Below, piece after piece: positions 1 to 64,000 of a stretch of 64,000 nucleotides of DNA. The DNA is from Mariprofundus sp. KV (GTDB lineage Bacteria; Pseudomonadota; Zetaproteobacteria; Mariprofundales; Mariprofundaceae): the NCBI RefSeq assembly GCF_013387475.1, contig NZ_VWNB01000005.1:124001-188000 (forward strand). Reading direction: 5' to 3'. The notes below the pieces were generated by a model. It worked only from the letters and a program-made list of their open reading frames with translations, searched no databases and was not told the origin of the DNA. Numbering within the stretch: position 1 is the stretch's first letter; each line of letters begins with the position of its first letter. Made by a program: the position numbers and the translations under genes.

Positions 1-1868
1 TTCATCAACATCTGGGTCAGCTGACTCTTGTCGCCGTGCAGATTTGCAAGCCCCTCCTGCAGCTCCAGCTGCAGCTCCACCCGTTTGCCGATCACCGTGC
101 CGAGCAGTTCCGAGACATCGGTAATAAGTGTATTCAGGTTCTGCTCACCCATCGTAAAGCGCCCCTTTCCCGAATAGGCCAACATCTGGCGCACCAGATC
201 AGCCCCCTTTCTCGAAGCCTTGAAAACCTGCTGCAGATAATAACGGATTTCCCCTTCAGCAGGTGCATCAAGCAGCGCCAGTTCTGCATTGCCCATCACC
301 CCGACCAGCAGGTTGTTAAAATCATGGGCGATACCGCCAGCCAGCACACCGACACTCTCCATCTTCTGCGCCTGCTGCAGCTGACTGGTCAACTCTTCCC
401 GCTCCTGCTCGGCCAGCTTGCGTGCATTGATATCACGAAGGTTCCCCTCCACCCCCACAACATTGCCATCTTCATCATAACAGTAGTGCGAATTGGATTC
501 AGCCCAGAAGCGGGAGCCATCCCGGTGTTTCAGGCAAAGTTCATAATGTTCTATGTTACCACCACTATCTGACAACGCCTGAAGATGCTTCTCTCGCCCA
601 TCCTCTTCATAATAGAGTTCAGGCGTACGTTTGCCGATCAGGCTGTCGCGATCATAACCCAGGCGTTTGATCGAGGCGGAGACCCAGATCAGCTCTCCCT
701 CCAAATTGACGCGATAGTAGGTATCCTGCATCTGATCAAGGATCTCTTTGTACTCACTGGAGAGCTTCTCCAGCTCACCTGTTCGCCTGAGTATGCCCTG
801 GCGCAGCTGCCGATTGAAGGTGTAGAGAATCAGAATCAAGACAACCAAAAAAGCGATGCCAATCCAGAATCGATGGGGGTAGAGATGATTATTGAGAAGG
901 TGCGTCATTGTTGGTTTGGGCTGGTAGAGAAACCGCTCCCACTCAAGCTTTCCATCTCCAATCGGATAACCCAGAACTTCAAATTCGTCAGCGATTCGTT
1001 GCCAGCGTTTGGGGTTTGATAGGCCAACAGGAATCACACTGGCATTCATCAGCGTGATGATCTCCTCTGCCTCAAAGCGAAGGTAGTCACGTGACTTCTG
1101 CTGGGAATCATATTTCGCTTTGATCAGTTCTATCACCTCATCAACATGACTTAAGGCATACTCCCAGCCCTTGATCGTGGCGCGATGAAAACCGTCGGCT
1201 CGCCCTGCATGCTCCTCCAGCTCCTGCTCAGTGGTCAGTAACGTATCGCCATAGATATCCAGACCGTAATCCTGAGGCCTGAACATGCGATAGTGCACAC
1301 CCTGCTGATCAAACAGATACGCCTCATTGCTGCTGTAACCGGGCCATGCATCAATCTTGCCGGAGACAAGATCCTCTGCGCGACCGGATGGCAGGTGAAT
1401 AAAATCCCCTCTGTTGATGGCAAACTTTTTCAGCAGGGCAAACGCCTCTACCTCACGCCGCCCATCCTGCAGCATCACAATCTGCTTACCGCGCAACGCT
1501 GCCGGAGAGTTGATATCCGGACGTGTATAGATCACCTGCGCTGTATGTTGAAAAACAGAGGCCAGAACAACGATGGGACTGCCTTCAGCCCTGTCCAGAA
1601 GCGCACTGGCATTGCCAACGGCATATTGTGCATGCCCCTCCAGCAACGCCCTGACCGGATTTTTACCCGGGCCTCCCTCAATGAGTTCAACATTCAGCCC
1701 CTCATCAGCAAAATACCCCTTTTCAATAGCCATATAGTAACCGGCAAACTGGAACTGATGCTTCCATTTCAGGTGCAAGCCGACAGTTTCAAGACCGCCG
1801 TCATGAGCAGAGGCAGGCGCTGCCCAAAGCAATGGCATCATCGACAGAACAATAAGAAGTAACCTCAT
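1..1868 (-). CDS. NMT1-domain PAS sensor histidine kinase (partial, C-terminus beyond left edge)
   Basis: Membrane sensor kinase read on the minus strand from an ATG at 1868 and still open at the left edge. It begins with a signal-like hydrophobic segment ending in an Ala-rich cleavage region, followed by an NMT1/THI5-type periplasmic binding domain (LHLKWKHQFQFAGYYMAIEK is typical of the family; about residues 27-290). A transmembrane segment lies near nt 840-885, then a PAS domain, then the HisKA H-box GGIAHDFNNLL with the phospho-accepting His near residue 515. The ATPase domain is off the window. NMT1 domains bind small pyrimidine- or taurine-like solutes in transporters, so ligand sensing is inferred; the ligand is unknown. 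It follows the secreted-protein gene by 68 bases and may belong to the dapA-kinase-regulator operon. No clear Shine-Dalgarno is visible, so the start is moderately certain. Confidence 0.85.
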   Translation of the reverse strand, partial: MRLLLIVLSMMPLLWAAPASAHDGGLETVGLHLKWKHQFQFAGYYMAIEKGYFADEGLNVELIEGGPGKNPVRALLEGHAQYAVGNASALLDRAEGSPIVVLASVFQHTAQVIYTRPDINSPAALRGKQIVMLQDGRREVEAFALLKKFAINRGDFIHLPSGRAEDLVSGKIDAWPGYSSNEAYLFDQQGVHYRMFRPQDYGLDIYGDTLLTTEQELEEHAGRADGFHRATIKGWEYALSHVDEVIELIKAKYDSQQKSRDYLRFEAEEIITLMNASVIPVGLSNPKRWQRIADEFEVLGYPIGDGKLEWERFLYQPKPTMTHLLNNHLYPHRFWIGIAFLVVLILILYTFNRQLRQGILRRTGELEKLSSEYKEILDQMQDTYYRVNLEGELIWVSASIKRLGYDRDSLIGKRTPELYYEEDGREKHLQALSDSGGNIEHYELCLKHRDGSRFWAESNSHYCYDEDGNVVGVEGNLRDINARKLAEQEREELTSQLQQAQKMESVGVLAGGIAHDFNNLLVGVMGNAELALLDAPAEGEIRYYLQQVFKASRKGADLVRQMLAYSGKGRFTMGEQNLNTLITDVSELLGTVIGKRVELQLELQEGLANLHGDKSQLTQMLM

Positions 1869-1936
1869 GGCAAGCAGGTTAGAGGCTGCGAACAGAGACA
1901 GCAACGACAACACAACGACCATGACTTCATAGCCAC

Positions 1937-2344
1937 TTAACGATTAGGAAGTTCCACAACAAAAACTGCGACCTTGGCAACCGTTGCAGGATTGGAATTG
2001 GCGATCTCAACAATCAGATCATCCGCTCCTTCAGGGTTGTTAAAGCTGGCCTGAAACTCATGGGCACCAACCTTATAGCTACGACGCTGCTGCATCGTCT
2101 CTTCACTATCGCCATGTACCCTGACAATGCGAAAGGTCAGTGGTCCGACAGTATCGGAGACCATCGTCACCTCATACAGACCGGAACGGTTCGGCATATC
2201 AAAAAACTCACGTGATTTCTGAAATGGTGGCACATTGGCATCACGGTAGTAGAGGTAGTCAGTTTCAGTTGCATAGGTGGGCTGCGCCCCTCCCAACAGA
2301 GAGAGACTGAGGCCAAAAATCAGCAAGCCAAACAGCTTCCTCAT
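1937..2344 (-). CDS. Small secreted protein of unknown function
   Basis: A 135-residue protein with a classical signal peptide (residues 1-26: MRKL, a Leu/Gly-rich core, then TYATE at the likely cleavage site). The mature part is about 110 residues, beta-rich in appearance, with no cysteines and no motif I recognise. Its ATG overlaps the stop codon of the upstream response regulator by four bases (ATGA), and the SD AGGAGGGG lies inside that gene's end, so translation is probably coupled. A periplasmic or exported partner of the adjacent two-component system, or of the NMT1 sensor encoded next, is a reasonable guess but only from position. Confidence 0.75.
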   Translation of the reverse strand: MRKLFGLLIFGLSLSLLGGAQPTYATETDYLYYRDANVPPFQKSREFFDMPNRSGLYEVTMVSDTVGPLTFRIVRVHGDSEETMQQRRSYKVGAHEFQASFNNPEGADDLIVEIANSNPATVAKVAVFVVELPNR

Positions 2345-3753
2345 AACCCCTCCTGAACCTCAATATCATATTTATCACAAAGATAGCGCATCTTATCTTT
2401 GGCACGATCGCCAAAACCGAGCCAGCGACCAGCCCTGGCTTTGATGTGGTGGTTGCGCTCCAGTGCCGCCTCAACAAGCTGGCGTTCAAATTCAGCCACT
2501 GCCTTCTCGGCGCGAATGCCGCTATCAGGCAACTGCTGAAACCAGAGCTGTAGCGGATCAATATCATCGCTGACAAACTGAGGCCCGGCCAGAGACGGAA
2601 TCGCTTCAACCACCTCGCCAGAAGCCAGCACAACGGCTCGTTCAATCACGTTTTCAAGCTCCCTGACATTACCCGGCCAGCTGTAGCGGGAGAGCTGTTC
2701 AAGCACATCCTCGGAGAAGCCATCCATACGCTTACCACACATCGCAGCCTTGCGCAGCAGAATAGCCTCAGCCAGTTCGGGCAGATCATCAATGTGATCA
2801 CGCAGCGGGGCAACTGCAATTTCAACCACATGAATACGATAGTAGAGATCATCCCGAAACAGACCTTCTGCCACATTGCGTTCGAGATCCTCACGGGTTG
2901 AGCAGATCAGACGCACATCCGAATAGAGAATCGCCTCGCCACCAAGTCGGGAGAATTCACCCGACTCCAACACCCGCAGCAACTTGGCCTGAACCTGTAG
3001 CGGCAAACCCGCCACCTCATCAAGAAACAGGGTGCCGCCACTGGCCCGCTCAAACCATCCCAGCTTGCGTTTTCCTGCACCGGAGAATGCTCCCATCTCG
3101 TAGCCAAACAGTTCACTCTCCAGCATGTCTGCGCTCATCGCAGCACAGTTGATAGCAATAAAGGGCTGCTCTGACCGGTTGCTAGCCGCATGCAGTTTAC
3201 GTGCAATCAGCTCCTTGCCCGTGCCGGTCTCACCGCAGATCAACACCGTAGACGGGGCACGGGCTACCTGCTCAATCAAACCCCTGAGCTGCTGCATTAC
3301 CTCCGACTCTCCCAGCAGATCGGTATTAACCTGACTCTGCAGTGCGCGCTCCATCTCCTGCTCACGCATCGCCTTCCAGCTGGTCTCCATGCTGCGGTCA
3401 ATGGTGCTCTTCACCTCATCCGGATCAAATGGCTTGCCGAAAAAGTCCAGCGCCCCCAGCTCCTGGGCCCGCACTGCAAAAGCGCGTTCATCATGACCGG
3501 TAATCACCACCACAGGTGTATCAGGACTCTCTTTTCTTAATCGTGCCAGATAACCCATGCCGATCTCGGGATTATCCGGTTCCGGCGGCAGCGCCAGATC
3601 CAGCACGACAAGATCCACCCGATTGCCCGAGAGCATCTGGTCCGCCCCCTCCAGATCACCCGCCTCAAGAATCTGATATGACTCTTTCAGCAACAGCTTC
3701 AAATTCAGTCGATTGATATCGTTATCATCAACGACAAGTACCGTTTGTTTCAT
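2341..3753 (-). CDS. Sigma54-dependent response regulator, PrsR-like
   Basis: A 470-residue NtrC-class activator. The receiver domain (1-120) has the phospho-acceptor Asp52 in VVLDLALPPEPD and Lys107. The AAA+ domain (about 145-375) has Walker A GETGTGKE (174-181), Walker B TLFLDE (241-246), and a sigma54-contact loop reading GAFSGA instead of the usual GAFTGA. A C-terminal Fis-like DNA-binding region follows. The receiver wording DLALPPEPD...GMGYL and the partner kinase type resemble the PEP-CTERM-box regulators (PrsR) that drive exopolysaccharide and PEP-CTERM genes, but no exosortase or PEP-CTERM gene lies in this window, so the target is not shown. It lies 46 bases downstream of its kinase gene and overlaps the next gene by four bases. 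Confidence 0.88.
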   Translation of the reverse strand: MKQTVLVVDDNDINRLNLKLLLKESYQILEAGDLEGADQMLSGNRVDLVVLDLALPPEPDNPEIGMGYLARLRKESPDTPVVVITGHDERAFAVRAQELGALDFFGKPFDPDEVKSTIDRSMETSWKAMREQEMERALQSQVNTDLLGESEVMQQLRGLIEQVARAPSTVLICGETGTGKELIARKLHAASNRSEQPFIAINCAAMSADMLESELFGYEMGAFSGAGKRKLGWFERASGGTLFLDEVAGLPLQVQAKLLRVLESGEFSRLGGEAILYSDVRLICSTREDLERNVAEGLFRDDLYYRIHVVEIAVAPLRDHIDDLPELAEAILLRKAAMCGKRMDGFSEDVLEQLSRYSWPGNVRELENVIERAVVLASGEVVEAIPSLAGPQFVSDDIDPLQLWFQQLPDSGIRAEKAVAEFERQLVEAALERNHHIKARAGRWLGFGDRAKDKMRYLCDKYDIEVQEGL

Positions 3754-3799
3754 AAAAGATGCTCCTTTATCAGTGCATTAACGCTTATTGAGCTTCTCA

Positions 3800-5119
3800 C
3801 TAACCCTGCCACAACGGCAGTTGCACAATGAAGGTGGAACCTTTGCCCACCCCTTCACTTTGTGCCGTAATCATTCCACCATGGGCAGTGACGATCCTGC
3901 GTGAGAGGTAGAGCCCGACACCCAGCCCGTTGCTCTTGCTGGTCGCAAAAAGCCTGAACAGTCGATTGTTAAGAAATTGAGGTGTCATGCCACAACCCTG
4001 ATCGCTGATCCGCACTTCAGCCATCGCCTGATGGTCACTGTTTTCTATCACCCTGGTCTCAATGTGTATTGAGCCCTGACGCTGCATCGACTGCACAGCG
4101 TTGTCATAGAGGTTCTCAAACACCCCCTGCAGCTGATCACCATCCCCTGCAACAGCAGGCAGACGTTGGTAGTCGTCGGTAATGGTGATCGACTCCGGCC
4201 AGAGACGATCTTTCACACTGCGTTGCAGCAGTGCAACCAGATCGATCGGTGTTATCGTGAGATCAACCGGCGCGTTGGGATCATTCATGCGCTGCATCAG
4301 CGTCTGCATTCTTCCGGTTACCTTCTTAATCGCCGTCAGCATGCGCGCCACATCCTCCTCATCGAGCTTTCCGGAAGCCAGATGATGGGCAAGAAAGGAG
4401 AGATCATGCAGACGGTTTTTCAGATCATGGGAGTGCAGCTGCTTGGTGACTCGCGAGAGTGAGTCAAGCCTGGCCGCTTCAGCCTGCTGATGGGTCAGGC
4501 GGGCATGCTCCAGGCTCATGGCTGCGAATTTGGCCAGCGACTCAAGACTGGCGCGCTCCTCACTATCCATAGGCCAGCTATCCACCCTTGGCCCCAGCCA
4601 GAGGTAGGCTTCGCCTGTCGCATCGGGCAACTCAAGACAGAGGTCATAGGCCTCATGCCTGCCATCATGGGCAAGTTCATTGACCATCGGTGCATTGGCA
4701 GGAAAAGCGTACCAGCCGCCGTCGGGTCGGTTACGTTCGTCCAGTGCCACATAGCGGCGATGACTGACATTATAGATGCGCTCCAGCAGCGCTGATTCAA
4801 TATCCTGCAACGGCAACTGGGCAAGGTCTCCCGCACCCAGCTGACGAATCGCTGCCAGCATATCGAGCTGATGGCGGAAAAAGAGTCGATCCAGCGCCCG
4901 CTGCATCGACTGCACCAGAGGTGCAAAACCGAAAGCTGCGGCAATTGCCGCAATCACCATCGCCCATACCGATACCGGCATACCGGTAACCAGATACACA
5001 GCCGACTCGGCCAGCATCAGCACCAGTACAAAGACGGCAATCGCCGCCAGCGTGGCACCGAAATAGGCGAATGAGTGCACCAATCGCCTGAAACTGAATA
5101 TCAGGCGTAAACGTGACAT
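3800..5119 (-). CDS. Sensor histidine kinase, PrsK-like, partner of the adjacent regulator
   Basis: A 439-residue kinase starting at ATG 5119. A longer in-frame reading exists, but it would run through the end of dapA; GAGG just before 5119 supports the shorter start. Two membrane segments (about 21-41 and 50-70) are followed by an LDRLFFRHQLD linker typical of 7TM/GAF-type kinases, a GAF-like region (95-215), the H-box HSHDLKNRLHDL (His231), the N-box FENLYDNAVQSM (Asn340) and the G1 box DQGCGM. The HDLKN type of H-box is the one found in PrsK kinases, but PrsK proteins are longer, with more N-terminal membrane segments, so this is a shortened relative. It is seven bases from the dapA stop and upstream of its response regulator. 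Confidence 0.85.
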   Translation of the reverse strand: MSRLRLIFSFRRLVHSFAYFGATLAAIAVFVLVLMLAESAVYLVTGMPVSVWAMVIAAIAAAFGFAPLVQSMQRALDRLFFRHQLDMLAAIRQLGAGDLAQLPLQDIESALLERIYNVSHRRYVALDERNRPDGGWYAFPANAPMVNELAHDGRHEAYDLCLELPDATGEAYLWLGPRVDSWPMDSEERASLESLAKFAAMSLEHARLTHQQAEAARLDSLSRVTKQLHSHDLKNRLHDLSFLAHHLASGKLDEEDVARMLTAIKKVTGRMQTLMQRMNDPNAPVDLTITPIDLVALLQRSVKDRLWPESITITDDYQRLPAVAGDGDQLQGVFENLYDNAVQSMQRQGSIHIETRVIENSDHQAMAEVRISDQGCGMTPQFLNNRLFRLFATSKSNGLGVGLYLSRRIVTAHGGMITAQSEGVGKGSTFIVQLPLWQG

Positions 5120-5126
5120 CGAGGCC

Positions 5127-6026
5127 TCAGCTTTCAGCAAGCTCCAACCGTTGCCCTTCAAATTCAAAATCAGCCATTGCACAGTGCAGCGCTTGCAGTG
5201 ATTCGCCGGCAAGCGGCAACAGTGGCAGGCGCAGCTCACTGCCCATCCAGCCCAATGCAGCACATGCAGCCTTCACCGGAATAGGATTGGCCTCAATAAA
5301 CAACACACGGTTAAGCTCGCGCATGGCAAACTGGGCTTTACGAGCCCGTTGCAGATCACCATCAGCCATCGCCCGGGTTAAAGCCAGCATCGCCTGCGGG
5401 GCAATATTGGCGACCACTGAGATCACACCGTGACCACCCATAGCCATAAACGGCATCGTTGTAGCATCATCTCCGGAGTAGAACTCAATGCGCTCACCGC
5501 AGGCGGCCATGGTATGGGCCAGCTGCTCCATATTTGCCGTGGCATCCTTGATGCCAACAATATTGGCCACATGCGAAAGCCTGCCAACCGTTTCCGGCAG
5601 GATATTGGAGTTGGTGCGTCCGGGCACATTATAAACCAGCTGCGGCAGATGAACGGCATCGGCAACAGCCTTATAGTGGCAGTAGATTCCCTCCTGCGTC
5701 GGCTTGTTGTAGTAGGGGGAGATCAACAATGCGGCATCCGCACCGATCGCCTTGGCTGCAGCAGTGAGCTCAATCGATTCAGCAGTATTGTTACTACCGG
5801 TTCCGGCAATCACCGGCACACGGCCTGCCACCTGCTCCACCGCCATACGGATGACCTGCTTGTGTTCATCAAAAGAGAGCGTTGCCGCCTCACCTGTTGT
5901 GCCGGCAGGAATGACACCATCAACACCAGCCTCGATCTGCCTCTCCAGATGCTCACGGAAAGCCTCTTCATCAATCTTTCCGTTTACGAATGGTGTGACC
6001 AGTGCGGTCATCGTACCGTGGAACAT
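5127..6026 (-). CDS. dapA: 4-hydroxy-tetrahydrodipicolinate synthase
   Basis: Cytoplasmic aldolase that condenses pyruvate with aspartate semialdehyde at the entry to lysine and diaminopimelate synthesis. At 299 residues it has the normal family length. The Schiff-base lysine is in GIKDATAN, the catalytic tyrosine in YNVPGRT, and the pyruvate-binding GTTGEAATL motif is near residue 43. An SD (GGAGG) precedes the ATG at 6026. A two-component gene pair follows seven bases after its stop, so dapA probably heads a read-through operon with regulatory genes that have no obvious link to lysine. A stem-loop leader lies directly upstream. Confidence 0.97.
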   Translation of the reverse strand: MFHGTMTALVTPFVNGKIDEEAFREHLERQIEAGVDGVIPAGTTGEAATLSFDEHKQVIRMAVEQVAGRVPVIAGTGSNNTAESIELTAAAKAIGADAALLISPYYNKPTQEGIYCHYKAVADAVHLPQLVYNVPGRTNSNILPETVGRLSHVANIVGIKDATANMEQLAHTMAACGERIEFYSGDDATTMPFMAMGGHGVISVVANIAPQAMLALTRAMADGDLQRARKAQFAMRELNRVLFIEANPIPVKAACAALGWMGSELRLPLLPLAGESLQALHCAMADFEFEGQRLELAES

Positions 6027-6040
6027 GCCTGCCTCCGAAT

Positions 6041-6085
6041 GATGACACCCGAATCAAATGCTTCGCATCCGTTGCCGGGGTCATC
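6041..6085 (-). other. Stem-loop in the dapA leader
   Basis: Arms GATGACACCCG (6041-6051) and CGGGGTCATC (6076-6085) pair with a single bulge, and a small inner hairpin ATGC-TTC-GCAT sits in the loop. On the minus strand the structure ends about five bases before the dapA Shine-Dalgarno, so it could limit ribosome access. It is too small for a lysine riboswitch and has no U-tract. A regulatory role is inference. Confidence 0.4.
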
Positions 6086-6237
6086 GCTATCTGGCTGAAC
6101 TATAACCGCATCATCTGTTCGAGAAAGGAGATATATTCACCCCCTCATCGTTGCAGCACACTTCAGACGTGCAGAATTATATTCGAAATGTCAGCAATGA
6201 AGATATTGAATTTAGTGACTTCAAATATTTATGGGAT

Positions 6238-7053
6238 TCAGGAGCGCTTATCCAACCCCTGATACTCCTCCACTTCAACATAGACCGAAGAGGGGTAAAC
6301 CGGACCGATATCGACAATTACCCAGGCATCACCACGCAGGCCGAGTTCAACATCAAAGACATCACCCTCTCCGATCATCTCAAGAATCACCTGCGGTAGC
6401 GCTACCGGACCAATGCGCTCCTGCATATTATCAAAGTCGAAGAGAATCGAGTCGCTGTTCACAGCAACCACCCGGCCATGCCCCTCAACAAAGCGTGAGA
6501 AGCGTTTACTGCGCAGGCGTGGCGAAACACCGCCACCGGAGCGGACAAAATGGAACAGCACACGTGAGAGTCGGGCGACCCTGACTGCATCCGGCGTCAC
6601 CTCAGCCAGAATCTCTATCAGGTTCAGGTACTCATCATGTTTAAACCAGCCACGCTCGTGACTAAACGAGAGCCACGCCTGCAGGACATCGGAGTAGGCC
6701 TGAATAAGTTCAGCATTACTGGTCTCACGCACCGAAAACCAGCCGAGAAAATCGCGCAGATGTTCAGGATCAAGCGCATCCATCGGCAACTGACCGAGAT
6801 CACTTGTAGGCTCAACATCACCCTCGAGAAGGTCAGCCATATGCTGCTCCAGCCCCTCTTCCCACTCGGCAAAATCGGACTCATCGTTAAATTCCGTGTC
6901 CTGAAACAGGTCAGAGTAGTGAATCAGATACTGCGCCAGCATCTCCATGCACTGCTCCTGCGTGGAGTGCACTGCAGAACCGGAGGTAAAGCTGGCAGCC
7001 GTGCCCTGAATAAAATCATCCATCGACTCCTGAAGCGTATGTGAACGACTCAT
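6238..7053 (-). CDS. Acidic protein of unknown function
   Basis: A 271-residue protein I do not recognise. The first 170 residues are acidic and look largely helical, with several Trp/Phe-containing segments. After a basic patch (RLRSKRFSRF, near 180) comes a roughly 80-residue region of alternating hydrophobic residues ending VYVEVEEYQGL that looks like a small beta-barrel or OB-like fold. There is no signal peptide or membrane segment, so it is probably cytoplasmic. It stands alone between dapA and efp and is divergent from efp. Codon use resembles its neighbours. The reading frame is long and unbroken with a plausible ATG, so a real gene is likely; no function is proposed. Confidence 0.75.
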   Translation of the reverse strand: MSRSHTLQESMDDFIQGTAASFTSGSAVHSTQEQCMEMLAQYLIHYSDLFQDTEFNDESDFAEWEEGLEQHMADLLEGDVEPTSDLGQLPMDALDPEHLRDFLGWFSVRETSNAELIQAYSDVLQAWLSFSHERGWFKHDEYLNLIEILAEVTPDAVRVARLSRVLFHFVRSGGGVSPRLRSKRFSRFVEGHGRVVAVNSDSILFDFDNMQERIGPVALPQVILEMIGEGDVFDVELGLRGDAWVIVDIGPVYPSSVYVEVEEYQGLDKRS

Positions 7054-7234
7054 ACAGGCACCACAAATACTTGAGCTTGGCAGATAATCATGGCTACTCC
7101 CTGAGATAGAGGATCACGAGCGAAGGCGAATTGTTGCCCGAAATGCCACAAATAGCTATTGTCCCGGGCCGTTTGAGAAAAGAGTTTCACTCTGGCTGAT
7201 CCCAATAGAGCCGATGAAAAGTGAGGAACAACCC

Positions 7235-7795
7235 ATGCAAATCAATGTAACCAGCGTCCGTGTTGGCAATATCCTGGAGGTCGACAGCGGCCTGTGGCGC
7301 GTCATGAAGACCAACCATGTCACACCCGGTAAAGGTGTAGCCTGCATGCAGCTGGAGATGCGCAATATCGAAACAGGCAACAAAACCAATAAGCGCTTCA
7401 ACTCTACCGAACGTGTTGAACGCGTAGTCCTCAGCCAGCGCGACATGCAGTACCTCTATGCCGATGGTGACGACTACCACTTCATGGATATGGAGACCTA
7501 CGACCAGATCACCCTTGATGCGGATATGCTGGAGAATGCCCTCCCCTATCTGCTGCCTGAGATGATGGTTCAGGTTGAGTTTCACGAAGAGCGTCCGTTG
7601 AATGTGAAGTTGCCTCAGACTGTGATCCTGGAAGTGGTGGAGTGTGATGCAGCCATTAAAGGCCAGACGGCGACCAGCTCCTATAAACCGGGGCGTCTGG
7701 AAACCGGCGCTGCGATTATGGTGCCGCCTTATCTGGAGTCAGGTACACGTGTAAAGGTCAATACCGATAACGGTGAATTCGTCGAACGCGCCTGA
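7235..7795 (+). CDS. efp: Translation elongation factor P
   Basis: EF-P enters the ribosomal E site and relieves stalling at polyproline stretches. The start at 7235 (MQINVTSV) is chosen because GTGAGGA lies seven bases upstream; an ATG at 7214 is in frame but adds only seven non-conserved residues. The protein is 186 residues, the normal three-domain length. The tip loop reads VTPGKGVA with the Lys that is modified in many bacteria (beta-lysine, rhamnose or other chemistries occur depending on lineage); the modifying enzyme is not in the window. A strong terminator follows directly, so it is probably monocistronic. Confidence 0.97.
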   Translation: MQINVTSVRVGNILEVDSGLWRVMKTNHVTPGKGVACMQLEMRNIETGNKTNKRFNSTERVERVVLSQRDMQYLYADGDDYHFMDMETYDQITLDADMLENALPYLLPEMMVQVEFHEERPLNVKLPQTVILEVVECDAAIKGQTATSSYKPGRLETGAAIMVPPYLESGTRVKVNTDNGEFVERA

Positions 7796-7821
7796 TCACT
7801 GAAAGTATCAACAACAATTAA

Positions 7822-7852
7822 AACGCGGCCTGTTCAGGGTCGCGTTTTTTTA
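7822..7852 (+). terminator. Rho-independent terminator of efp
   Basis: Nine-base stem AACGCGGCC / GGTCGCGTT (one G-U pair) with a seven-base loop, followed by a T-run. It ends just before the stop of the convergent marR-type gene. Confidence 0.85.
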
Positions 7853-7853
7853 T

Positions 7854-8318
7854 TTAGGGGGATACACCCTTCACATTTCTCAGCATTCGGCCAAGCACAT
7901 CACGGGTAAGATGGAACTCCTCCTCACTGATATCACTATAGGCCTGCTTGAGAATCTCCATCAGCTTGGGGCGCAGCTTCTCTGCCGCCTCTACCCCCAG
8001 TTCGGTGAGGCTGGCACGCACAACACGGCGATCCACCTCATCGGTGGCGCGCACCACCAGCGCTTTTGCAGCCAGACTATTGAGCAGACGGGTGATCACC
8101 GCCTTATCCTTGGCCAGCGTATCAGCCAACTGCTTCTGGGTAAGGCCCGGCTTCTCTTCAGATTGATGGATGATCATCACCACAGCCAGTTCATCGGCAG
8201 TAATCGGATAACCGCTGGCGGCACACTGCTCGGCCAGCATCTGGCGAAAAGCGTACATCAGATGATGTACCAGATAACCCAATCCATCTTCAAAACGTTT
8301 TGGCATTGCAACAGTCAT
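7854..8318 (-). CDS. MarR-family transcriptional regulator
   Basis: A winged-helix regulator of about 154 residues. The recognition region GLTQKQLADTLAKDKAVITRLLNSL and the wing DEVDRRVVRASLT (shown here only in part) are typical: DxRDRR-like DRRVVR follows the helix. The start is uncertain: 8318 (MTVAMPKRF) or 8306 would give a normal MarR length, while an open frame extends to 8384, and none has a good SD. It is divergent from the TolC-RND pair, the classic arrangement for a local repressor of an efflux pump whose effector is an exported drug or phenolic compound; that role is inferred from position. Confidence 0.88.
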   Translation of the reverse strand: MTVAMPKRFEDGLGYLVHHLMYAFRQMLAEQCAASGYPITADELAVVMIIHQSEEKPGLTQKQLADTLAKDKAVITRLLNSLAAKALVVRATDEVDRRVVRASLTELGVEAAEKLRPKLMEILKQAYSDISEEEFHLTRDVLGRMLRNVKGVSP

Positions 8319-8339
8319 GGATGAACCATAACCACAAAG

Positions 8340-8385
8340 GTTGACAATGCCAATAGTTGACATCATCAATATTTTACCAATCATT
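8340..8385. promoter_or_regulatory. Possible promoter and operator region between marR-type and tolC-type genes
   Basis: The 113-base divergent region contains a direct repeat GTTGACA at 8340-8346 and 8356-8362 (16-base period). The second copy is a consensus -35 for the efflux genes, with a weak -10 (ATCATT) 17 bases later. The repeat may be a regulator site. Read by eye only. Confidence 0.35.
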
Positions 8386-8431
8386 CATCTTATCTGTCTA
8401 ATATGCGGTTTTTCATTGAGAAGGGAGTTCC

Positions 8432-9919
8432 ATGCGTCGATCGTTCAACCATGTCATTGTGACCAGTCTGCTATTGACCACAACAGTCATGCCTGTTGCT
8501 GCAGAGGAGATGGATCTTAAAGCCGCCATTACGGCAGTCATTGAAAAACATCCGGAGCTTGAAATAAGCCATCTGGATCGACGCATCGCCCAGAGTGACA
8601 GCCGTCGTATTGAAGGCATGCTCGACCCTGTCGTCACCGCCCGCATCGGTGCCAGCGAAGAGACCACACCTACAACCAGCAGTTTCCAGCCATCAGAAAC
8701 AAGGCTCGGGCAGATCTCCGGCAGCATCAGCAAACCGCTGGCCAGTGGTGGTACACTCGGCGTCAACTTCAACTACAACCGCAGCAGTCAGGCCTATGCC
8801 CCCTCGCCACTGGCGGCGCAACTCTCAAGCTTTAACCCCGCCTATCGCAACCAGATTAACCTCAACTATCGCCACCCGCTGCTTAAAGGTAATGACCGGC
8901 CCGATTACGAACAGTCACTGATCGCCACTCAGGCAGGCGTTCGTGTGGCTGAGATGCAGCAACTGATCACTGCCCGCACGCTGGCGCTGAAAACCACCAA
9001 TGCATGGTTTCAGCTCAGCTCGGATGATATCAATATCCGCATTGCCGAACAGGCCGTAGAACGGGCAAAAGCACTGCTGAACTATCAGCACACACGTGAA
9101 AAGTTCGGACTCATTGAGACTGCGGATCGGCTGCAGGCAGAAGCGCTGCTAGCGGCCCGCAAGACCGACCTGCAACGTGCTCAGGGGCGGCGCGCAGCCA
9201 GCCTGAGTAATCTCAACAGACTGATGCTGCGTGCACCCGAGAGTGAAATATCCATCCAGATTGACACAATAAATGATGTTTCAATACCCCCCATGGCTGA
9301 GGCAGTCGCCGTGGCTGAGGAGAAACGGGCTGAACTGAAACTTCTGCAAGCGCAGATGGATGCGGCAGAGGCCCAACTCACCATGGCACGCGAAGGCGAT
9401 AAACTACAGCTCGATCTGATTGCCGAACTGGGAACCCGGGCACTTAGCAACACAGCACCGGCTGCTGCCGCAGGCGGTTTCACCATCAACGATCACTACG
9501 CCTCCCTCTCTGTTGAACTGAGTGAAGTCATTGGCCGCAACAGCGCCCGTGCAGCGCTGGAGAAAGCGCTACTTCAACAGCAGCGTGTTGCCGCACAGAG
9601 GGTATCCACGCTGGAGCAGATCAGAAGTGATCTATCTACAGCCATCACCTCACTGCGCTCAGGCCGACCTACACTGCTGGCCGCCCGCAAACAGGCAGAA
9701 GCTGAGCGCCGCAAGTTCACAGCTGAGATGAAACGCTACCGCGAAGGGCGCTCTGATACCGCCACACTGGTGCAGTTTGAAGGTGAACTACTCACTGCAG
9801 AGCTTAATGCCGACCTGCAGGCGCTTACCCTGCAACTGGCCGCCAGACAGCTGCTCTGGGCACAGGGCAATCTTCTGGAATCACTGCATATCGATATCGC
9901 TAACGGCAAAGGTTATTAA
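8432..9919 (+). CDS. TolC-family outer membrane efflux protein
   Basis: A 495-residue outer membrane channel of the OEP family. A signal peptide (residues 1-24, ending VAAEE) precedes two repeated long-helix regions; the helices are Ala/Gln/Glu-rich and the first half contains the beta-strand segment around LNYRHPLLKGND. SD AAGGGAG lies five bases before the ATG. The stop is three bases from the start of the RND pump, so both are on one transcript. TolC proteins form trimers that connect inner membrane pumps to the outside. No periplasmic adaptor gene is found beside it. Confidence 0.92.
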   Translation: MRRSFNHVIVTSLLLTTTVMPVAAEEMDLKAAITAVIEKHPELEISHLDRRIAQSDSRRIEGMLDPVVTARIGASEETTPTTSSFQPSETRLGQISGSISKPLASGGTLGVNFNYNRSSQAYAPSPLAAQLSSFNPAYRNQINLNYRHPLLKGNDRPDYEQSLIATQAGVRVAEMQQLITARTLALKTTNAWFQLSSDDINIRIAEQAVERAKALLNYQHTREKFGLIETADRLQAEALLAARKTDLQRAQGRRAASLSNLNRLMLRAPESEISIQIDTINDVSIPPMAEAVAVAEEKRAELKLLQAQMDAAEAQLTMAREGDKLQLDLIAELGTRALSNTAPAAAAGGFTINDHYASLSVELSEVIGRNSARAALEKALLQQQRVAAQRVSTLEQIRSDLSTAITSLRSGRPTLLAARKQAEAERRKFTAEMKRYREGRSDTATLVQFEGELLTAELNADLQALTLQLAARQLLWAQGNLLESLHIDIANGKGY

Positions 9920-9922
9920 ATC

Positions 9923-12900
9923 ATGAAAAGCATTATCGCCTTTTTCGTTAAACGCGGAGTTCTGGTCAACCTCATCTCCGTCATTCTACTGCTGGGCGGC
10001 ATCTACTCGGCCATGCAGATGCAGCGCGAGGCATTTCCGAGCATCAATTTCGATGTGATAGCCGTATCCGGTGCCTATCCGGGTGCAGCGCCGCGTGAAG
10101 TGGAGCGCCTGATGGTGGCTCCGATTGAGCAGGAGTTAAAAGGCATTGATGGCATCAATGTCATCCGCTCCACCGCTTATTCGGGCACCATGCAGATCAC
10201 CATCGAGGTTGATCCGAACTTTGAGGATCGCTCCAGGCTTGTCTCTGACATCCAGCAGGCGATCAACCGTGCAGATCTGCCTGTCGATCTGCCTGCCGAC
10301 CCGATGATCATGGAGGTGAAGTCTGAACAGACACCTGTGCTCACCTTCTCCATCTTCGGTGACTTCGAACCGCTGGCATTGAAACACCTCAGTGCCAAGA
10401 TTGAAGATGATGTGCGTGATATTCATGGCGTTGCCAACGTCTTTGTTCAGGGCGACCGCAAGGAGGAGATCCGCATCGTCCCTGATCCTGAGAAGATGCG
10501 TCGCAGCCGTATCTCCATCCACGATATCATGGCTCTGGTCAGAGGCTGGAATATCAATGCGCCCGGTGGACGCCTGAAAGCAACCGATGGTCAAAGCATT
10601 ATCCGCATCACCGGTGAATTTCTCTCGGCTGAGGATGCAGGCAATCTGGTACTGCGGGCCAATGAACGCGGTCAGGCGCTCTATCTGAAAGATGTGGCAG
10701 AGGTGACCGAAACACTGGAGAGGCCTTATCGCTACGTGGCAGCCAGAGGCGACCCGGCCATCACCATGATTGTGATCAAAAAAGGGGATGCAGATATCAT
10801 CACACTGGTCGACAAGGTTCGTGCCTATCTCGACACCATCCCGCAAAAATATGGTGAAGAGGTGCATGTCAGCGCCTATAACGATTTCTCCACAATCACC
10901 CGGCTCCGACTCGGTGTACTGACCAGCAACGGCACCATCGGACTGGCACTGGTTCTGGTAATGCTGATGCTCTTCCTGCGTCCTGCTGTGGCTCTGACCA
11001 CTGCATGGGGTCTGCCGATCATCTTCTTTGCCGGTATCGGCCTGCTCTATGCAATGGGTATCACCCTCAATCTACTGGTGATGTTCGGCTTTATTATGGT
11101 GCTCGGTCTGATGGTCGATGATGCCATTATTATAGGAGAAAATGCCACCTACCATATGGAGCGTGGCCTCTCCCCCGAACAGGCCGCCATTGAAGGAACC
11201 TACGAACTGATGGGGCCGGTAACCGCAACCGTACTCACCACTATCGTAGCCTTTATGCCTCTGCTGTTTATGGATGGCATTATCGGTAAGTTTATTGCCA
11301 ACATCCCGCTGGTCGTGGTGATCCTGCTCGCCTTCTCGTGGTTTGAAGCGATCTTTATTCTACCCAACCATATTCGCGATGTTGCCAACGCCAACAAACA
11401 CCCTAAAGAGCGGGTGCTGTTTATCTGGATTACCGCTGCCTACACCTGGTTGCTGGAAAAAGCGGTAAGACTTCGCTACCTGACCATTCTGATCACCATT
11501 GCAGCTCTACTCGGAAGCTTCGCTCTGGCAGGCACCATGAAGTTCCAGCTCTTCCCCTCCGGAGCCGAGAGCACATTCTACCTTCGCGTCACCATGCCAA
11601 CAGGCACCACACTCGAAGAGATGCGAGACAACCTGAAAAAACTCGATAGCGAGGTTCGTAAGCGCATTGATCCGGCCCTCTTGGAAACCACCACGATGAT
11701 CGCTGGCGAGAATAGTGCCGACCAGCGCGAAGCGCTCAAGCAGATCGGTGATCGCTTCGGCTTTGAACGCATCATCCTGATTCCATTTACCGAACGTACT
11801 GTAAAAGCGCACGATGTGATGAGCGTACTGAAAAGTGAAATCCCCCCTCTCTTCCCTAAACTGGATATCAGTTTTGCCATGGAGAGTCCCGGCCCTCCGG
11901 TAGGACGCGCTCTGCAGGTTGAGTTAACCGGTGGTGATGAAGCGACCATGACCAGAGTTGCCAAACGGCTGGTTGCGCAACTGCAGACCATCAAGGGTGT
12001 CTATGCCGTAGAGAGTGACCTTGAACCGGGAGATCCGGAGGTTCGGATTGTCATGGATCGCAAACTTGCCGCCTATGCCGGAGTTGACCTGGCCACCGCA
12101 AGCACCCATATCCGTGCCGCATTTGACGGATTGCGCGTCTCCACCATCAAACGTGGCAAAGAGGAGATTGATGTCACCATTCGCTACCCTGAACAGGCAC
12201 AGCGCGACATTAACACCCTGATGAAGCTTGAGATCCCCAATCAGCGCGGCGGCCTTATTCCCCTGCACAGGATTGCCCATCTGGAGAGCAGAGAGGGGAC
12301 AAGCAGTATTCGTCACAAAGATGCCCGGCGTGTGATCAATGTCTCAGCCGAAGTGGACAAGAAAAACATGACCTCAAAAGAGCTCAACGCGATTGTCCTG
12401 CAAAGCCGAGAGCAGTGGCTTGCAGATGATGCAGAGGCAGTGCATGTAAATCTTGGTGGAGAGGAGGAGAAAACGCAGGAGTCTGTACGCGGGCTCGCAT
12501 TCAGCTTCCTGTTTGCACTGCTTGGTATCTTTGCCATTCTGGCCGTGCAGTTTAACCGTGTTGGTTATCCAATCCTTGTCATGCTGGCGATCCCGTTCGG
12601 CGTCATCGGTATTGTCGCTGGCTTTTTCCTGCATGGTGCCCCCCTCTCATTCATGGCCATGATGGGTTTTGTGGCATTGACAGGCGTGGTGGTCAACTCA
12701 TCGCTGGTGATGGCAGTGTTTATTCAGCGCCAGATCAATGATGGCGTCCCCTGGCGCAATGCAATTATGGAGAGCGGCAGACGGCGTCTGCGTGCAGTAC
12801 TTCTTACCGCCATCACCACTGTTGTGGGTTTGTTGCCAACAGCCTACGGCTGGGGAGGACACGATCCATTTGTTGCACCGATGGCCCTGGCACTCTCCTG

Positions 12901-13018
12901 GGGACTGATGTTCTCCACAGTGATCACACTCTTCTCCGTACCTGCCGCACTGGGGATTGCTCTGGATATCAAACAGAAAACGGAGCAGCTACTGGGCAAA
13001 GAGGTGACGGTAAAGTAA
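9923..13018 (+). CDS. RND efflux transporter (AcrB/MdtB-like permease)
   Basis: A 1031-residue inner membrane proton-driven pump with the usual 12 membrane segments and two large periplasmic loops. N-terminal MKSIIAFFVKRGVLVNLISV is typical of the hydrophobe/amphiphile exporter class. The conserved Asp pair of TM4 is seen in GLMVDDAIIIGEN (about residue 400), and repeat two has the matching GFVALTGVVVNSSLVM. It is immediately downstream of the TolC-type gene. RND pumps normally need a membrane fusion protein, which is missing here, so the pump either borrows one or works differently. The substrate cannot be read from sequence. Confidence 0.95.
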   Translation: MKSIIAFFVKRGVLVNLISVILLLGGIYSAMQMQREAFPSINFDVIAVSGAYPGAAPREVERLMVAPIEQELKGIDGINVIRSTAYSGTMQITIEVDPNFEDRSRLVSDIQQAINRADLPVDLPADPMIMEVKSEQTPVLTFSIFGDFEPLALKHLSAKIEDDVRDIHGVANVFVQGDRKEEIRIVPDPEKMRRSRISIHDIMALVRGWNINAPGGRLKATDGQSIIRITGEFLSAEDAGNLVLRANERGQALYLKDVAEVTETLERPYRYVAARGDPAITMIVIKKGDADIITLVDKVRAYLDTIPQKYGEEVHVSAYNDFSTITRLRLGVLTSNGTIGLALVLVMLMLFLRPAVALTTAWGLPIIFFAGIGLLYAMGITLNLLVMFGFIMVLGLMVDDAIIIGENATYHMERGLSPEQAAIEGTYELMGPVTATVLTTIVAFMPLLFMDGIIGKFIANIPLVVVILLAFSWFEAIFILPNHIRDVANANKHPKERVLFIWITAAYTWLLEKAVRLRYLTILITIAALLGSFALAGTMKFQLFPSGAESTFYLRVTMPTGTTLEEMRDNLKKLDSEVRKRIDPALLETTTMIAGENSADQREALKQIGDRFGFERIILIPFTERTVKAHDVMSVLKSEIPPLFPKLDISFAMESPGPPVGRALQVELTGGDEATMTRVAKRLVAQLQTIKGVYAVESDLEPGDPEVRIVMDRKLAAYAGVDLATASTHIRAAFDGLRVSTIKRGKEEIDVTIRYPEQAQRDINTLMKLEIPNQRGGLIPLHRIAHLESREGTSSIRHKDARRVINVSAEVDKKNMTSKELNAIVLQSREQWLADDAEAVHVNLGGEEEKTQESVRGLAFSFLFALLGIFAILAVQFNRVGYPILVMLAIPFGVIGIVAGFFLHGAPLSFMAMMGFVALTGVVVNSSLVMAVFIQRQINDGVPWRNAIMESGRRRLRAVLLTAITTVVGLLPTAYGWGGHDPFVAPMALALSWGLMFSTVITLFSVPAALGIALDIKQKTEQLLGKEVTVK

Positions 13019-13064
13019 TATCACAGAACAGCTTGAACATGTGGCACTGTAAATACCCGAGCGT

Positions 13065-13094
13065 TTTACTTGTGTATTCTAAATGTTTTTTAAT
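13065..13094 (+). promoter_or_regulatory. Possible sigma70 promoter for the first small RNA
   Basis: TTTACT (13065-13070) and TTTAAT (13089-13094) with an 18-base spacer are four- and five-of-six matches to -35 and -10. The first RNA could instead be processed from the 3' end of the efflux transcript. Confidence 0.35.
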
Positions 13095-13100
13095 GCCCTG

Positions 13101-13217
13101 TTCACCGCTCCATCATTGCATCCATGCATAGTTCGTCCTGTCTGGTGTCACCCTCCCCTCCCTCCCCGGCATCAGACACCCTCTATTAGAAAAGGCCCCG
13201 CATCAGCGGGGCCTTTT
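13101..13217 (+). ncRNA. Candidate small RNA A with C-rich loop
   Basis: Non-coding stretch after the RND gene ending in a strong terminator. A nine-base stem TGTCTGGTG (13139-13147) / CATCAGACA (13170-13178) presents a 22-base loop composed almost only of C and T (13148-13169). Twelve bases later comes the terminator GGCCCCGC-ATCA-GCGGGGCC plus T-run. The start is a guess from the weak promoter. The C-rich loop could pair with G-rich ribosome binding sites, as in known anti-SD small RNAs; that is inference. The paralogous element B follows. Confidence 0.55.
13190..13217 (+). terminator. Rho-independent terminator (small RNA A / RND operon)
   Basis: Stem AAGGCCCCGC with ATCA loop and GCGGGGCCTT, flanked by an A-run and followed by TTTTTT. 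Strong on the plus strand and weaker on the minus strand. Confidence 0.92.
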
Positions 13218-13286
13218 TTCGTTAGCTAAACATAAAAATTTTGCTTTTCACAAGAGGGGCGGGAGATGTCACAGGCATGACGTAAA

Positions 13287-13304
13287 TTGGCCTTATACTT
13301 GCTT
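13287..13304 (+). promoter_or_regulatory. Sigma54-type (-24/-12) promoter for small RNA B
   Basis: TTGGCCTTATACTTGCTT has the diagnostic GG (13289-13290) and GC (13301-13302) exactly ten bases apart, within TTGGC and TTGC blocks. An interrupted palindrome GTCA-N6-TGAC (13268-13281) lies just upstream. The predicted start is about 13313. An overlapping TATACT could also act as a sigma70 -10, but no good -35 accompanies it. Confidence 0.55.
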
Positions 13305-13312
13305 AGTCGGTT

Positions 13313-13410
13313 ACAGCCAAATGACAGCAATAGATTCGGCCCATCCATCTTTCCCCACTTCCCCACAATGGGTCGGATCTAAAAAGGCCCTGCATACGCA
13401 GGGCCTTTTT
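13313..13410 (+). ncRNA. Candidate small RNA B with C-rich loop, paralogue of A
   Basis: About 97 bases from the predicted sigma54 start to the terminator. A 12-base fully paired stem (two G-U pairs) GATTCGGCCCAT (13333-13344) / ATGGGTCGGATC (13368-13379) holds a 23-base loop containing TTCCCCAC twice. The terminator follows directly and is nearly the same as that of element A, pointing to a tandem duplication with diverged loops. No SD-preceded reading frame fits. Function unknown; loop pairing with G-rich mRNA leaders is inferred. Confidence 0.6.
13381..13410. terminator. Bidirectional terminator (small RNA B and CPA1 antiporter)
   Basis: AAAAAGGCCCTGC-ATAC-GCAGGGCCTTTTT, perfect stem with A-run and T-run on either side, so it works from both strands. 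It ends 30 bases from the stop of the minus-strand antiporter gene. Confidence 0.92.
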
Positions 13411-13440
13411 ACTATTACAGCGTTCTAAAGAGAGATCGGT

Positions 13441-14829
13441 TTAATGATGACCGCCTTCCTCTTCCAGCTCTCTGGCAAAGATGGCGCTGTTTTTACCGAT
13501 AATACCAAGCAGAATGAATGAGTAGATGAAGGTGGAGAGCATAATCACACCCACCACAATCGCTGTGAACATCTCCATATGCTCAAAGGTAGAGGGGATC
13601 ATCATCAGCATAACGATAGAGAGACCACCTTTGATTCCGGCAAAGGTGAGCACACCCCACCAGCGGAAATTCACATTGGTCATCTTATCGGTGCGATTGG
13701 TAATAAAGGCGAACTTGGCCATCATCGCCGCACGAATCACCGTTGTAGCCAGGAACATCACCATAATTTCGGTTTTATATTTCAGCAGCAGATCCATATC
13801 GATCATCTCTGCCATGGCGATAAATAGCATGGTATTGGCAACAATGGCCAGCAGCTGCACATCCTCTTTGGTGCGCATATGGCGATCACGCTCCTCGACT
13901 GTCGCCTTGATGGTCTGAATGGCAGTATGAATCAGTGAACGTGAAGTTTTCTCTGATACAGATTCACGCTCCAGCGCCTCCTCCTCCTGCTCAAGACGTT
14001 TATCATCATCAACCACAGATTTGGATAGAATATGGTGCACGGTCACTGTAGCAAAAATACAGGCCAGAATACCGGAGAGATGCATATGTGAGTGACCACC
14101 GAAGAGGTTCAGAAGCACATAGAAGTGCTCTGAGATCTCAAATGCGCCGTAACCGGTCAGAATCAGGATCAGCAGTTCAGCAATACGATTATCGGTTGTC
14201 TTCATCGCCATCAGACCGATATAACCGATCAGCACACCCAGCACAGCCGATCCACCAACCACCACCAGCGAGGTTTGGGCCACATAACCGGCTGTGATCT
14301 CGCCGCCATCAAGTGCATAGAGTCCGATAAATACAAATACAATCAGGGCTGTTGCATCATTAAACAGGCTCTCACCCTCACAGAGGATTTTAAGGCGATG
14401 AGGCAGCTCAAATTTGGAGAAGATACTAACCACGGAGACAGGGTCGGTAGCCAGCACCATGGCAAATAACATAATAATCGCAGCTGTGGAGAGGTTGTAC
14501 TGACCAAACAGTGAATCACCAATCAACAGGGCGGTCACCACCGAGAAAGAGACAGCTACTACAGCCAGATAGAAGAGGCTCAGCCCGTGCTCCTTGAGAT
14601 CCTCCACCTTCAACTCCAGTGAATCCCCAATCAGCAGGATAGGTAGTAACAAAATCACCAGTGCAGCAAAATGTTCAGCATCACCGGTGAGCATAAACAG
14701 GTCACCGAAAATAAGGTGGAACACAAAACTCAGGGCAATCAGCCCAACCGGAGAGGGTATTTTCATCTTATCCTCAAGCTGTAACGCCAGATAGAGAATG
14801 GCGGCAATCGACAGTACTGTAATAATCAT
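13441..14829 (-). CDS. CPA1-family cation:proton antiporter
   Basis: A 462-residue Na+(or K+)/H+ exchanger of the inner membrane with about 12 membrane segments. The CPA1 hallmarks are present: LATDPVSVVSIF and GESLFNDATALIVFVF, whose Asp residues bind the cation, and the later ...FAGIKGGLSIVM segment. A hydrophilic charged stretch near 275-320 (many Glu/Lys/Asp, EEEALERESVSEKTSRS) interrupts the membrane region and ends up in the cytoplasm, which may be a regulatory insertion. Single gene, with a shared terminator downstream. Likely role: pH and Na+ homeostasis. Confidence 0.93.
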   Translation of the reverse strand: MIITVLSIAAILYLALQLEDKMKIPSPVGLIALSFVFHLIFGDLFMLTGDAEHFAALVILLLPILLIGDSLELKVEDLKEHGLSLFYLAVVAVSFSVVTALLIGDSLFGQYNLSTAAIIMLFAMVLATDPVSVVSIFSKFELPHRLKILCEGESLFNDATALIVFVFIGLYALDGGEITAGYVAQTSLVVVGGSAVLGVLIGYIGLMAMKTTDNRIAELLILILTGYGAFEISEHFYVLLNLFGGHSHMHLSGILACIFATVTVHHILSKSVVDDDKRLEQEEEALERESVSEKTSRSLIHTAIQTIKATVEERDRHMRTKEDVQLLAIVANTMLFIAMAEMIDMDLLLKYKTEIMVMFLATTVIRAAMMAKFAFITNRTDKMTNVNFRWWGVLTFAGIKGGLSIVMLMMIPSTFEHMEMFTAIVVGVIMLSTFIYSFILLGIIGKNSAIFARELEEEGGHH

Positions 14830-14925
14830 ATTCGGGTCCCTCCGTCATGAGTGTAAATTTGATTGAGCAAAAACCAGGCCATTTTCATCCCATTTACCCG
14901 CAACAGTTTTGCATTGGCTCAATAA

Positions 14926-16197
14926 ATGCAACAAAAGCGTGCTTCAAGTCTGTGTTCCTGTTCGAATAGGCCTATGCCTGAATCGTCGAAATCATCTGCA
15001 CCAGAGTCGACTGCCATCAAATGGAAACAGCATCTCATGCTGCAGCCACCGGTTGCACCTGGCGGCTGCATCTGGGTACACGCCTGCTCGGTAGGTGAAG
15101 TCGGTTCGGTTGCACCGCTGATCAGGGTGCTGCTGGATAAGGGGCACCATGTGCATCTGACAGTAGTGACTGCAACCGGTTTTGCACATGCCCATCGCCT
15201 GCTCGGAGCAGAGATCTCTGTCTCCTATCTGCCATGGGATCTGCCCACCCTGTTCAGCCGTTTTCTACGCAGATTAAAACCTGCCCTGCTGCTACTGGCT
15301 GAGACCGAATTCTGGCCGGGCATGTTGCGCGCCTGCCACAAACAGAGGGTGGCGGTAATCGGTATCAATACGCGTATCTCTGACCGCTCCTTCCCGCGCT
15401 ACCATGCCAGCCGTATTTTCTGGAGATCGGCCTTAAAACCTGTATCACTGTTTCTGGCTCAGAGTGATATTGATGCCGAGCGGCTGATCGCGATGGGTGT
15501 TGATCGTGAAAAGGTTCGCGTTGCAGGCAACCTCAAATACGCCATCACAGCCCCCGCAGTTGATGCGACCCAACTGCGTAAGCAACTTGATCCCGGCGCC
15601 AGTCGTCCGATCCTGCTGGTAGCCAGCACACATGAGAAAGAGGATGAGAAGATTCTCGATATGTGGCCGGCATGGCACGCCTGCTGCCCCGATCTGTTAT
15701 TGGTCATTGTGCCGCGCCATCCGCAGCGCTTTGATCAGGTGGCAGAGAAAATCAGCGCGCGCGGATTAAAGCTAAAGCGCTGGTCTGCACAGACAGATGG
15801 AGATACCTCCTCCCCTGATCTGGTGCTGATTGATGCGATGGGGCTACTCGGCAAGCTCTATACCGTAGCCGATGCCGTGATTATTGCCGGCAGCCTGACC
15901 AATATCGGCGGCCATAATCCGCTGGAAGCGGCCATCTGCGGGCGCGGTGTAGTCACCGGCCCCCATGTACAGAATTTCCGTGAGATTATGGATGCGATGC
16001 GTTGTGAGGATGCAGCCATTGTTGCAGCCGATGATAGCGAACTGGAGAAGGTTATCTGCCGACTGCTCACTCATCCGGAGGCGTTGCAGCAGCTCAATGG
16101 CAGTGCAGCACTCTTTATCCGCGACAAAAGCACAGTACTGGCGCGTATCATGGCTGAGATAGAGCCACTACTGGCCGGACTGGAGAGGCAATCTTGA
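14926..16197 (+). CDS. waaA: 3-deoxy-D-manno-octulosonic acid (Kdo) transferase
   Basis: GT-B glycosyltransferase that adds Kdo to lipid IVA in lipopolysaccharide synthesis. Motifs match the family: IWVHACSVGEVGSVAPL with the catalytic Glu, LLAETEFWPG, ASTHEKEDE, VPRHPQRF, and GGHNPLEAA. The first 45 residues are hydrophilic (Ser/Lys-rich) and lack the N-terminal membrane anchor seen in E. coli WaaA, though the length before the SVGE motif is similar. A stop codon lies directly before ATG 14926, so no anchor is encoded upstream; 14974 or 15034 are alternative starts, and none has a good SD. Overlaps lpxK. Confidence 0.93.
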   Translation: MQQKRASSLCSCSNRPMPESSKSSAPESTAIKWKQHLMLQPPVAPGGCIWVHACSVGEVGSVAPLIRVLLDKGHHVHLTVVTATGFAHAHRLLGAEISVSYLPWDLPTLFSRFLRRLKPALLLLAETEFWPGMLRACHKQRVAVIGINTRISDRSFPRYHASRIFWRSALKPVSLFLAQSDIDAERLIAMGVDREKVRVAGNLKYAITAPAVDATQLRKQLDPGASRPILLVASTHEKEDEKILDMWPAWHACCPDLLLVIVPRHPQRFDQVAEKISARGLKLKRWSAQTDGDTSSPDLVLIDAMGLLGKLYTVADAVIIAGSLTNIGGHNPLEAAICGRGVVTGPHVQNFREIMDAMRCEDAAIVAADDSELEKVICRLLTHPEALQQLNGSAALFIRDKSTVLARIMAEIEPLLAGLERQS

Positions 16198-17186
16198 GCG
16201 ACATGCACAGTCGCATCGAGCGAATCTGGTGGAGCAGAGGTGAACCACCGCTGCTGCTGCGCCTTTTTGAACCGCTCTACCGGGTTATCAATAACATCAA
16301 TCTCAAGCGCCGCGCCACGCAACCGGCTGAGCCACCACTGCCACTGATATCGATCGGCAACATCACTGCCGGCGGCAGTGGCAAAACGCCCTTTGCCATC
16401 TGGCTTGCTCACGCCCTGAAAACAGAAGGTTATGCTCCTGTGCTGCTCTGTCGCGGCGATGGCGGAAGTAACACCATGCCGACGCTGGTTGATGAAGCTG
16501 CAGATCCCGCCATCGTCGGTGATGAAGCACGTCTGCTTGCCGATGCCTCGGGATGCCCGGTCATTGCTTCAAGAGATCGCATTGCCGGCACTCATATGGC
16601 TGCCGAACTCGGTAATATCATCATTCTCGATGATGGCTTCCAGTACCGCCATCTGGCGCGCAGCTGTGACATTGTACTCATACCCTCTGAAGGGGTTGGC
16701 AACGGCCACCTGATCCCTGCTGGCCCCCTTCGTGAGCCTGTAGCGGCACTACAGCGTGCCGATATTGTTGTCCGTACCGGTGATGAAGATGAGCAGGCCA
16801 GTTGTTCGCCTTTAAGTGCAGATCGCGAATGGCGCTGGCAGAGCCAGCCCGCCGGTCTGATCGATATCATGAACAGCGGCGCTGAAGCACCCGCCAGCCT
16901 CTATGCCGCCACAGCCATTGCCCGGCCACAACGCTTTTTCGATGCGCTTGGCAAAAGCGGTTTTGAGCTAACCGGTTCAAGATCATTTCCCGATCACCAC
17001 CGTTTCACTCAATCCGAGGTTGATGCGCTTACGCAACATCCCGATGTCGCGATCACCGCTAAAGATGCGGTCAAACTGGTTCCACTCTGGCCTAAAGATA
17101 AGCCACTCTGGTTGCTTAAACTGCAAGGCAGTGGTGAACCGGGTTTGATTGAGGAAATCATCCAGCATCTAAAAAAAGAGCCATAA
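16194..17186 (+). CDS. lpxK: Tetraacyldisaccharide 4'-kinase
   Basis: Inner membrane-associated kinase that phosphorylates the lipid A disaccharide at 4' to form lipid IVA. At 330 residues it has the usual length. P-loop TAGGSGKTP (58-66), LDDGFQYRHLARSCDIVL, and the GPLREP motif are diagnostic. The TTG start at 16194 is preferred: GGAGAGG ends six bases upstream and the TTGA overlaps the waaA stop, whereas ATG 16203 would be fifteen bases from the SD. waaA uses the product of LpxK, so the pair forms a lipid A operon closed by a strong terminator. Confidence 0.96.
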   Translation: MSDMHSRIERIWWSRGEPPLLLRLFEPLYRVINNINLKRRATQPAEPPLPLISIGNITAGGSGKTPFAIWLAHALKTEGYAPVLLCRGDGGSNTMPTLVDEAADPAIVGDEARLLADASGCPVIASRDRIAGTHMAAELGNIIILDDGFQYRHLARSCDIVLIPSEGVGNGHLIPAGPLREPVAALQRADIVVRTGDEDEQASCSPLSADREWRWQSQPAGLIDIMNSGAEAPASLYAATAIARPQRFFDALGKSGFELTGSRSFPDHHRFTQSEVDALTQHPDVAITAKDAVKLVPLWPKDKPLWLLKLQGSGEPGLIEEIIQHLKKEP

Positions 17187-17216
17187 AAAAAACCGCCACA
17201 AGGGCGGTTTTTTTTA
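17186..17216. terminator. Bidirectional terminator between lpxK and ppiD
   Basis: A-run, stem ACCGCC / GGCGGT extended by A-T pairs, loop ACAAG, T-run of eight. Serves the convergent lpxK (+) and ppiD (-) genes. Confidence 0.92.
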
Positions 17217-17237
17217 TAAGCTGCTTAGTATCAGGCT

Positions 17238-19142
17238 TTAGAAACGATCAAGAACCTGCTCATTCACGACAATCTCATAATTATCACGAACCGATGCCAT
17301 CCAGCGCGCGAAACGAGCCTGACCCTTGGCTTTTTTCAGCGAGGTGGTGACTGATGCCTTCTGCGCCTCAAACTCTTTCTCTTCAGGTGCAATCACCTTC
17401 TCAACGCGAACAGCTGCAATACCCTGTGGCACACTCAGACTGCTATCCACCCAGCTACCGGCAGGAGCACGGAATGCCTGCGCCAGCAGATCACGGGTCA
17501 ACCAGCTGGCCTGATCACCAACACCGTTACTGCGAATCTGTTTGGAGATGAATTTAGCCTGACCATATTTCTGGGCCAGAGTGTCCAGTGATTCACTGCT
17601 GCCACGAATCTCATCTGCCAGCTTCACAGCCAGTTTGCGTGCTTCATCGCGACGGGCATCTTCCAGAGCACTGGCAGCCACCTTGGCAAACTCCATCACT
17701 TCAGGCTCAATGCGTTCCAGCACTTCAAAGGCAATATAACGCCCTTTGCCTGCATCAAGAATTTCAACGGCCTGGCCTGGACTGGTGGCAAATACTTTAC
17801 TGCGAACTTCTGCGTCATAGAGCAGTGGCTGCGCAATTGCCTCATCAATACTTACCGGATCAATATTAACAACCTTCAGATTCAGGGATTCAGCAGCCGC
17901 TTTGAGTGTGCCCTCCATACCCAGCGCATCATCAAGGTCCTGTGAAATCTTGTAGGTCTCATCAGCAGCACGGCGCTCTACAGTCTCAATACGCAGCGCC
18001 TCTTTCACCGCACTGAAAGCTGTTGTTTTCTCTGCACGAACATCATCCAGCTGAATCAGATGGAAACCGAATTCAGTTTCAACGATATCGCTGACATCAC
18101 CCTTATCCATTGAGAAGACAACCTGATCAAAGGAGGCAGTCATCACGCCCTGTTTAAACCAGCCCAAATCACCACCGTTACTGGCAGACGGGTCGTCAGA
18201 GATATCTCTGGCCACAGTGGCAAAGGGCTCACCCGCCTTGATGCGGGCCTCTGCTTTCTCGATCTTCGCACGCGCTGCAAGGCGCAGCTCCTGAGAAGCA
18301 TCACCGCTCACCCTGGCGAGAATATGCGATGCCTTACGGCTCTCCTCTTCAGTGTAATCAGCCTTGCGCTCCTCATAGATTTTACGCAGTTCAGCATCGT
18401 CGACAATCATATCCGCTGCAACTTCAGCCGGATTGATCTCCACGGCAGTAAGTTTGATACGAACCGGCGACATATAGCTCTCTTTATGAGACTCGTACCA
18501 TGCTTTGGCAGCAGCCTCATCCACTTTTGCAGCCTTGATCAGGCTATCGGGATCAACCACAATGGCAGAGAGTACACGCTGCTCATATTCACTGTTAAAG
18601 GCCTCACGAATCTCCTGCTCGCTGACCTGAGCGGAATCGGCAACCGCATTCTGCACGGCATCAACCATGATATTGATGCGCATCTCGTTCTCAAACTCCT
18701 GCGGTGACGCAAAGCCCATGTTACGGGTAAGAATCTGATAGCGCTGTGGATCAAAGCGACCGGCAGCCTGGAAAGACGGATTGGACTGAACCGCGTCCAG
18801 CACCACAGCTTGCGGTGCAGTCAGGCCAAGCTGATTTGCCGTATCGATCATAATATAGCGATTCACCATGGTCTGCACGGTGGTCTCTTTCAGATTCAGC
18901 GAGTTCATCAGATCCTTGGAGAACTGTGCACCGAGCATACGTCGGTAACTATCGAGCTGACGATTATAGGCCGTATAGAACTCATTCTGGCCAATCGGTT
19001 TCTCATTGATGGTCGCTACAGGCGGATTCTGATCGCCGGTGAAGTAATCACCAACGCCCCAGAGTACAAATGAGAGCGCGATACCGCCAAGTATGACTTT
19101 CGCGATCCAGCCTTGCGCATGATTACGCATCGATTCGAGCAT
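17238..19142 (-). CDS. ppiD: Periplasmic folding chaperone PpiD (SurA-N / parvulin)
   Basis: A 634-residue membrane-anchored chaperone. One N-terminal membrane segment (about 14-34, AKVILGGIALSFVLWGVGDYF region) is followed by a SurA-type N-terminal helical domain, a parvulin PPIC domain around residues 265-370 (KASHILARV ... GGDLGWFKQG ... FGFHLIQLDDV), and a C-terminal second helical part. The length matches the PpiD/SurA_N_3 family. PpiD sits at the SecYEG exit and helps newly exported proteins fold. It stands alone; its leader contains a stem-loop and, further up, the hairpin array. Confidence 0.93.
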   Translation of the reverse strand: MLESMRNHAQGWIAKVILGGIALSFVLWGVGDYFTGDQNPPVATINEKPIGQNEFYTAYNRQLDSYRRMLGAQFSKDLMNSLNLKETTVQTMVNRYIMIDTANQLGLTAPQAVVLDAVQSNPSFQAAGRFDPQRYQILTRNMGFASPQEFENEMRINIMVDAVQNAVADSAQVSEQEIREAFNSEYEQRVLSAIVVDPDSLIKAAKVDEAAAKAWYESHKESYMSPVRIKLTAVEINPAEVAADMIVDDAELRKIYEERKADYTEEESRKASHILARVSGDASQELRLAARAKIEKAEARIKAGEPFATVARDISDDPSASNGGDLGWFKQGVMTASFDQVVFSMDKGDVSDIVETEFGFHLIQLDDVRAEKTTAFSAVKEALRIETVERRAADETYKISQDLDDALGMEGTLKAAAESLNLKVVNIDPVSIDEAIAQPLLYDAEVRSKVFATSPGQAVEILDAGKGRYIAFEVLERIEPEVMEFAKVAASALEDARRDEARKLAVKLADEIRGSSESLDTLAQKYGQAKFISKQIRSNGVGDQASWLTRDLLAQAFRAPAGSWVDSSLSVPQGIAAVRVEKVIAPEEKEFEAQKASVTTSLKKAKGQARFARWMASVRDNYEIVVNEQVLDRF

Positions 19143-19164
19143 GATAAACCCCGGTTAAAAAGTT

Positions 19165-19201
19165 AGGGGAAACAACAGACATTAAATCTTATGGTTCCCC
19201 T
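19165..19201 (-). other. Stem-loop in the ppiD leader
   Basis: Arms AGGGGAA (19165-19171) and TTCCCCT (19195-19201) enclose a 23-base loop. On the minus strand the hairpin is followed by AACTTTTTAACC and then the ppiD start, so it could be a terminator or attenuator for transcripts arriving from upstream. Confidence 0.4.
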
Positions 19202-19235
19202 GTAAAAATAAGGATTCGGGACGCTACCGAAGCAA

Positions 19236-19372
19236 GCTAAACAGGGCAATGGGTGTTGCCCTGTTTAGCGCGATAGTGAAATCAAACCAGAGCAATGGGG
19301 GTGCTCTGAATGGTGCGATAGTGAAAATTAATCAGGGTAATGGGGGTTGCTAAAAAAATGTGCGACAGTTCA
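19236..19372. repeat. Three tandem ~45-base hairpin units
   Basis: Each unit has a hairpin followed by a conserved tail. Hairpin 1: perfect 14-base stem GCTAAACAGGGCAA, loop TGGGTG. Hairpin 2: stem CAGAGCA, loop ATGGGGG. Hairpin 3: decayed stem, loop TGGGGG. The tail GCGATAGTGAA recurs at 19270 and 19315, and as GCGACAGTTCAA at 19362 (periods 45 and 47). On the minus strand the loops are C-rich. The array lies between the end of the signalling operon and ppiD. Confidence 0.75.
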
Positions 19373-19431
19373 AATCAACCGTCTCAACAACATTGAGGCA
19401 ATGTGGTCAGAAACAGCCAGTTCCTTCACCT

Positions 19432-20346
19432 CTAACCTCGTGGCGACTCATCAACACTTAACAGACATGGAAAATCGACCAGGATCGAATCAAGCGACCG
19501 AATCTCCTGAAAACATTTAACATTTACAGGGAGTTCCTCTTTATAGGGAGCTCCGGAACCACCTATCCAGATGTCCATCTCTTCGGGAACAGCTGAACAG
19601 AGATCAAGCACGAATTTGCGAGAATGCCTTAACGCATATGCAGAAGTAACCGAGATCCCAATCACTGATGCCCCAATATCCCGGCTTGCCTCAAGCAGCT
19701 CGGAGATGGGAACCTGTGCCCCCAGGGAGAGACTTCGAATGCCATGAAATTTAAGCCACAGCTCTACCATCTGGATTCCAATCGTATGAATTTCACCTGG
19801 TGGTGTAGCCAGTATGATATCGATGGGGCCTTCGCAGAAGGTAGGAATATCAAGCGTCTCCTTGTTAAGTACGCCCTGAACAACATCAGAGTAGAGATGC
19901 TCCTGATATATCTTAATAAGGCCATGCGACCATGCAACACCAATATCATGGTTAACTTTTGCGAGTGTATCCTCAATAAAAGCGATAACACCGTGGGTGA
20001 TCAATGCACGCTGCAACAGATAGTAGACACGATCCCGATCATTTCGCTGCAATGCAGCTATGATCTCCTCAGAAAGGGGTAACTGAAGCTGCTTTGCTAT
20101 TGGCTTGCCTTCTATCGGATTGCTTCCTGCAACTGCCAATAGTGCATATTTCGGGCGCACACCTGAATTGATGAGTCGTGAAGCTTCCCGAAGAGAACGA
20201 ATCTGTGCTGTTGAATATAGCCGCTCCTTGCTGCTATTTCGCTGCGGCTTAGGAAAGCCATAGCGCGATTCCCACTTTCGGATCGTCTCCTTGCTCAGGC
20301 CGGTTTCCAACGAAACTGCAGTGATATCGTGTTTATATTGGCTCAT
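19432..20346 (-). CDS. MerR-type regulator with cobalamin-binding light-sensor module (CarH/LitR-like)
   Basis: A 304-residue regulator with an N-terminal MerR helix-turn-helix (1-70; TGLSKETIRKWESRYGFP), a helical B12 cap domain (about 90-170) and a Rossmann B12-binding domain (175-300). The signature Wx9EH of adenosylcobalamin photoreceptors is exact: Trp139 and Glu149-His150. The lower-ligand motif is GEIHTIG with His187. In CarH, darkness plus adenosylcobalamin gives a DNA-binding tetramer and light breaks it. The His directly after Trp in Thermus CarH is Ser here, with His one place later. It is the last gene of the PAS-CheBR-kinase-PilZ operon, 64 bases after the PilZ gene. No carotenoid genes are nearby. 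B12-dependent but light-independent action is also possible. Confidence 0.85.
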   Translation of the reverse strand: MSQYKHDITAVSLETGLSKETIRKWESRYGFPKPQRNSSKERLYSTAQIRSLREASRLINSGVRPKYALLAVAGSNPIEGKPIAKQLQLPLSEEIIAALQRNDRDRVYYLLQRALITHGVIAFIEDTLAKVNHDIGVAWSHGLIKIYQEHLYSDVVQGVLNKETLDIPTFCEGPIDIILATPPGEIHTIGIQMVELWLKFHGIRSLSLGAQVPISELLEASRDIGASVIGISVTSAYALRHSRKFVLDLCSAVPEEMDIWIGGSGAPYKEELPVNVKCFQEIRSLDSILVDFPCLLSVDESPRG

Positions 20347-20410
20347 TTAACCTCTATCTCTTCCATACTATTGATTATACATAAATCGTTTCAAACATAT
20401 ACCTGTTTAG

Positions 20411-21424
20411 TCACTGCAACCAATCTGGTTGAGGGAGTTTATTGACTCTGGAGATGAACGATTGTTGTTGATGAGAAAGATATTTACTCAAGACTGCTTC
20501 AAATGGGCCAAGGTGTCTAAACTGCACTCCAACTGAAGTTCCCGATTCAGATTGGCCCCTCCATCGAACCATCGCCTCAACACGAATCTTGCTGCCACAA
20601 ATATTTAACGTGCAGTTCATGCATGCACCGGGCACAACTGATAGTTGCTTATTCGTTATAAGCCCAATGCCTCCCAAAGAAATGTCGAGCATCTGAATAT
20701 GATCGTTCGCCTCATGTGAAGATAGTTGAACATGAATCAAATCTTCGGGTCTCACCCTCAAATGCTCTCTCTTCTCTCTGAGAGAAACATCCACTGAGCG
20801 GACTGCCAGTTTCATACGGCCATGATTATAGCTCAGTGCACTTAACCGAATAACATGTTCACCATCCACTCCCGGAGAGAGAACCTCTCGGCCACTCTCG
20901 GAGACAGCAAATATCTTAAATACCCCCGGAGGGGCCTCAACTTCAATATACTCATCAGTAGATTGAACATATCTGGCCTTTGTAGAAACGGGCATCTCCT
21001 GGAAATAGTTTTTTAAGATCATCTCACCACGCTCCAGCCACTCGATCTTACTATCAGCAACAATGCGCTTAACCTTTTCTGACTGAAGTTCACTGCTCCA
21101 TTTTTGCTGATAAGCCACAACAATACTTTTCTGAAGAGCTGCAAAACTGGTCAACTGTGAGGAGAGGCTCTCTAACAGTTGATCTGCATTGGAGCGATGT
21201 TTTTTTGAGGCATATTGAAAGTTCACCCACTGGCATTTAAACAGGGCTGAGAGAATATGTTCAGCAGAAATATCGGATATCTGCAACGATTCCGCTAGTT
21301 TGATAACAGAATGTGGTGGCGCCTTCCCCTGTAACAGCTTGATCAACAATAAACGGTCCGATGGTTTGATTGAGGGTATCTGGTGATCGATCTGTTTGCC
21401 AAACAACTCGTCTAACATGCTCAC
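20411..21424 (-). CDS. PilZ-domain protein (c-di-GMP effector)
   Basis: A 337-residue protein with a C-terminal PilZ domain: the RxxxR motif in REKREHLRVRPED (about 246) and D-x-S-x-x-G as DISLGGIG (about 276), so both parts of the c-di-GMP site are kept. The N-terminal 200 residues are mostly helical and contain a possible winged-helix-like segment (SVIKLAESLQISDISAEHIL) and a central region resembling the YcgR-type partner domain. No membrane segment. Its ATG overlaps the stop of the hybrid kinase by four bases, so it is translated with it and is the probable output or c-di-GMP input of this signalling operon. Confidence 0.85.
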   Translation of the reverse strand: MSMLDELFGKQIDHQIPSIKPSDRLLLIKLLQGKAPPHSVIKLAESLQISDISAEHILSALFKCQWVNFQYASKKHRSNADQLLESLSSQLTSFAALQKSIVVAYQQKWSSELQSEKVKRIVADSKIEWLERGEMILKNYFQEMPVSTKARYVQSTDEYIEVEAPPGVFKIFAVSESGREVLSPGVDGEHVIRLSALSYNHGRMKLAVRSVDVSLREKREHLRVRPEDLIHVQLSSHEANDHIQMLDISLGGIGLITNKQLSVVPGACMNCTLNICGSKIRVEAMVRWRGQSESGTSVGVQFRHLGPFEAVLSKYLSHQQQSFISRVNKLPQPDWLQ

Positions 21425-23490
21425 TCTTCACGCATGCTTAAATCACCTGCTGTCTGCTGCAGACATTGCTGAATCAGTTGCAGCGCCTGTTCCGGCGCAA
21501 ACGGTTTATCAATACGCCAGATAAATGCATCATCAACGATAGGATCTACAAACTCAGAGGAATAACCCGACATCACAATAATCGGAAGTTGGCTATTCTC
21601 TTTATGAATGGCGCTGGCGAGCTCAAAACCGCCCATCTCCGGCATCACGGCATCAGTAAGCAGTAACGAAACATGCTGCTCTGTGAAGGTACGCAAAGCC
21701 TCCTTACCATTGTTCACCGTTATCACCGTATAGTCGTAATCCTGTAAGATATCCGACATCACCTCACAGAGCATCTCATTATCATCCGCGATCAATATCA
21801 CAGCCCCATCGGTTGACACATTTGATTGCTGCCTGATTTCGAGACCATCTCGCAGGGGCTTCATCTCTTTGTATGCAGGCAACGAGATATGAAATGAGGT
21901 TCCCTTCCCTTCGGTGCTGATGAGTTGGATCTGCCCCCCCATCGCAGCTACTGAACCATAAGCTGTCGAGAGGCCAAGGCCAGTGCCCTCCCCCTGCTCT
22001 TTGGTGGTGAAAAATGGTTCAAACACCTTATCCAGCAACTCATTCGGGATACCACAACCGTTATCGTGAATAGCTATCAGATTATACTTTTCCGACGCTC
22101 CAGAGTCTAAATTCACCTCATCCAGATCAGATGCTATTGCAATCTTTATTCTTGGCGCCTCTATGCCTCTCAAAGCATGCGAAGCATTGATCACCAGATT
22201 AAGTAGCACCTGCTCAAGCTCCACGCGATCACACTTCACCCATGCTTGCTCTTCACTCAAGTCTAATTCAAACTCAATGTTTGACGCGATGGCTGCGGAG
22301 TGCAAAAGCTGGAACTGACGAACAAACTCGTTGAGTTCGACTACCGTAAGTTTTTTCGGTGTCTGCCTGGAAAATGCCATCAATTGCCTGATCATCTCTG
22401 AGGCTGAATCGGTCAGCATCTGAATCCGTTGTAACTTTTCCTGTGTCTTATCTGTGAGTTCCGGCTGCCTGTTGACCAGGTATAGGTTGCCTGAAATACC
22501 GGCAAGCATGTTGTTAAAATTGTGCGCGATACCACCGACCAGTGTTCCGACACTCTCCAGCCGCTGAGCACGTTGCACCATCTCTTCAGCTGCCATACGT
22601 TCAGAAATATCATAAAAGATTCCGATGTAATATACGGGATCACCATGTTCATAGACTGGGTGGATAGCCAACTCTTCGATATAGGTCTCACCGCTTTTCT
22701 TGCGGTTGGTAATCCGGCCACGCCAGTGGCCACTATTGTTCAAATCTGTCCACATTCGTTCGTAGAATGTGCGATTATGTTTTCCCGAACTCAATATCGA
22801 TGGCTTACGCCCTATAACCTCTTCCTTACTATATCCCGTGATCTCACAAAATGCTTTATTCACATCAAGAATGGTGGTGTTGGCATCAGTAATGATCACA
22901 CATTCAGAGGTAGACTGAAGCACTTGTGATGCCAGATCCAGCGTACTCCTGACACGAACATGTTCTGTGATATCACTTAATGTGAAAGAGAGGAATCCAT
23001 CACCATCTAAAACCGGGGGAGTAGCTTCAGAGGCTATCCCCTGCACCATCACCACTCTCTCCGATGTTCCTGCGTCATTCTTCAGCTTTAGTTCCATCTT
23101 ATGGGAATCCGGGCGCTTGAGCAGCACACGGAATATGTTCCGTAGCAATAATTGGTCTGCTTCATAAAACAGATCAAATATATATTTGTGCTTCAACTCA
23201 AAAACAGGAATACCTGTCCAGGCTGCCAATGTCTCATTACAAATTTTGATCTTGCCGCCATGATCAACGGAGAGATATGCAACCTGAGCATGATTGTAGA
23301 ACCAATTCAATTGCCTGTTCAGCTGCTCAGTTCTCTCCTGTGTCTCCCTGAGCTCCTGATTTTGCATCTCCAGCTCTGTCTGATAGATCAAAAGCTCTTC
23401 CTCAACATCAGTTAATTCACGACCAATCAACTTATCTCTGATGGATTCACTCGCCTTTTGCCTCAGCTCGGCTTCAGAATAGTCACGCAC
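21421..23490 (-). CDS. Hybrid PAS sensor histidine kinase with receiver domain
   Basis: A soluble kinase of 689 residues. The GTG at 23490 is preferred because GAGGTG lies six bases upstream; an ATG at 23508 is in frame but buries that SD. Order: coiled coil (about 25-70), PAS 1, PAS 2 ([20 protein letters not shown]) with a PAC segment ending YDISERM, H-box [13 protein letters not shown], HATPase ([27 protein letters not shown]), then a C-terminal receiver with Asp in [13 protein letters not shown]. No membrane segments, so it senses a cytoplasmic cue. It overlaps the CheB-CheR gene by eight bases and the PilZ gene by four. The receiver may be an internal phosphate sink, since no separate response regulator is in the operon. 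Confidence 0.92.
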
Positions 23491-26008
23491 ACAACACCTC
23501 AAATCCAAGCAGAGATGACTTGCTCATCATTGATATCACCACACCGGAATAGATGCCTGGCGCTATATTGTATGGACTAACCTTGAGCAGGTATTGATTA
23601 CCCTCTTCACAGCCGACATTAACCTTTGTGGTGCGATGATACTGATTTGATTCATTAATCACCGACATGATATCGATATTTCTCAGTTTGTTAGCCAGCT
23701 CTGAGAACGGCCTGTCTATATCACTATCCCTGATGTTGAACATTTGACGGGCCTGATCAGTAAACCTTCGAATATCGAGATGTTCATCCAAATAGATCAC
23801 TGCCACATCCATACTGTGGATAAAGTTATCAAGATCGTTATTGGACTCAGTGAGATCCTGAATCTTCTCCTGATACTCAGCATTTACCGTAAACAGCTCT
23901 TCATTCACCGACTGCAGCTCTTCATTGGTGCTCTGCAGCTCCTCATTGCTGGCCAATAGCTCCTCATTCGTCGCCTGCAGCTCCTCATTTGAGGTCTCCA
24001 ACTCCTCAACAGTCGCCTGCAGGGTCTCCTGATTCAACATCAGAGACTGCTCCAGATCAGCAATGCGCTGTAGCATGGCATGATTTGGATCATAGGCAGC
24101 AATTTCTGTATCAGCATGCTCTGGATTTTCCTGCCGTTGCAGCCACATACAAAAAATTTGTCCGACACCACCTTTGCCTTCAATCAGCTGTGTTGTCATG
24201 CGAATCGTTTCTAAGCCGCCTTGTGACTGCACCTGAACATCAGTAGTAATTCTACCATGACTCTCCTTCTTCAACCTGTGGATTGAGGTTGTTAGCGGGA
24301 TGGAGAGGCTCTTATGAATCATTTTTGCAAGATCGTTTTTGGCTCTACCACTAGGGTAGCGTAAAAAAACGCCTGTATCTCCAGATGTATGAATAATCTC
24401 CAATGAGGGGTTAAATAGCACCGCAAAATCAACAAATGAGCTGGTAACTGCATCAAGATATTTCTCAAGCATACGGCTATAACTCAAATCATGTGAATCT
24501 GTTAACGCAGCGTAATGGCCACGATCAGCAAGGCGTGACCCTTCATCCGATTTTTGCATGGAAAGTATCGGCTCAGCCAGCCTCCTGATGCCTCTGGATT
24601 GAAAAATTTTCAGTGAGTTTTTGCCTGGCTCAAACAGATCTATCTCTTCGCCAATGCTTTCGCTATTGCCAAGCAGAAGCGTACCACCTGTCACCAACGA
24701 GAAATTGAACGTCTGCATGGCCCGCTTTTGCAGTGGTGCTAAAAAGTAGATCAACAGATTTCTGCAGCTAACAAAATCAATATTCGTAAATGGAGGGTCC
24801 TTGATCAGGTTGTGTTGAGCAAAGACGATAGGCTCTCTCAATGCACCGGAAACCTTGTAGCCTTTCTCATCGTGATGGAAATATTTTGATAGAAGTGCTT
24901 CTGGAACATCCTGAGATATCCCCTCGGGATATTCACCCTGACTGGCCCGAACCACTGCCTTCTGATCAATATCGGTGGCAAAAACCTTCAACCTCAAATC
25001 ACGCCCTGAATCTTTAATGGCCTCTAAAAACAGAATGGTCAGTGAATATGCCTCTTCTCCACTTGAACATGCTGCACACCAGATACGGATCTCAGACTGA
25101 CTCTCGGGCAACCGCTCGATAATTTCAGGGATAACCTTATTTCGTAGTGATTTAAAGACATCTTCATCTCTGAAGAAACTTGTGACACCGATCAGAAGTT
25201 CGTTATAAAGCAACTCAGTTTCAGACTTGTGATCAAGCAGATAGCGGTAATAGGCATCAACATTTTCGCACTGGCATATCTGAATCCTACGCTCAATTCG
25301 GCGCAGAACCGTGGTCGGCTTATAGAGTGAAAAATCTACTTTATGATTCTCTCTAATCACTGAAAAAATGCGACTCAGTGATGTCTGTGGCACACCTGTT
25401 GCAATTGTTCTCTGCTGACCAAGTGGATGCTGAATATATGAGAGAATCTTTTCAGGCATCATCTCTGGAGTCAAAACCAGATCGACTGCGCCAGATGCCA
25501 TAGCACTTCGAGGCATACCATCAAAAGCAGCCGAATATTCATCCTGAGCAATGGTTAGCCCGAGCTGATCCTTAATCGCCCTTAAGCCGTTGGTGCCATC
25601 ACTACCGGTACCAGATAACACAACCCCAATCGCTTTTGGGCCCACATCTTCAGCCAGCGAGGTCATAAAAATATCGATAGGAAGGCTCAAGCCCTTTTGC
25701 GGCTGTTTCTCAGCAAGCACAAATTTTCCATTGAACAACTTGAGACTTTTACTCGGCGGAATCAGGAAAATAGTGTCGCCTTGTACTTTCATTCCCTCCC
25801 TAATCTGGTGCACCTCCATATCAGTCCACTTGGATAAAATATCTACCATCATACTTTTATGATCAGGAGAGAGGTGCTGTACTACAACAAACGCAAGCCC
25901 TGTATCCGATGGCATGCTCTTAAAAAAGCGCTCGATCGCCTCAAGGCCACCTGCGGAAGCACCAATACATACAATATGTGACTCCCGTTCCATGTTCGTT
26001 TTATTCAC
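23483..26008 (-). CDS. CheB-CheR-PAS fusion protein
   Basis: An 841-residue protein uniting methylesterase and methyltransferase. CheB part (10-195): catalytic Ser18 in GASAGG, His45 in QHLSPDH, Asp137 in GTGSDG. CheR part (about 210-470): [24 protein letters not shown] (SAM site), [10 protein letters not shown], and [10 protein letters not shown] long heptad coiled coil rich in NEELQ/SNEEL repeats (about 645-710) leads to a PAS domain (715-830). Such fusions are found with hybrid kinases outside standard chemotaxis clusters; targets are usually not classical chemoreceptors. No CheA/CheW or MCP gene is here. It lies 21 bases after the first gene of the operon and overlaps the kinase gene. Confidence 0.93.
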
Positions 26009-26029
26009 TGCCCTTTCCTCGCGGTTTCA

Positions 26030-26575
26030 TTATGGGTTATTACAGTCGCCACAGACGGTATAGATCACGCGTTGTTTAGGGTCTGTGATAAGACCTGTCT
26101 TAAGTGCCAAATCAGCATCCACCCAACTAAAAGCAACGTTAATCCTGTTGCACATGCTGCAACGCCTGATCAAATTGCTGTTTTGTGAACGAATGCCCGA
26201 AAAATGCACAGGAGGGCTATTGGGCTCGGTAGCCAACAGATAGTGATCCAGTCTTAATAGGTTCTCATCATCAATGGAGATCTGCATCTGCATAAATCGT
26301 TTGATTTCAGGGCTATCACAGCGATAAGGCTTGTTGGCTTGATGGTGAATATGCCATACATGATCCAATATAAGTCTCAAGTACATACGGGTAGTATCAC
26401 TGGCTATATACGAAAAAAGATTTTGCCCGATGATCTGTGGTGAAACAAGCTCTTCACCCCCATTTTCAATAGCAAACTTATCCCAATCAGCACCAACCTT
26501 TGCAATGGTGTAATGCCTATCAACCCAGTAACTGGATATTAATTGTTGCGGCGATCCAACATCATCACTGCTCAT
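26030..26575 (-). CDS. PAS-like protein with a C-terminal Cys4 zinc-ribbon-like site
   Basis: A 181-residue protein, first gene of the signalling operon. Residues 15-120 look PAS-like (opening YTIAKVGADWDKFA, then GQNLFSYI, then a central helix DTTRMYLRLILDHV). The C-terminal third has two CxxC pairs, Cys139/Cys142 (CSMC) and Cys175/Cys178 (CGDC), spaced as in a zinc ribbon or a redox/Fe-S site. There is no enzymatic motif or membrane segment. A cytoplasmic sensor or adaptor that feeds the CheB-CheR-PAS protein is suggested only by position. Start ATG 26575 follows a GGAGCAGGC region. Confidence 0.72.
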   Translation of the reverse strand: MSSDDVGSPQQLISSYWVDRHYTIAKVGADWDKFAIENGGEELVSPQIIGQNLFSYIASDTTRMYLRLILDHVWHIHHQANKPYRCDSPEIKRFMQMQISIDDENLLRLDHYLLATEPNSPPVHFSGIRSQNSNLIRRCSMCNRINVAFSWVDADLALKTGLITDPKQRVIYTVCGDCNNP

Positions 26576-26587
26576 GCCTGCTCCATA

Positions 26588-26608
26588 ATTGTATTAGACA
26601 AATACAAT
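26588..26608. promoter_or_regulatory. Perfect palindrome, probable operator of the signalling operon
   Basis: ATTGTATT-N5-AATACAAT, eight-base perfect arms, placed between the predicted promoter and the first start codon, where a bound protein would block transcription. The operon's own MerR-type B12 regulator is an obvious candidate, but this is inference. Confidence 0.5.
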
Positions 26609-26617
26609 ATATTAGAA

Positions 26618-26646
26618 ACTATATATTATAATCCTTACTTTGTCTA
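26618..26646 (-). promoter_or_regulatory. Promoter of the signalling operon
   Basis: On the minus strand TAGACA (26646-26641) and TATAGT (26623-26618), each a five-of-six match, with the ideal 17-base spacer in an A/T-rich stretch, 43 bases before the first start codon. Confidence 0.6.
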
Positions 26647-26763
26647 GGACATTATAGGAATGGTCAGATGTACAAGCAAAGAGACAATGGCTTTGAACTT
26701 CGCCGTTCATAGCAAAGGACTCACTCGCACCAAAGGAAATATTTCCTGATATTATTTACCAAC

Positions 26764-26795
26764 AAAAAAGGGCGGCCCTTTCGGAACCGCCCTTT
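26764..26795 (-). terminator. Rho-independent terminator of groEL
   Basis: Stem AAAGGGCGG (26767-26775) / CCGCCCTTT (26787-26795); the A-run at 26764-26769 gives the U-tract on the minus strand. It is 55 bases after the groEL stop. Confidence 0.88.
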
Positions 26796-26849
26796 CTATT
26801 TTTATCAGTGATGAAACGACTGATATAAAACCAACTCAGATGAGTGGTT

Positions 26850-28490
<1,641 letters not shown>

Positions 28491-28520
28491 TCAATCTCCT
28501 ATTCAATCTTATAATTCGTT

Positions 28521-28644
28521 CCGCATTAAGCGGTTAATCTCTGAGACCCCGCCCACGACGGGCGGCAAATCTTCGATTTGTAAGGAAGCTGAAAAACATG
28601 TTTTCCGCTCCCCCTCCAGGCAAAAGTTCAGGAAGAACTTTTGC
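28521..28644. repeat. Hairpin cluster between groES and groEL
   Basis: Consecutive small hairpins in 124 bases: CCGC-ATTAA-GCGG (28521), CCGCCC-N5-GGGCGG (28549-28565), CAAATC-TTC-GATTTG (28566-28580), a palindrome-centred AAAACATGTTTT (near 28593), and a perfect ten-base stem GCAAAAGTTC-AGGAA-GAACTTTTGC (28620-28644). These could stabilise or process the groES part of the mRNA, or be an inserted palindromic element. Confidence 0.6.
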
Positions 28645-28655
28645 GTATCAATCAA

Positions 28656-28952
28656 TTACCCTTCGATTACGCCGAGAATGTCGTCTTCACGCATAATCAG
28701 GAACTCTTCGCCATCGAGTTTGATCTCGGTACCGGCATATTTAGAGAAGATCACCTTGTCGCCGGCTTTTACATCCAGCGGACGCAGGTCGCCGTTCTCC
28801 ATGATTTTTCCTTTTCCTGCTGAAATCACTTCGCCTTCAACCGGTTTTTCCTTGGCGGAATCCGGGATGATAATACCACCTGCGGACTTCTCTACCTCGT
28901 TCAGGCGGCGAACGATTACGCGATCATGCAAAGGACGGACTGTTGTTGCCAT
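28656..28952 (-). CDS. groES: Co-chaperonin GroES (10 kDa)
   Basis: Heptameric lid of the GroEL cage. The start at 28952 ([16 protein letters not shown]) is set by AAGGAG eight bases upstream and by family length (98 residues); an in-frame ATG at 29018 would add 22 unrelated residues. Hallmarks: [13 protein letters not shown] (mobile loop), [23 protein letters not shown] and DDILGVIE. First gene of the heat-shock operon. Confidence 0.98.
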
Positions 28953-29070
28953 CGATGTTTCTCCTTTCAATATATAATATGGAAACTGGTATATAGGAAT
29001 CGGCCATGACCGATTCAACTCCCTTTATGGGGACAGGCTGAATTCGATTCAACCCCCCAAGCGCAATTTT

Positions 29071-29097
29071 CTGGCACTCTCCAAAAGGGAGTGCCAA
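29071..29097 (-). promoter_or_regulatory. CIRCE operator for HrcA
   Basis: CTGGCACTC-N9-GAGTGCCAA, a nine-base inverted repeat with nine-base spacer, differs from the CIRCE consensus TTAGCACTC-N9-GAGTGCTAA only at the outer positions. It lies about 120 bases before groES. HrcA repression of groESL is established for CIRCE; hrcA itself is not in the window. Confidence 0.88.
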
Positions 29098-29124
29098 TAG
29101 TGGGAAGATGACCTCTGCTGTCAA
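29096..29124 (-). promoter_or_regulatory. Possible groESL promoter
   Basis: A consensus -35 TTGACA on the minus strand (29124-29119) is followed 17 bases later by ACTATT, a weak -10, abutting the CIRCE. Placement of the operator at the transcription start is typical. Confidence 0.4.
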
Positions 29125-29211
29125 CGCCTGTTTAATGTATAACCTGATAAGTTGACGGTGCCTCTCCAGAGCCCTACAAACCACCTATGTCAAAAGGAAA
29201 GTCTGTTACGC

Positions 29212-29754
29212 ATGTTTGAAATTGCACTGATTACACTCATCAGCCTCTGCTGCATCTCCATGCTCTGGTTCACACTCAAGACAGGCATCTCACCCATGCC
29301 ATCTTCGGGAAGAGCCTGTCGCACCATACTGAAAGCCAGCGAGCAGGCTTCAGAAGGGGCTATGATTGATCTCGGCTCCGGCTGGGGAGGCCTGCTCTTT
29401 GCTCTGGCACGGAAATATCCCGACCGACCGGTAATTGGCTATGAACTCTCATGGTTGCCGTGGATCTATTCTCAGGCCTATAGAGTGATCTTCCGCTTGA
29501 AAAATGTATGCATCTATCGAAAGGATTTTTTAACCGCACAGCTACCCCAGGCTGCCCTGCTCATCTGTTATCTTCATCCCAAAGGCATGCAGGCGCTGCA
29601 GAAGAGGCTCTCTTCAGATGGGCAAGCGCAAAACTCCATGCTGATCAGCAGCACCTTCGCCCTGCCCGATCATCAACCCGCAGAAACCCTCCGGCTCGAT
29701 GACCTCTACAACACACCGATCTATCTCTACAGATTATTCAACCCAAAGCGTTGA
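29212..29754 (+). CDS. Membrane-anchored SAM-dependent methyltransferase (class I)
   Basis: A 180-residue protein starting at ATG 29212 (AAGGAAAG upstream). An N-terminal hydrophobic segment (residues 3-23) anchors it to the inner membrane. Residues 50-90 form a SAM-binding core: MIDLGSGWGG (motif I, 51-60) and VIGYELS (acidic loop Glu). The later ALLICYLHPKGM matches the post-I catalytic strand of small methyltransferases. The substrate is unknown. It is divergent from groES and its stop lies six bases from the convergent dbpA stop. Small size and the anchor fit a lipid, quinone or cytochrome-related substrate, but that is speculation. Confidence 0.8.
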   Translation: MFEIALITLISLCCISMLWFTLKTGISPMPSSGRACRTILKASEQASEGAMIDLGSGWGGLLFALARKYPDRPVIGYELSWLPWIYSQAYRVIFRLKNVCIYRKDFLTAQLPQAALLICYLHPKGMQALQKRLSSDGQAQNSMLISSTFALPDHQPAETLRLDDLYNTPIYLYRLFNPKR

Positions 29755-29760
29755 GTGTGA

Positions 29761-31155
29761 TCAGCCCGGCCAGTCGAACATCAGGCGAACACGGAAGCTT
29801 CGCCCCTTTAACTGCCCATCGGTTAATTTTTTCAGAGCAATCTTCACCACTTCACGACTGACCGCCACATATGCCCAGTTATCCAGGATATGAATCTTGC
29901 CAACCTGCTTGCCGGTGATACCACCTTCTCCGGTCAGAGCGCCGAGAATGTCACCTGGACGCAGCTTCTGTTTTTTACCACCTCCAATCTGCAGGGTCGC
30001 CATGGCCGGTTTGGCCGGTCTGTTGTCCAGCACACTCAGCGGCGGCAGCGCCTCACTGCTGATGGGGCGTTTGATGTAATCACTGAGCATGGTCAGCTTG
30101 TAATCGTTGCCGTTATGCAGGGTGAAAGACTCACCTTTGCTACCAGCACGACCTGTGCGGCCAATGCGGTGCAGATAGGTTTCAGGCTCATGTGGAAGCT
30201 GAAAATTAATTACCGCATCCAGCGCATCGATATCGAGCCCTCGTGCCGCCACATCGGTAGCCACAAGGATGGAGGTGCTGCGATTGGCAAAACGCACCAT
30301 CGTCTGATCTCGATCCCGCTGCTCCAGATCGCCGTTCAGCGCTAAAGCGCTGAAACCATGCGAGATAAGCTCATCCGCAATCTCCTGCGTCTCACGCTTG
30401 GTATTGCAGAAGATCACGCACGATTCAGGCATGTGCTCCAGCAGCAGAAGACGTAGCGCGATCATCGACTGCTTAAAATCGCCCGTCTGATAAAAGTGTT
30501 GTGAAATCGTATTGCTATCGTGTGTGGACTCCACCTGCACCAGCACCGGCTTGCTCATGATGCGATTGGATATTGCTTTGATCTGATCAGGAAAGGTGGC
30601 GCTGAACAGCAGTGTCTGGCGCTGCTTGGGAAGCCGGCCAACAATGGCATCAACTGAGGCCTGAAAACCCATCTCCAGCATGCGATCAGCCTCATCAAGC
30701 ACCAGTGTTGTCACGCCATCGAGCTTCAACGTACCGCGCCCCAGATGATCTTCGATACGGCCGGGGGTGCCGACAATAATATGGGCCCCGTACTCCAGTG
30801 AGCCGATCTGCGGGCCAAACGGCATGCCACCGCAGAGGGTGAGCACCTTAATGTTCGAGATCGTACGCGCCAGCCTGCGAATCTCTTTAGAGGCCTGATC
30901 AGCCAACTCGCGTGTAGGGCAGAGCACCAGCGACTGCACATGCAGCTGCTTCACATCCAACCGGTTCAACAGCCCAAGCCCGAATGCCGCCGTTTTTCCC
31001 GAGCCTGTTTTGCCCTGCCCGATCACATCACTGCCCGCCAGAATATGTGGCAGACTCTCGGCCTGAATCGGTGTCATCTCCTCATAACCGAGAGAAGAGA
31101 GGTTCTGCAGCAGATCGGCATGCATGTTCAGTGTTGAAAAAGGTGCGTGGCTCAA
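29761..31155 (-). CDS. dbpA: ATP-dependent RNA helicase DbpA
   Basis: DEAD-box helicase acting in 50S ribosome assembly at 23S rRNA hairpin 92. All core motifs are visible: Q motif region MTPIQAESLP, Walker A GKTGSGKTAA, PTRELA, GTPGR, DEAD box LDEADRML, SAT, and HRIGRTGRAG. The C-terminal 75 residues form the DbpA RRM-like domain (KLRPGDILGALTGEGGI ... GKIHILDNWAYVAV), which distinguishes it from other DEAD-box proteins. 464 residues is the family length. Confidence 0.97.
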   Translation of the reverse strand: MSHAPFSTLNMHADLLQNLSSLGYEEMTPIQAESLPHILAGSDVIGQGKTGSGKTAAFGLGLLNRLDVKQLHVQSLVLCPTRELADQASKEIRRLARTISNIKVLTLCGGMPFGPQIGSLEYGAHIIVGTPGRIEDHLGRGTLKLDGVTTLVLDEADRMLEMGFQASVDAIVGRLPKQRQTLLFSATFPDQIKAISNRIMSKPVLVQVESTHDSNTISQHFYQTGDFKQSMIALRLLLLEHMPESCVIFCNTKRETQEIADELISHGFSALALNGDLEQRDRDQTMVRFANRSTSILVATDVAARGLDIDALDAVINFQLPHEPETYLHRIGRTGRAGSKGESFTLHNGNDYKLTMLSDYIKRPISSEALPPLSVLDNRPAKPAMATLQIGGGKKQKLRPGDILGALTGEGGITGKQVGKIHILDNWAYVAVSREVVKIALKKLTDGQLKGRSFRVRLMFDWPG

Positions 31156-31283
31156 TGGACTATCCTGTATGGTTCAATGTTGGGCAGAGAAACAGATCAA
31201 CCCAGCCGCGCACTATAGCGGCAGCAGGCAGTGATTGAGAGTTAATTCATGTTAACCGTCGAGATGATGCGATGATGCAACCG

Positions 31284-31814
31284 CTATTTTGACCAGCTGA
31301 AACTCTCTATTGCCGGTTTTTCGGCTGTTTTTTCTGCCGTTCTCTTCGGTGTTTTGTCGGGTCGGTATTTCAACTGCACGCCCTTGATGAAGTTGCGTAG
31401 AATCTGATCCTTACAGACACGAAAATGTCTGTTGTCAGGCTTGCGGAACAGTGCGCTCAACTCCGGTTTGGTAATGGGAAATCCCCCCAGCGCCAACAGC
31501 TCCAGAACACCTTCATCTTTCAGATTCAGTGCGATACGAAGCTTTCTGAAGATGATATTGTTGTTCAGTCGCAGATCCGGCTTGGGCTGTGGCCCCTCTT
31601 TTTTGCCGCGCCGGTCATTGATCAGGCCATCGAGAAACAGCGCCAGCTCACCCTCAGAGCACTCCACAAAAGCGGGATCATCATCCTTTTTCAACCAGGC
31701 GCTGACCTGCTCCCGTGTCACCTTAAGATCAGCCAGAGCAAACAGGGCCATCATCTTCGAATCGTCGAAGTCGAAGGCGTAGCGGATTCGGCGCAGGATA
31801 TCGTTATTGGTCAT
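31284..31814 (-). CDS. DUF1456 (YehS-type) protein
   Basis: A 176-residue protein with two tandem DUF1456 repeats: MTNNDILRRIRYAFDFDDSKMM (first part) and NNIIFRKLRIALNLKDEGVLE, each about 65 residues, helical, with an [N]-[D/N]-x-[I/V]-[L/F]-R-[R/K]-[L/I]-R pattern. The C-terminus is Lys/Thr-rich. The family is widespread in proteobacteria and of unknown biochemical role; the fold suggests nucleic-acid or protein binding. Its start overlaps the stop of the Fe-S protein gene by four bases, so the two are co-expressed. Confidence 0.85.
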   Translation of the reverse strand: MTNNDILRRIRYAFDFDDSKMMALFALADLKVTREQVSAWLKKDDDPAFVECSEGELALFLDGLINDRRGKKEGPQPKPDLRLNNNIIFRKLRIALNLKDEGVLELLALGGFPITKPELSALFRKPDNRHFRVCKDQILRNFIKGVQLKYRPDKTPKRTAEKTAEKPAIESFSWSK

Positions 31815-32518
31815 CGGTAATAATCCTCAATGCTCTGCAGGGAGCGGCCGTAATGGTAATTGATCTGCTCCAGTGTGTAACGGTGCTCAGTCGCCACCGG
31901 GCAAGCCAGACGGGAGAGGCACTGCTTTTTGCAGCTGGAGCCCTCCTGCAGGCGATAATCGAGACAGCGTTGCAGGGATAGTTTGCTATCAGCCAAAGCA
32001 TCTGCAGGACAGCCTGACAGGCACGGCTTGTCGCTACAGCTGTGACACGGAGAAGCGAGCGCCACACTTGTAGTCGGCATAAAACCTGTGTCAGCCAGAA
32101 CTGCCACCCGATAGGCAAACCACGAACCCCAAATCTGATTGATGCCGATGCGAAACGGGGAGGCATGATGCCATCCTGCAAGCTCTCCCAGAGCCTGCAG
32201 TGGCACGACTTGCTGTGCGTTCGGATAGATAATCTCGTATCGAAGTTCAGGAACAGCTTTTGTAAGCCATTGCACAACCCGATCAACCGAAAAGCAATCG
32301 ATTGGATCAGTTGCAGCTCTGAATTCAGAGGCCTGAAGCGCCTCCCACATCCCTCTGCCACCGTGGCCGATAAGAATCAGCTGACTGTAATTGGTAAAAC
32401 CGGCTACCTGCCCGGCAAGTGCCGCCTGCATCGTTTCCGGAAGCTCGCTAAGGTTAAACACAGCCTGCATGTTCAAACCATTGCTGTTGAGCAGGTCAAA
32501 ATTCGGGGTGATTTCCAT
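31811..32518 (-). CDS. QueG-like 4Fe-4S ferredoxin-type protein
   Basis: A 235-residue cytoplasmic protein with a C-terminal ferredoxin-like cluster region: Cys158, Cys161, Cys166, Cys170-Pro, then Cys185, Cys196, Cys200 and Cys206-Pro, enough for one and perhaps two 4Fe-4S centres. This pattern resembles the iron-sulfur part of epoxyqueuosine reductase QueG, but the cobalamin-binding half of QueG is not evident, so it is a relative and not QueG itself. The N-terminal half contains LILIGHGGRGMWEAL and GSWFAYRVAV. A role in electron transfer is probable; the substrate is unknown. Heads a two-gene unit with the DUF1456 gene. Confidence 0.75.
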   Translation of the reverse strand: MEITPNFDLLNSNGLNMQAVFNLSELPETMQAALAGQVAGFTNYSQLILIGHGGRGMWEALQASEFRAATDPIDCFSVDRVVQWLTKAVPELRYEIIYPNAQQVVPLQALGELAGWHHASPFRIGINQIWGSWFAYRVAVLADTGFMPTTSVALASPCHSCSDKPCLSGCPADALADSKLSLQRCLDYRLQEGSSCKKQCLSRLACPVATEHRYTLEQINYHYGRSLQSIEDYYR

Positions 32519-32570
32519 AGCCCCAAACTAGTCAGTCAACCTGCATAATTAAAGCAGACTCAAAATTCAC

Positions 32571-32596
32571 TGATATAATAAGAGTAGGAGGTGTAT
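32571..32596 (+). promoter_or_regulatory. Extended -10 promoter and strong Shine-Dalgarno
   Basis: TGATATAAT (32571-32579) is a perfect extended -10; a -35 is poor. A consensus AGGAGGTG follows at 32587-32594, correctly spaced from ATG 32597, giving a short leader transcript start near 32586. Confidence 0.55.
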
Positions 32597-32671
32597 ATGA
32601 TGTCACCTATCCATGGGCTCCACCCTTCGGGCGGCCATGCAGCCGTCTCCTTTTACTGTCGTGTAAAATGA
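32597..32671 (+). CDS. 24-residue leader peptide (small ORF)
   Basis: Reads MMSPIHGLHPSGGHAAVSFY then CRVK. Supported by an extended -10 and a near-perfect SD. Its TGA overlaps the next ATG (ATGA), so it probably couples translation to the following small membrane protein. A short hairpin (CCACCC-TTC-GGGCGG with one mismatch) lies within it. No homology is recognised; it could equally be the true N-terminus of a frameshifted gene. Confidence 0.5.
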   Translation: MMSPIHGLHPSGGHAAVSFYCRVK

Positions 32672-32814
32672 TGTTTAAACATCCCGGACCACTGGCGCCC
32701 CTGTGCATGACTGCAGCATTCTTAGGCCCACCAGCCTGGGCAGCATGGTTTCTGATTGCCGCCTGTCTGATTGTCAGCTTTGTGATTTTCAAACTGATCG
32801 GACTGCCCCACTGA
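32668..32814 (+). CDS. Small membrane protein (48 residues)
   Basis: A short frame MMFKHPGPLAPLCMTAAFLG..., with a hydrophobic stretch (residues 24-44: about AAWFLIAACLIVSFVIFKLI) typical of a single inner membrane helix and a Pro-rich N-terminus. It has no good SD of its own, but the ATG overlaps the stop of the upstream 24-codon ORF, which has a strong one. Function unknown. Confidence 0.5.
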   Translation: MMFKHPGPLAPLCMTAAFLGPPAWAAWFLIAACLIVSFVIFKLIGLPH

Positions 32815-32848
32815 CCCTTAAAAAGAAGCAGCGAAGCTACTGCTTAAC
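32815..32848 (-). terminator. Probable terminator of the 66-residue membrane protein gene
   Basis: On the minus strand AAGCAG-N8-CTGCTT followed by CTTTTTAAG, just after the stop at 32864. The stem is modest. Confidence 0.5.
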
Positions 32849-32863
32849 CGAAGGCGGTGGAAA

Positions 32864-33064
32864 TCAGAGCGTAGCAGCTCCATAGATAGAGAGAAGCAGG
32901 ACACTGGCAGCACCCAGAATAAGAATAGCGAGCACGATCTTTTTGGCGATGCGATACCATGCGAATTCAGTAAGTTTTCTGCCTGTCTTCTCCTGCCAGT
33001 TGGTTGCAACAACCACAGCGATAAGAATACCAAATACGAGAAAGAGTCCAATTGCATTATTCAT
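32864..33064 (-). CDS. Small two-helix membrane protein
   Basis: A 66-residue protein with two hydrophobic segments (about 4-21, AIGLFLVFGILIAVVVAT, and 44-62) separated by a basic linker containing NWQEKTGRKL. The linker is on the cytoplasmic side if the positive-inside rule holds. Single gene with a probable terminator. No function recognised; the hydrophobicity pattern and absence of better alternatives on the other strand support it as real. Confidence 0.65.
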   Translation of the reverse strand: MNNAIGLFLVFGILIAVVVATNWQEKTGRKLTEFAWYRIAKKIVLAILILGAASVLLLSIYGAATL

Positions 33065-33196
33065 GGCCGCACTCTAAGCAAAAATCAGCCCCGGTGGAAA
33101 CATCCCGTTACAGCATTCTCACTACGAGTGTCTGTTCATGTTGAGTTAAGGATCAGACATTACGTTTCGCCCAATTCGATTTCCGGGAGAATGCAG

Positions 33197-33820
33197 ATGC
33201 AACACTCTATTAAGGTATGGGATATTCTCGTGCGCCTGTTTCACTGGTCGCTGGTGCTCTTTTTCAGCCTCGCCTATCTCACCGGCGAAGGAGACCTGGA
33301 GACCATACATGCGCTAATTGGATATCTGATTGCCGCACTGATTGGCTTGCGCCTCATCTGGGGGATTATCGGCACAAAATATGCCCGCTTCTCCAACTTC
33401 ATCTACCGTCCCGCCGAGGTTAAAGCCTACCTTCAAAGCCTGATGAGTCGGCACCCTAAACACTATCTTGGCCATAACCCTGCCGGTGGCCTCATGGTAA
33501 TAATCATGCTGGTTACACTCGCCCTGATCACCTGGACGGGACTGGAGACCTATGCTGCCGAAGGCAAAGGGCCACTGGCCAATATCTCACTTGAGGTGAG
33601 CAGCGCTTATGCCGATGACCATCACGGTAGCTGGAGCGGTGGTCGCGGCGGCGATGAGTTCTGGGAAGAGGTGCATGAGTTTACTGTCAACCTGATGCTG
33701 ATACTGATCTTTGTACATATTATCGGGGTTGTCATCTCCAGCCTGCTGCACGGTGAAAACCTGCCACGCGCCATGCTTACCGGCCGCAAGAAGATCAAGG
33801 AAGATAAGCGACTCAGCTAA
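33197..33820 (+). CDS. Cytochrome b561/b-type membrane protein
   Basis: A 207-residue inner membrane di-heme b-type cytochrome. Start 33197 (MQHSIKVWDILVRLFHWSLV) is set by GGGAGA eight bases upstream; ATG 33191 is too close to it. Four membrane helices carry the likely heme ligands: His in VRLFHWS, His in TIHALIGY, His in EEVHEFTV and His in FVHIIGVV. The family includes the cytochrome b subunits of Ni-Fe hydrogenases and of small c-type cytochrome partners. A loop with DDHHGSWSGGRGGDEF is unusual and may bind metal. It passes electrons between quinones and a periplasmic partner; no partner is adjacent. Overlaps the convergent macrodomain gene by eight bases. Confidence 0.85.
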   Translation: MQHSIKVWDILVRLFHWSLVLFFSLAYLTGEGDLETIHALIGYLIAALIGLRLIWGIIGTKYARFSNFIYRPAEVKAYLQSLMSRHPKHYLGHNPAGGLMVIIMLVTLALITWTGLETYAAEGKGPLANISLEVSSAYADDHHGSWSGGRGGDEFWEEVHEFTVNLMLILIFVHIIGVVISSLLHGENLPRAMLTGRKKIKEDKRLS

Positions 33821-34316
33821 GCAGAGACCTGTAAATCGCCTCCATTTCACTATCGAAACAGGCCAGAATAATCTCTTTCGGTTTATCATGATCTTTTTGA
33901 AAATTAAGGATCTCCCGCACAGCTACCCGGGCGGCTTTCCGGGCAGGATAACCAAAGGCACCTGTGGCAATGGCAGGAAAAGCGATCGACGCCATCCCCT
34001 TATCAGCGGCCAGCGTCAGTACACTCTGATAACAGCTGGCCAGTAGCTCAGGTTCACCATAAATCCCGCCCTGCCAGACAGGACCAACCGTATGGATCAC
34101 CCATTTGGCAGGCAGATTGTATCCTCGGGTTAACTTCACATCACCAGTAATGCAGCCACCTATTTTCCTGCACGCATCCAGCAACTCTGGCCCCGCCATA
34201 CGGTGAATCGCACCATCCACTCCGCCACCGCCAAGCAGGCTGTTGTTGGCTGCATTTACAATCGCATCGACTTGAAGTGTGGTAATATCCTGCTTTACAA
34301 TACGAATATCGGACAT
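33813..34316 (-). CDS. Macrodomain protein (O-acetyl-ADP-ribose deacetylase, YmdB-like)
   Basis: A 167-residue macrodomain that binds ADP-ribose. Start 34316 (MSDIRIVKQDIT) is preceded by a run of G acting as SD. Motifs: DAIVNAANNSLLGGGGVDGAIH (first 20: DAIVNAANNSLLGGGGVDGA), GDVKLTRGYNLP, WVIHTVGPVW, and FPAIATGAFGYP. The Asn-Asn and Gly-rich loops and Asp in GVDGAIH match the deacetylase active site of YmdB/MacroD proteins, which remove acetyl or ADP-ribose groups from substrates. Tail-to-tail overlap with the cytochrome gene by eight bases. Confidence 0.93.
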   Translation of the reverse strand: MSDIRIVKQDITTLQVDAIVNAANNSLLGGGGVDGAIHRMAGPELLDACRKIGGCITGDVKLTRGYNLPAKWVIHTVGPVWQGGIYGEPELLASCYQSVLTLAADKGMASIAFPAIATGAFGYPARKAARVAVREILNFQKDHDKPKEIILACFDSEMEAIYRSLLS

Positions 34317-34429
34317 ACGCCCCCCCTTCTGCTCCACTATTATAGTCAATAAAACTAAAATGTGCAGCGCCCTCGAAAAACAGTCTCGATATGACTAGCA
34401 TTTACTGCTCTAAAACTCTGGAGGAGACC

Positions 34430-35173
34430 ATGCAACTTGCACTGAGCACCTGGCAAGAGGTCGAGTCTTACCTCGAACGCTCTACCGCGATTATCATTCC
34501 GATCGGTTCAACCGAACAGCATGGCCCTAACGGTCTGATCGGCACCGATGCCATCTGCCCGACTCGCATCGCCTCCGGCATCGAAGAGAAGGTGGAGGTG
34601 CTGGTTGCCCCGACCATCAACTACGGCATGGCACAACACCATATGGCATTTCCCGGAACGATCACGCTTAAACCATCGACATTGATTCATCTGGTTCAGG
34701 ATGTGGTGACCTCATTGCAACAGCATGGTTTCACCCACTTCTACTTCATCAATGGCCATGGCGGCAATATTGCGCCTGTCACCACAGCTTTTTGTGAGAT
34801 TTACCATGCATCAGGCACTAGTAACGCCACAACGCCACGCTGCAGGCTGGCCAACTGGTGGCGAGATGAGGTCATCGGCAAACTTGCTGCAGATCTCTAC
34901 GGTGAGGCCGAGGGGCACCACGCCACGGTCAGTGAGGTGGCATTGAGTTATTTTGCCCATCCGGAAGCGGTCAAAGATGTGGCTATGTCGCCTGAAATTG
35001 CACCCAACGGTGAGATCTACGATGCGGTCGATTACCGGAGAAAATTTCCCGATGGCCGCATCGGTTCCAACCCGGCTCTGGCCACGGTTGCAGATGGTGA
35101 AAAATTTTACAGGCTTGCTGTTGATTCACTTGCTACCGACTATAAGGCATTCACCACAGGAGACGCATCATGA
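34430..35173 (+). CDS. Creatininase-family amidohydrolase
   Basis: A 247-residue cytoplasmic metal-dependent amidohydrolase. Start 34430 is set by GGAGGAG five bases upstream (an in-frame ATG at 34391 is rejected). Metal ligands lie in IGSTEQHGPNG (Glu, His), GTDAI (Asp), HHMAFPGT, FINGHGGN and GEAEGHH. The family includes creatinine amidohydrolase, MftE of mycofactocin and enzymes of riboflavin and F420 metabolism, so the substrate is open. Its stop overlaps the start of a small membrane protein by four bases, forming a three-gene coupled unit. Confidence 0.9.
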   Translation: MQLALSTWQEVESYLERSTAIIIPIGSTEQHGPNGLIGTDAICPTRIASGIEEKVEVLVAPTINYGMAQHHMAFPGTITLKPSTLIHLVQDVVTSLQQHGFTHFYFINGHGGNIAPVTTAFCEIYHASGTSNATTPRCRLANWWRDEVIGKLAADLYGEAEGHHATVSEVALSYFAHPEAVKDVAMSPEIAPNGEIYDAVDYRRKFPDGRIGSNPALATVADGEKFYRLAVDSLATDYKAFTTGDAS

Positions 35174-35394
35174 AATGGCTGGATGAACTACCCTATATTG
35201 CTCTGATTGCCATCGCAGTGCTGATGGCCATGCTGCCATTCCAGCCGGAACCGCATCTCAGTGAAAAGCTGAAAATGCTGGCTGATGGCACGCTTGCCAA
35301 ACCGCTGGATATCTTTGATCTCTTCTGGCACCTGCTGCCGACCATTCTGCTGGTCATAAAGTTTCTGCGCTCAAGAAAGAAGAACGACGCATGA
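35170..35394 (+). CDS. Small membrane protein downstream of the creatininase
   Basis: A 74-residue protein with two hydrophobic segments (about 7-23, LPYIALIAIAVLMAML, and 49-66) joined by a polar linker (EPHLSEKLKMLADGTLAKPLD). Start and stop overlap its neighbours as ATGA. This looks like the small RND-accessory or DUF-type membrane proteins linked to metabolic enzymes, but no function is assigned. Confidence 0.72.
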   Translation: MKWLDELPYIALIAIAVLMAMLPFQPEPHLSEKLKMLADGTLAKPLDIFDLFWHLLPTILLVIKFLRSRKKNDA

Positions 35395-35579
35395 GCGGTT
35401 GGGGTTGCCCGCACGAGGTTGAAGGCCTGTGTCGCAGGGTGCCGGGTAAAAAGTGTGATCCGGGCATGAAGGGGTGCACCCTCTCAGGCCGCTTCACATT
35501 CAGCAGCAGTGAGAAGAACATCTCACGTCGACTCAGGGAGAGTCACTCTCATAATGAGGATCAGAAAAAGAGCAAATAG
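35391..35579 (+). CDS. Small Cys-rich protein
   Basis: A 62-residue protein with four cysteines (Cys6, 14, 22, 29) in a conserved-looking pattern: CPHEVEGLCRRVPGKKCDPG then MKGCTLSGRF. The remainder is charged and disordered. The spacing suits a small zinc- or iron-binding fold or two disulfides. Similar small proteins with a CPHEVxGxCxRV beginning occur in many proteobacteria, to my recollection without known function. Translationally coupled to the gene before it. Confidence 0.75.
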   Translation: MSGWGCPHEVEGLCRRVPGKKCDPGMKGCTLSGRFTFSSSEKNISRRLRESHSHNEDQKKSK

Positions 35580-35580
35580 A

Positions 35581-35865
35581 TCAATCGAGCGGGGTTGCTT
35601 CAGCCTTCTCTTCACCTCTGAGTTTCACCCACAGGCTTTTTATCCTCTCCTTAAAAGCTTGATAAAAGGGTCGTCCTAAAAGTAACAGGCTGACAGCAAA
35701 ACTTATCTCGGCAGCAACCAGCAGCGCAGTAGCAGTCACTGCGACTCTGCTCGCATCGGCCTCCATGACAAAGGGCACAAGCAACATCAACCCCCACAAC
35801 AGCCATGAAGCCCAGAAGAGGAATAGCCCGATGCTACGCTTGAGCCGACTCAACCTTTCACTCAT
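35581..35865 (-). CDS. Small two-helix membrane protein (transporter-suffix-like)
   Basis: A 94-residue protein with two membrane helices (about 12-31, LFLFWASWLLWGLMLLVPF, and 40-62, ALLVAAEISFAVSLLLLG) separated by a short turn and followed by a basic cytoplasmic tail. Topology and the pattern LLVPF ... AEISF ... LLGRP resemble small transporter-suffix proteins found beside transporters, though none is adjacent. Its ATG overlaps the thiI stop by four bases, so the two are co-translated. Confidence 0.65.
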   Translation of the reverse strand: MSERLSRLKRSIGLFLFWASWLLWGLMLLVPFVMEADASRVAVTATALLVAAEISFAVSLLLLGRPFYQAFKERIKSLWVKLRGEEKAEATPLD

Positions 35866-37052
35866 GCGGGATCAGAAGCCTTGTCATCACTCTCCTCATG
35901 ACCGCCATCAAACCAGATCGTGCGGGTAGGATACTCCAGCCCATCCAGTGGCAGCAGGCTCTCAAGCTCAGCTACGCGATCACGACGACCATGCGTTTCA
36001 GGATGCTTGGCAATCAGGAATGAACAGATATCACAATACTCTTCGATGGAGATATCATAGGTGCCGATACGGCGCCCCAGGGCAATAATCTCCTCTTTAT
36101 CCGAGCCGATCAGCGGCGGCAGAAGCGGCAGGTCGGAGGCATCATAGATGGCATGGATATTAGCCAGTGTCTGACTGGCAACCTGACCCAGCGAATCGCC
36201 GGTCACCAGAGCCTGTGCCTTCTCCTGATGAGCAATTTTGGCCGCAGAGCGGATCATCTGACGCTTGTAGATAATCATACGGTAGTCAGCCGGCACATTG
36301 GCAATGGCATGGCGCTGAAACTCTTCAAGATCGATCAGGTAGAGCTTCACCCTGCCCTGATAGATGGAGAGCTGCCGTGCCAGATCCCTGATTTTGACAA
36401 AATCGCGATTGATGGTGCTGTTATAGAGGTGAACCAGCACCACCTCCATACCGCGCTTGATCATGGTATAAGCGGCAACTGGTGAATCGATACCACCAGA
36501 GAAAAGCACCACGCCACGCCCGGAGGAGCCGACAGGCAGGCCACCGATACCGGTAATCTTACGGGTATAGATATAGGCCTCTTTCAGTCCGATCTCAACA
36601 CGTACATCAATCTCGGGATCATTAAGGTTCACCGCCAGATTCAGCTGGTTTTTCAAAAAACCGCCGATCTCGAAATTGAGTTCCGGTGTTTTAATCGGAA
36701 AACGTTTATCGCTGCGCTTGGCGGTGACGCGGAAGCGCCTACCCGCCACATCAGGGCCGAAATCGGCAAGCACAGCCGCTTTGGCAGCCTCCTGCATCGC
36801 AGTAAGATCGAGCTCACACGATTCGGCCACCGAGAAGTTGCGGATGCCGGGAATCAGTGCGAGCAGATTGATCAGCTCATCGGAGACCGACTCAACATCA
36901 GCTGTCATACGGCCATGCTCACGGTGAACACCACCTGATTTGATTACAGGCTGAATAACACGTTTTATATTCTTCGCCATGCGGCGCTCAAATACAGAAC
37001 GGTTCTTACCTTTGAGAGAGAGCTCTCCGAGATGAAATAGTAATTTTGGCAT
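35862..37052 (-). CDS. thiI: tRNA 4-thiouridine synthetase (ThiI), short form without rhodanese domain
   Basis: Adds sulfur at U8 of tRNA using ATP. Start 37052 (MPKLLFHLGELSLKGKNR) is chosen because the family begins there; an open frame extends 54 residues upstream. The protein is 396 residues: NFLD/THUMP RNA-binding region (1-165) and PP-loop ATPase with SGGIDSP (185-191). A Cys sits in EEYCDICSF near residue 340, in the position of the catalytic Cys344 of E. coli ThiI. The C-terminal rhodanese domain of E. coli ThiI is absent, as in many bacteria, so the persulfide must come from IscS-like sulfurtransfer without it. Confidence 0.93.
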   Translation of the reverse strand: MPKLLFHLGELSLKGKNRSVFERRMAKNIKRVIQPVIKSGGVHREHGRMTADVESVSDELINLLALIPGIRNFSVAESCELDLTAMQEAAKAAVLADFGPDVAGRRFRVTAKRSDKRFPIKTPELNFEIGGFLKNQLNLAVNLNDPEIDVRVEIGLKEAYIYTRKITGIGGLPVGSSGRGVVLFSGGIDSPVAAYTMIKRGMEVVLVHLYNSTINRDFVKIRDLARQLSIYQGRVKLYLIDLEEFQRHAIANVPADYRMIIYKRQMIRSAAKIAHQEKAQALVTGDSLGQVASQTLANIHAIYDASDLPLLPPLIGSDKEEIIALGRRIGTYDISIEEYCDICSFLIAKHPETHGRRDRVAELESLLPLDGLEYPTRTIWFDGGHEESDDKASDPA

Positions 37053-37155
37053 GGGCGGCAGCCTAACCGCAGTTCTTGCAAGTTGCAGCGATTTGATGGT
37101 TTCAGTAGGATAATTTCCTGTTCTGCTTGAATCATTACTCTGGGAAGGGGTTAAT

Positions 37156-39930
37156 TTGGAACTTACAGGCACGTACAATTTACTGCTGGTCGCTGTCTCA
37201 GTCATGGCGGCCATCGGTTCATCCTTCGTAGCCCTCTCTACCGTCCCCCGTATCTATTCAGCCGTTTCTAACCAGCGTTCTCTGGCATGGGTCGCAGCCT
37301 TTGGCCTTAGCCTTGGCACAGGCATCTGGACTATGCATTTCATTGCCATTTTAGCACTGCAGATGCCCATTCCTGTCCGGTTTGATATCGCTCTTACCGC
37401 GATCTCACTACTACTGGCCATCATCGCCAGTGCTATTGCCATCGCCCCACTGCGTTCCGGCGGCAATCTGAAAACATTCGCACCTAAAACACTGTTTATT
37501 GGCACCATGATGGGACTCAGTGTGGCTGGTATGCACTACACTGGCATGGCGGCTTTGAGGATGAATGCGAGCATGCATCACGATTCAACCATCGTGGCTC
37601 TCGCTATTGCCATCGCAATCATCGCCTCAACTGCAGCGCTGCTGATCGCCAATCGCCTGCGTGATACGCGCATATTCAGTCAACTACCCACCAAAGCAGC
37701 GGCTGCCATTGTGATGGGTTTTGCCGTGTCCGCCATGCACTACACCGCCATGGAGGGGATGCGCTTCTATGAACTGGTTACACCTCATCATTTTACCGAG
37801 GTGATTGACCCGCTGATTCTGGCAATCTTCATCCTCATCGTCGCATTTCTGATTCAGGGCGGCATCATCATCAGCGCCATTTTCGATGAGGCTTTTATGA
37901 TTTCGGAGAGTGCGGCCATCGCCATGAAGCAGCGTGCGGATATCAACAAGTCGCTCTCTGAAATTTTATCTCTTGCTCTGGAAAATATGACCCTTTCTGA
38001 AACCTTGCAAAAGGTTCTCGATGTATTGCTCTCCATTGAGTGGCTGGCTCTGGATAAAAAAGGCAGCATTTTCTTGGCGGACTCAAAAAGCTCATGCCTG
38101 AAAATGGTCGCAGAAAGAAACCTCGGCGATGATCTGAAACAACTCTGCTCCTCTGTTGAGTATGGCCGCTGCCTGTGTGGTTTGGCGGCAGAACGTAAGA
38201 CGTTGATTTTCAAAAGTAATATCGATGCTGATCATGTCACCCGCCCTGATGGCATGGAAGATCATGGTCACTACTGCGTTCCCATCCTCTCCCCTGCCGG
38301 GCTTCTGGGCGTGATTAATCTATATGTTCAACCTGATCACGTGAAAAATTCGGAAGAGACAACTTTTCTGACAGCAGTGGCTGATGCCATTGCAAACATT
38401 ATTCAAAACAAACAGCTGGAATCTCAAGCCGATAAAATCTTTAAAGCTATTGATCAGGCTGGCGAAGCCGTTGTGATTACTGATTTCAATGGCACCATTG
38501 AATACGTCAATCAGGCTTTCTGTAGCAATACAGGTTATAGTGAAGATGAGGCGATCGGCCAGAACCCCTCCATCCTCAACAGCGGCAATCAGGAGAAGCT
38601 CTTCTACGAAAAAATGTGGGAGACCATTCAATCCGGCGAGGTTTGGCAGGGTGAGATTATCGAGAAACGTAAAGATGACACCTTCTATCCCGCCATGCTG
38701 ACCATCTCTCCGATTCGAAACAGCAGCGGTGAGATCACCCACTATGTCGGTATTCATGAAGACCTGAGCGAACATAAAACGCTGGAGGCGCAGTTCCGTC
38801 AGGCGCAGAAGATGGAAGCACTTGGTACGCTGGTCGGTGGCATCGCCCACGATTTCAACAACATGCTGGCTGGCATGGTCGGCAACCTGTTTATGGTCAA
38901 AAGAAAGATGAAGGGCATGCCCGAATTAACTGAGAAGATTGAGCGGGTTGAGAAGGTAAGCTTCCAGGCAGCAGAGATGATCAAACAGATGCTGATCTTT
39001 GCCCGCAACGAAGAGGTGGAGATGAGTCAGATCTCAATCACCTCATTTATTAATGAGGCATTCAGGCTGCATCAGATCGTTATTCCGGAAAATATCCATA
39101 TGGATAAAAAAATATCCGGCAGAGAGCTAATGATCAAAGGCAATCCTACTCAGCTCCAGCAGCTTCTTCTTAATCTATTGGGCAATGCTATAGATGCCGT
39201 AAAAGAGTCTGATCATCCAACCATCTCCTTTCTCATTGAACATGCCCATTTTGATCTGGAACAGCAAAACAGCCATATTGATGCTAAGCACAATGATTAC
39301 GTACACATGATGGTTCGCGATAATGGACACGGTATCGAGAAGGCACACCTTGAACGCATTTTTGATCCATTCTTTACCACCAAAGAGGTGGGCAAAGGGA
39401 CCGGACTGGGGCTCTCCATGTCGATGAGCATCGTCAAATCACATGACGGCTTTATTGAAGTAGAGAGTAAATCCGGCATTGGAACTGAGTTTCATATCTA
39501 CATCCCACTGATCTCAACAAGTTCCCACCATATCATCGGTGATGCATCGCCACTGGAGATAGCTGATGGGCAGGGCGAAACCATTCTGGTCGTTGATGAT
39601 GACGCTACCCTGCGAGAGACAACTGCTGAAACACTGGAGAGCATGGGATACAAAGCCTTACAGGCAGAAAATGGCAGGAAAGCAGTTGAAATCTACAGAT
39701 CCAACGTGATCAACCTTGTGCTTCTGGATGTGGTGATGCCTGAAATGAGTGGCCCAGATGCAGCCCGTGAAATCCTGACTTCTGACCCGATGGCCAACAT
39801 CATCTTTGCCACCGGATACGACAAAAACGATTCACTGCAAGCATTGATAGGCATTGAAGATATTCCTGTCCTCTCCAAGCCGTTTGAGATCATGGAACTG
39901 AACCACGCTATCCGTCTGCTGCTGGACTAA
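37156..39930 (+). CDS. MHYT-GAF-PAS hybrid histidine kinase
   Basis: A 924-residue membrane kinase with a TTG start at 37156, supported by AAGGGG five bases upstream. Residues 1-245 form seven helices with the MHYT sensor repeats: TMHFIA (about 60), GMHYTGM (about 125) and AMHYTAM (about 195); these Met/His sites are thought to bind metal and sense O2, CO or NO. They are followed by a GAF domain (about 275-420), PAS plus PAC (about 430-550), the H-box GGIAHDFNNMLAG, HATPase (DNGHGIEKAHLE; GKGTGLGLS), and a receiver with Asp in LVLLDVVMPEMSG. It stands alone, with its C-terminus overlapping the convergent ABC-F gene by four bases. Confidence 0.93.
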   Translation: MELTGTYNLLLVAVSVMAAIGSSFVALSTVPRIYSAVSNQRSLAWVAAFGLSLGTGIWTMHFIAILALQMPIPVRFDIALTAISLLLAIIASAIAIAPLRSGGNLKTFAPKTLFIGTMMGLSVAGMHYTGMAALRMNASMHHDSTIVALAIAIAIIASTAALLIANRLRDTRIFSQLPTKAAAAIVMGFAVSAMHYTAMEGMRFYELVTPHHFTEVIDPLILAIFILIVAFLIQGGIIISAIFDEAFMISESAAIAMKQRADINKSLSEILSLALENMTLSETLQKVLDVLLSIEWLALDKKGSIFLADSKSSCLKMVAERNLGDDLKQLCSSVEYGRCLCGLAAERKTLIFKSNIDADHVTRPDGMEDHGHYCVPILSPAGLLGVINLYVQPDHVKNSEETTFLTAVADAIANIIQNKQLESQADKIFKAIDQAGEAVVITDFNGTIEYVNQAFCSNTGYSEDEAIGQNPSILNSGNQEKLFYEKMWETIQSGEVWQGEIIEKRKDDTFYPAMLTISPIRNSSGEITHYVGIHEDLSEHKTLEAQFRQAQKMEALGTLVGGIAHDFNNMLAGMVGNLFMVKRKMKGMPELTEKIERVEKVSFQAAEMIKQMLIFARNEEVEMSQISITSFINEAFRLHQIVIPENIHMDKKISGRELMIKGNPTQLQQLLLNLLGNAIDAVKESDHPTISFLIEHAHFDLEQQNSHIDAKHNDYVHMMVRDNGHGIEKAHLERIFDPFFTTKEVGKGTGLGLSMSMSIVKSHDGFIEVESKSGIGTEFHIYIPLISTSSHHIIGDASPLEIADGQGETILVVDDDATLRETTAETLESMGYKALQAENGRKAVEIYRSNVINLVLLDVVMPEMSGPDAAREILTSDPMANIIFATGYDKNDSLQALIGIEDIPVLSKPFEIMELNHAIRLLLD

Positions 39931-41846
39931 CCAGCCAGAATCTCCTGCTTGGCCTCCAGCTCTTCCCAACGCTCATAAGCCAGCCCGAGCTTTGATTCCA
40001 GTTCATGCAGCCGCTTCTGATCCTTTTGAAAACCCTCGGCATCACTGCTGAAGTAGTCCGGCTCACAGAAGCGGGCTTCGATCGCCCCCTTCTCCTCTTC
40101 CATCATCTCGATATCAGCTGGCAGGCCATCGAGTTCGCGCTGCTCTTTATAGGATAGTTTATTTAACTTTTTCATGGCTTTCACAGTAGCCTGAACCGGA
40201 GCCCTCTTTTTATCCTCTTCTACCTCTTCTTGAGCCTTCTCAAGCTGGCGCGCTTTCCAGGCCTGATAATCAGAGTAACCACCCTCAATCGGAATGATCA
40301 CACCATCGCCCTCAAAGGCCAGCACACGCGAAGCAACGCGATCCATAAAAGCACGGTCATGGGAAACCACGATCACCGTCCCCTCATATCTGGCCAGCGC
40401 CTTCTCCAGCACACTCAACGTGCCGATATCAAGATCATTGGTCGGCTCATCCAGCACCAGAAGATTGGCAGGTTCCAGCAACAATCTGGCCAGCATCAGG
40501 CGCCCGCGTTCACCACCGGATAGCGCGGCCACACGCGAATTCAAACGCTCTTTATCAAACAGGAAGTCCTGCATATATGAAACGATGTGGCGCGGCTCAT
40601 GACCACCGATATGCACATAGTTACCACCCTGTGGCAGCAGTACATCCTTGATCCTGGTTTCAGGATTCAATTCGCGCATCTGGGTCAGGAAAGCCGGAGC
40701 CAGGCGCACGCCATGGCGCACCCTGCCGCCATTGGGATTCAACTCTCCGAGCATAATATTGAGCAGTGTTGTTTTACCGATGCCATTGGGTCCAATCAGG
40801 CCAACACGATCGCCGGCCATAATTTTATGGCTGAATTTTTCACAGATTGTGGTCTCACCAAAGTTGTGTGAAACCTCAACCGCCTCCATCAGCATCTTGC
40901 CGGGTTTAATGCCACTGGATACGCGCAGATCAACATCACCACCGCGCATACGCCGACTCGCTCGCTGCTTCCGCAGATCCTCCAGCGCCCGTGCCCGCCC
41001 CTCATTGCGTGTGCGCCGGGCCGGAATCCCCTGCCTGATCCAGCGCTCTTCACCGGCCAGAAGCTTGTCGAACTTGCGATGATTGCTCTCCTCCTGCGAC
41101 AGCAGTTCCGACTTCTTCTCGAGATATTCTGCATAGGAGCAGGGAAAATGGGTCAAGTGACCACGATCAAGCTCGATAATCTCTTCAGCTACCGCATCGA
41201 GGAAATAACGATCATGGGTGATAAACAGAACAGATCCCGGAAAGGTGGCGACAAAATCCTCCAGCCACTCAATCGATGCGATATCGAGATGGTTGGTCGG
41301 CTCATCCAGCAACAGCACATCCGGCTCTGAGACCACAGCTCTGGCCAGTGCCACGCGGCGCAGCCATCCGCCGGAGAGCTCCCCCACATCGCGATCAGCA
41401 TCCAGTTTCAGCTTGGAGATCGCCGTCTCAATACGGGTATGCAATTTCCATGCTCCGGCATGTTCAAGCTCTGCCTGCAGGCGCTCCACCTCCTTAAGCA
41501 GCTTCTCCGAGCTATCATGCTCAAGTCTCTTCAGGGTCTCATGGTACAGTTCGAGTGTAGCTGCCACGCTGCCAAGACCCTCGGCTACAACATGGTATAC
41601 GCTAAATCCGGCATCAAAATGGGGAGCCTGCGGCAGATAGGCAACTCTGGTTCCTGAACGCAGCGTCACATCACCGTGATCCGGTTCAACAAGGCCAGCC
41701 ATAATCTTGAGCAGCGTCGATTTACCCTCACCATTACGACCGATCAAACCGGTGCGCACACCACGCCCGATGCTCAGGCTGATACCGTCCAGCAGCACCT
41801 GTGATCCAAAGGCTTTATCGAGATGGTTGAGGGTCATGATTGGCAT
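39927..41846 (-). CDS. uup: ABC-F family ATPase (Uup-like)
   Basis: A soluble tandem-NBD ABC protein of 639 residues with no membrane domain. First NBD: GRNGEGKSTLL, LSGGWLRR, LLDEPTNHLD. Second NBD: GPNGIGKTTLL, LSGGERGRLML, LDEPTNDLD. The C-terminal coiled-coil (about 560-639, Glu/Lys-rich) fits Uup, whose CTD contacts DNA or ribosomes. ABC-F proteins act on the ribosome's E site; Uup is linked to transposon excision and ribosome quality control. Start 41846 (MPIMTLNHLDK) or 41837; the extra N-terminal residues of the open frame come from upstream terminator sequence. Confidence 0.92.
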   Translation of the reverse strand: MPIMTLNHLDKAFGSQVLLDGISLSIGRGVRTGLIGRNGEGKSTLLKIMAGLVEPDHGDVTLRSGTRVAYLPQAPHFDAGFSVYHVVAEGLGSVAATLELYHETLKRLEHDSSEKLLKEVERLQAELEHAGAWKLHTRIETAISKLKLDADRDVGELSGGWLRRVALARAVVSEPDVLLLDEPTNHLDIASIEWLEDFVATFPGSVLFITHDRYFLDAVAEEIIELDRGHLTHFPCSYAEYLEKKSELLSQEESNHRKFDKLLAGEERWIRQGIPARRTRNEGRARALEDLRKQRASRRMRGGDVDLRVSSGIKPGKMLMEAVEVSHNFGETTICEKFSHKIMAGDRVGLIGPNGIGKTTLLNIMLGELNPNGGRVRHGVRLAPAFLTQMRELNPETRIKDVLLPQGGNYVHIGGHEPRHIVSYMQDFLFDKERLNSRVAALSGGERGRLMLARLLLEPANLLVLDEPTNDLDIGTLSVLEKALARYEGTVIVVSHDRAFMDRVASRVLAFEGDGVIIPIEGGYSDYQAWKARQLEKAQEEVEEDKKRAPVQATVKAMKKLNKLSYKEQRELDGLPADIEMMEEEKGAIEARFCEPDYFSSDAEGFQKDQKRLHELESKLGLAYERWEELEAKQEILAG

Positions 41847-41869
41847 GGGCGCATCATAACCTTGAATGC

Positions 41870-41900
41870 AAAAAAAAACGCCCTGCATTTGCAGGGCGCC
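41870..41900 (-). terminator. Rho-independent terminator of the Spy-like gene
   Basis: Perfect stem CGCCCTGCA / TGCAGGGCG (41879-41898); the A-run at 41870-41878 supplies the minus-strand U-tract. It lies between the Spy-like stop and the ABC-F start. Confidence 0.9.
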
Positions 41901-41927
41901 TTATTACCAGCCTGAGCCTGAGCTTGG

Positions 41928-42437
41928 TTACCGATATCTGCACTCACCGTTGCCCCTTGGGCCATCACCTGAACGCATACCTTTACCCTTGCGCTCCATT
42001 CTCATCTGAGTGGCTTTTTCACGCTGTTCAGGAGTAAGCATGGCATGCACCTCTGCACGCACTTCACTGCGATGGACGACCATCTGTTTCACCAGTTCAG
42101 CTTTCTCGTTGGCCAGCCTTGCCACCTGTTTGGCGTAATCTTTGGCAGATGGATCAAGCTTATGCAGGGCATCACGATTCTTCTGCATCGCTTCATGAAT
42201 GGCCTGACCTTCGCCGCGTCCCTGCTCATGAATCTGCTTAAACTGATCACGCTGGGTATCACTTAGATTGAGTTTTTCAGCCATTCTCTCAGCCCGCCGA
42301 TCCATATTGCGTTCACCATCCGGGCCACCGAATGCGTAGGCCATATTAGCACCTGCAATAAACAGCGCTGATGCCACAACAAAAAACAGAGCTGTTTTCA
42401 GACCGCGCTCCTGTTTCATTACTTTCTGCTCGTTCAT
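41928..42437 (-). CDS. Spy/CpxP-family periplasmic chaperone
   Basis: A 169-residue periplasmic protein starting at ATG 42437 with AAGGAG six bases upstream (TTG 42443 is in frame but not needed). A signal peptide (residues 10-35, ending MAYAFGG) is followed by a helical mature region with the LTxxQ motifs of this family: KLNLSDTQRDQFKQI and AMLTPEQREKATQ. The C-terminus is Arg/Gly/Lys-rich. Spy and CpxP protect periplasmic proteins and damp the Cpx response. Divergent from cpxRA with a CpxR-box-like site between them, as expected for a Cpx target. Confidence 0.88.
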   Translation of the reverse strand: MNEQKVMKQERGLKTALFFVVASALFIAGANMAYAFGGPDGERNMDRRAERMAEKLNLSDTQRDQFKQIHEQGRGEGQAIHEAMQKNRDALHKLDPSAKDYAKQVARLANEKAELVKQMVVHRSEVRAEVHAMLTPEQREKATQMRMERKGKGMRSGDGPRGNGECRYR

Positions 42438-42542
42438 AATCAACTCCTTGCGAAATATCTATGCGCTATCCGGCGCATTTCGAATACTGAACCTTTCACT
42501 GCAACGTTGAGCGGGAGTTACGCAAAGGGTGCGCAAATCAAT

Positions 42543-42558
42543 GTAAAGGAATCGTAAA
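42543..42558. promoter_or_regulatory. CpxR-box-like site
   Basis: GTAAA-N6-GTAAA (42543-42547 and 42554-42558) in the divergent region of spy and cpxRA. CpxR sites are known as direct GTAAA repeats with a five- to six-base spacer in E. coli; function here is inferred from context. Confidence 0.62.
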
Positions 42559-42598
42559 AGCAGCTTCCCGATGGTGTTTTTTATGGCAATATGGCGAT

Positions 42599-43285
42599 AT
42601 GGCTATTCTGATGATTGATGACGATATCGAACTGTGCGAACTGATGCAGCGATTCCTTGCCGGTGAAGGCTTTGAAATCGCCTGTGCCCACAATGGCAAC
42701 AGCGGCCTTGAGCAGGCCAGAACAAACGATTTCGAGCTGCTGATTCTCGATATTATGATGCCGGGAAAAAACGGTATGGATGTGCTGCGTGAGTTGCGTG
42801 GTTTCAGCACCGTGCCGGTGATTATGCTCACCGGCCGGGGCGAGGAGATGGATCGCATTATCGGCCTGGAACTCGGCGCAGATGATTACCTGCCAAAGCC
42901 ATGTAATCCGCGTGAACTTGCAGCCAGAATCCGGGCCATACTGCGCAGAACCGAGCAGCAACCCGAACAGAAGAGCAGTTCAACCCATCAATTCGGCAAC
43001 ATCGAATGGCAACCGCAATCGCGCACCATCTCCGAATCCGGAATTGCGCTGGATCTGACCGCTACCGAGTACAATATCCTCGTAGCCCTGATGGAGAAGG
43101 CCGGTGAAGTGGTTTCGAAACAGGAGTTGAGCAAGGTCGCGCTACGTAAACATTATGGGCCATTCGATCGTACGCTCGATGTTCATATCGGCCATCTGCG
43201 CAAAAAGCTTGCACCACTGGCCAGTGACCAACCACGCATCAAAACCGTGCGCGGCATCGGTTGGCTGTTTGTCCCTGTTGAATAG
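42599..43285 (+). CDS. cpxR: OmpR/PhoB-type response regulator, CpxR-like
   Basis: A 228-residue transcriptional regulator. Receiver (1-115): Asp7-Asp8 acidic pair, phospho-acceptor Asp51 in LLILDIMMPG and Lys100 in DDYLPKPCNP. C-terminal winged helix (130-228) has TATEYNILVALMEKAGEVVS and VDVHIGHLRKKL-like wing motif (LDVHIGHLRKKL). The sequence style DYLPKPCNPRELAARIRAILRR is typical of CpxR. Upstream of its kinase by ten bases; likely responds to envelope stress. Confidence 0.9.
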   Translation: MAILMIDDDIELCELMQRFLAGEGFEIACAHNGNSGLEQARTNDFELLILDIMMPGKNGMDVLRELRGFSTVPVIMLTGRGEEMDRIIGLELGADDYLPKPCNPRELAARIRAILRRTEQQPEQKSSSTHQFGNIEWQPQSRTISESGIALDLTATEYNILVALMEKAGEVVSKQELSKVALRKHYGPFDRTLDVHIGHLRKKLAPLASDQPRIKTVRGIGWLFVPVE

Positions 43286-43295
43286 GAACTAAAAC

Positions 43296-44657
43296 ATGCG
43301 TCTGTTCTGGAAGGTATTCCTGTTGCTTGTGGCAACACTGGTTTTGACAGCTGCCATCTCCGGCTGGCTAAGTCAGAAATGGCTGGAGGAGAACCGCTCA
43401 ATCGAATTGCAGATGAGCGCACTGGCTGCGCCAGGTGATACGGCTGTAGTCCTCTACCTTGATGGTGGCCCCGCAGCCTACCGTCAGTGGCAACGCCATA
43501 CCTTGAGAAGAGACCAGCACATTCACGGGGTTCTGCTTGATGAGCACGGCAATAATCTGCATATGCGGCCGCTGCCGCCCGAACTGCAGGAGCTTTCCCA
43601 ACAGGTGATCAGGCAGCAGACGCGAATCGAAGTGGTGAATCCACCGCTGCTGGCCGTTGCTCTGCCAGTGAGCTACAAGGGCGATACATATTACTGGGCT
43701 GCGTTCACACGTCTGAGACCTGAAAGCATGCAACATAGCGTCAGACAATCCCTTGTTGTACGTCTGAGTGTTGTGCTGCTCGCCATTGCACTGATCAGCT
43801 GGCTGCTGACACGTATGTTTACCCGTCCGATCCGCACACTTCAACAGACCACCGAGCAGCTCGGCGCCGGATTGCTGAATACAAGAACAGATCCATCTGT
43901 GGCCTCCCGTAGCGATGAGCTGGGAGCATTGGCACTCAGTATCGATAAAATGGCTGCGCAGCTGGAGTCACTGCTTGGCAGCCACAAACAGCTTTTGCGC
44001 GATATCTCCCACGAACTGCGCTCACCACTGGCGCGACTGCAAGTAGGACTCGAGCTGGCAAGAGGTGCTGCCGGAGAGCGTGCACAGGAGGAGCTTAACC
44101 GCATTGAGAAAGAGGCCAACCTGCTCAATGAACTGATTGGCGAGGTATTGACACTGGCCCGCATCGAACAGGGCGCGGTTGCAATCCAACTGCAGCCGCT
44201 GCATCTGGATGAGATCATGGATGAGATTGTTGCGGATGCGGCTTTCGAAGCCCAGGCGCATCACAAGCATATTAGCCTGACAGAAAAAGTGGCCTGCCAG
44301 ATCTCGGGTGACCGCTTATGGATCACACGTGCACTGGATAATGTGGTTCGCAATGCGATCAGACATACACCTGCCGAAAATTGTGTTGAGGTCTCTCTGA
44401 GCAGGGCCGATGAACAGATAAAGATTGAGATTCGCGATTTTGGTGATGGTGCGGATGAACTGCTGCTGGACAGGCTGTTTGAACCGTTTGTTCGTGGGTC
44501 AGAGGCGCGTGAGCGTCATACCGGCGGCAGAGGGCACGGACTGGGACTGGCCATCGCCAAACATGCGGTTGAGCTGCACGGTGGCACGATAAGCGCGGCA
44601 AACCATCCAGAGGGTGGGCTTGTGGTTACAATTACCCTGCCCTCTCCGATGGTCTGA
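43296..44657 (+). CDS. cpxA: Sensor histidine kinase, CpxA-like
   Basis: A 453-residue inner membrane kinase: two membrane helices (about 7-25 and 150-172) flank a periplasmic sensor region; a HAMP domain (about 172-225, RPIRTLQQTTEQL) connects to HisKA H-box RDISHELRSPLARLQVGLE, the classic CpxA form, then HATPase (NAIRHTP; FGDGADEL; GHGLGLAIAKH). It phosphorylates CpxR in response to misfolded envelope proteins. The pairing with a Spy-type gene and the GTAAA site supports this name over other OmpR-family kinases. Confidence 0.9.
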   Translation: MRLFWKVFLLLVATLVLTAAISGWLSQKWLEENRSIELQMSALAAPGDTAVVLYLDGGPAAYRQWQRHTLRRDQHIHGVLLDEHGNNLHMRPLPPELQELSQQVIRQQTRIEVVNPPLLAVALPVSYKGDTYYWAAFTRLRPESMQHSVRQSLVVRLSVVLLAIALISWLLTRMFTRPIRTLQQTTEQLGAGLLNTRTDPSVASRSDELGALALSIDKMAAQLESLLGSHKQLLRDISHELRSPLARLQVGLELARGAAGERAQEELNRIEKEANLLNELIGEVLTLARIEQGAVAIQLQPLHLDEIMDEIVADAAFEAQAHHKHISLTEKVACQISGDRLWITRALDNVVRNAIRHTPAENCVEVSLSRADEQIKIEIRDFGDGADELLLDRLFEPFVRGSEARERHTGGRGHGLGLAIAKHAVELHGGTISAANHPEGGLVVTITLPSPMV

Positions 44658-44663
44658 GAAGCA

Positions 44664-44849
44664 TCAACCGTGACCGATTGGCAGACCTGCTGCCCGATAA
44701 ACATAGGACCAGAAACCGGACTCGCGCACAAAGTAGTGCGTATGTTGATGGTAGCGAACCAGCAGTCCGCCTGAATATGAGTGTACGATAAAATTCAGAT
44801 TGCCTGAAAATCGATCTGCGATTTTTTTTGCCCGGATGCCGTCCATCAT
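44664..44849 (-). CDS. Small protein of unknown function
   Basis: A 61-residue reading frame (start ATG 44849 or 44846) preceded by a strong SD GGAGGTG. It reads as a compact aromatic- and His-rich protein (HSYSGGLLVRYHQHTHYFV, then RESGFWSYVYRAAG), without membrane segments or a signal peptide. It lies tail-to-tail with cpxA, seven bases apart. The SD and protein-like composition favour a real gene, but no homologue is recognised. Confidence 0.55.
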   Translation of the reverse strand: MMDGIRAKKIADRFSGNLNFIVHSYSGGLLVRYHQHTHYFVRESGFWSYVYRAAGLPIGHG

Positions 44850-45091
44850 GCACCTCCAGATTAAGCTAGAATCTCAACAGGACTTCCTTGCCCTGCTTCT
44901 TCCTACACTCTTATCTATCGCATAATTCGTGCCACTGTTTACATATAATAAATACAAGGCCTGGTAATCACGGCAGACTTCAATGGCGGACTTTTTTTCC
45001 TGCAAAAAGGGAATTTCATGCCCTCTGTTGGTTTCAGCGCTCTCAGGAAGGAGATATAAAAGTGCGCATCCAACAGATCATTCGAACAAAA

Positions 45092-45119
45092 AAAAGAGGA
45101 GGCAAAAGCCTCCTCTTTA
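45092..45119 (-). terminator. Rho-independent terminator of valS
   Basis: Perfect 11-base stem AAAGAGGAGGC / GCCTCCTCTTT with loop AAAA; the flanking A-run is the U-tract on the minus strand. It lies 25 bases after the valS stop. The 294-base space between the small ORF at 44849 and valS otherwise shows an isolated TATAAT (44944) and no supported gene. Confidence 0.88.
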
Positions 45120-45143
45120 AACATTCAGAACAGCTTCCTGAAA

Positions 45144-47786
45144 TTACAGGCTACTCAAACGCTTGATTGCAGCCGTCATCTCTTCACGTTTGGCTTTGGC
45201 CTCATCCAGATCCGTGCGGACCTTGGCCACCACCGCTTCCGGGGCACTGCCGCAGAACTTCGGATTGGCGAGTTTGCCTTCGTTCATGGCGATATCTTTA
45301 TCGAGTCTGGCAATGTTCTTGTTCAGACGCGCTGTCTCCTCTTCGACATTGATAAGCCCGGCCAAAGGCAGATAGACCTTGGCATAAGCCAGCGGTGCAA
45401 CAGCAGCGCCATCCACCTCACTATCAGCATCCTGCCACGCCACCGACTCCAGTTTGGCCAGACTCATCAGCAGCTTTTTCTCTGCTTCAAGATCGGCCTG
45501 AACTTCAGCACCACAGGCGATAATCGCATCGATACGTTTACCCGGTGCCACATTCATCTCACCGCGCACCGAACGGATCGCTGAAACCACATCCATCACA
45601 CGGTTGATACGCGTGACAGCCTGCGCATCAGAGCTGTAACTCTGAGACCAGTTATCGGTCACCAGACGTGCATCCGCACCATGCAGCTCCTGGAACAGGG
45701 TTTCGGTGATGAACGGACAGATCGGGTGCAAAAGACGCAGCCAGCCATCAAGAGCTGTCAGCATCACAACCTGAGTCTCTGCTTTGGCCGCTTCATCGTC
45801 GCCATAGAGCGCAACCTTGGCCGCTTCCACATACCAGTCGCAGTAGCTGCCCCATATGAAGTTATAGAGCGTGCCGGCCGCCTCATTAAAGCGGTAATCG
45901 GTCAGTGCCTGCTCAACATCCGCAGTACAACTGTTCAGCTCACTGAGAATCCAGCGATTCACATCCTGAGTTGGCGCAATGGAAGCATCCGGTTTGGCCT
46001 CGCCACGATTCATGAATACAAAACGTGCCGCATTCCAGATCTTGTTCATAAAGTTTCGGTTGGACTCAATGCGTTTGATATCAAGCTTCACATCACGACC
46101 CGGTGTCGCCATATGTGCCAGCGTGAAGCGCAGCGCATCAGCACCGTAGTCACCGATAATCTCCAGCGGGTCAATCACGTTACCCTTGGACTTGGACATC
46201 TTCTGCCCCTGCGCATCACGAATCAGCGCATGGATATAGATGTCTTTAAAGGGAACCTTACCGGTAAACTTCATGCCCATCATGATCATGCGGGCAACCC
46301 AGAAGAAGATGATATCAAAACCGGTGACCAGCACATTGGTGGAGTAGAACTTCTCCATCTCCTCCGTATTCTCTGGCCAGCCAAGGGTTGAGAATGGCCA
46401 CAGCCCTGATGAGAACCATGTATCCAGTACATCCTCATCCTGACGAATCTTTTTCGAGCCACAGCCGCCGCAGCACTCAGCCGTTTCCCGGCTTACTGTA
46501 ATATGGTCGCAATCCTCACAGTACCAGGCAGGGATGCGATGTCCCCACCAGAGTTGGCGTGAAATGCACCAGTCCTGAATATTGCGCATCCACTCGAAAT
46601 AGGTCTTCTCCCAGTGCTGCGGCACAAATTTGATGTCGCCATCTTCTACAGCAGCAATGGCAGGTTCTGCCAATGGTTTGATATCGACATACCACTGATC
46701 GGTCAGATAAGGCTCAATCACCGCATGTGAGCGATCACCACGACCCACCTTGTGCTGATGATCCTCCACCTTATAGAGCAGACCTTCAGCTTCCAGATCA
46801 GCCACCATACGCTCACGCGCCTCGTAACGATCCAGACCATGATACTGCTCAGGAATCCAATCCTCCTCAGCGATATGGGCGCGATTGGTGAAGATATTCA
46901 GCAGCGGCAGATCATGGCGTTTGCCGACATCATAATCGTTAAAATCGTGCGCCGGTGTAATCTTCACACAACCGGTTCCAAATTCAGGATCAACATACTC
47001 ATCGGCAATCACCGGAATCGTACGATTACAGAGTGGCAGGATAAGCTGTTTACCAATCAGATCCTTGTAGCGTTCATCATCAGGGTGTACTGCTACCGCA
47101 CCATCACCGAGCATGGTTTCAGGACGTGTAGTAGCCACAATCACATGTTTGCTTGGATCATCGGCATGCGGGTACTGGATATGCCAGAAGTGGCCCTGCT
47201 CCTCATCATGCTCAACTTCCAGATCAGAAACCGCAGTTTCAAGCACCGGATCCCAGTTGACCAATCGTTTACCACGGTAGATCAGGTTCTCTTCGTAAAG
47301 ACGCACGAACACTTCACGAACAGCATCAGAGAGCCCTTCATCAAGGGTAAAGCGTTCACGACTCCAGTCACATGATGCACCGAGTCGCTTGAGCTGAGAG
47401 ACGATGGTGCCGCCGGACTCCTCTTTCCACTCCCATACACGGTCAAGGAAACGTTCACGTCCCATATCACGACGATGCAGTCCCTCTTTATCGAGGATGC
47501 GCTCAACCACCATCTGCGTTGCGATACCGGCATGATCCGTACCCGGCTGCCAGAGCACCGATTTCCCCTTCATACGCTGCCAGCGAATCAGCATATCCTG
47601 AATGGTGAAGGTGAAGGCATGCCCCATGTGCAGACTACCGGTCACATTTGGCGGTGGAATGACGATGCAGTAAGCATCATCGCCGTCTGCCTTCGGACGG
47701 AAAGCATCTGAACTCAACCACTGTTCATTGATGGCAGGTTCAACCGCCTGTGGGTCATAAATTTTAGCAAGCTCGTGCTGGCTCAT
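45144..47786 (-). CDS. valS: Valyl-tRNA synthetase
   Basis: Class I aminoacyl-tRNA synthetase that charges tRNA-Val and edits mischarged Thr. 880 residues. HIGH-type motif LHMGHAF in PPPNVTGSLHMGHAF near residue 50; KMSKSKGNVIDP catalytic loop near residue 525; the editing (CP1) domain lies between. A C-terminal tRNA-binding coiled coil (about 815-880, ETARLNKNIARLDKDIAMNE) is present, as usual for ValRS. The zinc-like GCGSKKIR and DCDHITVS segments near residue 420 also match. Single gene with a strong terminator. Confidence 0.99.
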   Translation of the reverse strand: MSQHELAKIYDPQAVEPAINEQWLSSDAFRPKADGDDAYCIVIPPPNVTGSLHMGHAFTFTIQDMLIRWQRMKGKSVLWQPGTDHAGIATQMVVERILDKEGLHRRDMGRERFLDRVWEWKEESGGTIVSQLKRLGASCDWSRERFTLDEGLSDAVREVFVRLYEENLIYRGKRLVNWDPVLETAVSDLEVEHDEEQGHFWHIQYPHADDPSKHVIVATTRPETMLGDGAVAVHPDDERYKDLIGKQLILPLCNRTIPVIADEYVDPEFGTGCVKITPAHDFNDYDVGKRHDLPLLNIFTNRAHIAEEDWIPEQYHGLDRYEARERMVADLEAEGLLYKVEDHQHKVGRGDRSHAVIEPYLTDQWYVDIKPLAEPAIAAVEDGDIKFVPQHWEKTYFEWMRNIQDWCISRQLWWGHRIPAWYCEDCDHITVSRETAECCGGCGSKKIRQDEDVLDTWFSSGLWPFSTLGWPENTEEMEKFYSTNVLVTGFDIIFFWVARMIMMGMKFTGKVPFKDIYIHALIRDAQGQKMSKSKGNVIDPLEIIGDYGADALRFTLAHMATPGRDVKLDIKRIESNRNFMNKIWNAARFVFMNRGEAKPDASIAPTQDVNRWILSELNSCTADVEQALTDYRFNEAAGTLYNFIWGSYCDWYVEAAKVALYGDDEAAKAETQVVMLTALDGWLRLLHPICPFITETLFQELHGADARLVTDNWSQSYSSDAQAVTRINRVMDVVSAIRSVRGEMNVAPGKRIDAIIACGAEVQADLEAEKKLLMSLAKLESVAWQDADSEVDGAAVAPLAYAKVYLPLAGLINVEEETARLNKNIARLDKDIAMNEGKLANPKFCGSAPEAVVAKVRTDLDEAKAKREEMTAAIKRLSSL

Positions 47787-47890
47787 GGAGGTTCCTCGGT
47801 ACGTGTTACAAATTAGACGGCCATCCTACGGCCTGCTTACATTCGAGCAAGTAAAGGACTGCCTCCTCATCTGAAGTTCCATACAGCAGA

Positions 47891-48655
47891 TTAATCAGGG
47901 CGATAGAACATCAATCCTGTCATCAAACAGCTCATATGATCTCTGACGTGCGTGCTTAACCCTTTGGCCAGCCACATATTTCCCGGCGATAAAACCTCCA
48001 CCATGCCGACAAACGCTCTGCTCCTGCTCACACGGTAGCCGAGCGGTTCGGACAAGTTGATACCACCCTCAGCTTCATAAAGTGCTGTCACCTCAAAACT
48101 ATCGTTACCGATAAACAGTCGCCCTCGATATACTTCTCCGGCAGAAAACCATGGCGATGCACTCTGTCCATCAGCCTCATAGGTGATCTGGACCTTCTCC
48201 TTATCATCAATACTTTCCAAATCATCGGTACTGATCACCAGTTTAGCCTGATCACCGCAACTACATGTCAAACCGTGCTGCTCTTCACCCACTGACCAAC
48301 CCGATCCCAAATCAACATGTTGGCCTGTTTCACCCGTGGTACATCTGCCATTGAGCAATTCACCAGCTTTACTCAGTGTGTAGCTATAGCTCCCCGTAGT
48401 CGTCTCATTAGAAACGGGCCCAACACTTTCGGCGGTAGTCGTAGTCCAGCCACGATCCACGTCTGACACCCTGTATTCACCCAGCCTGAAACCTGAATCG
48501 GGAAGGAACTGACTACGATCCTGCACAGCCAGATGATCAGCTTTATTCTCAATGCCGTGAGGCACTGCCATACGAACTGTGCTTACTCCACAGCCAGTTA
48601 TGAACAACAGCGTAAAAAGCCTTAAGAAAACAGTAGTAATACGATGATTAAGCAT
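47891..48655 (-). CDS. Lipoprotein of unknown function
   Basis: A 254-residue lipoprotein. A hydrophobic N-terminal segment ends in the lipobox LFITGC (Cys about residue 22), so it is processed by signal peptidase II and anchored in a membrane; residue +2 is Gly, which favours the outer membrane. The mature part is beta-rich with Cys104, Cys130 and Cys132 (TCSCGD) and many Ser/Thr/Gly. SD AGGAG precedes the ATG. Standing alone; no family is recognised. Confidence 0.8.
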   Translation of the reverse strand: MLNHRITTVFLRLFTLLFITGCGVSTVRMAVPHGIENKADHLAVQDRSQFLPDSGFRLGEYRVSDVDRGWTTTTAESVGPVSNETTTGSYSYTLSKAGELLNGRCTTGETGQHVDLGSGWSVGEEQHGLTCSCGDQAKLVISTDDLESIDDKEKVQITYEADGQSASPWFSAGEVYRGRLFIGNDSFEVTALYEAEGGINLSEPLGYRVSRSRAFVGMVEVLSPGNMWLAKGLSTHVRDHMSCLMTGLMFYRPD

Positions 48656-48880
48656 AGACTTCTCCTATCTTTCTGCCTGTGAAAGTTAAGTCATCCAGGA
48701 ATCAACCAGGAAAACCCAAAGAAAACTGCCTCTTTCAGGAAAAAAACAAAGCCATATTATTGCATCTGTTTTCGACATAAAGAATTACGAATAACAGTGA
48801 CCGTCTACTAGCTTTCGGAGTATCGGACAAAATTTGTTATTGAATGAGAGCTGAAATAATGGTGTCGCCGATACCGAAGT

Positions 48881-49567
48881 TTACGGCTGGAAAGGAAGCC
48901 TCTGGGCTCTGCAGAGAAACTGCATCAGCGACTCTCCCGCTTTGAAGTAGTCGCAGGCGATATCGGCCAGCTCCGGCTGTTCAATCAGGGCGGGGGCAAT
49001 GTCGCTGAGACCGATGAAATCCTTGCGTTTGATATCTTCGATCACCGGATGCGTTTTGTCGAAACCACGCGGTGCGGTTTTGAGGCTATCACCGGCCAAT
49101 CTGAACCAGCGCGAAAACTGAGGATCATCACGAGCAGCAAGCCAGAGATCAGGTTCATTGGCCATCAGATCACGGATTTTATACAGCGCATCGGCTGGCG
49201 GATGCCAGGTGCCAACACCGATAAAACATTCGGCAGCACTAATGTGAAGATAGTAACCCGGTGCATGCACATTCTTGCCCACTTCATGGCGGAACTGGAT
49301 ACCGATATTGGTCTTGTAGGGTGTCTTATCTTTGGAGAAGCGACTATCCCGATAGACTCGCATCAGCGAGCCACCCATCTTGCGGGCATCGGCTCTGAAA
49401 TGGGGTGAAACACCGGGCAACCGCTCCCCTACTTCTTCAATAAAATGCAGTGCCGGCGTGCGCACCAGACCCTCGTAGCGCTGCTTGTTGGCGGCAAACC
49501 AGTCGCGATTATTGTTCTCTGCCAACTCTTCAAGGAAAGTGAACGTTTCAGGAGTGAAATGGTTCAT
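48881..49567 (-). CDS. DUF2461 family protein (TIGR02453-like)
   Basis: A 228-residue cytoplasmic protein of the DUF2461 family: begins MNHFTPETFTFLEELAENNN and contains NRDWFAANKQRYE, the conserved RVYRDSRFSKDKTPYKTNIG and GYYLHISAAECFIGVGTW, and ends with the SLMQFLCRA helix. The family is widespread and has no known biochemical role. Its ATG overlaps the stop of the PilZ gene by four bases; the whole PAP2-HolC-PilZ-DUF2461 group is a single tightly packed operon. Confidence 0.9.
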   Translation of the reverse strand: MNHFTPETFTFLEELAENNNRDWFAANKQRYEGLVRTPALHFIEEVGERLPGVSPHFRADARKMGGSLMRVYRDSRFSKDKTPYKTNIGIQFRHEVGKNVHAPGYYLHISAAECFIGVGTWHPPADALYKIRDLMANEPDLWLAARDDPQFSRWFRLAGDSLKTAPRGFDKTHPVIEDIKRKDFIGLSDIAPALIEQPELADIACDYFKAGESLMQFLCRAQRLPFQP

Positions 49568-50013
49568 TCAGGCATATCCGTGGGTTTAAAATCTGCAGCA
49601 TGTTCTGCAATCCACTCATTGGCGGCATCCCCGAATGAGAGTTCGCGCCCCAGTTCGCGCTGCTGCTTCTGATAGTGCTTGATATGGCACACCTGCTGTA
49701 CCATCTTGATGCGGAAGGCTGTCTCTTCATCGAGAAACATTACGCCGATCTCAAAGCCATCACCGTCACCGAATACCCGCTGCCAGCGCACCACACATTT
49801 CGCATCAAAGGCAGGATCAACATAGGGAATCCTGATACGTAATACCTTCCCTCGCTCAATAAATACATTGGTATGAAAGGCAAGCCCACCTTCACTGAGA
49901 TCACTCATCGGTGCGCTCTCTGCCAGCTCACTCTGCGGATAGATCTGAATCGGAACATCTATCGGATGGCGGTAAAACTGCCTGCGATTTTGGTCGTGAT
50001 TCAGACCACTCAT
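49564..50013 (-). CDS. PilZ-domain protein
   Basis: A 149-residue single-domain PilZ protein, probably a c-di-GMP receptor. RRQFYRHP (residues 10-17) supplies the RxxxR motif and DLSEGGLAF the DxSxxG motif, both needed for binding c-di-GMP. The rest of the PilZ barrel follows (IRIPYVDPAFDAKCVVRW), with a C-terminal helical tail. It overlaps HolC and DUF2461 genes by four bases on each side. The FimV/GspE-like genes just upstream make a motility or pilus link plausible but unproven. Confidence 0.88.
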   Translation of the reverse strand: MSGLNHDQNRRQFYRHPIDVPIQIYPQSELAESAPMSDLSEGGLAFHTNVFIERGKVLRIRIPYVDPAFDAKCVVRWQRVFGDGDGFEIGVMFLDEETAFRIKMVQQVCHIKHYQKQQRELGRELSFGDAANEWIAEHAADFKPTDMPE

Positions 50014-50450
50014 GACTTCTTACCCAGATATTTCGGATCGAGCCCCATCTGACGGTAGGTGCGGAAACGTTCACGCGCAGCCTGCTTGAGTGACTCATCC
50101 CAGCCATCTACAAAATCGACGAGGTGGGCAAAGCCGGAGATATCCGGTGGCACCTCAAGGCATCCGTTGACCAGCACCTCGGGCTCATTATCTCGAACAA
50201 TCTCTGTTGCCAGAAGAATCGGTTGCATCCCGTTGGCTTCTTTATCAGCACCGGCAATGCCGTTGGCCAGAAAAGACTCCGGATGCACAGTCCACAGCCG
50301 CTCATGCAGCTGGGCTGCAAAACCGGCATCCGGGCAGAGCACCAGAAGATGCGGTGTTAAGCGGCCACGCCTGAGCAGAAGCTTTGCAATACCCTCAATC
50401 CGATCAGCCTTGTCGAGCAGTTCAAAGTGGACCCTCATCTCATCACTCAT
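50010..50450 (-). CDS. holC: DNA polymerase III chi subunit
   Basis: A 146-residue subunit of the clamp loader complex that links SSB to DNA polymerase III. Start 50450 (MSDEMRVHFELLDKADRIEG) is chosen by homology; the open frame extends upstream through the PAP2 gene. The chi motifs LLRRGRLTPHLLVLCPDAG and LLATE... match the family. Overlaps the PAP2 stop by eight bases and the PilZ gene by four. Confidence 0.88.
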   Translation of the reverse strand: MSDEMRVHFELLDKADRIEGIAKLLLRRGRLTPHLLVLCPDAGFAAQLHERLWTVHPESFLANGIAGADKEANGMQPILLATEIVRDNEPEVLVNGCLEVPPDISGFAHLVDFVDGWDESLKQAARERFRTYRQMGLDPKYLGKKS

Positions 50451-51162
50451 GCGCCAACCTCTGTTTGCAGACCTGTGCCAGCAGCAGCAACGACAGTAGT
50501 GGCAGAATAAGCGCCAGTGGTTGAGCCGTTGCAGGTTGAACATGATAGCCAAGGCCAAGCACAGCGGCCTGCGCAACCACAATAAGTGCCGGAACCTTCC
50601 AGGACCAGGCTGATTGCAACCATGCATCCACAGGCAACCTTGCACTCCACCTCCAGCAGAGCCACATCGTCACCATACCGATAAACAGCCCCACCGCCAC
50701 GTCAACGGGGAAGTGTACGCCGACATAAATCCGACCAACAGCCGCCAGAAAGAACAGTGTCGCCACACCCCAGCTACGCCAGTCAGCACGAGACCAGATA
50801 ATAAATGCCAGCAGTACCATGACCCCATCGGAGGTTGCATGGCCGGATGGAAAACTATGCGACGAGAGGCTCTGCCCAAGCACATGGACATTATCGAGTA
50901 GTGCAGGTGGACGTGGCATATCAAATGCGCGCTTGAGCATCTGGGCAACCAGGCCTGAGATGATGAATGCTGCAAGCGAGGCGATACCTGCCCGCATATG
51001 AAACAGAATCAGTAGTGAACAGAGTAGCGAAACAATTAACCCGTCCCCGAGCCCTGTGGCAATGCCGAAAAACTGATCACCCAAGGGTGAATGGGCATCA
51101 TTGATCAGGCGAAAAAGAGGGTAAGCATCAGCAGCATCCGGCATGGGGATGACACTACTCAT
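50443..51162 (-). CDS. PAP2-family membrane phosphatase
   Basis: A 239-residue polytopic inner membrane protein with the three PAP2 motifs: KRAFDMPRP, SHSFPSGH and GRIYVGVHFPVD, which supply the Arg, His and Asp of the active site. Roughly six helices. The family dephosphorylates undecaprenyl pyrophosphate, phosphatidylglycerophosphate or other lipid phosphates; the exact substrate is not seen. It heads the cluster that overlaps holC, PilZ and DUF2461 genes. Confidence 0.9.
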   Translation of the reverse strand: MSSVIPMPDAADAYPLFRLINDAHSPLGDQFFGIATGLGDGLIVSLLCSLLILFHMRAGIASLAAFIISGLVAQMLKRAFDMPRPPALLDNVHVLGQSLSSHSFPSGHATSDGVMVLLAFIIWSRADWRSWGVATLFFLAAVGRIYVGVHFPVDVAVGLFIGMVTMWLCWRWSARLPVDAWLQSAWSWKVPALIVVAQAAVLGLGYHVQPATAQPLALILPLLSLLLLAQVCKQRLAHE

Positions 51163-51206
51163 CTACAGTGACCGATTCCAGAGGCTGCAAAAAAAGTGAA
51201 TCCGAC

Positions 51207-53636
51207 TTAGACCAGTGAATAGATAAAGTCGTGATGATCAATGTCGCCATCAGCAGCCATCTTCAGGGCATGCTTCGACTTCAGCTGCAGACCGTTTGCC
51301 ACGGCGATCTTCTGCAGTTCGCCACCGGTTTTACCCTCATGAATTGCCTCGCGAATCTGATCATTCACCACAAGGAACTCATAGAGCATCAGGCGCCCCA
51401 CATAACCACTATTGTTGCACTTCTCACAGCCCACCTTCTCATAGAGATGTTCAGGCACCTCAAGGCCCAGATCACGGATCATGGTAAAGGATGAGTCGCT
51501 CTTATCAATTTCACGGCGGCAATCAGGGCAGAGCTTCTTCAATAGATTCTGACTGATGATGCCCAGCAGTGCCGGGGCAATCAGGTAGTTGGGAATCCCC
51601 AGATCATTGAGGCGGATAATGGTATCCACTGCCGAGTTGGTATGCAGCGTGGAGAGCATCAGATGACCGGTGAGTGCCGCTTCAATACCGATCTCAGCGG
51701 TTTCGGGATCACGCATCTCACCAATCATGATGATGTCGGGATCGTGCCTGAGCACATTGCGCAGGATGCGGGCAAAGGTCATGCCGATCTTCTGATGCAC
51801 CTGAATCTGGTTAGCCCCGGGAATCTCCGACTCCACAGGATCCTCAATGGTAAGAATATGGGCAGGCAGATGCGCGATCGAATTGAGTACCGCAAACAGC
51901 GTGGTTGATTTACCCGAACCGGTTGGGCCGGTCACCAGAATCAGTCCGAATGGTTTGCGGGCCATAATGGATAGCTGCTTCATATCATCTTCGCGCAGTC
52001 CCAGCGTATCGAGATCGACGGCTGCCTCCTTACTCAGGACACGCAACACCAGTGACTCACCGAAAGTATTAGGGATACAGGAGACACGGAACTCATAGGT
52101 GTGTTTGCCCTCTCTTAAGATAAGACGGCCATCCTGAGGCAAGCGCTGTTCGGAGATATCCATACCCGAGAGAATCTTGATACGGGCAGAGATCTGGCGA
52201 TGCAGACTCTTATCCAGCGCACTCTCTGCAATCAGCTCACCATTCTGACGATAGGCCAGCGTAATCTTTTTAGCCTGTGGCAAAATATGGATATCGGATG
52301 CCTTTTTACGCAGCCCGTTGCGGATAAGACGGTTTACCAGCCGGACAATCGGTTTATCTTCAGCCGACTGGGTAATCTCCAGCTCATTGAACGGCTCATC
52401 ATCCTCCATATCCTCCTGATGCAGAAACTCACAGGAGAGGTCCTCTTCGATGATCTCCTCCTGCAGCAGTTTATCGAGGTGCGACTTCAGCTGCGATGTT
52501 TTGACCAGAACCTCATGTACCTTTTTACCGGTTTTAAAGGAGATGCCATCGTAAGCCTCTAGTCCCATCGGATCTGAGAGTGCAATGGTCAGGGAGTGCC
52601 GATCTGAATCGATCGGCATAATCTGATAGCGCTCAATAATTTCACGGCCGATCTCTACGCTGGCCATCGGATTGATTTCGTACTCATCCAGATCAAGGGT
52701 CGGCAGACGAAACTTCTTAGCCAGTGCCGAGAGCAGCTGATCTTCGGTAATCACCTGGGAACTCAACAGAATCTCACCGATACGCTGACCGCGTACCTTC
52801 TGCTCTTCCAGCGCATACTGCAGATCATTATCGTCAATCAAACCTGCTTCGATCAACAGCTCGCCCAGGCGCATTTTACGTCGACTCTGAAGCTGCAGCG
52901 CCGAATTAAGATCGGCATCCTTCACCTTACCCTTACTCATCAGAATATGGCCGAGAGGGCGCTCCTCTTCACCATCTTTCTTGGTCGCTGCCTGCTCTAC
53001 CAGAGCCTGCTCAACATCTTCGCTCGTCACCAGCGCCTGATCGACAAGCAGATCTCCCAGCTTCATCTCGTGCGTCTGCTGCATTGCCAATGCCTGATCA
53101 AGATCCTTCTCATTAAGCTTACCCTGCTCTTTGAGAATGTTGCCAATGGGAATCATCGACTGCATCTGCTGCTGGATCGCCTGCTCGATATCTTCGGCTG
53201 AGATTATCTCCTGATCGACCAGAATATCACCCAGTCGCTCCGGTTTCTCCTGCAGACGGATGCCATGATGATAGAAAAATATCCTCTCAAACGGAAAGTC
53301 ATCATCCTTTCCAATTGCAAAGAAACCCGGCGCATGCGACATGGCCGGCTGCACAAGCACCCTGAACGGCTCAGAATTTACCGTAACAATCTTCAACTCA
53401 TCCATATGCTGAAGCTTTGAGGGGTGCTCCACAGTGGCATCGGGTGAATGATTCATGCCGATATAAACAATCTCTTTCACACTCAGCTTGCTGGAGACCT
53501 CTTCACCCGATGCGTTGATCTCGATAAAGTGAAGTTTATTCATGATCGGCGAGAACCCGAGCAGGTAACCGCTGAGATTTTTACCATCCATCAGATTGAT
53601 TTTCACGGCCTGATAGCGACTATTGAGACTACTCAC
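51207..53636 (-). CDS. GspE/PilB-type secretion ATPase with six N-terminal repeats
   Basis: An 809-residue hexameric ATPase for type II secretion or type IV pili. GTG start at 53636 with GAGGGGAT as SD. Order: residues 5-65 a small beta-barrel-like segment (VKINLMDGKNLSGYLLGF, DUF6982-like), a second degenerate copy (80-128), six helical repeats of the form [RK]-[LI]-G-x-[IL]-L ... DLxxAL at 133, 163, 191, 227, 255 and 284, then the RecA-like core with Walker A GPTGSGKS (570-577), Asp-box DPDIIMIGE (632-640), and a zinc site Cys703/706/737/740. Such repeats (the MshEN or GspE-N half-domain type) can bind c-di-GMP. It is translated with the FimV-like gene (TAGTG overlap). Confidence 0.92.
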   Translation of the reverse strand: MSSLNSRYQAVKINLMDGKNLSGYLLGFSPIMNKLHFIEINASGEEVSSKLSVKEIVYIGMNHSPDATVEHPSKLQHMDELKIVTVNSEPFRVLVQPAMSHAPGFFAIGKDDDFPFERIFFYHHGIRLQEKPERLGDILVDQEIISAEDIEQAIQQQMQSMIPIGNILKEQGKLNEKDLDQALAMQQTHEMKLGDLLVDQALVTSEDVEQALVEQAATKKDGEEERPLGHILMSKGKVKDADLNSALQLQSRRKMRLGELLIEAGLIDDNDLQYALEEQKVRGQRIGEILLSSQVITEDQLLSALAKKFRLPTLDLDEYEINPMASVEIGREIIERYQIMPIDSDRHSLTIALSDPMGLEAYDGISFKTGKKVHEVLVKTSQLKSHLDKLLQEEIIEEDLSCEFLHQEDMEDDEPFNELEITQSAEDKPIVRLVNRLIRNGLRKKASDIHILPQAKKITLAYRQNGELIAESALDKSLHRQISARIKILSGMDISEQRLPQDGRLILREGKHTYEFRVSCIPNTFGESLVLRVLSKEAAVDLDTLGLREDDMKQLSIMARKPFGLILVTGPTGSGKSTTLFAVLNSIAHLPAHILTIEDPVESEIPGANQIQVHQKIGMTFARILRNVLRHDPDIIMIGEMRDPETAEIGIEAALTGHLMLSTLHTNSAVDTIIRLNDLGIPNYLIAPALLGIISQNLLKKLCPDCRREIDKSDSSFTMIRDLGLEVPEHLYEKVGCEKCNNSGYVGRLMLYEFLVVNDQIREAIHEGKTGGELQKIAVANGLQLKSKHALKMAADGDIDHHDFIYSLV

Positions 53637-55399
53637 TATTGAATCCCCTCACTGTCACCGAAGCAGGCATTCCAGACATGACTGGGCAGAACCTTGCAGA
53701 ACTCCTCCCAGCGTTTTTTGTCGGAAGATTCACTGATGTTATTGATCAACTCATTGCGTAACTCTTCACGCTCGGTCTCATGGTAGAGCTGTGCTTTCAG
53801 GGCAGCCAGTCGCAATGAGTCGGGATATTGCCGCTCACCGGCCTGCAACATCTGCTCTGCTTTTTCATAATCACAATGACCCAGGCTCTCCTCAATCTTG
53901 TTGGCCAGCGTCTCATTCTCAAGCGTCAATTCCGGAGAAGCCTCAACTTCCGGAGAAGGCTTACTTTCTATACTCACCGCTGCAGGTGCAACCGGTTCCA
54001 GTGACAGTGTTTCCGGCACCTTGGCTTTCACTTCCGATGTCAGCTCAGAGACCTTCTCCTCTTTAACCTCAACCACCGCTTTTTTTGTCACCGCACTGCT
54101 TGCGGCAGGTGCAGTTGCTTCTTCCGCCGGTTTCTCCCAGGCGCCTTTGACCTGACGACGATTCAGCAGACTTATCACGGCAACACCAAAAGCCGTCAGA
54201 ACGACAAAGAAGCCGGCCATCCAGTAATTGAAACCCTCTGATGAAGATGATGCCTCTGCTTTGGCCTTGAGCATGATGACATCGGCTTTGAGAGTCTTCA
54301 TCTCCTTCTCAATTCCACTTACGGATTTGCCAAGAGAGGCAACCGTGTTACCCAGATCGGTCATCTGCAATTTGCCCGACATCATCTCTTCATGAATCGC
54401 ATCAAGCTTCTGTATGGCAGCCGTATCCACGCCTTGTGCGGATGCAGATGAAACCGGCGTCCCTGATGCCTTGTTAAGGGTGATATTGCCACTGTACTGC
54501 AGCTCTTCTGAAGTGGATGCTGATGGAGCAGGTTTGACCTCGGCCATTGTGGTTGACGTACCTGTCGATGGTGAACTGGCCAGCAGACGACTGAATTTCT
54601 GCATGGCAGCGGCACTACCATAACTGGTCACTACCTCACCACGGGGCACCTGCAACCACGCACCCTTCTTGAGATGATTGATATCGCCATTGGCAAAGCT
54701 CTCAGGATTACCTTCGTAGAGTGCCAGCATCACCTGCTTGTTACTGAATCGTTTATCCTTGCGCAGGCGGTAGGCAACCTCACTCAGGCTATCACCCGCT
54801 TTGACCGGCCCATAACGCCAGATGCGTGCCCAATCGCCACTATTGTCCCCGTCACTACCGTTATCAATGCTCACCAATGGCGTGTCACTGGCATTGTTGA
54901 TCGCAAGAACCTCTGGTTTTCTGTCATACAGAGCAGGCATCTCATTGGGATCAAGGAAAACCTGATAATGCCTGAAATAGGTGCCGCGCCCCTCTTTGCT
55001 GGTCTTTAATACCAGTGACAGCAACGGCGCATTCACCGCCAGAGGAGAGACCAGTTTCACATAGGGGGTGCCTGACATGCGATTATGGATCTCCACCCGA
55101 ACCAGCTTCAGAAATCCATTCCATGGCAGACCCATCTGCCGATATTCTGCAGGTGATGCGAGCGTAACACTCACCTTCTTCATGGTTTCAGAATCGGAAA
55201 GAAGCAGTGGTACAGTAGCATCCAGCTTTTCATTGAGATGGCTGTTCAGGGTCAGCGTACCCAGACCCAGCGCATAAGATGGTGTGGATGCAAACAGCAA
55301 CAGCATCACAATAAGCGCAGGCGCAAACAGAAGCCTGAACTTCTCCTCTACCTGATAGTTAAACAGTCTGATTCTCATCGGCACATCAAACAGTGGCAT
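53636..55399 (-). CDS. FimV/HubP-like peptidoglycan-binding membrane protein
   Basis: A 587-residue protein (start ATG 55399; MRIRLFNYQ at 55378 is an alternative) with an N-terminal signal segment ending STPSYALG. The N-terminal domain begins LGTLTLNSHLNEKLDATVPLL as in FimV. A LysM-like region (about 200-260, VKAGDSLSEVAYRLRKD) should bind peptidoglycan. A low-complexity linker, a coiled coil (about 340-385), one membrane helix (about 398-417), and an acidic Glu/Ala/Pro-rich cytoplasmic region with a C-terminal helical TPR-like end follow. FimV helps localise type IV pilus and polar machinery. The gene is co-transcribed with the pilus-type ATPase, an unusual direct pairing. Confidence 0.82.
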   Translation of the reverse strand: MPLFDVPMRIRLFNYQVEEKFRLLFAPALIVMLLLFASTPSYALGLGTLTLNSHLNEKLDATVPLLLSDSETMKKVSVTLASPAEYRQMGLPWNGFLKLVRVEIHNRMSGTPYVKLVSPLAVNAPLLSLVLKTSKEGRGTYFRHYQVFLDPNEMPALYDRKPEVLAINNASDTPLVSIDNGSDGDNSGDWARIWRYGPVKAGDSLSEVAYRLRKDKRFSNKQVMLALYEGNPESFANGDINHLKKGAWLQVPRGEVVTSYGSAAAMQKFSRLLASSPSTGTSTTMAEVKPAPSASTSEELQYSGNITLNKASGTPVSSASAQGVDTAAIQKLDAIHEEMMSGKLQMTDLGNTVASLGKSVSGIEKEMKTLKADVIMLKAKAEASSSSEGFNYWMAGFFVVLTAFGVAVISLLNRRQVKGAWEKPAEEATAPAASSAVTKKAVVEVKEEKVSELTSEVKAKVPETLSLEPVAPAAVSIESKPSPEVEASPELTLENETLANKIEESLGHCDYEKAEQMLQAGERQYPDSLRLAALKAQLYHETEREELRNELINNISESSDKKRWEEFCKVLPSHVWNACFGDSEGIQ

Positions 55400-55627
55400 A
55401 TGAATATAGACCAAGCCCTGTTCATCATCACTGTTTCAAGCTCATTTTCATCTTAAACCCCATCCCCTGTAAATCTGCTTTCCCGACAGAAAAACCCACT
55501 ATACACATCAAATTGCGACTATAAAACAGCTACGCAAAAACAGTGCCACCTTAGGCTTGCGTTTAACCTTAATGGCTATGAAAAACAGAGGCAAATCAAA
55601 GTTGTGTTTTTCCTGAACAGAGACCGT

Positions 55628-56311
55628 TTAAGCCCAGTAGTGGGTATCCCGTTTGATATCATCGATAGCGATATGCTGCCTGTAGCGCACAATGGCAGCT
55701 GAGGCCTGGGCCTCTTCAAGTTGCGATAAAACTTCGGCGGCTCTACTGCCTGATGCTGCCTGCGGCACGCTGTTTGCATGTGCATGCAGTTTGTTGCCTC
55801 GTCGTGTGACATCCAGCTCTCTCTGCGCAGCGACAAGCGCAGCATCTGCCCTGCGAGGTGTATGATCTGCATGCGTTGGTGCAAATGCCGGAGTGCGGGC
55901 AGCAGATTTTGTCGATGTTCTGGCAGGCATGGCTACACTCATGACATGTTCAGGAATGTCCTTGCCTGTTGAGTGGGAGACAAACACATTGGCCACAGCC
56001 GATGCCAGACCAGAAACCCAGCTGCCAAGCAGGGCACCATACACGGCACCACCGATCATGCGCGGGCCATCCCCCATCTCATCACCGGTCAGTTTACGAT
56101 AGAGCCCCGAGATCACCGGCAGATGCTGCAGAGGATTGATCATGTCGATGAAATCACTAAAGCTGAACTTGCCGGACTGCCAGTAGCCGGAAGTCTCCTC
56201 AGCCGGCTTGGTCGGCGTCAATTGCTCCACAATCTGAGGCTGCAAGGCTGCCGGCCTGGCTTTTGCAGAAGCAGCAGGCGGCAGAAGGGTATGGTGTGAC
56301 ACAACTTGCAT
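55628..56311 (-). CDS. Protein of unknown function with a conserved central motif
   Basis: A 227-residue protein starting at ATG 56311. The N-terminal 50 residues and C-terminal 100 residues are Ala-rich and low in complexity; between them lies a well-formed segment FIDMINPLQHLPVISGLYRK followed by LTGDEMGDGPRMIGG, which recurs in hypothetical proteins of other proteobacteria. The GGAVYGALLGSWVSGLASAVANV region has amphipathic or glycine-zipper character and might sit at a membrane. No function known. Confidence 0.68.
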   Translation of the reverse strand: MQVVSHHTLLPPAASAKARPAALQPQIVEQLTPTKPAEETSGYWQSGKFSFSDFIDMINPLQHLPVISGLYRKLTGDEMGDGPRMIGGAVYGALLGSWVSGLASAVANVFVSHSTGKDIPEHVMSVAMPARTSTKSAARTPAFAPTHADHTPRRADAALVAAQRELDVTRRGNKLHAHANSVPQAASGSRAAEVLSQLEEAQASAAIVRYRQHIAIDDIKRDTHYWA

Positions 56312-56451
56312 ACCCAAACAGAAGCAAGCCGAAAGCCAGGGTTATTACCCCTTTAATTTCAACCACTTGAGACATACAGGCTTATTCACAAAGGAAATAT
56401 TTTCCCCTCCATCGGCAACTAACAGCCACCTTTGCAGGGAAAATGTTTCAC

Positions 56452-57951
56452 TTAAGCACTCTTTCTGGAGAGGTAATCCATAACCAGTCGCACACCTGCA
56501 CCGGTTCCGCCTTTGGCACAGATGTCGCTGCCTTTCATATTCCATGCTGTACCGGCGATATCGAGATGTGCCCAGGGAATATCATCCACGAACCGGGAGA
56601 GGAAACATGCAGCTGTAATCGTCCCGGCCTCTCTGCCTCCAATATTCCTGATATCCGCGATATCGGACTTAATCTGCTCCTGATACTCCTCAAACATCGG
56701 CAGCTCCCACACCCGGTCATGGGTATAATCACCGGATCGTTTGAGCGATTTCTTCAGCTGCTCACCGGTTCCCAAGAGCCCTGAGGCCTGGCCACCGAGT
56801 GCGATAACGCAGGCACCTGTCAGTGTGGCAAAGTCGATAATTTCAGCCGGTTTTTTCTCCGCCGCATAGGCAAGGGCATCAGAGAGAATAATGCGCCCTT
56901 CGGCATCGGTATTGAGCACTTCGATAGTGATGCCTTTGTAGCTGGTGATGATGTCACCCGGCTTATAGGCCGCAGAGCCGAGCAGATTCTCGGTTGCCGG
57001 AATCACACCAAGCAGATTGACAGGCAGGTTCATTTCGACAACCGATTTGAAGATGCCCAGCACAGCCGCTGCACCGCACATATCAAATTTCATCTCATCC
57101 ATCTGTGCACCGGGCTTGATTGAGATGCCGCCGGCATCAAAGGTTAATCCCTTGCCAACCAGAGCAATCGGTGCCTCCGACCCTTTACCACCGTTGTATT
57201 CCAGCACAATAAAACGCGGCTCTTTGGCAGAGCCCTGATTAACAGCCAGCAGCGCCGTGAACCCCGCCTTCTGGATCGCCTTTTTATCCATTACGGTCAC
57301 TTTCAACTTATCATGACGCAGTGAGGAAGCCTGATCACCAAGGAACTCCGGCGTACAAACATTACCCGGTTCATTGGCCAGATCGCGGGCAAAGTTGGTT
57401 CCGCAAGCTACCGCCCGTGCCCGCGCCACTGCGGCAACTGCATCATCCAGATCCCGGCGCGACGCCACCATAACAGTCAGCGATCGCAATGCCCGCCTGT
57501 TCTCCTCCTTTTTACTCTTGTACTTCTCAAAGCTATAGAGGCCAAGCCAGATACCCTCAGCGATAGCCTGTACCCGCTCAGCAACCGATGCGCCGCGCAC
57601 CTCCAACTCTGGCAGATAGAGCGAGACATCACGCGCCCCACTCTTTTCAAGCTCGCGGGCTATCCGGGCTGCCAGAGAACGCAGTTTCTGCAGTGTCAGC
57701 TTCTTCTCCTCGCCACAGCCTAACAGTACAATGCGCTGACTATAGGCACCCTCAACATCATAAAGCGTACCTGTTTCAGCGAATTTCCCGCTTAGATCAA
57801 ACTTACGCAGAAACGATGGCAAACTTTTGCCTGTAGCTTCCTGTAGTGCCTTTCCCGACTCCGTCAATTTACGCCCATCAAGTAGCGGGATAATCACTGC
57901 ATCATCACGCTGCTTATGTGCGTGGCCTGCTTTTACTGAAATCTCAATCAT
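56452..57951 (-). CDS. pepA: Leucyl aminopeptidase (PepA family)
   Basis: Cytoplasmic M17 metallopeptidase of 499 residues that removes N-terminal residues, and in some bacteria also acts as a DNA-binding protein. The signature NTDAEGRIILSDAL is intact; zinc ligands are in GLTFDAGGISIKPG and DMCGAAAVLG. The N-terminal macro-like domain occupies about 1-160. It lies 44 bases downstream of the trkH stop. A hairpin of 12 paired bases (56395-56448) with a 30-base loop follows the stop but lacks a U-tract. Confidence 0.97.
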   Translation of the reverse strand: MIEISVKAGHAHKQRDDAVIIPLLDGRKLTESGKALQEATGKSLPSFLRKFDLSGKFAETGTLYDVEGAYSQRIVLLGCGEEKKLTLQKLRSLAARIARELEKSGARDVSLYLPELEVRGASVAERVQAIAEGIWLGLYSFEKYKSKKEENRRALRSLTVMVASRRDLDDAVAAVARARAVACGTNFARDLANEPGNVCTPEFLGDQASSLRHDKLKVTVMDKKAIQKAGFTALLAVNQGSAKEPRFIVLEYNGGKGSEAPIALVGKGLTFDAGGISIKPGAQMDEMKFDMCGAAAVLGIFKSVVEMNLPVNLLGVIPATENLLGSAAYKPGDIITSYKGITIEVLNTDAEGRIILSDALAYAAEKKPAEIIDFATLTGACVIALGGQASGLLGTGEQLKKSLKRSGDYTHDRVWELPMFEEYQEQIKSDIADIRNIGGREAGTITAACFLSRFVDDIPWAHLDIAGTAWNMKGSDICAKGGTGAGVRLVMDYLSRKSA

Positions 57952-57995
57952 AACAACCTCTGTTCAATTAAAGATGGGAAATATGCCGGCGACGC

Positions 57996-59435
57996 TTAAT
58001 CGCGCCAGAACTCGGGCACCAGCATCACGAAAAATGTATAAATCTCAAGACGACCGAGAATCATGCCAAAGATAAGAACGCTTTTGGCCATCTCGGGAAG
58101 ATCGGCATAGGTGTTGGCAGGCCCCACCTGACCAAAACCGGGACCGGTATTGGTGATGCACGCTGCTGCTGCGGTAAAAGAGGTCACCATATCCACGCCG
58201 GTAAAGGCCAGCAGTGTAGCAATAATGATATAGCAGACAAAAAACAGGACTGCGAACCCCCACAACGCCTCAGTCACTTTAGAGGAGATGCGGTGACTAC
58301 CCATCTTGACATGAATCACGCCGTGCGGGTGCACCAGACGGCGAATCTCACGCATGCCCTGGCGAAACAGCAGCAGGATACGTACCACCTTCATACCGCC
58401 ACCGGTTGAACCGGCGCAGGCGCCGACAAACATCGTCATCAGCAGCAGCATCGTCGCCCCCGGAGGCCAGAGACTATAGTCACTGACAGCAAAGCCGGTC
58501 GTTGTGGCGATGGAGACCACATTGAAGATCACATGTATCACCTCATCCTGACCGGTCCAGCCGATCATGCCACCGATAAGGATCAGCATCACCGAGATCC
58601 AGAGGATATAGGTTTTGAACTCCTCATCCTGCAGATAGGTGCGCAGTGAGAAGCCGTGCAACGCAGCGGCAAAGTGCAGGGTAAAGTTGATACCGGCAAA
58701 GATCATAAAGAAGACCGCAACCAGTTGCAGCGGTATGCCGTGATAGAAGCCGAAGCTGGCATCATGGGTGGAGAAACCACCAATGGCCACCGTACACATG
58801 GCATGATTGATCGCATCAAAAGGTGTCATACCAGCCAGCCAGTAAGAGAGCGCACAGACCATGGTCAGGCCAAGATAGAGATACCAGAGCAATTTGGCTG
58901 TTTCTGTTACCCGCGCAGTCAGCTTATCCTTAACGGGGCCCGGTGTTTCCGCCTTAAACAGCTGCATGCCACCGACACCGAGCAGCGGCATTACAGCCAC
59001 GGCCAGAACGATGATACCCATACCTCCCAGCCACTCCTGCATGGAACGCCAGAAGAGAATGGAGCGAGGCATATCGTCCAGACCGGAAAGTATGGTTGCT
59101 CCGGTCGTTGTCAGGCCGGATGTTGACTCAAACAGGGCATCGACCACAGTCGATACCGTACCAGTTGTCCAGAATGGAACGGCTCCCAGCAGCGATAGAA
59201 TTAACCATGCCAGGGCAACAATCATAAAGCCGTCGCGATGGCTTAACTGACTCGGCGCTCTACCGCCGTAACGGACCATGGAGGCACCGAACAGGATGAC
59301 AATGGCACCGGCCTCAAGAAACTCAACGACGTGTCCGGCACCATAGTAGAGCGCCACAAGCGCCGGAATCATCATGCTGGCTCCGTAGAGCGCCACAAGA
59401 ATACCGATAGTCCAGATTACACCTTTAGGATGCAC
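57996..59435 (-). CDS. trkH: Trk potassium uptake system, membrane subunit TrkH
   Basis: A 479-residue potassium channel-like transporter with four M1-P-M2 repeats. The selectivity-filter-like stretches TTGATIL, GGFST and STGGGMK lie in the P-loops, and the MPEFWRD end is typical. TrkH works as a dimer with the cytoplasmic gating ring TrkA encoded just upstream. About 10 bases separate trkA and trkH. The ntrYX genes precede them. Confidence 0.95.
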   Translation of the reverse strand: MHPKGVIWTIGILVALYGASMMIPALVALYYGAGHVVEFLEAGAIVILFGASMVRYGGRAPSQLSHRDGFMIVALAWLILSLLGAVPFWTTGTVSTVVDALFESTSGLTTTGATILSGLDDMPRSILFWRSMQEWLGGMGIIVLAVAVMPLLGVGGMQLFKAETPGPVKDKLTARVTETAKLLWYLYLGLTMVCALSYWLAGMTPFDAINHAMCTVAIGGFSTHDASFGFYHGIPLQLVAVFFMIFAGINFTLHFAAALHGFSLRTYLQDEEFKTYILWISVMLILIGGMIGWTGQDEVIHVIFNVVSIATTTGFAVSDYSLWPPGATMLLLMTMFVGACAGSTGGGMKVVRILLLFRQGMREIRRLVHPHGVIHVKMGSHRISSKVTEALWGFAVLFFVCYIIIATLLAFTGVDMVTSFTAAAACITNTGPGFGQVGPANTYADLPEMAKSVLIFGMILGRLEIYTFFVMLVPEFWRD

Positions 59436-59444
59436 GCATCACCT

Positions 59445-60818
59445 CTAAAAGAATTCGAGATGCACTTCGAACAGCTTCTCAACTTCAGGCACCGAAGCGC
59501 TCGTAGTCACAATCAATACATGATCGTGTGTCTCCACCTTCACTCGGCCATTGGGCACAATAATTTTACCATCGCGCAGAATTGCCCCGATCACCGTATC
59601 TTCCGGCATGGAGAGCTCTTTCAGAGGCTTGTTGAGAATTGCACTGGTCTCAAGCGCCTCAGCTTCCAGCACCTCCAGGTTGCCATCAGCCAGTGAAGCC
59701 ATACCGTGAATACGCCCTTTGCGCACAAAACTGAGAATCGAAGCAACAGTAGAGAGGCGAGGAGAGACGGTAACATCCAACCCGATCTGACGAACCAGTT
59801 GTGTATAGATGGAACGGTTCACCAGTGTAACCACATGCGGCACACCGTATCGTTTGGAGATCAGGCTGCTGAGAATATTGGTCTCATCATCATTGGTCAG
59901 GGCAAGGAAATCATCCATCTTATCGATGTTCTCCTCCTCCAGCAGTTTCTGATCCAGTGCATCACCATGGATCACCACCACATTGCTGAACTGATCCGAA
60001 AGCCACTCCGCCCTTGGTCCGTTGGACTCAATCAGCTTGACCAGCGCACCGGCCTTCTCCAGCTCGGAGGCCACCTTGAAACCGATATGACCACCGCCAA
60101 CCATCATCACATTACGTCCCTGCGGTGAGTGGCAGGCCATATCGAGCCTGATCATCAATTTATCAAGCTGCCTGCGTGAAACTGCAACATAAATACTGTC
60201 GCCGGAGAGCAGCACAGTATTACCTTTGGGAACAGTCCAGCGATTATTGTGTTCATGCGCCACGACATAGACATCAAGATCACCCATCACCTCCGGCAGC
60301 TCCATCAATGAGAGTCCGGCCAGCAGGCTCTTGGGGCGAACTACAAATTCAACCAGTTGAATCTCACCACCGAAAAACTCACGGGCATCCAGTGCGCTGG
60401 ATACATTCAAGCGACCCATCACCACCTTAGCGGCCTCACCTTCCGGCGAGATGATCACATCAATGGGCAGATCATCCCTGCCGATCAACTGATCCCGATG
60501 CAGGGCATAATCTGCCTCACGCACACGTGCCAGCTTGGTTGGCACCTTAAACAGCGAGTGTGCCACCTGACAGGCGAGCATATTCACCTCATCATTGGTG
60601 GTCACCGCAATCAACAGGTCAGCATTGGCTGCACCTGCTGCCTCCAGAATGCGCGGGTGCGAGGCCATACCACAGATAGTTTTCACATCCATGGAGTCGG
60701 AGATCACCTGCAAACGCACCTCATCCTGATCAACGACAGATACATTATTACCCTCTGTCGCCAGACGGCTGGCAATGTGAAAGCCAACTTCACCTGCCCC
60801 GAGAATTACTACATTCAT
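59445..60818 (-). CDS. trkA: Trk potassium uptake system, NAD-binding subunit TrkA
   Basis: A 457-residue cytoplasmic regulator with two RCK units. Each has a Rossmann NAD(H) motif: GAGEVGFHIASRLATEGNNV at residue 7 and GGGHIGFKVASELEKAGALV near residue 240, each followed by a C-terminal TrkA_C domain (about 140-220 and 370-455). TrkA binds nucleotides and opens TrkH. The start overlaps the ntrX stop by four bases, so it is translated with it. Confidence 0.96.
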   Translation of the reverse strand: MNVVILGAGEVGFHIASRLATEGNNVSVVDQDEVRLQVISDSMDVKTICGMASHPRILEAAGAANADLLIAVTTNDEVNMLACQVAHSLFKVPTKLARVREADYALHRDQLIGRDDLPIDVIISPEGEAAKVVMGRLNVSSALDAREFFGGEIQLVEFVVRPKSLLAGLSLMELPEVMGDLDVYVVAHEHNNRWTVPKGNTVLLSGDSIYVAVSRRQLDKLMIRLDMACHSPQGRNVMMVGGGHIGFKVASELEKAGALVKLIESNGPRAEWLSDQFSNVVVIHGDALDQKLLEEENIDKMDDFLALTNDDETNILSSLISKRYGVPHVVTLVNRSIYTQLVRQIGLDVTVSPRLSTVASILSFVRKGRIHGMASLADGNLEVLEAEALETSAILNKPLKELSMPEDTVIGAILRDGKIIVPNGRVKVETHDHVLIVTTSASVPEVEKLFEVHLEFF

Positions 60819-62224
60819 AAAGATTCCCTCTCAGGCGGCACTAGTCCGAACGCCTTGATCTTACGGTGCAACTGGCTTCGTTCCATGCCGATATCGGCGG
60901 CAGTACGGCTGATATTCCACTCATGTTTCTCCAGGCTTTGTAAAAGGTAGCTGCGCTCAAAAGCCTCGCGCGCCTCATGAAAGCTATCGGCTTCGACACC
61001 GGGCATGGCAATGGATGCTTTTGCAGTAGTACTGCTGTGAGAGACCTGGGTAGTGGACTGATCCGGCGGCAGCATGCTTGCACGTGTCATCTCTTCGCCG
61101 GGCATGAGAATATGACAACGCTCAATATAGTTGCGCAGTTCGCGGACATTACCCGGCCAATGGTATGCCATTAATGCTCCTAACACCTCTGAACTGAAAC
61201 GCACCGGTTCTCCTCCCAGTTCGTTAGCCTGCTCAGCTGCCAGCGTTTCGACAAGAAGCGGCATATCTTCAATACGCTCCCTGAGTGATGGCATACGAAT
61301 GGAGACGACATTCAGCCGATAGTAAAAATCTTCCCGTAACGCTCCATCCCGAAGGCTCTGATCGAGATCACGGGAGCTGGCAGTAATCAGACGAACATTG
61401 GCAGGCAGTGCTGTGGGATTGCCCAGCCGTTGCACCACCCGCTCCTGCATGACACGCAGAATCTTGGCCTGCGCACTAAGACTGAGTTCGGTCACCTCAT
61501 CAAAAAAGAGCGTTCCCCCGTTGGCAGCTTCAAAACGGCCGCGCTGCGAATGCAAGGCGCCGGTGAAGGCGCCCTTCTCATGACCAAACAGTTCCGAATC
61601 CATTCGGTTGGCAATAACACTGGCTGTATTCACCTCAACAAAGGGGCCATCCTTTCGTTTGGAAGCCTCGTGCAACAGTGTGGCAGCAACAGCTTTACCA
61701 GTACCATGTTCGCCAACAATCAGCACAGGAGAATCCGAGATGGCCACCCTTTTGATCAGGGCCTTTACTTCGGTGATGACAGCACTTTGACCTATCAACT
61801 CTCTGCGGCTGTGGTGATCTTTCTCCTGCCGCTTTAGGTCACTGTTCTCCTGCTCCAGCCTGCGCTTTTGTACCGCATTACGGCAGAGAATCATCAGGCG
61901 ATCAAAGGAGAGTGGTTTCTCGACAAAATCAAACGCGCCCTGACGGGTTGCGCGCACAGCGGTATCAATTGTGGCATGTCCGCTCATCATAATAACCGGC
62001 AGATTGGCATCAACCTGATGAATACGACTCAAGGTTTCCAGGCCATCAATACCGGGCATCCAGATATCGAGTAGCACACAGTCCACACTCTGTTTGCGCA
62101 GCCTCGCCATCGCCTCTTCGCCAGATGCCGCAGAGACCACCAGATAGCCTTCATCTTCAAAGAGCCCCTGCAGTGAATCTCGAATCGGCTCTTCATCATC
62201 CACAATCATGATTCGTGCAGTCAT
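60815..62224 (-). CDS. ntrX: Sigma54-dependent response regulator NtrX-like
   Basis: A 469-residue NtrC-class activator. Receiver: Asp53 in CVLLDIWMPGIDGLE. AAA+ core: GEHGTGKA (171-178; the usual final Glu is Ala), GAFTGA (218-223, the sigma54 contact loop) and Walker B GGTLFFDEV. C-terminal Fis-type helix-turn-helix: NISRTAADIGMERSQLHRKI. NtrX with NtrY is known in alphaproteobacteria for nitrogen, redox and envelope control. Here it overlaps both ntrY and trkA by four bases. Confidence 0.92.
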   Translation of the reverse strand: MTARIMIVDDEEPIRDSLQGLFEDEGYLVVSAASGEEAMARLRKQSVDCVLLDIWMPGIDGLETLSRIHQVDANLPVIMMSGHATIDTAVRATRQGAFDFVEKPLSFDRLMILCRNAVQKRRLEQENSDLKRQEKDHHSRRELIGQSAVITEVKALIKRVAISDSPVLIVGEHGTGKAVAATLLHEASKRKDGPFVEVNTASVIANRMDSELFGHEKGAFTGALHSQRGRFEAANGGTLFFDEVTELSLSAQAKILRVMQERVVQRLGNPTALPANVRLITASSRDLDQSLRDGALREDFYYRLNVVSIRMPSLRERIEDMPLLVETLAAEQANELGGEPVRFSSEVLGALMAYHWPGNVRELRNYIERCHILMPGEEMTRASMLPPDQSTTQVSHSSTTAKASIAMPGVEADSFHEAREAFERSYLLQSLEKHEWNISRTAADIGMERSQLHRKIKAFGLVPPERESL

Positions 62225-64000
62225 GACTCCTCCATCTCTTCCACCCTCCTGGGCAAGCGCAGGCAGAAGTGTGTTGGTTTCGCAGCTGAAACCAGATTTA
62301 ATCGTCCACCATGATCCTCGGCAATTCGTTTGGCGATTGCCAGTCCCAGGCCAGAGCCATTGCTCTTGGTGGAGTAGTAGGCCTCAAAAAGCTGCGCAGC
62401 CGATGCAGCCTCAATGCCCACACCATCATCCTCTACGTGCCATTCAACACACTCTTCACTCATCCGGGCATAGAGTCGAACAGCTTTGCCGCCCATACCT
62501 TCGGTCGCCGCAAGTGCATTATCCATCAGATTAATGAGAACCTGACGCACCTGATCAGGATCACAGCAGCAACTCCAGTCAGCATCACACGATCTTACAT
62601 CAAGACGGCGATAGCTGTTAAACAGTTCATCCATCTCTCGCAGCAGTGAAGCCACCGATGCCTGTCGTATTTTCGGCTGTGGCATTCTTGCCAGCGTTGA
62701 GAAGTCGGCAATCAAACGCTGCAACCGCTCCACCTGTGCAATAATCGCATGGGTGCAGACATCAAACACCTTCTCATCGTCCACCTGCGAGCGGAATCGC
62801 CGCTGCAGCCGTTCAGCCGAGAGTTTAATCGGTGTCAGTGGATTTTTTATCTCATGGGCGAGTCGGCGAGCCACCTCAGCCCAGGCTTTGTTGCGCTGCG
62901 CCTCGGCAAGATCGGAGATGTCATCAATCACCAGCAGATAACCTGAAAAACCACTGGCGCCGGTCTCACTCAGCCGTGCCCCGCGAGCAAGCACATGCAG
63001 GCTGCGCCCTTCAGAGAGCTCAATATCAAACTCCCGTTGCAGGTGATCCTCCTGCTGCTGGCTGAGTTCGCCATAAAACTCACCAATATCGTGCAGGCTT
63101 CCCTGCGTCGCCTGCAGAATATCGACACTGGGCATCCAGTTATCAGGCAACTGCAGAATCTCCCTTACCGCCTGATTAAGCAGGCGAACCCGACCACCGC
63201 CATCAACCAGCAGCACACCGGTATGCAAATTGGCCAGCAGAGACTCCAGTACATATTGGCGCTGACGACTATTATCCAGTGCCTTGGTCAGATCCTGTTG
63301 CGCCTGCTCAATTGCCTCCACATTCATTTTCAGTCGATTCGCCATGGTGTTAAAGGAGCGCGCCAGAGAGCCCAACTCATCCTGGGATGATTCGGAGATC
63401 GCCACATTCAGATCGCCTTCAGTGACCCGTCTTAGCGCATCGGCAAGATCCCCGACCGGCGCAGTCAATCTGCGCGCAAAAAGCAGACCAACCAGACCCG
63501 CCACCAGTACCACCAGCAGCGTCACAAACAGCATCACATGGGTAAATGTCTCACGGATATTCTGACGGTTATGCTCAAGCTGACGATAACTGCGATAATC
63601 TGATTCTACAGCACGGGCATTCTGAATCACACCGGCTGGCAGACGAATCTCAACACGCAACAGACCAATCACAGATGTCGGGCCAACAATCGGGGCATAG
63701 CCCACTGCAACCTCACCACCGTCGCGCGTTAAAAGCTCAGTCGCCACCCTGCCCAGACGCATTGACAACTTTGCCGATTCACTCAGTGGTTCAGCCTGCA
63801 GTGCACTGAGTTCACCCAGCTGCACCCCACCGACAAGAAGTTCATTAATATCAAACAGCTCCGCTTTCTGCCACCCCTCAACACCCCTGATCCCGGCCAG
63901 ATAGGTAGTCACAGAACTGTAGTCCAGACTGCCTGAGGCAGCCTCAATCAGCGTACTGTCGCTAATATAGTTTACCATACTGCGCTTCATATCTATCTCA
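62221..64000 (-). CDS. ntrY: Sensor histidine kinase NtrY-like (partial, 5' end beyond right edge)
   Basis: A membrane sensor kinase open at the right edge; an ATG at 63990 is in frame but the coding sequence runs through it without a stop, and NtrY proteins are longer, so the true N-terminus is outside. Visible: a periplasmic part, one membrane helix (about nt 63505), a HAMP domain (RRLTAPVGDLADALRRVTEG), PAS (TGVLLVDGGGRVRLLNQAVR), H-box RRLAHEIKNPLTPIKLSAER, N-box NLMDNALAA, and SGLGLAIAKR. The HEIKNPLTPIKLSAERL type is diagnostic of NtrY. Heads the ntrYX-trkAH operon. Confidence 0.9.
   Translation of the reverse strand, partial: EIDMKRSMVNYISDSTLIEAASGSLDYSSVTTYLAGIRGVEGWQKAELFDINELLVGGVQLGELSALQAEPLSESAKLSMRLGRVATELLTRDGGEVAVGYAPIVGPTSVIGLLRVEIRLPAGVIQNARAVESDYRSYRQLEHNRQNIRETFTHVMLFVTLLVVLVAGLVGLLFARRLTAPVGDLADALRRVTEGDLNVAISESSQDELGSLARSFNTMANRLKMNVEAIEQAQQDLTKALDNSRQRQYVLESLLANLHTGVLLVDGGGRVRLLNQAVREILQLPDNWMPSVDILQATQGSLHDIGEFYGELSQQQEDHLQREFDIELSEGRSLHVLARGARLSETGASGFSGYLLVIDDISDLAEAQRNKAWAEVARRLAHEIKNPLTPIKLSAERLQRRFRSQVDDEKVFDVCTHAIIAQVERLQRLIADFSTLARMPQPKIRQASVASLLREMDELFNSYRRLDVRSCDADWSCCCDPDQVRQVLINLMDNALAATEGMGGKAVRLYARMSEECVEWHVEDDGVGIEAASAAQLFEAYYSTKSNGSGLGLAIAKRIAEDHGGRLNLVSAAKPTHFCLRLPRRVEEMEES

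Follow-up and report, generated by a model that had tools for sequence, protein, structure and literature searches.

What do the 422 bases between an RND gene and a CPA1-type antiporter gene of Mariprofundus sp. KV encode? The window that we analysed (the whole stretch of 64,000 nucleotides) carries the RND gene, with the Pfam domain ACR_tran, and on the opposite strand the antiporter gene, with the domain Na_H_Exchanger and its closest named match in M. micogutta (89%). Between them lie two plus-strand units, each consisting of a hairpin with a C-rich loop and then an intrinsic terminator. A first-pass annotation had described the gap in this way, and we found the same length for it and confirm that both hairpins are real.

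Two hairpin units in one gap

The features on which the argument is built are the following.

9923-13018, plus strand: RND gene
13019-13440: gap of 422 bases between the RND and CPA1 genes
13139-13178, plus strand: hairpin of element A, with an 11-bp stem (13139-13149 with 13168-13178), from the fold
13150-13167, plus strand: loop of A, 18 nt, ACCCTCCCCTCCCTCCCC (loop sequence also given as ACCCUCCCCUCCCUCCCC)
13190-13219, plus strand: intrinsic terminator of A, from the fold; four terminator pairs with two-sided changes
13331-13381, plus strand: hairpin of element B, with a 14-bp stem (13331-13344 with 13368-13381), from the fold
13345-13367, plus strand: loop of B, 23 nt, CCAUCUUUCCCCACUUCCCCACA, which contains TTCCCCAC twice
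13382-13410, plus strand: intrinsic terminator of B, from the fold; its AAAAGGCCCTGC stem is kept in seven genomes
13441-14829, minus strand: CPA1-type antiporter gene

Folded alone, A has a z-score of -6.35 and B one of -6.82, and in neither case was any of 200 dinucleotide shuffles as good. The dimensions given by the first-pass annotation (stems of 9-12 bp, loops of 22-23 nt) need adjustment: the elements are there and the loop length is right for B, but the stems measure 11 bp in A and 14 bp in B, and the loop of A has 18 nt. The conserved unit also reaches upstream of the annotated start, with the promoter of A beginning at about 13080. The terminator of A is predicted to be able to act on the minus strand too, and that of B may likewise be bidirectional, so that it could also stop CPA1 transcription coming from the minus strand.

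The terminator sequence common to A and B is real but not specific, since the pattern AAAGGCYCYGC..GCRGRGCCTTT also lies 3' of two unrelated loci (C11:68374 and C25:15646). Because these loci carry the same terminator, likeness of terminators does not prove a duplication, and we reject the argument by which A and B had been presented as duplicates. B is a long-standing sibling beside CPA1, not a recent copy of A.

Conservation, coding strand and siblings

BLAST against 61 relatives showed unit A in most members of the genus and also outside it, in other genera. In an alignment of 19 A-type sequences the stem TGTCTGGTGTC / GGCATCAGACA is invariant or covaries. Over the whole A structure 97.9% of cells pair and eight pairs show two-sided changes, counts that are inflated by the relatedness of the sequences; shuffled controls gave a mean of 2.7 such pairs and never reached eight (0/500), and pairing falls to 37-53% when the partners are slid. 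For the stem of A taken by itself the figures are 98.6% of stem cells paired and three pairs with two-sided changes, with 32 G-U and three unpaired among 209 cells. The stem of B is paired in all cells of five sequences, two pairs having two-sided changes (AU/CG and CG/AU exchanges). Where the first-pass annotation had allowed for relatives without a conserved stem or loop, we thus find stems that are conserved and covary, in favour of the finding.

The same G-U cells settle the strand, since they would be A-C mismatches on the minus strand: the RNA of A is a plus-strand RNA. One could imagine that the sequence acts at the level of DNA, as a G-quadruplex/i-motif or cruciform, or as a minus-strand RNA, and in the genome studied here loop A does, on its minus strand, fit G3+N1 four times. 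However, relatives such as G013 and G033 do not keep four C runs of at least three bases, and the promoter and terminator indicate the plus strand. The non-conservation and the 32 G-U pairs lead us to reject a G-quadruplex or a minus-strand RNA, and we regard explanations of this kind as extremely improbable.

To follow the unit further we used R1, a covariance model built on A, whose E-values are rough owing to a short calibration. At E<=0.05 it matched 75 of 78 Zetaproteobacteria, some of these matches being plain terminators. At E<=1e-5 a phylum-wide search gave 64 of the 78 and, outside the class, one of 221 other Pseudomonadota (G101); this proved to be two terminators without a C-rich loop, which we dismiss as a false match. 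None of 4227 Rfam models matched the window at its gathering cut-off, the best small-RNA match being SorX with 27.7 bits against a cut-off of 46.6. We therefore reject a known Rfam family, in agreement with the earlier statement that no named family has this form.

Nor is A part of either neighbour, since it is retained without CPA1 in G008 and lies away from RND in G006, G011 and G013. In genus g4 there are two or three copies of A in tandem. At G071:C15:46875-47292 three A-type units follow one another, and none lacks a half-site array or a terminator of its own; the regions upstream of the second and third are nearly identical, so that these two are probably recent tandem duplicates.

The first-pass annotation had proposed a tandem pair of siblings with C-rich loops. 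Siblings they are, but of a family with at least six units in this genome (A, B, C, D, F and I) rather than two. Outside the gap these are, with two weaker candidates:

C28:95179-95261, minus strand: sibling C
C24:189742-189819, minus strand: sibling D, 1.7 kb past the end of the window
C25:94109-94209, minus strand: sibling F
C25:91102-91165, minus strand: sibling I
C21:37037-37112, minus strand: weaker candidate E
C6:1073-1138, minus strand: weaker candidate H

R1 matches under about 35 bits in this genome are mostly plain terminators, F and H being the exceptions. A search of the 2.53-Mb genome for the 11-mer CTCCCCTCCCT gave exactly five copies, one in each of the loops of A, C, D, F and I, and B is related to these five by position and form. 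C, D and F have the 16-mer CCTCCCTCCCCTCCCT unchanged in their loops but not the same inner stems or terminators, a pattern to be expected of RNAs in which the loop does the work. Several related candidate RNAs per genome with a common C-rich loop are a feature of the functional class considered below, and this genome shows it. D lies downstream of pta, and in three genomes (this one, G001 and G012) it has pta on one side and the same 184-aa gene on the other, which indicates that the copies occupy stable positions and do not behave as mobile repeats.

Two further observations concern these surroundings. A sigma-54-like site, TTGGCATTGCTATTGCT (C24:189687-189703), lies 3' of the D terminator and before a class III adenylate/guanylate cyclase gene; in G012 no such gene was seen in the interval from D to the gene that follows. 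At C4:18299-18312 of this genome (G000), on the minus strand, there is a long hairpin with a CTCTCCCCCCCTCCCTAT loop and a GTTAGCAGGGTTTT/AAAATTCTGCTGAC stem, without an obvious terminator.

Could all this be nothing more than a double terminator of the RND gene, or a set of dispersed REP-like repeats, with no regulatory RNA involved? A lies 120 bases 3' of RND, and both the several copies per genome and the tandem arrays of genus g4 would suit such an idea. Yet every main-type copy has its own promoter signature, the loci are stable, the stems differ among the siblings and A occurs without RND, and we find this explanation very improbable. Judged by sequence comparison, A and B are members of a previously unnamed, Zetaproteobacteria-wide family of small-RNA genes, whose transcription is predicted.

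Predicted promoters of A and its siblings, and a possible origin of B

Upstream of the two hairpins we recognise signals of different kinds.

13080-13115, plus strand: half-site array of A, four half-sites at 11-bp spacing, predicted OmpR/PhoB-type activator sites
13080-13084, 13090-13094, 13101-13105 and 13113-13115, plus strand: the half-sites TAAAT, TTAAT, TTCAC and TCA
13127-13132, plus strand: -10 element CATAGT of A; columns -12 to -7 are conserved across the family
13287-13303, plus strand: sigma-54 promoter of B, TTGGCCTTATACTTGCT, a -24/-12 element of the form GG-N10-GC
13314-13330, plus strand: predicted 5' leader of transcript B, placed from the promoter position

In a gap-free alignment of 53 non-redundant upstream regions, anchored at the first stem base, half-sites TTMAY recur at -59, -48, -37 and -26, that is in 11-bp steps, and are followed by a TAnnGT element at -12 to -7. 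The position of this -10 element places the RNA start at the stem, so that transcription of A is predicted to begin at about 13139. A consensus scan of the plus strand of the gap showed no sigma-70 promoter with a -35 box. OmpR/PhoB-family response regulators typically bind 11-bp direct repeats that stand where a -35 box would be, and the A-type promoter resembles an activator-dependent promoter of this type, an assignment made from the 11-bp spacing alone.

The signature can also be seen within this genome. When its five paralogues are compared, 18 of 66 upstream columns reach at least 4/5 identity, against a mean of 4.8 and a maximum of 14 in shuffles, though independent random slides of the five regions gave 18 columns in 2 of 2000 trials. 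With the promoter matrix A, which was in the training set, scores 41.8, and nothing else in the window exceeds 5.5. Of the other siblings C reaches 46.8 and I 42.0; D and F score lower, with 26.9 and 4.9. The 11-bp array is common to A, C and I, and in D and F the repeats stand one base further upstream; it is missing from B, E and H, the region upstream of B scoring -14.2.

A and B thus stand under different types of predicted promoter, activator-like direct repeats versus sigma-54. The site of B, which predicts a +1 at about 13314, is conserved in G001, G020, G016 and G002, hence in five genomes with this one. The rpoN gene is present in this genome, where the sigma-54 pattern has 51 matches against 15 for the reversed control. 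The matches to YTGGCN7TTGCW are strand-imbalanced on the contigs (40 on the reverse and 11 on the forward strand; control 8 and 7).

Behind the sigma-54 site three of the four other genomes have a small ORF, and in two of them B forms the 3' end. These two, G020 and G002, have A followed by the sigma-54 site, the small ORF, B and CPA1, the ORF occupying the region of the B leader. In G016 the promoter and the ORF lie 3' of A on another contig, apart from B; in G019 both look broken in the assembly and the ORF is pseudogene-like. The product is hydrophobic, 75-82 aa long, and starts MQAYLKIEESYATQ (loci G020:C15:52772-53017, G002:C42:46668-46892, G016:C42 and G022:C409). No sigma-54 promoter was seen at the ORF of G022, and no Pfam family reached its cut-off with the protein of G020 or G016. 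Our genome and G001 lack the ORF, and in them the sigma-54 promoter stands about 30 bases before the B hairpin. From this comparison we infer as the simplest history that B once formed the 3' end of a sigma-54-dependent mRNA and would have become a stand-alone RNA after loss of the ORF.

It might be objected that A alone is a small RNA and that B is a functionless relic, the 3' untranslated hairpin and terminator of that mRNA. This fits with B ending the small-ORF transcript in G020 and G002, and with the separation of promoter and ORF from B in G016. But in the two genomes that lack the ORF the promoter, stem and loop of B are almost unchanged while the A-B spacer has diverged, and the stem of B covaries. 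We consider a mere relic quite unlikely.

Proposed function and relation to known small RNAs

The loops contain CCUCC-type runs, like the tail of 16S rRNA, CCUCC being the anti-Shine-Dalgarno core; the loop of B, with its two copies of TTCCCCAC, is less anti-Shine-Dalgarno-like than that of A. We think it probable that A and B are Hfq-independent sibling anti-Shine-Dalgarno small RNAs of the Zetaproteobacteria-wide family, most of them switched by an activator, with B under sigma-54. The transcripts would run from about 13139 to 13219 (A) and from about 13314 to 13410 (B), the siblings being about 80-95 nt long. Each RNA would form one stable hairpin exposing a C-rich single-stranded loop, followed by the intrinsic terminator, and the loop would act as a diffusible copy of the anti-Shine-Dalgarno tail of 16S rRNA. 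By pairing with the G-rich ribosome-binding sites of several mRNAs it would lower their translation without Hfq. Most siblings would be switched together by a single OmpR/PhoB-type activator bound to the 11-bp array, and placing B under sigma-54 would make the same kind of loop respond to a second signal.

No Hfq was found with PF17209 at E<=0.001 in this genome, rated 99.95% complete, so that the action would have to be Hfq-independent. As to targets, the duplexes of loop A with translation starts in the window have a mean energy of -9.0 kcal/mol against -5.3 for random coding sequence, a comparison that is biased because Shine-Dalgarno strength had served to select the starts and because any RNA rich in C would do well in it. 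These in-window energies identified no specific conserved target of loop A.

A different role is conceivable for the same loops, namely that of protein decoys which titrate a pyrimidine-tract protein (e.g. Rho, S1 or a cold-shock protein) without pairing to any mRNA. A binding site for a protein would tolerate a pure C/T loop of variable length, the dose would rise with the number of siblings, and loop B retains its C runs, not the exact sequence. Decoys, however, have less need of sequence identity, whereas the 16-nt core is the same in three paralogues and the anti-Shine-Dalgarno core recurs. We hold decoys to be unlikely and prefer the anti-Shine-Dalgarno reading.

The nearest parallels are the cuckoo/alpha-r14 (NfeR1)/CcsR RNAs of Alphaproteobacteria, multicopy RNAs with a C-rich anti-Shine-Dalgarno motif in hairpin loops (PMC10746234, PMC10253847, PMC7143759). 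As far as they are described, these also have several copies, variable stems and a conserved promoter stretch; Hfq-independent action is reported for NfeR1 (PMC10746234), and CcsR adjoin a small-protein gene. The features of cuckoo are taken here from citing papers, and it is by those descriptions that we set our family apart. Many relatives carry the cuckoo-like CCUCCUCCC in loop A, with slightly varied flanks in several (e.g. G013, G019, G033), but in the window neither loop A nor loop B has its exact form. Alpha-r14 has three hairpins with the motif in each (PMC10746234), whereas here there is one C-loop hairpin plus terminator per RNA; unlike CcsR of the CIN1 locus, neither A nor B has a DUF1127 gene beside it, and the small protein is without a Pfam match. 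No covariance-model match with a C-rich loop lies outside Zetaproteobacteria. Since the three-hairpin layout and the DUF1127 link are missing, we reject membership in the cuckoo/CcsR group as those papers describe it.

NmsRA and NmsRB of Neisseria are also tandem siblings between two genes, with UC-rich anti-Shine-Dalgarno regions, but they have three stem-loops, two such regions and 70% sibling identity (PMC5362039), whereas here each RNA has a single hairpin before its terminator, and the siblings, at six loci or more, have diverged and differ in promoter. The csRNAs under CiaR and Qrr under LuxO (PMC4211561) show dispersed and tandem siblings under one response regulator, as predicted here; they belong to other lineages with other sequences, and our family has one sibling with a promoter of another class. 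GsrN of Caulobacter (PMC5869019) pairs through a C-rich 5' loop but has a second exposed pairing region, and SisA-D (PMC12559287) pair through a common anti-Shine-Dalgarno 10-mer but lack a common promoter motif, which A, C, D and I possess. By analogy, the best reading is that the family would work like cuckoo/alpha-r14, NmsR and GsrN and be a member of none.

Zetaproteobacteria are a main lineage of marine iron oxidisers, and a literature search on their small RNAs found no relevant paper. A class-wide small-RNA family with a common promoter signature would offer a first post-transcriptional regulon to test in them, and would add a case of anti-Shine-Dalgarno sibling RNAs that probably work without Hfq. 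Across species, the A-B locus would also present intermediate stages of a small RNA changing its promoter class. We propose only tentatively, as a possibility that may well fail, the full picture of an Hfq-less class with at least five siblings that mimic the 16S tail and are co-switched by a single response regulator, one sibling having been moved to sigma-54 by deletion of the small ORF from an mRNA that already had the C-loop hairpin at its 3' end. If true, it would make visible a stepwise route from the 3' end of an mRNA to a stand-alone small RNA.
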